Source: Candidatus Iainarchaeum sp.
GTDB lineage: Archaea > B1Sed10-29 > WALL01 > JAGHAM01
Length of the DNA stretch: 18,960 bases
NCBI GenBank assembly: GCA_021161465.1
Contig: JAGHAM010000040.1
Span: forward strand, 1 to 18,960
Direction of reading: 5' to 3'
Under the pieces are notes generated by a model that saw only the letters and a list, made by a program, of their open reading frames with translations, was not told where the DNA came from and did not search any database. Positions 1 through 18,960 of the stretch are shown here, one piece after another. A program made the translations under genes and the position numbers. The number at the start of each line of letters is the position of its first letter. Positions within the stretch are counted from its first letter, which is position 1.

Positions 1-3000
1 CAAGATAATGTTCCAGTGATACACGTTGAAGTCAATGACCCAGACCCAACTGGTCAGGGATGCAATGTTGGTGCAGGAGGATGTGAGTACTGGTACTACC
101 TAGATGATGACAAGGAGACAAAGATGGACCACACAACAAATCTCAGTTACTCGTTTGACATAACCTTCCCAGAGGATACAATGCATGAGTTGCACATATT
201 GTGCCATGATGCCCTTGGGAATGTTAGACAGGATATTGAGACCTTCTACGTTGATTCTCAGCCACCAAACACCACTAAAGTATTCGATGGACCAAACAAG
301 ATAGATGGCGAGGTTGAATGGATTGACGGTGTGACGAAGATAAACCTAACAGCAGTGGACTACCCAGATGCAGTGTGCAAGTCAGGAGTGGATAAGACAT
401 ATTACAGAATAGTTCCAATGGATGATGACACTTGTTGGTCACCAGGATGCTATTGTTATCCAATTCACAACTCAAGTGACGAAGGCTGGACGGAGTACAC
501 AGGACCAATCGGTGGTATAAATGAATCGTGCCATATGATTGAGTACTACTCAGTGGACAAGCTTGGTAACACAGAGTCTGTGAAAACGAACTGTTTCTTC
601 GTTGACAAGACGCCACCAAACGTTTGGGCTGAGGTCGGTACTCCAAAGCTACCAGGTGATGGAGAGACCTTCGACTACTGGGTAACCCAGAATACATCAA
701 TTGATCTATACTGTGAGGATCAAGGGCCGCACCCATCAGGAGATGTCCATCTCTACTACAAGATTTGGGACGATGTCTCACAAACGTGGACAGAGTGGCA
801 AGATACAGTTGGGCAAATAGTACACAAGGAGGTTTACTTCAATGAGGATTCACTACACAAGTTGCAGTACAAGTGTGTTGATGCAGTGAACAAGTCGGAT
901 GGTATCCACGAGCTAACGTTCAAGGTAGATACAACTCCACCAAACGTTACAAAGGTCCTCAAAGAACCTTACTATGGAGAATGCCCACCAAGACCAGACA
1001 GTAATGACACGTGTTTCGTTGACACGGCAACAAGAATTTTCCTCAACACAACTGATGGAGGAAACGTGTGCCATGTTGACAACGTAAGTTGCCAGTGGAG
1101 ATACAGAGTTGAACATCCGGGACCCCTCATGATGGTGGTTGACGATGGCGATGGTTGGTCAGGTTGGATTGACTACAACGATTCAGAAGGCATAAACTTC
1201 CCAGAAGAGTGCTACCACGAGCTGGAAGTTAGGTGTGAGGATGCTCTTGGGAACAGATGGGACGACACGGAGCATTTCATTGTGGACAAGACATCACCAG
1301 AAATCCTGAAAGTTTACGGCCAGCCAAGATACCCCGTGGAAATAAGGAAGGACATCCTGTGCTACAAAGACTCTGACAGTAACTGGCAATGTTACACGGA
1401 ATTGGCTCAGGCACTGGAAAATATTGGCTACACGGAACTGCCAATGGGAAGTCTTGAGTACAAGGCAAGTGGGCCAGTTTTGGAAATAACAGTTAAACTC
1501 TCCGGGTTAAAACCGGAAACCGAATACCAGTTAACACTCAACGGGAGAAACGGCAACGACGGGAACGATGAGCTAGCGTACAACTGTCCAAACCCGAACG
1601 GCCCAAAAGAAGGATACGAGTATGCCTGGGAGTGCGGGTACTGGACTGGCGAGACCGGTCAGGAAGGCTTCTGGAACTTTGACATGACAGCAACGACAGA
1701 CGGGGACGGTGACTACGAGAAAACGTACTTCCTGGAAATGCCCGAAGGGCATTACGGGATAGGTCCAGCGCACGACTTTGGCTTTGGCTTCATTGTGAAA
1801 GAAGCCGCTGACGCTCCGGGCGGAAGCAATTATCCACCGATACTCATGGAGTATCACGGACTGGACTGGACAGTTGAACCATACCAACACCCAATGTGGA
1901 TAACGTCAAACACCTCGGTATACTTGAGCGCTCGCGACCCAGAGCCACACCCATCAGGTCTAGCTAACTTGGAGTACAGGATAACACTGGTGGATGACAG
2001 CTATTGCTGGAATGACACTTTGTGCCAAGACGAAGCAGAGGGTTCAGGTGACTGGACTACAATAAGTTCTGGAGACAAGACTAACATACCTGAGGAATCC
2101 TGCCACTTGATAGAAATCAGGGCGACGGACAATGTCAACAAGAGCTCGTTGCACAAGCAATGCGTCTTTGTGGACAACAGCGCTCCAACTCCTGAGAAGA
2201 CCGTTGGAGACCCAAAGGATGAGTGGACACCCGGCTTGAATGGCGACCCAGAGAGTTACTTCTACCCAGAGGCAAACACAAACTGCTGGAATGAGTCTTC
2301 TGAGAACCCACTGGATTGCTGGCAGGTAACCACTATGACACCAATAAGCCTGGACTGCAGTGACCCAGAACCTCATCCAGTTAACCATGAGAGCGTTTGC
2401 TTTAATGTGGGCTGGGATGGAGAGGACATAACAGCCAACTACTGTGAAGGGTATAATGGGGATTACAACGAGACTGGAGATGGGTTCTGCTGTGTTGACC
2501 ACACCATAGTCCTCTACTTCCATGAGGAAACAGAGCACGAGCTGGAGTACTACTGTATGGATGCTCTTGGCAACACGAACAAGCAACTGGACATAGAGAA
2601 ATTCAAGGTAGGCGGAACGAAATTTGAGATACCACTTTTCAAGAAGTGGAACTTAATCTCAGTGCCATTCGTGCTGTTGAACGATAATCCTACCGAAGTC
2701 TTCAAGGATGTCGAGAGCGATGTGGATGCAGTTTGGACCTATGATGGAGTAACAGGCCAGTGGTATGTCTACACACCAGATGGTGACTCAGCGAACGATA
2801 ACCTTGATAGCATCCAGCCAGGCTGGGGCTACTGGGTACACGCAAACAAGGAAGACTGCGAAGATCCGACCGTACTGGAGATAGGTGGAAGCTTGTTCAA
2901 CACACAGCAGGTACCTCCAAGCAGGCAACTTGTCAAGGGATGGAATCTAATTGGTAAGTATGGAACCAATTGGCAGGAATACGATGAGATGGACGATATG

Positions 3001-3306
3001 TTGCATGTGTGTGGAGATAGGACTCCTTGGCCATGGAGTATCTATGGAGACAACGCGTATTGTTCCCTTGAGACTTTAGTTGATACCACTATGGGTTATA
3101 CAAAGTGGCAATCCCTATGGGGTTATATCAACTGCTGTGGACCTGAGGGAGACCAATGGGCTGCGCTAGGATGGAACAGCACAATGTACGATGGCAGAGG
3201 ATACTGGGTTGATTTGGGTGAAGAAGACTTGTACAACCCGCCAAGCCACGCCAACTGGTGTAACTTGTTTGGTGATGGCCGGATGCCACCTTACGGTGGA
3301 CCTTGA
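1..3306 (+). CDS. Giant cysteine-rich extracellular repeat protein (5' end outside window)
   Basis: The frame is open from the first base, so the GTG at 16 is internal and the gene is truncated by the window; 1101 residues are visible. They form Ig/cadherin-like beta-sandwich repeats. Each starts with a short VD-[KST]-x-[PS]-P type linker (about nt 250, 601, 925, 1282, 2170) and ends with an HELE-x-x-C-x-DALGN type strand. Spacing is about 108-146 residues, except for the 1282-2170 unit at 296 residues, which carries an extra domain. From about 2641 to 3213 come two related C-terminal modules, each opening with WNLI and closing with GYWV. Cys, Trp, Asp and Tyr are abundant, which suggests disulfide-stabilised secretion. 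No C-terminal membrane helix or sorting signal is visible. An S-layer, adhesin or cell-surface protein is likely; no specific function can be given. A hairpin and T-run follow the stop. Confidence 0.85.
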   Translation, partial: QDNVPVIHVEVNDPDPTGQGCNVGAGGCEYWYYLDDDKETKMDHTTNLSYSFDITFPEDTMHELHILCHDALGNVRQDIETFYVDSQPPNTTKVFDGPNKIDGEVEWIDGVTKINLTAVDYPDAVCKSGVDKTYYRIVPMDDDTCWSPGCYCYPIHNSSDEGWTEYTGPIGGINESCHMIEYYSVDKLGNTESVKTNCFFVDKTPPNVWAEVGTPKLPGDGETFDYWVTQNTSIDLYCEDQGPHPSGDVHLYYKIWDDVSQTWTEWQDTVGQIVHKEVYFNEDSLHKLQYKCVDAVNKSDGIHELTFKVDTTPPNVTKVLKEPYYGECPPRPDSNDTCFVDTATRIFLNTTDGGNVCHVDNVSCQWRYRVEHPGPLMMVVDDGDGWSGWIDYNDSEGINFPEECYHELEVRCEDALGNRWDDTEHFIVDKTSPEILKVYGQPRYPVEIRKDILCYKDSDSNWQCYTELAQALENIGYTELPMGSLEYKASGPVLEITVKLSGLKPETEYQLTLNGRNGNDGNDELAYNCPNPNGPKEGYEYAWECGYWTGETGQEGFWNFDMTATTDGDGDYEKTYFLEMPEGHYGIGPAHDFGFGFIVKEAADAPGGSNYPPILMEYHGLDWTVEPYQHPMWITSNTSVYLSARDPEPHPSGLANLEYRITLVDDSYCWNDTLCQDEAEGSGDWTTISSGDKTNIPEESCHLIEIRATDNVNKSSLHKQCVFVDNSAPTPEKTVGDPKDEWTPGLNGDPESYFYPEANTNCWNESSENPLDCWQVTTMTPISLDCSDPEPHPVNHESVCFNVGWDGEDITANYCEGYNGDYNETGDGFCCVDHTIVLYFHEETEHELEYYCMDALGNTNKQLDIEKFKVGGTKFEIPLFKKWNLISVPFVLLNDNPTEVFKDVESDVDAVWTYDGVTGQWYVYTPDGDSANDNLDSIQPGWGYWVHANKEDCEDPTVLEIGGSLFNTQQVPPSRQLVKGWNLIGKYGTNWQEYDEMDDMLHVCGDRTPWPWSIYGDNAYCSLETLVDTTMGYTKWQSLWGYINCCGPEGDQWAALGWNSTMYDGRGYWVDLGEEDLYNPPSHANWCNLFGDGRMPPYGGP

Positions 3307-3318
3307 GAACAAAGAACC

Positions 3319-3347
3319 GGGAGGGCTAATCCCCTTCCCCTTTTTTT
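3319..3347 (+). terminator. Hairpin plus T-run after the giant surface protein
   Basis: A 7-bp stem (GGGAGGG at 3319-3325 with the C-rich arm at 3333-3340, one G.T pair) is followed directly by seven T residues. It lies 13 nt past the stop codon. T-runs are the main archaeal termination signal; the stem may help. Confidence 0.6.
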
Positions 3348-3390
3348 AATTTTTATGCTAAAAACATAACTATAGACTAACTTAATGCAA

Positions 3391-3434
3391 AAATATTTAA
3401 ATAAGTTTTTGCATAATATTAAAAACTAAGGTGT
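3391..3434 (+). promoter_or_regulatory. TATA box and Shine-Dalgarno site for the anchored surface protein
   Basis: An A/T box (ATATTTAAATA, about 3392-3403) lies about 40 nt before the ATG at 3439. AAGGTG at 3428-3433 sits 5 nt before the ATG. Unlike most promoters in this window, this one predicts a short leader with a ribosome-binding site. Confidence 0.6.
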
Positions 3435-3438
3435 TAAA

Positions 3439-4425
3439 ATGACTAACAAAGGTTTAAAGATAATTTTGAGTATGGTTTTGCTGTGTTCTCTTGCACTGGC
3501 GATTCCAGGAATACCCCACCAATTTTATGGGAGTGTTACTGTTAATGGTGCACCTGCACCAGATGGCACCGTCGTGACTGCAAAGATTAACGGTGTGGAA
3601 GTGGCCAGTGGGACAACTATTGGTGGAAAATACGGGCAGAACCCAAATGTATTTTATATTCCTGATGCAGATGGCAATAGAGCAGGAAAGACCATATCCT
3701 TCTTTGTTGCTGGCAAGGATACAGGTGTTACAACTGTTTTTGCTAATGGGGGAAGCACAAAACTTGACTTCTCTGTGACTGTGGCTACTAACAATGGAGG
3801 TAATACAGGAAGCTCCACAGGCAGCACAAGTCACACAGGCGGTGGAAGCTATGGTGGTGGAGCTGTTATTGATATCACGCAGGAAATAGCTAACTACCAG
3901 GTAGGAGACTTAAACATTACTAGGAGCTATTATTATGATGGGAACAATGTTGTCATGAAGCTTGTTTATGAAAACACAGGGAATGAAACATTATACAATG
4001 TGGATGTTACAGACACCCTTGACTCACCATTTGGTGAGCAGATTGCTTTCTTCCACAAGATAGCGCCAGGAGAGAAAAAGTATGACGAGTACGAGCTTGG
4101 CAAGTGGGCTTCTCTTTACCAGATGAACGGTATAATCAAGGAAGCAAGCGCGCCTACCATAACCATTGGTCAGGTTGGGGAAACTGAAGCAAGCCCGGCA
4201 CCAGAACCAACTAAGCCTGAGAGCAAGCCAAGAGATGAGGGCGTTATCCCGCCTAAGCCTGAAGTTAGCCAACCAGCGGCGGGAGCTAACTCACAGTCCA
4301 CAGGTTTGTTTGCACTGGGAATTGGTTCCGTCATAATCGGTGCAGTAGTCTTAGCGGCAATAGTTGCAGCCCTCCTGTTCTTCTACACAAAAAAGAAGGG
4401 CAAGAAATCTAAGGCTAAGCTATAG
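3439..4425 (+). CDS. Secreted two-domain surface protein with C-terminal membrane anchor
   Basis: 328 residues. Residues 1-21 are a signal peptide (basic start, hydrophobic core, ending LALA). Residues 24-118 look like a carboxypeptidase-regulatory/transthyretin-like beta-sandwich (GSVTVNG...PDGTVVTA, then a GKY turn). A Gly/Ser-rich linker (about 120-145) leads to a second beta domain (about 146-245) resembling the DUF11/CARDB-type repeats of archaeal surface proteins (YENTGNETLYNV, IAPGEK). A Pro/Glu/Lys linker follows, then one membrane helix (about 295-317) and a lysine-rich tail. Topology is therefore outside-in with a cytoplasmic KKKGKK tail. It follows the giant surface protein but has its own promoter. 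Domain family names are inferred from pattern only. Partner and ligand are unknown. Confidence 0.8.
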   Translation: MTNKGLKIILSMVLLCSLALAIPGIPHQFYGSVTVNGAPAPDGTVVTAKINGVEVASGTTIGGKYGQNPNVFYIPDADGNRAGKTISFFVAGKDTGVTTVFANGGSTKLDFSVTVATNNGGNTGSSTGSTSHTGGGSYGGGAVIDITQEIANYQVGDLNITRSYYYDGNNVVMKLVYENTGNETLYNVDVTDTLDSPFGEQIAFFHKIAPGEKKYDEYELGKWASLYQMNGIIKEASAPTITIGQVGETEASPAPEPTKPESKPRDEGVIPPKPEVSQPAAGANSQSTGLFALGIGSVIIGAVVLAAIVAALLFFYTKKKGKKSKAKL

Positions 4426-4435
4426 GACGAAAACC

Positions 4436-4471
4436 GTGGAGAGGGCATACTCTCTACCCACTTTATTTTTT
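4436..4471 (+). terminator. Hairpin and T-rich tract between convergent genes
   Basis: An 8-bp stem (4436-4443 with 4450-4457, one G.T pair) encloses a 6-nt loop and is followed by a T-rich tract at 4462-4471. It ends the plus-strand surface-protein gene and lies just past the stop of the minus-strand small membrane protein, so it may serve both. Confidence 0.5.
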
Positions 4472-4660
4472 CCCTTTGTATTTGTAGGTGTATACCGATT
4501 TCTTCTTCTGCATGATTTTCCAGATGACTATCCCAAAAGCTATCAGAAACAGCACTATTGCGAAGACCAGTGGCCAAAGCATTCCTTCGCCTGTTACCCC
4601 ATCTGGCATACCCTTGCTTACTCCATAAGCATATAAAAAGTTAGCCCTTGCTTTTATCAT
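4463..4660 (-). CDS. Small single-helix membrane protein
   Basis: 65 residues, not recognised. A short polar N-terminus is followed by one strong hydrophobic helix (about residues 29-48, WPLVFAIVLFLIAFGIVIW) and a very basic tail with alternating Lys and Tyr ending in KGKK. The hydrophobic phase in this frame, the basic tail (inside-positive) and a TATA box (TTTAAATA, 4690-4697) 30 nt upstream of the ATG support a real leaderless gene. It diverges from uppP, with only 57 nt between the two start codons. A methionine at residue 19 is an alternative start. Confidence 0.55.
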   Translation of the reverse strand: MIKARANFLYAYGVSKGMPDGVTGEGMLWPLVFAIVLFLIAFGIVIWKIMQKKKSVYTYKYKGKK

Positions 4661-4685
4661 GAACTACTAGGGTGTTTCGTGTTAG

Positions 4686-4697
4686 CTATTTAAAGCG
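4686..4697. promoter_or_regulatory. Shared bidirectional TATA box
   Basis: GCTATTTAAAGC is nearly symmetric around TTTAAA (centre about 4691). It sits 27 nt before the plus-strand ATG at 4718 and 31 nt before the minus-strand ATG at 4660. One TBP site could set both leaderless start points. Confidence 0.55.
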
Positions 4698-4717
4698 CGA
4701 ATACCAAAGCTATCTGA

Positions 4718-5470
4718 ATGCTTGAATTCATAATTCTGGGTATAATCCAGGGTGTCCTTGAATGGCTCCCAGTGAGCAGTGAGGGATTTCTGGTGATTTT
4801 TGGCTCTTTGATGAGCCTGCCAAACCCGATAGACCTCGCGCTTTACCTACATTTGGGTACGATGTTTGCGGTATTGGTTTACTTCCGCTCTCGTGTAGTG
4901 GATATGATAAAGAAACCAGATAAGCAAACTTTTTTCGTGGGGAAGGCAACTGTCGTGTCGCTGGCAGTGGCTTTTCCAATTTATCTTGGCTTAAAGTGGG
5001 TTTCTGAGTCTATAGCATACAATGCTGGCAGTGTTTTCCTTGGGTTAACCGGGCTTGGTCTCATAGCAACTGGCTTCCTTATCCGGAAAACACTATCCGG
5101 CAAGCGCGCCTCATTTACAGACAAGGATGCGTTGTATGCTGGCTTTTTGCAGGGTTTAGCCGTGATTCCTGGGTTGTCGCGCTCAGGTGTGACTATGTTT
5201 GCGCTTTTGAGCAGGGGTTATAAGCAGGATAAAGCCCTTGAAACGAGTTTTTTGATGAGTGTTCCTGTTGTGCTTGCTGCTCAGGCTGTTCTTGCTTTGA
5301 ACAACTTTGGCTTCAGGATTGAGTATCTGGTTGCGCTGCTTGTCTCCTTTGTTTTTGGCCTAATTTCAATTCATCTCCTCCTGGATTTGGCCAAGAAGCT
5401 TAATTTCTCATGGTTCTGCTGGTTCTTTGGAGTTCTCTCACTAAGCGCTTTTCTCTTCCTTAATCTTTGA
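4718..5470 (+). CDS. uppP: UppP/BacA-family polyprenyl-diphosphate phosphatase
   Basis: 250 residues, all membrane helices, normal family length. The family removes a phosphate from C55 or longer polyprenyl diphosphate so the lipid carrier of glycan assembly can be reused; in archaea this would serve protein glycosylation and envelope polymers. Motif 1 is Q11-G-V-L-E15-W-L-P-V-S-S21-E-G-F24. Motif 2 is P151-G-L-S-R155-S-G-V-T, matching the family PGxSRSGxT with the catalytic Arg. The usual histidine of motif 1 (S-x-G-H) is Phe24 here. No Shine-Dalgarno site is seen; the ATG lies 27 nt after a TATA box, so translation is probably leaderless. The 3' end overlaps the convergent nre gene by 11 nt. 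Confidence 0.88.
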   Translation: MLEFIILGIIQGVLEWLPVSSEGFLVIFGSLMSLPNPIDLALYLHLGTMFAVLVYFRSRVVDMIKKPDKQTFFVGKATVVSLAVAFPIYLGLKWVSESIAYNAGSVFLGLTGLGLIATGFLIRKTLSGKRASFTDKDALYAGFLQGLAVIPGLSRSGVTMFALLSRGYKQDKALETSFLMSVPVVLAAQAVLALNNFGFRIEYLVALLVSFVFGLISIHLLLDLAKKLNFSWFCWFFGVLSLSAFLFLNL

Positions 5471-6689
5471 TGGTTCCCATATATGCTCTTAGGATTTCCC
5501 TACTCCTCAGTAGCTCAAGGACCCTGCTCTCCTTCTCCCATACGCGCTTTACATGACACCGGGTTTCAACTTCCTCAAGAGCTTCTCGCAGCGTGTTGAA
5601 GACTATTGGTTTTGTTTTCATAGCAGCTCTCACGTTCTCCCTTATCTGCCAGACCCCTACAGGATACCAGTAGTCGGGCGTTATTTCTCTCAAGACTATG
5701 ACTCCAGCTTGGCGTTTCAGATTTTTAAGGTATTCCAGGACAGCAAGCCTGGCTGCGTAGTATGCACCAGTGACATTACTGGCATAGGTTGTCCTCCCAG
5801 AATATGGCTCCCAGTCGCTGATGACCTTTAATGGTTGGTCTTTGTCCAACCATATGTTCCCAGGTATGTATGCCTCGATGTTTTCGAACAGCCATTTTCC
5901 GGGTACAAGCAAAACCTCAAAATGATTTCCAAGATAGGTGCTTGAGAATAGCTGGTAGTCACCTAGCTCTTCGAAATCCTTTATGTCTTTCATGAGTTTT
6001 TTGCCTATCATATCGTCCGTTGCAGTTATCGACCAGCGAGTTGGAACCAACTTTTTGCTTTTTTTCTCGCCAAGGAGGCCTATGCTTAGCAGCTTGGATA
6101 TCTTAGATACAGGGGTGCCGCCCTTGTAAAGCTTGAGCTCACCACTAACAGCTTTTAGGTCGTCAGTTACAACCTCATCAATCTTCCGTGGTATCTTTGG
6201 GTTCTCGGTGAGGCGGATTCCTTTAATTTCGCCGGATGGCCCGTAGGGGGGGCTTAGGTCTGAGAAGCTTTCCACACTAAAGCTTGGCTCCTTGTTGAAA
6301 ATCACTTCAGTGTCAACACTTTTCGAGCTCATTGCAATTTCCTGCACCCGAATCAAGTCATATCCCCCCGGATTCATTGCTGAAACAACACTGAATTTCT
6401 CCTTGGTTCTCACCAGCTGAGATCTGAGGTCCACCAGCGCGCTTAACGGCTTTCCAAACCATTCCTCTGGCTTGTCTGCTCCCTCTGGCTCATAGTTTGT
6501 AAGCATTGCTCCGGCCTGTACGTGCGGCCAGCCAGCTCTCCCAACGAAGACAGTTGGGCTTGGGGCTTGCATGGTTTTTGAGACTTTCAGGGTTCTGGCC
6601 AGTGATTTTGCCTTTTCGACTTTAGGGCAATAAGGTTTTCCACATAGCATCTTCGTGCCCTTGCAGCGGACGCAGTCATAGTTCTGCAT
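5460..6689 (-). CDS. nre: Nre-family archaeal DNA repair protein
   Basis: 409 residues. An N-terminal four-cysteine zinc-finger-like motif (C6-x2-C9, C16, C21) is followed by the Nre_N hallmark VGRAGWPHVQAG near residues 49-60 and the long conserved body (RWSITATDD around 220, NHFEVLLVPGKW around 255, the GAYYAARLAVLEYL helix around 310). This matches the archaeal Nre family (former DUF650/DUF651), which in haloarchaea acts with PCNA and UvrABC in repair of mitomycin C damage. The C-terminus here (ending in ...YMGTIKD) shows no obvious QxxLxxFF-type PCNA-interacting motif. A possible TATA-like TTTAA (about 6717-6727) lies about 33 nt upstream. It is divergent from the AbrB-type regulator and convergent with uppP. 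Confidence 0.88.
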   Translation of the reverse strand: MQNYDCVRCKGTKMLCGKPYCPKVEKAKSLARTLKVSKTMQAPSPTVFVGRAGWPHVQAGAMLTNYEPEGADKPEEWFGKPLSALVDLRSQLVRTKEKFSVVSAMNPGGYDLIRVQEIAMSSKSVDTEVIFNKEPSFSVESFSDLSPPYGPSGEIKGIRLTENPKIPRKIDEVVTDDLKAVSGELKLYKGGTPVSKISKLLSIGLLGEKKSKKLVPTRWSITATDDMIGKKLMKDIKDFEELGDYQLFSSTYLGNHFEVLLVPGKWLFENIEAYIPGNIWLDKDQPLKVISDWEPYSGRTTYASNVTGAYYAARLAVLEYLKNLKRQAGVIVLREITPDYWYPVGVWQIRENVRAAMKTKPIVFNTLREALEEVETRCHVKRVWEKESRVLELLRSREILRAYMGTIKD

Positions 6690-6751
6690 AGCTTGTCGAA
6701 AACTATTAGGAGAGCATTGTTAAAGTGTTTTGCTTATGCTTTTCCGAGAAC

Positions 6752-6762
6752 TTTTAAATATA
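6752..6762 (+). promoter_or_regulatory. TATA box for the AbrB/winged-helix regulator
   Basis: TTTTAAATATA is centred about 28 nt before the ATG at 6785, and no Shine-Dalgarno site lies between. This fits a leaderless transcript. Confidence 0.6.
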
Positions 6763-6784
6763 CCGTTCCGCATAAAACTATTGT

Positions 6785-7492
6785 ATGGCTGTAGTTGAAA
6801 GGGTGGGGGAAGAACTGGCCATTAAACTACCTAAGTTCTTAGTGGACAAGCTCGGGCTCAAGGAAGGAGACAGGGTGGATTTTAATCCAATTGATGAGAA
6901 ATCCTTTGTTGTGAAGAGGCTTGAGAGCCTTAGTTCCAAAGAGTTGGATGTTTTGAGAAAGATTAACCAGATAAGGTTCTTCCAGAGGACCAAGGATGCG
7001 GTTGAAAAGAATCTGACAGTCCCAGAGAAGAAGATTTTGGATGACTTGATGAAGAAAGGCGTTGTAAGCTTCTATAATGAGGGCAAATACAAGCAGAAGG
7101 GTGTTTACTCTATAAGTAGAGACTATTATCCTCTCTTAGTGAAGCGTCAAGCCCCAAAGGACTTAGATAAGAGATACCTGGATAAAGGATATATAATAAC
7201 GGAAGACCCCGAGGAAGCAAGGAACATAATCAGGGATTTGCAAGGACAGATAAAATCTGGGGAGGTCGCATCCCTCCGTTCCTTTGACAAAAAATACTAT
7301 TTTGTAAGTTCGAGTCTCATCAATTCAGCTGGAAGTGAGATAGTGGCTAACTTGGAGCAGGGAAGCATGACACTGGATGAGCTGGCTGAAAGTTGTGGGC
7401 TGGAAAAGGATTTGGTAAAGGCAGTTATAGAGGTTCTAAGGGAATCCGGTGACATACTTGAAAAGAAAAAGGGTGTGTATGCACTTGCCTGA
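6785..7492 (+). CDS. AbrB-domain and winged-helix DNA-binding regulator
   Basis: 235 residues. Residues 1-45 form a SpoVT/AbrB swapped-hairpin type DNA-binding domain (GEELAIKLPKFLVDKLGLKEGDRV, then FVVKRL). Residues 50-115 look like a winged helix (helix-rich, VPEKKILDDLMKKGVV, then a YKQKGVYSI wing). Residues 190-235 form a second winged-helix module (MTLDELAESCGLEKDLVKAV, then GDILEKKKGVYAL). The middle is helical and charged. The role is inferred to be transcription regulation, perhaps as an oligomer; the target is unknown. It is divergent from nre, so regulation of that gene is possible. AbrB domains are also antitoxin DNA-binding parts, but the adjacent small gene does not look like a toxin. 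Confidence 0.7.
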   Translation: MAVVERVGEELAIKLPKFLVDKLGLKEGDRVDFNPIDEKSFVVKRLESLSSKELDVLRKINQIRFFQRTKDAVEKNLTVPEKKILDDLMKKGVVSFYNEGKYKQKGVYSISRDYYPLLVKRQAPKDLDKRYLDKGYIITEDPEEARNIIRDLQGQIKSGEVASLRSFDKKYYFVSSSLINSAGSEIVANLEQGSMTLDELAESCGLEKDLVKAVIEVLRESGDILEKKKGVYALA

Positions 7493-7534
7493 TATTTTTA
7501 TCGGGGCATGGGCTTGTGAAAGGAGTGGTGCTGA

Positions 7535-7879
7535 TTGCACGGTGTTTTAATCCCGCTGCTGTCTTTGAAATACCTAGATAAATTGTTCCTTCTTGAGGCA
7601 ACTAAAAATGCTGATTTTGTGGTTTTTCTTGAAGTTATCGACCCTGATTCTAGGCTCACGGCAACCGAGCTTACCAACAAAATAAACGGACTTAAGGAAA
7701 GGCTTGATGTGGCCGAGTACGAGCTTAGAAAACGAGGTGTGAGGGTCTCACTCATCGAGGAGTGGGGTGCATGGGAAGATAAAATAAAAAACGTTTTCAA
7801 GCGTGAGGGAATGACAGAGGTTGTTGTTCTACATAATTGTGAGTTGCAACTTAAGGGTGTCAAACTAAGAAGAATATAA
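7535..7879 (+). CDS. Small alpha/beta protein, possibly a UspA/HUP-like fold
   Basis: 114 residues, start TTG at 7535. This is the first in-frame start after an in-frame stop at 7532-7534, and AGGAGTGGTG (7521-7530) is a good ribosome-binding site just upstream. The pattern is strand (GVLIPLL), helix, strand (DFVVFLEVID), helix (TNKINGLKERLDVAEYELRKRG), strand (VRVSLIEEWG), helix, strand (TEVVVLHN). That order resembles a universal-stress-protein/HUP half, but the usual G-x2-G-x9-G-S/T nucleotide motif is absent. Function unassigned. It follows the regulator by 42 nt and may be co-transcribed. Confidence 0.55.
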   Translation: MHGVLIPLLSLKYLDKLFLLEATKNADFVVFLEVIDPDSRLTATELTNKINGLKERLDVAEYELRKRGVRVSLIEEWGAWEDKIKNVFKREGMTEVVVLHNCELQLKGVKLRRI

Positions 7880-7884
7880 TGTTG

Positions 7885-7933
7885 ATGGGTTTGTCCCATT
7901 GTAGTGTTGAAGAGCATATTTGCTGGATATGCT
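7885..7933. terminator. Two hairpins between convergent transcripts
   Basis: ATGGG/CCCAT (7885-7889 with 7895-7899) and a 7-bp AGCATAT/ATATGCT stem (7913-7919 with 7927-7933) lie between the small plus-strand gene and the 3' end of tRNA-Val. A terminator role is inferred from position; there is no long T-run on the plus strand. The minus strand has a pyrimidine-rich stretch after the tRNA. Confidence 0.35.
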
Positions 7934-7954
7934 TTGAATCTATAAAGGAAAGGA

Positions 7955-8040
7955 TGGGCCCAGCCAGAATTCAGCCGAAGCTTCGAACTGGCGAGCTTCT
8001 GCACGTCAAGCAGACGTCCTAACCACTAGACCATGGGCCC
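7955..8040 (-). tRNA. tRNA-Val(GAC) with a 13-nt T-loop intron
   Basis: The 5' end is at 8040. The acceptor stem is GGGCCCA/TGGGCCC, 7 of 7 paired. The D-arm is GTCT...GGAC. The anticodon stem is TCTGC/GCAGA with loop TTGACGT, so the anticodon is GAC (Val). The T-stem is GCCAG/CTGGC, and the discriminator A73 is at 7955. No CCA is encoded. The T-loop region has 20 nt instead of 7. Removing 13 nt after position 59 restores TTCGAAT and gives a 73-nt mature tRNA. The intron can form a UUCG-capped BHB-like fold. A TATA box lies about 34 nt upstream. Confidence 0.9.
7964..7976 (-). other. 13-nt intron in tRNA-Val, position 59/60
   Basis: The proposed intron follows A59 and precedes T60 (T60 at 7963? 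by count the intron occupies the 13 nt between the TTCGAA of the 5' exon and the T before CTGGC). T54-T57 can pair with CTGA of the intron (one C x T mismatch), with three-nt bulges AA^G and AT^T and a C-TTCG-G cap. Edges could shift by 1-2 nt if another T-loop sequence is mature. Confidence 0.7.
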
Positions 8041-8068
8041 ACTGTGAGTTTATTTTTGTTAGAGTTAG

Positions 8069-8078
8069 TTTTTATAAG
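8069..8078 (-). promoter_or_regulatory. TATA box for tRNA-Val
   Basis: On the minus strand this reads CTTATAAAAA, centred about 33 nt upstream of the tRNA 5' end at 8040. This predicts a leader of several nt for RNase P to remove. Confidence 0.6.
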
Positions 8079-8160
8079 TTGTTGCTTTTTCCTAATAGAA
8101 GTACTCCCTGTGACTCTACGAAAGTAAGATAGTGTTATTCTTTTAATACTTCCTACAAGC

Positions 8161-8208
8161 GGATTGTGTAGCAATCCTCTCAGGGGTAAAGGGGGTGAAA
8201 ACCCCCTT
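8161..8208. repeat. Two strong hairpins downstream of tRNA-Ala
   Basis: GGATTG/CAATCC (8161-8166 with 8172-8177) and a perfect 8-bp stem, AAGGGGGT/ACCCCCTT (8189-8196 with 8201-8208), capped by GAAA on the plus strand. They start 3 nt past the tRNA-Ala 3' end. The rest of the gap (8079-8160) is A/T-rich and shows no gene. A role in 3' processing or termination is possible; a small structured RNA cannot be excluded. Confidence 0.5.
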
Positions 8209-8224
8209 AGTGGACTCGGCGGGA

Positions 8225-8288
8225 GTCTCCACCCATTCCAAGGGGGAAGGGCTTATAAGGGAGGAGGGAATGTGTCCCTCCTCCTTAT
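8225..8288 (-). other. Intron 3 of tRNA-Ala (T loop, 59/60), 64 nt
   Basis: Bulges are AA^A and AC^T. The central helix is TTC(A) with (G)GAG, with one A x G mismatch and one T.G pair. Inside, a 13-bp G/A-rich hairpin with one bulged C (8287-8275 pairing toward 8270-8257) is followed by a second, smaller hairpin. Removal gives T-loop TTCAAAT. Confidence 0.85.
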
Positions 8289-8310
8289 TTTGAACCCGCG
8301 ACCTCTCCCA

Positions 8311-8330
8311 GTTTGTTCCTATAGTAGGAA
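8311..8330 (-). other. Intron 2 of tRNA-Ala (anticodon loop, 37/38), 20 nt
   Basis: The canonical position. Bulges are CG^T and AC^T. The central helix is TTG(G) with (A)CAA, so one of its four positions is G x A. The inner stem is TCCTA/TAGGA with loop CTA. Removal gives loop TTGGCGT. Confidence 0.85.
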
Positions 8331-8345
8331 CGCCAAGGGAGTGCT

Positions 8346-8383
8346 ATTGGAGCTTCTGAATGTCTTGCAAACATTCAGAAACA
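8346..8383 (-). other. Intron 1 of tRNA-Ala (D arm, 22/23), 38 nt
   Basis: A textbook BHB: central helix TGGA (8389-8386) with TCCA (8351-8348), bulge AG^T (8385-8383), bulge AT^A (8347-8345), and an inner stem of 12 bp (8382-8371 with 8363-8352, one T.G) with a 7-nt loop. Cutting after the second base of each bulge restores a perfect D-stem. Confidence 0.9.
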
Positions 8384-8417
8384 CTTCCAGGTTGAGCTAC
8401 GAGCCCACAAAACCATA

Positions 8418-8639
8418 TCAAGGCGATATGAATACTATATTGTCTCCACGCACCAGCATGGAGCCTACCTTGCTTATTACTTTACCTTCTTCAAGTTCTT
8501 CTGCTTCATCCAGCACTATGTTCATGTGAACATCAAAGGCTTTCAGCTTCCCTCTAAGCTCTTTCTTGCCCTTGAGCCTTACAAGGACTGTTTTATCCAC
8601 GTTCTCGTTTAAAAAATCAAAAGGTCTTTCTACTGTCAT
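8418..8639 (-). CDS. Archaeal Sm-like protein (SmAP/LSm)
   Basis: 73 residues, the typical length of archaeal LSm. The Sm1 motif spans about residues 15-48 (VLVRLKGKKELRGKLKAFD, then HMNIVLDEAEE). Sm2 is at the C-terminus (GSMLVRGDNIVFI), with the RGD loop that binds uridine-rich RNA in heptameric rings. The ATG is preceded by CAGGTG (8645-8650), a good ribosome-binding site. A TATA-like AATATATTTAAG (8669-8680) overlaps the end of minD, so LSm can be transcribed alone or with minD. In many archaea LSm precedes rpl37e; here the next gene on the strand is tRNA-Ala. Confidence 0.93.
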   Translation of the reverse strand: MTVERPFDFLNENVDKTVLVRLKGKKELRGKLKAFDVHMNIVLDEAEELEEGKVISKVGSMLVRGDNIVFISP

Positions 8640-8668
8640 ATGAGCACCTGACTAATATTTTCAAGGAG

Positions 8669-8680
8669 CTTAAATATATT
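8669..8680 (-). promoter_or_regulatory. TATA box for the LSm gene
   Basis: On the minus strand, AATATATTTAAG lies about 36 nt before the LSm ATG, with the CAGGTG ribosome-binding site in the short leader. Confidence 0.5.
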
Positions 8681-9525
8681 CATTTGTTTTTATTCCCCAT
8701 CATTTCTTGTTTTGGAGGTAATTTGGGTTTCCTTTTGCCGAGCCCTTTGAATATCCCGAACAAAGAAGAGAATATAGACTTCTTCTTGGGCTTTAATGCA
8801 ATTGGTGGGGCTATGCCCGTTAGCTTTGAGGCAATAGCCATGATAGCTATAGAAGCGGGACAGTCTGGCTTTTCAATTGCAACAGCTTTACCTTCAAGTG
8901 AGTACTTCCTTAGTTCAGCGTCCTCTGGTACTACACCTACAATGTCAACCCCGAGAGCCTTTTCTATCTCTCCCTTACTCATCTCACCCTCAAGGCCTTT
9001 TACCATGTTTATCACGGCCCCTGTTATATTTTTTGACAGCCTACCTTCTGCAAGGCTTATTATCTTCATGCTGTCTGCGACAGATACTGGCTCAGCCATT
9101 GTGACCACAAGCACTTCATTTGCTACTGATAGGGGAATAATGGTTTCATCATCCATACCTGGAGCAGTATCTAAAAGGATTATGTCTGGCTTTACTGCTT
9201 GTATCACTGTGGATATCATACTGGAGAAGGCTTCCCCAGGAATCTTCTCAAGCTTTTCTGTTGACAGCTTTGCTGGCATAAGTTTTACGTTTGGTGCTAC
9301 GTCATAAATACCATCAAGTGCGTTCGCCTCACCAACCAGTATGTCTTGTATTGTTATCGGCCTGCCTTCCATACCCACCATTAACGCAAGATTTGCCATC
9401 TGGATATCCACATCTACCATCAGGACTTTCTTCCCAAGCTTGCCTAAAGATATTCCTAAATTTGCTGTGAGTGAGGTTTTACCAACCCCCCCTTTCCCTG
9501 ATGAGATTGCGATAATCCTAGTCAT
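8680..9525 (-). CDS. minD: MinD-family P-loop ATPase
   Basis: 281 residues. A deviant Walker A motif GKGGVGKT with signature lysine K11 and K16, a VDVD switch (D38, D40), and Walker B in IILLDTAPGMDD near residue 120 identify the MinD/ParA/Mrp class that dimerises on ATP. SVADSMKIISLAE and the NMVKG segment are typical of archaeal MinD. After about residue 245 comes a basic tail with an amphipathic stretch (SIFSSLFGIFKGLGKRK), a plausible membrane-targeting helix like that of bacterial MinD. Archaeal MinDs place surface structures or partner proteins at poles rather than the Z-ring. The start codon overlaps the stop of the upstream DUF2226-like gene by one base (TAATG), so the two are translationally coupled and may form one system. 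Confidence 0.92.
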   Translation of the reverse strand: MTRIIAISSGKGGVGKTSLTANLGISLGKLGKKVLMVDVDIQMANLALMVGMEGRPITIQDILVGEANALDGIYDVAPNVKLMPAKLSTEKLEKIPGEAFSSMISTVIQAVKPDIILLDTAPGMDDETIIPLSVANEVLVVTMAEPVSVADSMKIISLAEGRLSKNITGAVINMVKGLEGEMSKGEIEKALGVDIVGVVPEDAELRKYSLEGKAVAIEKPDCPASIAIMAIASKLTGIAPPIALKPKKKSIFSSLFGIFKGLGKRKPKLPPKQEMMGNKNK

Positions 9526-10271
9526 TATTTATCAACTTTCTTTAGTGTTTTAAGAAGTGCCTCTGCTTTGTCATCGAGCCCTTTGAGCTCCTCTGCTTTA
9601 GGCGACTGTGGCTCTGGAATAACAATCTTTTTGGATACTTCTTTTTCTTCTATCTTCGGGGCCTCCTTCGGCTCGCTGGTTTCTGGCATCCCAGTAAGGT
9701 ATGTTGAGACGTCTTTTTCTACCTTTTCTGGTGCAGTCGGCTTTCTAGCTCCTTTTGCCATCTCCTCACTTAACCTCTGGTAATCGTTCATCTCTATCTC
9801 TGATAGTCTCCTGGCTTTTAGCACATCCTCCCGTGTTGTTGCTTTCTTTGAGACGAGCGCCTCTTCAAATTCGTATGAAAAACTTACTGGAATCATCCCC
9901 TCTAATACCTGATAATCCATAGGCTCCAGGAACAGCATGTTTTCATTGAAAATCTTTAATAACTCTATCTGCTGGACGCTTAATTCAAAACAATCGTAAA
10001 TGCCATACTTGGCGTGGAAGGCATTAAGAACCCTAGTCAGACCGTCATTTGCATTGAAGGCTTTATCAAAATTCAGGTATTCGTAGTTAGCACCTATTGC
10101 TCGTCCATTTTCAATGATGAGAAGACCTTCTTCCATGCCGTATTTTCCTTTTATAGTTATACAGAAGTAGCCCGTGCTATTTTGTTCCATGAATGCGTGA
10201 ACATCTTCTAATAATTTGTTGGCTGATACTTTTTCACCCTTAATCTTTTGTGTTCCAACAGGGATACTCAC
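9525..10271 (-). CDS. DUF2226-like protein, partner of MinD
   Basis: 248 residues, start GTG at 10271. The N-terminal half (about 10-130) fits the DUF2226/PATAN-like pattern: STGYFCITIKGKYGMEEGLLIIENGRAIGANYEYL, then a helix-rich part with FHAKYGIYDCFEL. These domains are poorly characterised and in bacteria related ones serve polarity and signalling. From about residue 145 it is charged, with a Pro/Glu/Lys low-complexity stretch and a short C-terminal helix (LDDKAEALLKTLKKVD). Tail-to-head overlap with minD and a 6-nt gap to the upstream NYN gene indicate one operon. I infer that it is an adaptor that MinD positions or that regulates MinD. The family name is from memory of the pattern. Confidence 0.7.
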   Translation of the reverse strand: MSIPVGTQKIKGEKVSANKLLEDVHAFMEQNSTGYFCITIKGKYGMEEGLLIIENGRAIGANYEYLNFDKAFNANDGLTRVLNAFHAKYGIYDCFELSVQQIELLKIFNENMLFLEPMDYQVLEGMIPVSFSYEFEEALVSKKATTREDVLKARRLSEIEMNDYQRLSEEMAKGARKPTAPEKVEKDVSTYLTGMPETSEPKEAPKIEEKEVSKKIVIPEPQSPKAEELKGLDDKAEALLKTLKKVDK

Positions 10272-10277
10272 TTGACA

Positions 10278-10742
10278 TCAACCCATCATAACCACTTCAT
10301 CGGCAGTGTTCTTTAACGCTGGTGAAAACCCAGGTTGCATACCGATTACTATGGTTTCTTTCCCCCTGGATTTGGCTTTTATCAGAACTGGCTGGAAGTC
10401 TGCATCTCTTGTCATCAGGGCAATTACATCAATAGCTGGGTTGTAGACAAGTTCCATAGCCTCTACGGCCATTGAGACATCAACATCAGTGCTGGTTATG
10501 ATTGTCTCGAACCCTTGATTTGTAACTGCTTCTATCAGCTTGTCTGGTGCATACTGGTCTAGAAAGACCTTACCGACCTTTATGACCCCCCTTGACTTGA
10601 GTTTCTCCTTAACCTCATCGAGGTTTATCCTGAATTCCTTTCTAAGGACGTTTGGCCCATCTACCAGTACAGCTATATGTTTTTTCCTAGACTTTGTTAG
10701 CCCAAGCCTTGATTTAACCTCTTCTAAGACTATTCTAACCAC
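10278..10742 (-). CDS. NYN/LabA-like (DUF88) PIN-fold nuclease-like protein
   Basis: 154 residues, start GTG at 10742; no ATG exists in frame close upstream. Motifs of the NYN domain are present: AVLVDGPNV (D28, N31), TSTDVDVSMAVEAM (D86, D88) and MTRDADFQPVL (D113, D115), followed by GKETIVIG. These acidic residues form the metal site of PIN-like RNases, so an RNA-cleaving activity is expected but not shown. It heads the NYN-DUF2226-minD cluster (6 nt to the next gene). A TATA-like AATAAAG/TTTAAT tract (10775-10784) lies about 35 nt upstream. Confidence 0.85.
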   Translation of the reverse strand: MVRIVLEEVKSRLGLTKSRKKHIAVLVDGPNVLRKEFRINLDEVKEKLKSRGVIKVGKVFLDQYAPDKLIEAVTNQGFETIITSTDVDVSMAVEAMELVYNPAIDVIALMTRDADFQPVLIKAKSRGKETIVIGMQPGFSPALKNTADEVVMMG

Positions 10743-10801
10743 CAGTCATACTAAGTTGATTAAGTTACAACCTCTTTATTAAAGTAACTACCGTTTGTTC
10801 C

Positions 10802-11860
10802 TCAGTTGCCCAGGTAGTCTGATAGGTTCTCCATGAGCTTCTCACACTCAGCCGGGTTTTTGAAACAGTAAATCTGGCATTCATTCATAGTTTTGCATGG
10901 TAATCCCATGTTTGCTATGACTTTGTTGCACTCGTCTGGGTGTTCTCCGCAATAGTTCAGGCACTCCTCTGTGTTCGTGCATGGCGGGGTTATGCCTAGT
11001 TTTGGTACGTTCTCATTGTTATCTTTAGGAGTTTCTGCATTAACCTTTGGCATAAAACTAACTCTGCTCAGCTCGTTTAACCTATCTATACTAACTTCAA
11101 GCTTGCAGTATATCCATTCACCGTTGGTGGATATGCCTTTCACCTTTACCCACTCAGGGAGCCCAGCTGGAAGCAAGGCAGCAACAAGTTTAGCGGAATT
11201 TGGTGATTCCGTTTCTATGAAAAGAGATACTTCACTTACCTCACCATCCAGTGAGGCGGATATACCAATATTCTTCACCGGTGTTTGGTTGACCTCGACT
11301 GCGGCCATCACATCATTGTCCTCAACTTTTACCATAACCTCTTTAAATCTCTGGGTTGCAGTTTGTCCGGATTTCCGCGCGTTTATGAACTCTTCAATCC
11401 CCTTTCGCTCACCAAGGAATATCCTTTTATCATAAACCCAGTACGATAGTTTGTCTTCCACATCATAGATAGTTTCACTATTTACTTTCCTTTCTTTGAT
11501 TTTAAGGTCAATCCCGGCTAGCTTAAGCAAGCCCTGTAATTTTGGGGCCAGCTCAGCCATGGTGTCAAACCCTATGCCTTTTATGCTAATTACCGTGTTC
11601 CCCTTGAAATATACTATACCGCCATCGCTAACCAGAGGGGCGACCTTTCCAACTGCAGGGGGAACGTGCTCTGTTTTGAGGATGTACTCATTTTTTAGGA
11701 GCTTATTCGCATCTATATACATAATGGCGTTTGAATCGCTGGGGGCAATCTTGGCTAATTCTTCCAGCTTGTTTCCAGTTTCTTGATTCTCAAGGCAACC
11801 AGACAGGGATATTACTGCCAGAGCCAATAAGCATACAACCAAGAAGTTCTCTTTTTTCAT
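10802..11860 (-). CDS. Lipoprotein with twin four-cysteine C-terminal repeat
   Basis: 352 residues. The N-terminus has a basic start, a hydrophobic core and the lipobox L-S-G-C22, so it is probably lipid-anchored outside the cell. Residues 28-280 form an alpha/beta domain (AIMYIDANKLL, a YDVEDKLSYWVYDKRIFLG strand pair, LPEWVKVKGIS) that I cannot assign. Residues 294-339 hold two copies of C-x5-C-x3-C-x6-C exactly 28 residues apart (C294, C300, C304, C311 and C322, C328, C332, C339), as expected of small disulfide or metal-binding units. A TATA box (11881-11890) lies 26 nt before the ATG and no Shine-Dalgarno site is seen, so it is likely leaderless. It is divergent from the hydrogenase operon. 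Confidence 0.8.
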   Translation of the reverse strand: MKKENFLVVCLLALAVISLSGCLENQETGNKLEELAKIAPSDSNAIMYIDANKLLKNEYILKTEHVPPAVGKVAPLVSDGGIVYFKGNTVISIKGIGFDTMAELAPKLQGLLKLAGIDLKIKERKVNSETIYDVEDKLSYWVYDKRIFLGERKGIEEFINARKSGQTATQRFKEVMVKVEDNDVMAAVEVNQTPVKNIGISASLDGEVSEVSLFIETESPNSAKLVAALLPAGLPEWVKVKGISTNGEWIYCKLEVSIDRLNELSRVSFMPKVNAETPKDNNENVPKLGITPPCTNTEECLNYCGEHPDECNKVIANMGLPCKTMNECQIYCFKNPAECEKLMENLSDYLGN

Positions 11861-11880
11861 CGGTAGTAATACTCAATTTT

Positions 11881-11890
11881 GATTTAAAAC
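11881..11890 (-). promoter_or_regulatory. TATA box for the lipoprotein gene
   Basis: GTTTTAAATC on the minus strand is centred about 26 nt upstream of the ATG at 11860, which fits a leaderless start. Confidence 0.6.
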
Positions 11891-11906
11891 TTTCGGTGGT
11901 TCCTAA

Positions 11907-11918
11907 CTATTTAAATAG
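11907..11918. promoter_or_regulatory. Perfect 12-bp palindrome between divergent promoters
   Basis: CTATTTAAATAG is its own reverse complement. It lies between the TATA boxes of the lipoprotein gene and the mbh operon. It could be an extra TATA site for either direction or an operator. Confidence 0.45.
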
Positions 11919-11931
11919 GTTTTCACCACCA

Positions 11932-11941
11932 TTTTTTTATA
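11932..11941 (+). promoter_or_regulatory. TATA box of the mbh hydrogenase operon
   Basis: TTTTTTTATA ends 24 nt before the ATG of mbhA at 11965, and no Shine-Dalgarno site is present, so transcription likely starts at or next to the ATG. Confidence 0.55.
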
Positions 11942-11964
11942 CTCCTTAACAGTAAAACTAGTGT

Positions 11965-12468
11965 ATGCGTAGCTTTGTGCTTTTAGTATTCGCTTCGTTT
12001 ATATTTTATCTGCTTCTAACGGCAGGTAGTGGAGACATTTTCCTTTGGAGCATGCCAGAGCTGATGGTCGGTTTTGTATTTAGCTTAGCTGTTGGAGTGT
12101 TATCCAGAAAGTTTGTTTCCTGGAAGTTCAGCAATAGGGCATTGAATCCATTGAGGTGGGTAGCTTTTGCCCTTTACTTAGTTGGCCCATTCCTGTTTCA
12201 TATGACCAAGGCTAATTTGGATGTTGCTTACCGCGTTATAACTGGAAAGATAAATCCAGGGATTGTCAAGATAAAGCCTGACTTAAAGACAGGGTTGGCT
12301 ACTACAGTACTCGCTAATAGCATAACACTTACCCCTGGAACCCTCACAGTTGATGTCACTGATAAGAATGAGCTGCTGGTTCACTGGATTAATGTGACTG
12401 ACAAGAAACCAAAACCCGAGCAGGTCTATGGGAGCATGGGGAAATGGATTAAGTGGGTGATGGAGTGA
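11965..12468 (+). CDS. mbhA: Membrane-bound hydrogenase subunit MbhA (MnhE-like)
   Basis: 167 residues, MnhE/MrpE family. Two to three N-terminal membrane helices are followed by the typical soluble part: FHMTKANLDVAYRVITGKINPGIVKI, then LATTVLANSITLTPGTLTVDV and a final KWIKWV helix. It is part of the Mrp-like ion-translocating module of the hydrogenase. As first gene of the operon it has the TATA box and appears leaderless, whereas the genes after it have overlapping starts. The gene order that follows, matching Thermococcales mbh, makes a hydrogenase role more likely than a stand-alone Mrp antiporter. Confidence 0.9.
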   Translation: MRSFVLLVFASFIFYLLLTAGSGDIFLWSMPELMVGFVFSLAVGVLSRKFVSWKFSNRALNPLRWVAFALYLVGPFLFHMTKANLDVAYRVITGKINPGIVKIKPDLKTGLATTVLANSITLTPGTLTVDVTDKNELLVHWINVTDKKPKPEQVYGSMGKWIKWVME

Positions 12469-12722
12469 TTGACTTCTTTGGGTTCACAGCTGCGGCGGTG
12501 TTGTTCTTCGCGCTGGTTGCCACAATCAGGGTTGCAAAAGGCCCCCACATAGCGGACCGGATGGTTGGCTTAAGCACGATAAATACTCTTGTAGTTGCTG
12601 CTATGGTTTTATTCAGCGCGTACCAGAGGAGTGTGGTCTACATAGACGTTGCCATAGTCTACTGTTCGCTTTCATTCATCGGAACGCTTTTCCTTGCAAA
12701 GTACATAGAAGGTGGTTTCTGA
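12465..12722 (+). CDS. mbhB: Membrane-bound hydrogenase subunit MbhB (MnhF-like)
   Basis: 85 residues from the GTG at 12465, three helices. The MnhF signature is clear: RVAKGPHIADRMVGLSTINTL. The GTG overlaps the mbhA stop as GTGA, the same junction type used across this operon, which is why I prefer it to the in-frame GTG at 12453 (89 residues). GGTGA lies just upstream. It belongs to the antiporter-like half of the complex. Confidence 0.9.
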   Translation: MIDFFGFTAAAVLFFALVATIRVAKGPHIADRMVGLSTINTLVVAAMVLFSAYQRSVVYIDVAIVYCSLSFIGTLFLAKYIEGGF

Positions 12723-13072
12723 TGGGGCCTTTGATTGTTTATGTTCTAATTGGTATTGGTTTGTTTTTTAACTTCCTGGGTGTAGTTGGACTATTCAGGT
12801 TTCCGGATGCCTATACAAGGCTGCACGCCTCAACCAAGTGCACAACCTTTGGTTCGCTTTTCCTTGGGTTATCTGTGCTGGTGTACTATGCGTTTTTCCT
12901 GGAGAGCTCTGACCTGCTGGCAGGCGCGCAGAATATTGTAATTTTGGTTCATGTTGTTATCGCCCTTGGCACGTTACTGATAACCAGCGCAACGGAGTCG
13001 CATGCAATAGCAAGGGCCGCCTACAGAAGCGGCTTGAAACCTGTCGGCTTTGATTTGGGGGGGAAGAAGTGA
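12722..13072 (+). CDS. mbhC: Membrane-bound hydrogenase subunit MbhC (MnhG-like)
   Basis: 116 residues, three helices with the MnhG hallmark GLFRFPDAYTRLHASTKCTTFG near residues 23-44. It overlaps mbhB by one base (TGATG). The C-terminus is a short soluble tail ending in GGKK. It is part of the sodium/proton exchange module. Confidence 0.92.
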   Translation: MGPLIVYVLIGIGLFFNFLGVVGLFRFPDAYTRLHASTKCTTFGSLFLGLSVLVYYAFFLESSDLLAGAQNIVILVHVVIALGTLLITSATESHAIARAAYRSGLKPVGFDLGGKK

Positions 13073-13314
13073 TTTTCCTTTTAGTCCAGATTTTTGCCCT
13101 GATTGTAATAATCATAAGTGCACTTGCAGCCATATACTCCAAGGACCTGCTTGCAGCTGTTGTTAGCCTGGCTGTTATGAGCTTGGTATTATCACTTGAA
13201 TTTTACTTACTCCAGGCTCCAGATGTGGCGATGGCAGAGGCCAGCGTTGGGGCTGCACTTACCACAGCGATTTTCGTTCTGGCCATAAGTAAAACAAGGA
13301 GGTATGAGCAATGA
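13069..13314 (+). CDS. mbhD: Membrane-bound hydrogenase subunit MbhD (MrpA C-terminal/DUF4040-like)
   Basis: 81 residues, start GTG overlapping the mbhC stop (GTGA). Three helices with the conserved PDVAMAEASVGAALTTAIFVL segment, which carries a membrane-embedded Glu. It corresponds to part of the C-terminal region of MrpA, which is split into separate small proteins in Mbh complexes. Confidence 0.9.
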   Translation: MIFLLVQIFALIVIIISALAAIYSKDLLAAVVSLAVMSLVLSLEFYLLQAPDVAMAEASVGAALTTAIFVLAISKTRRYEQ

Positions 13315-13577
13315 ACAAGCTGGTTGCCGCACTGTCCCTTGTGATTATCCTGACAGTTCTTGCTCTGGCAGCGGTTGATTTGCATCCACTGGGAAACCCT
13401 GCTCATACAGAGATGGATACATACTTCCTTAATAATGCACAAACAGAGCTTGGGGCAAATAGCGTCGTTGCGGCAATTGTTTTTGACTACAGGGGTTTCG
13501 ATACACTTGGAGAGGCTACAGTGCTCTTCACTGCTGTGACTGGAGTTCTGATGGTTTTCTGGGGGCGAGTGAAATGA
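13311..13577 (+). CDS. mbhE: Membrane-bound hydrogenase subunit MbhE
   Basis: 88 residues, ATG overlapping the mbhD stop (ATGA), with AAGGAGG seven to eight nt upstream. One N-terminal helix, a loop with DLHPLGNPAHTEMDTYFL, then the conserved NSVVAAIVFDYRGFDTLGEA segment and a second helix. It corresponds to the part of the MrpA/MrpB fusion region between MbhD and MbhF. Confidence 0.9.
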   Translation: MNKLVAALSLVIILTVLALAAVDLHPLGNPAHTEMDTYFLNNAQTELGANSVVAAIVFDYRGFDTLGEATVLFTAVTGVLMVFWGRVK

Positions 13578-13987
13578 TGTCGCGCATAGTCAGGGATGTT
13601 AGCAGGCTTACGTTTCCCTTGTTCGCAATGTTTGGTTTTTACCTAGTTGCTCATGGGCACCTCACCCCGGGTGGCGGATTTCAGGGTGGTGCCATCATTG
13701 CATCCTCAATAGCAATGATTATGGTTGCTTATGGGATATACGGGCTTAAGGAAAAGCTGCTCTCAATTTCGGAGCTGGCGGGATTGTTTTCTTTTCTGAT
13801 ATTGGTTTACTTCGGCTCACACTTTGCTCACTCTGCTGTTGAGGAATGGTTTAAGCTACCAGTGGTTGGCCCTAATGCAGGGCATCTGATATCTGCCGGT
13901 GTGATACCTTTGATGAGCATTGCTGTTGGGTTTGAGGTTGCATGTGGTATATCTATAATAGTGATAGCTATGAGGAAGGGTGATTGA
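13574..13987 (+). CDS. mbhF: Membrane-bound hydrogenase subunit MbhF (MnhB-like)
   Basis: 137 residues, four helices, ATGA overlap with mbhE. The MnhB signature HGHLTPGGGFQGGAIIASS lies near residues 27-45, followed by the conserved FEVACGISIIVIAM helix at the end. It is part of the sodium-translocating portion of the complex. Confidence 0.93.
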   Translation: MMSRIVRDVSRLTFPLFAMFGFYLVAHGHLTPGGGFQGGAIIASSIAMIMVAYGIYGLKEKLLSISELAGLFSFLILVYFGSHFAHSAVEEWFKLPVVGPNAGHLISAGVIPLMSIAVGFEVACGISIIVIAMRKGD

Positions 13988-14335
13988 GTGCTGGTGTATA
14001 TAACTGTGGCACTGTTAATTGCGTTTGGGCTTTATGCAATCATGTTCAAGAAGAACCTGATAAAAATAGTGATAGGGATTAATCTTATAGAAGCTGGCGT
14101 AAACCTATTCCTGATAAGCCTTGGATATATACAGGGAGGCTATGCCCCGATTTACACCCTCGCTCCCGAAGGGCTTTGGAAGAATATGGTACTGCCAACG
14201 CCACAGGCACTTACTCTTACATCAATAGTTATTGGCCTTGCTACGACAGCCTTGATGTTGTCCTTCGTGATTATGATTTACAAGAATTACAAGACAGTAA
14301 GTTCAAAAGAAGTAGGGAGGTTGCTAAGTGATTGA
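13988..14335 (+). CDS. mbhG: Membrane-bound hydrogenase subunit MbhG (MnhC/NuoK-like)
   Basis: 115 residues, start GTG one base past the mbhF stop. Three helices in the NuoK/MnhC pattern: LIAFGLYAIMFKKNLIKIVIGINLIEAGVNL with a buried Glu, then PQALTLTSIVIGLATTALML. It ends just inside mbhH (8-nt overlap). Confidence 0.93.
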   Translation: MLVYITVALLIAFGLYAIMFKKNLIKIVIGINLIEAGVNLFLISLGYIQGGYAPIYTLAPEGLWKNMVLPTPQALTLTSIVIGLATTALMLSFVIMIYKNYKTVSSKEVGRLLSD

Positions 14336-15893
14336 TTTAGTTGCATTGCTGCTTGATAATACATTGTCCCTTATAATCGTTACACCACTTATGGGGGCAT
14401 TTGTCACAGAGTTAGTTGCCAGGATAAACAAGAAATGGGTATTTCCTTTGGCGCTTATCTCAATTTTAGTTTCTTCCTCATTTGCATTTCTCTTAGCGTC
14501 CCAGGTTTACTCTGGTGGTGTTGTTTCGAGAGCAATAGAATCGGATAACCCGGCAAAGCTTACAGTTAGTTTGCCATCTGGTAGCCTCTTGCCGATTAGG
14601 ATTATCCTTGAGGCAGATGGCATGAGTGTTCTGATGGCTATTATAGTGGCTATCATGTCTCTGGTAGTTATTATCTATTCAAGGAAGTTCATCAGGAAGA
14701 AGTTAACACTATTCTACCCGCTATTCCTGATTATGGTTTCGGGAACGTATGGAATGATGCTTACTGGGGATTTATTCAACCTGTTTGTATTCATTGAGAT
14801 AGTTTCCATAAGCGGTGCTGGCTTGATAACTGCTCTCGACAGGAAGAGAGCTCCTGACTCGGCTTTTAAGTTCCTTGTAATGTCTACTATCGGCGCGCTG
14901 ATTATCTTAACTGGGATTGGCTTGCTGTATGGCCAGTATGACTCCCTGAACATAGCTTTCCTGGCGAAAAGTATACACTGGACTTTCCTGGATAAGGTTG
15001 CGTTCGCGCTTATGCTTGCTGGCCTTGCTATGAAGGCAGGCTCAGTACCAATGCATATGTGGGTTCCGGACGCATATGGTGACTCTCCGGCCCCAGTTTC
15101 AGCGTTTTTTGTCGTTGGCTCGCAAGCATCGCTTTATGCGCTGTTTAGGATTTGTTTCTCCTTATTTGGTCTTTCTCTGAACTATGTAACAGCTGGCTGG
15201 ATTTTGATAATTCTTGGAGTTTTGTCTATGTTCGTTGGGGTAACAATGGCCCTTCCTCAAAAGGATATAAAGAGGCTAATGGCGTTCCATGCTGTCAGCC
15301 AAACAGGTTATATGCTCCTTGGTGTCGGTGTTGGTTTAACTGTTCTTGGCACGCCTGCGTTTGCTGCTTTTGGCTTTAAGGCGATGGAGGGTGGGATTTT
15401 CCATGTGATAAACCATGCACTTTACAAGGGATTGCTATTCCTGACAGCAGGGGCAATCTTTTACGCTACCGGTACACGAAAGCTGAATGACATAAGGGGG
15501 CTTGCTCATTATATGCCTTGGACCACCGTATTCTTCATGGTTGGCGCGTTTTCCATAGCAGGGTTGCCACCGTTCAATGGCTTCGCTTCGAAGATTCTAA
15601 TCTACGAGTCGGTTTATGCATTTAATCCTGTGCTTTCGGCAATTGCTATGCTGGTAAGCATACTGACACTGGCGTCATTCATCAAAGTGTTCTACTCAGC
15701 GTTCCTGGGGCCAAAACCATCTAAGAAACCCAAGAGGATACCTCATTCAATGCTACTGGCAATGCTTCTGCTAACACTGTTAATATTATTTTTTGGATTG
15801 TTCCCGGAGTTAATCATCAATAACTTAATCAAGCCTGCTGTTATGGCTCTGGTGAACGTATCAGCTTATGTGGGGGTGTTTTCAGGTGTTTGA
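14328..15893 (+). CDS. mbhH: Membrane-bound hydrogenase antiporter-like subunit MbhH (MnhD/NuoN-like)
   Basis: 521 residues, about 14 helices, start GTG at 14328 with AGGGAGG seven nt upstream. It is the large proton/sodium channel subunit of the antiporter family. Key residues are visible: Glu157 in LFVFIEIVSISGAG, Lys236 in GLAMKAGSVPMHMWVPDAYG, the HAVSQTGYMLLG helix and the FNGFASK segment. These match the ion path residues of complex I and Mrp. It overlaps mbhG and mbhI. It is the only large antiporter-like subunit in the window, as in Mbh. Confidence 0.94.
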   Translation: MIDLVALLLDNTLSLIIVTPLMGAFVTELVARINKKWVFPLALISILVSSSFAFLLASQVYSGGVVSRAIESDNPAKLTVSLPSGSLLPIRIILEADGMSVLMAIIVAIMSLVVIIYSRKFIRKKLTLFYPLFLIMVSGTYGMMLTGDLFNLFVFIEIVSISGAGLITALDRKRAPDSAFKFLVMSTIGALIILTGIGLLYGQYDSLNIAFLAKSIHWTFLDKVAFALMLAGLAMKAGSVPMHMWVPDAYGDSPAPVSAFFVVGSQASLYALFRICFSLFGLSLNYVTAGWILIILGVLSMFVGVTMALPQKDIKRLMAFHAVSQTGYMLLGVGVGLTVLGTPAFAAFGFKAMEGGIFHVINHALYKGLLFLTAGAIFYATGTRKLNDIRGLAHYMPWTTVFFMVGAFSIAGLPPFNGFASKILIYESVYAFNPVLSAIAMLVSILTLASFIKVFYSAFLGPKPSKKPKRIPHSMLLAMLLLTLLILFFGLFPELIINNLIKPAVMALVNVSAYVGVFSGV

Positions 15894-16200
15894 GGGAATT
15901 CTTTGGGACCCTATTTTCTTCCTGTGGCTGTTGTCGCTTATTGCTGTTCTGGTCTACCTATTTGGCAGGCTCTGGAATAACTCCTACAACAAGGGTGAGC
16001 AGGTTGAGCCATTCCTCTCAGGGAACGAGGAACAGGAAAGCAACTATCCACATGCGTCTGATATGTACTGGGGTTTTACAGAAGCACTGAAGGACTATTA
16101 CGTGTCCATGAAAGAAATGCATTCCAATGTAGTTAATGACTATGTATATTGGTTTGTCGTGGTGCTGGCGCTGACGATGCTTGTGGTGGTGGTCAGCTGA
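15886..16200 (+). CDS. mbhI: Membrane-bound hydrogenase subunit MbhI
   Basis: About 104 residues from GTG 15886, which has GGGGGTG eight nt upstream and overlaps the mbhH stop. An in-frame ATG at 15868 would add six residues. Two membrane helices flank a soluble segment with EPFLSGNE, then ASDMYWGFTEALKDYY and NDYVYWFVVV. This matches MbhI, which ties the antiporter module to the hydrogenase membrane arm. The stop overlaps the start of mbhJ (TGATG). Confidence 0.88.
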   Translation: MFEGILWDPIFFLWLLSLIAVLVYLFGRLWNNSYNKGEQVEPFLSGNEEQESNYPHASDMYWGFTEALKDYYVSMKEMHSNVVNDYVYWFVVVLALTMLVVVVS

Positions 16201-16613
16201 TGGAGGCACTTAAAAAGTCGCTGTGGGTGTTCCATATCAATACAGGCGGCTGTAATGGTTGTGACATAGAAATAATCGCAGCACTTACGCCAAGGTATGA
16301 TACTGAGCGGTTTGGTATAAAGCTGGTAGGTTCCCCCAGGCATGCAGATGTGCTTTTGGTCACTGGGCCAGTAACTAGAAAGATGAAGAGTAAGCTGCTT
16401 AGGGTTTACAAACAAACACCCGACCCGAAGGTAGTTATGGTTGTTGGCAACTGTGGAAGCACCAAAGGTGTTTTCCACCACCATTACCATGTGGTTGGCC
16501 CAGTTGACAAGATAATCCCTGTGGATGTTTATGTGCCAGGGTGCCCCCCAAGACCAGAGGCCATAATATATGGGGTTGCCAAAGCATGGGAGAAGCTGGA
16601 GGGAGAAGCATGA
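16200..16613 (+). CDS. mbhJ: [NiFe] hydrogenase small subunit MbhJ
   Basis: 137 residues; the ATG at 16200 overlaps the mbhI stop, and a longer frame upstream has no ribosome-binding site. It carries the proximal [4Fe-4S] cluster that passes electrons to the Ni-Fe centre: C18 and C21 in GGCNGCDIE, C85 in VGNC and C115 in PGCPPRPEAI. It is short and has only this one cluster motif, as in Ech/Mbh and the NuoB subunit of complex I. Confidence 0.94.
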   Translation: MEALKKSLWVFHINTGGCNGCDIEIIAALTPRYDTERFGIKLVGSPRHADVLLVTGPVTRKMKSKLLRVYKQTPDPKVVMVVGNCGSTKGVFHHHYHVVGPVDKIIPVDVYVPGCPPRPEAIIYGVAKAWEKLEGEA

Positions 16614-17092
16614 ATGGCAGTGACATTCTTGACTCATTCAAGAAGCATTTTGGTAATAAGATAATCGAGTCGCGCATAGATAAAAACGGGAAAGTGCAGT
16701 ATGATGTAGTCTGGATAAAGATAGACAGGGATGAATTGTTGCCAGCGGTGAAACACCTATTCAAGTTTGGATTCCCGCATTTTGCTGTTATATCTGCAAA
16801 TGATTTTGATGACTACCTTGAGTTCATATATGAATTCTCAGTTGGCTACGGGAAGCGCGCTGGGGAAGTGCTGGTTAACTTCAAGATAGATGTCAAGAAA
16901 AATGACCTTGAGCTGCCGAGCATCTGCCAGCTTATACCAGGGGCTTTGGTTTCGGAAAGGGAAAAGCAGGAGTTGTTTGGGGTTAAGATAAAAGGTATTC
17001 CGGATGGCAGGAAGTTCTTCCTCGACCCAAATCTCACGGGTTTTCCCGGGATAAAAAAGGATGAGAGGATTTCAAAGCTGGAGGTGAAGTGA
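16610..17092 (+). CDS. mbhK: Membrane-bound hydrogenase subunit MbhK (NuoC-like)
   Basis: 160 residues from the ATG at 16610 (ATGA overlap with mbhJ), with GGAGGGAG at 16598-16605. It is a soluble NuoC/30-kDa-subunit homologue: the conserved EFIYEF segment, then LPSICQLIPGALVSEREKQELFGVKIKGIPD near residues 100-130. It has no cofactor and forms part of the peripheral arm next to the large subunit. Confidence 0.92.
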   Translation: MNGSDILDSFKKHFGNKIIESRIDKNGKVQYDVVWIKIDRDELLPAVKHLFKFGFPHFAVISANDFDDYLEFIYEFSVGYGKRAGEVLVNFKIDVKKNDLELPSICQLIPGALVSEREKQELFGVKIKGIPDGRKFFLDPNLTGFPGIKKDERISKLEVK

Positions 17093-18297
17093 TGATAAAC
17101 AATGTGTGTATCCCAGTTGGTCCCGTACATCCTGCTCTCAAGGAGCCAATCAAGTTTAAGTTTGATGTTGAAGGGGAGAAGATAGTCGGTGTTGATGTTG
17201 ACATGGGTTACAATCATAGGGGCATAGAGCGAGCCGGCATGGAAAGAAATTTCGTGCAGGGGCTGTACCTAGCTGAACGCGTTTGTGGCATATGCTCGTT
17301 TTCACACCCGTTCGCGTACTGCAGAGCGGTTGAGAATGCTGCAAATATTGAAGTTCCGGAGAGGGCGAATTACATACGTTCGATAATAGCAGAGCTTGAA
17401 AGAGTTCACTCTCACCTGCTGTGGGCTGGAGTGGCTGCCCATGAGATAGGGTTTGACTCTGTTCTTTTCCTTGTGTGGAAAAACCGGGAGAAAGTTCTTG
17501 ATATATTGGAGGAGATAACCGGCAACAGGATAAACTATGCAATGCTGATGATTGGTGGTGTCAGAAGAGATATACCTGATGAGCAGAGAGCGAAGCTACA
17601 TAAGGTTGTGGACTACTACGCTGAAACGCTGAGTGCGGTTGAGGAAGTCTTCATGAACGATAAGACAATACAGCTTAGAACTAGGAACGTTGGCGTACTG
17701 ACCAAAGAAGAGGCTCTTGCATTGGAAGCTGTTGGGCCAACTGCCCGTGCTTCAGGAGTCAAGAAGGATATCCGCTTTGACCAGCCTTATGCGGCCTATA
17801 CTGATGCTGATGTAAAGCCCGTGGTGCCAGAGAAGGCTGTAGGTGATGTGTTTGATAGGATATGGGTTAGGCTTGAGGAGGTTAAGCAATCGTTGGGTTT
17901 GATAACACAGTTCGTTGATGAAATGCCCTCCGGAGAACTGGTTTCAGAGAAGAGCGTGATTAAGCTTCTTGCGGACCTATCAAGGGTTGAGGGAGAGGGT
18001 ATAGGAAGACACGAGGCCCCAAGAGGGGAAGTCACCCACTATGTTCTCCTGAAATCACAACAAACTCCATTTACCTGGAAGATGAGAGCGCCAACATACA
18101 ACAATGTCATGCCGTGGTATCCAATGTTTCGTGATACTGAGCTTGCTGATGCCCCTATAATAGCAGCGTCTATTGACCCATGTATAGCATGCGCTGATAG
18201 GGTTACGGTCGTCACTGGGGCACATACAAGCGAGCTAACCAATATAGAGTTGCATAAAAAAAGTCTCGAAAAGACAAGGAGGCTCCAAAATGGATGA
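17092..18297 (+). CDS. mbhL: [NiFe] hydrogenase large subunit MbhL
   Basis: 401 residues. The perfect ribosome-binding site GGAGGTG (17080-17086) lies five nt before the ATG at 17092; the GTG at 17089 is less well spaced. Four Ni-binding cysteines are present in two pairs: RVCGICSFSH (C65, C68) and DPCIACADR (C364, C367). Typical Mbh motifs include VHPALKEP near the start, ELERVHSHLLWAGV, NRINYAMLMIGGVRRD, VGPTARASG and the EAPRGEV segment. After Arg370 come 31 residues, the place where hydrogenase maturation proteases usually cut. It reduces protons to H2 with electrons from MbhJ. Confidence 0.95.
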   Translation: MINNVCIPVGPVHPALKEPIKFKFDVEGEKIVGVDVDMGYNHRGIERAGMERNFVQGLYLAERVCGICSFSHPFAYCRAVENAANIEVPERANYIRSIIAELERVHSHLLWAGVAAHEIGFDSVLFLVWKNREKVLDILEEITGNRINYAMLMIGGVRRDIPDEQRAKLHKVVDYYAETLSAVEEVFMNDKTIQLRTRNVGVLTKEEALALEAVGPTARASGVKKDIRFDQPYAAYTDADVKPVVPEKAVGDVFDRIWVRLEEVKQSLGLITQFVDEMPSGELVSEKSVIKLLADLSRVEGEGIGRHEAPRGEVTHYVLLKSQQTPFTWKMRAPTYNNVMPWYPMFRDTELADAPIIAASIDPCIACADRVTVVTGAHTSELTNIELHKKSLEKTRRLQNG

Positions 18298-18960
18298 AGT
18301 TTTTGCATTAACTGACTTTGTTCCAATAGTTTACGCCTTAGTTGTACTGATAGTTGGACCAATTGTAGCACTTCTTTTCAGTGGTATCGACAGGAAGCTT
18401 GTAGCTCGCCTGCAGGCAAGGTATGGTCCACCAATAATGCAGCCCTTCTATGATGTGAGGAAGCTTATGCTCAAGCAAACAATAGTCCCAAAGCATGCTG
18501 TTGGCTGGATTTTTAGCTGGGCGCCAGTGATAGCCTTAACAGCAGCTCTCGCGCTGCTGCTGTTTGTGCCGATTGCCTCTTACACTGCTATCAATGGCGA
18601 CTTAATCTTAATCTGGTATTTACTGTTGTTCCCGTCGTTGGCACTGGTTGTTGGCGGGTTTGCGGCTGGGTCGCCTTATGCTGCTATAGGCGCGCAGAGA
18701 GAAATGGTTATGATGTCATCTTATGAGATGCCATTGTCAGTTGTTGCCCTTGCCATCGCTTATACACTAAACACCTTTTCCATGAATGCAATACAGATGA
18801 GCCCTATCTGGGGTAATGTGGGTATCCTTGGCATTCTTGGTTTCTTGGTGTTGTTTGTGGTTATGCTCATTGGGATTGCCCCAGAGCTGGCTAAGGTGCC
18901 ATTTGACATACCTGAGGCTGAGACTGAGATAGCTGGCGGGCTGCTTACAGAGTACTCCGG
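18290..18960 (+). CDS. mbhM: Membrane-bound hydrogenase subunit MbhM (NuoH-like), 3' truncated
   Basis: The frame starts at ATG 18290, inside the end of mbhL, with AAGGAGG at 18276-18282, and stays open to the window end (223 residues visible of about 320 expected). It is a multi-helix NuoH/HyfC-type protein: LQARYGPPIMQPFYDVRKL after the first helix, AQREMVMMSSYEMPLSV, then the loop PELAKVPFDIPEAETEIAGG ending in EYSG. The acidic loop faces the quinone-like cavity of complex I and lies at the interface to MbhL/MbhJ. mbhN (ferredoxin-type subunit) would be expected next. Confidence 0.93.
   Translation, partial: MDEVFALTDFVPIVYALVVLIVGPIVALLFSGIDRKLVARLQARYGPPIMQPFYDVRKLMLKQTIVPKHAVGWIFSWAPVIALTAALALLLFVPIASYTAINGDLILIWYLLLFPSLALVVGGFAAGSPYAAIGAQREMVMMSSYEMPLSVVALAIAYTLNTFSMNAIQMSPIWGNVGILGILGFLVLFVVMLIGIAPELAKVPFDIPEAETEIAGGLLTEYS

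Follow-up and report, generated by a model that had tools for sequence, protein, structure and literature searches.

T-loop introns in tRNA-Ala(GGC) and most other recovered tRNA genes of a putatively Diapherotrites-like archaeal genome

Archaeal tRNA genes with several introns have been described in the Thermoproteales (Sugahara 2007/2008, reviewed in PMC4390854 and PMC4090602), where about 70% of tRNA genes are interrupted, as cited in PMC11291895. The reviews include both 22/23 and 59/60 among the known archaeal insertion points (PMC4390854, PMC4090602) and give three as the maximum number of introns in a single tRNA gene (PMC4390854, PMC4033280). In the Asgard lineages Atabeyarchaeia and Freyarchaeia, 92–95% of tRNA genes are interrupted, many at non-canonical positions and over half by multiple introns; the main text of that report describes no shared intron families, T-loop preference or endonuclease (PMC11291895). 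Non-canonical tRNA introns also occur within DPANN, in the ARMAN/Micrarchaeota, which have an epsilon2 splicing endonuclease (PMC12397907). Our search of the open-access literature found no paper devoted to tRNA introns in DPANN or Diapherotrites.

Here we describe a tRNA-Ala(GGC) gene in an 18,960-nucleotide stretch of DNA (the window) from a draft MAG of 976 kb in 40 contigs, 93% complete (about 7% missing). The original prediction named Thermoproteales-type Crenarchaeota as the main known carriers of triple-intron tRNAs and noted a Thermococcales-like mbh operon beside this gene. The lineage is neither of these: the closest named relative is a Candidatus Diapherotrites genome (one protein, 59% identity over one gene), pointing to a Diapherotrites-like DPANN source by the similarity of one gene rather than by formal placement. 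Multiple introns in bulge-helix-bulge (BHB) folds, the 59/60 position and large-scale intron transposition are already known, as summarized in reviews (PMC4090602, PMC4033280). Compared with the Thermoproteales, and within the literature that we searched, what is new is the probable DPANN setting, the interruption of every tRNA gene found, the dominance of the T-loop position 59/60 with a sequence rationale for it, one gene with four introns, and an endonuclease solely of the alpha4 type in place of (alpha-beta)2. This intron invasion of tRNA genes, which took place in a small DPANN genome, would exceed in completeness all others that we found described.

The tRNA-Ala(GGC) gene and its neighborhood

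When 38, 20 and 64 nt are removed from minus-strand positions 8406–8211, a 74-nt cloverleaf remains, which ARAGORN identifies from the spliced sequence as tRNA-Ala(GGC). The introns lie at 22/23 (38 nt), 37/38 (20 nt) and 59/60 (64 nt). The predicted amino acid identity and anticodon are confirmed by this call, and the predicted number, sizes and positions of the introns by the cloverleaf together with an orthologue: the spliced sequence is identical at 62 of 74 positions to the tRNA-Ala(GGC) of G001, a comparison genome from the same family but another genus. Exon 1 (8384–8406, minus strand, like all features of the gene) comprises the 5' strand of the acceptor stem and the D-arm to nucleotide 22, as placed by the cloverleaf and the G001 orthologue. 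The spliced cloverleaf likewise defines exon 2 (8331–8345; nucleotides 23–37, with anticodon GGC), exon 3 (8289–8310; nucleotides 38–59, with the 5' strand of the T-stem and TTCAAA) and exon 4 (8211–8224; nucleotides 60–73).

Each intron was assessed by its pairing at the exon junctions. Intron 1 (8346–8383), in the D-arm, was delimited by BHB score and MFE fold and forms a strict BHB with 4/4 central pairs and 3-nt bulges, exactly as foreseen in the original prediction. Intron 2 (8311–8330), at the canonical position, was delimited by BHB score; it has 3/4 central pairs, and both of its flanking helices are complete (3/3 each). The boundaries of intron 3 (8225–8288), a T-loop intron of the family that we call A, are supported by BHB pairing and compensatory changes. 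Its 3' end, TGGA, pairs 4/4 with U54–A57; the 3' bulge is then 4 nt long, and the junction includes a stem-loop. Because the 4/4 central helix requires that 4-nt bulge, we consider this a relaxed, three-way-junction BHB. The predicted BHB-type fold of every intron is therefore strict in the first, lacks one central pair in the second and holds only in relaxed form in the third. The unspliced 196-nt RNA folds with −87.8 kcal/mol (z = −6.0 against dinucleotide shuffles).

Both ARAGORN and Rfam missed the unspliced gene, and Rfam at a permissive threshold returned only chance matches in 8150–8500. An intact GGC gene elsewhere, a possibility raised along with the original prediction, was not found across the 93% complete genome; Ala(CGC) and Ala(TGC) of the same genome are likewise interrupted. 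We are confident that 8406–8211 is a working tRNA-Ala(GGC) gene, matured by cutting and rejoining at BHB junctions and carrying at 59/60 an intron from a mobile T-loop family. Its transcript would be cut by EndA at the three junctions and the pieces rejoined, presumably by RtcB. With three introns in one cis-encoded gene, it is by itself an ordinary multi-intron tRNA.

A split (trans) tRNA was rejected since all exons lie in cis within 196 nt. A pseudogene and an assembly artefact were also considered for this locus and rejected.

The Ala(GGC) gene precedes Val(GAC) in both the window genome and G001. The G001 orthologue has a single intron, of 28 nt at 37/38, and lacks those at 22/23 and 59/60, so that these two were most simply gained on the lineage of the source genome. 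The neighboring Val(GAC) gene (7955–8040, minus strand), identified by an Rfam match of 55.1 bits that shows a T-loop insert and by splice alignment to its G001 counterpart, contains a 13-nt T-loop intron at 7969–7981. Read directly from the sequence, a module resembling a second intron family, B (stem-loop GGGGGTTTTCACCCCC + CCTGAGAGGATTGCTACACAATCC), occupies 8150–8209 on the minus strand, directly 3' of tRNA-Ala and outside any tRNA; it recurs within the T-loop introns of Gly(CCC) and Thr. On the other side, a gene that by eye encodes an LSm/Sm-like protein (8407–8642, minus strand) stops roughly a dozen bases before tRNA-Ala begins, and the two are possibly co-transcribed.

Interrupted tRNA genes across the genome

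Good tRNA matches by Rfam number 6–7 in the source genome against 29 in G001 and 13–40 in other relatives of the same order; the counts for G009 (17) and G012 (15) are also low. The few standard matches in the source genome (6 against 29 in G001) are explained by the interruption of its tRNA genes. The intact T-loop pattern GKTTCRAAYCY tells the same: it occurs at 9 sites in the source genome, which equals the control (9) and is thus background, compared with 28 sites (control 13) in G001 and mostly 20–49 in other relatives of the same order or class. Since standard tRNA finders miss most interrupted genes, genomes of this kind can look poor in tRNAs.

We therefore compiled an inventory by searching for the GGTTCRAA pattern and for one specific to proline tRNAs, by BLAST with the two intron families and by examining selected stretches; it is near-complete rather than exhaustive. 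About 43 tRNA genes were recovered, each with at least one intron, and 37 of them have an intron in the T-loop, 13–321 nt long. Those of Asn, Tyr, Leu(UAA) and Pro(UGG) lack a T-loop intron and are interrupted elsewhere. By eye, 15 nt are inserted in the D-arm of iMet when compared with G001, and 11 nt in the T-loop of Cys. Lys(CUU) (C30:89004–89256) has four introns, one more than the maximum given in the reviews: in the D-loop, at 30/31 (a perfect BHB), at 37/38 and at 59/60. The boundary of the D-loop intron is approximate, and the G001 orthologue carries a D-loop insert as well.

The same modules, joined in arrays, make up the long T-loop introns, which reach 321 nt. Automatic splice alignment over-splits compound introns of the anticodon loop and T-loop, and for this reason we make no claim about their inner boundaries. 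In the anticodon loops of Ser, Thr and Ala tRNAs, large compound introns are assembled from modules of a third family (AACCGCAAAATCGGTT...GGTGT hairpin GCACC). The longest T-loop intron, a compound of 321 nt, lies in an apparent tRNA-Ile(UAU) (C40:52792–53222, minus strand); the UAU anticodon is unusual in archaea. tRNA-Trp(CCA) (C4, around 19617) combines a 28-nt T-loop intron with an anticodon intron whose CTGA and GATGAT motifs resemble the box C/D guide in the Trp introns of other archaea.

Some Thr and Ser genes are broken at contig ends: contigs C2, C5, C20, C25, C32 and C34 terminate inside Thr or Ser tRNA genes or their introns, so the intron repeats probably fragment the assembly. In a draft MAG with contig ends inside repeats, the whole pattern could in principle come from chimeric repeats through misassembly or misbinning. 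We regard this as scarcely credible: dozens of genes on many contigs are affected, their exons are complete and colinear with the orthologues, gene order is shared with G001, and parallel cases occur in other genomes.

Intron families, T-loop pairing and spread

Clustering at a threshold score of 50 (shuffled maximum 30) places 30 of the 37 T-loop introns in two homologous groups, family A with 14 members, including that of the window Ala gene, and family B with 16. Intron 3 of Ala(GGC) shares family A with introns of 13 other tRNA genes. A 78-nt query made of a family A intron and the edges of its T-stem matches the window copy at 99%, Lys(UUU) at 94%, Ala(CGC) at 91% and Ser(GCU) at 89%, and the Gly(TCC) and Gly(GCC) introns both match one 75-nt query at 100%. 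Many copies in different tRNAs are 89–100% identical, the pattern associated with intron transposition. Within family A, compensatory changes occur at 7 of the 23 predicted pairs of stem-loop 1 and T-stem.

The T-loop introns usually end in TGRA, TGRG or CGRA, the complement of U54-U55-C56-R57. This pairing is 4/4 in 30 of the 37 and at least 3/4 in all 37, compared with 4/4 in 4.7% of other windows of the same introns and 14.6% of shuffled tails, a count in which introns of the same family are not independent. In several cases the intron end tracks position 57. In Gln(CUG), which has G57, the intron ends in CGAA; Val(UAC) and Gln(UUG), also with G57, form only 3/4 pairs. The T-stems of all 37 genes still pair (at least 4.6 of 5). 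From these features we propose that the T-loop serves as a generic landing site, where the invariant UUCR (54–57) and the UGRA or CGRA end of the intron would form the central helix and the T-stem would supply the outer helix. As the T-loop is nearly invariant among tRNAs, an intron with a complementary end should be removable from any of them.

The inserts might alternatively stay unspliced in decaying tRNA genes of a symbiont that imports its host's tRNAs. Host dependence is common in DPANN, splicing is deduced here from sequence, and the compound insertions reach 321 nt. However, all 37 T-stems pair, the acceptor and anticodon arms match those of the orthologues, every tRNA gene found is affected, and in most cases the intron ends track position 57, which requires ongoing selection for excision. 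We consider decay with import very improbable.

The system described by Fujishima 2010, as summarized in PMC4090602 and PMC4033280, is large-scale transposition of tRNA introns. Common to both are very similar introns across isotypes, read as gain by transposition. Here, by comparison, the target is mainly the T-loop, the intron ends complement the invariant UUCR, the T-stem shows signs of having moved with the intron, and compound introns are built from repeated modules.

Related introns also occur in other genomes. G001 has a T-loop intron in Leu(GAG) that is orthologous to the Leu(GAG) intron of the source genome, and an intron of this type is a plausible donor. In G012, from another family of the same class, Leu(CAA), Val(CAC) and Val(GAC) each carry a T-loop intron; the three are near-identical and end in CGRA, in T-loops that read UUCG. 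The intron family is accordingly older than the split between these lineages, and the introns could be ancestral and lost in G001 instead of gained here. That history seems to us very improbable: the near-identity of introns between tRNAs such as Gly(TCC) and Gly(GCC) shows recent spread, most relatives of the same order lack similar sequence, and three genes that lack T-loop introns have kept their T-stems unchanged.

The T-stems themselves have been replaced. In 19 orthologue pairs with G001 they differ at 23% of positions against 9% for acceptor stems (paired Wilcoxon p = 0.02; Fisher p = 0.00016, an unpaired test that counts paired stem bases as independent), and three genes that lack T-loop introns, Asn, Tyr and iMet, have 0/10 T-stem changes. 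The intron-bearing Leu genes have common GCGAG stems, whereas the intron-free Leu(UAA) retains the GAGGG of G001 Leu(UAG). G57 in G001 has become A57 here in Lys(UUU), Glu(UUC), Arg(UCG), Leu(UAG), Ser(GCU), Ser(UGA) and Met. These changes would fit co-conversion of the flanking exon with the intron; they could also be co-adaptation to the intron end. Under our preferred reading, a mobile intron family has come to occupy the T-loops of nearly all tRNA genes in the genome. It most likely moved as DNA, when T-arms recombined or underwent gene conversion with one another, and it carried the adjacent T-stem bases along. Donor, recipients, T-stem tracts and two lineages together make this a clean system for studying the spread of tRNA introns.

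In G008 (C17, around 199–226), an intact Leu(CAG) is followed downstream by tandem intron-like modules and repeats of the tRNA 3' end.

The splicing endonuclease

According to the literature on archaeal splicing endonucleases, canonical BHB motifs are the only ones that alpha4 and alpha2 enzymes cut (PMC4033280, section 8; PMC12397907), and cleavage of relaxed motifs takes an (alpha-beta)2, epsilon2 or loop-bearing enzyme (PMC4033280, PMC12397907). A search of the source genome with PF01974 and PF02778 yielded a single EndA, a 170-aa protein of the alpha4 type encoded on the minus strand at 1474–1986 of locus L016, and no second subunit or fused units. It is colinear with M. jannaschii EndA (1A79) and has, by eye, the expected catalytic residues; the comparison with 1A79 found no CSL/ASL-like or ARMAN-specific loop. 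The protein is thus a single-domain alpha4-type enzyme, unlike the epsilon2 enzyme of ARMAN. Nearly all relatives in the class, including G001 and G012, have the same single alpha-type EndA.

Many relaxed introns beside a lone alpha4-type EndA apparently conflict with the accepted rule that enzyme and intron architecture co-evolve, judging by sequence comparison. Either this genome breaks the rule or our search overlooked a divergent subunit. The introns might be removed with the help of a very divergent alpha-beta- or epsilon-type subunit, or one encoded in the missing part of this 93% complete genome, given that (alpha-beta)2 and epsilon2 enzymes do cut relaxed BHB motifs (PMC4033280, PMC12397907). 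Yet PF01974 and PF02778 give one protein here and a single short alpha-type protein in G001 and G012 as well; joint absence by chance from several genomes is improbable, although a very divergent beta subunit could escape such a search. We judge a hidden subunit unlikely, though a possibility to be taken seriously. A more far-reaching reading, which we rate slightly less likely than not, is that the rule fails: a plain alpha4 enzyme lacking any specificity loop would excise dozens of relaxed T-loop introns with three-way junctions, and these would be small selfish elements that home to the universally conserved TPsiC arm and co-convert T-stem bases. If alpha4 does suffice, relaxed introns would not require (alpha-beta)2 or epsilon2. 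One protein and one RNA would allow a direct biochemical test of the co-evolution of endonuclease type and intron architecture.

The PF01974 search also gave a weak second match, in a 372-aa frame, which we read as a TruD pseudouridine synthase and no endonuclease.
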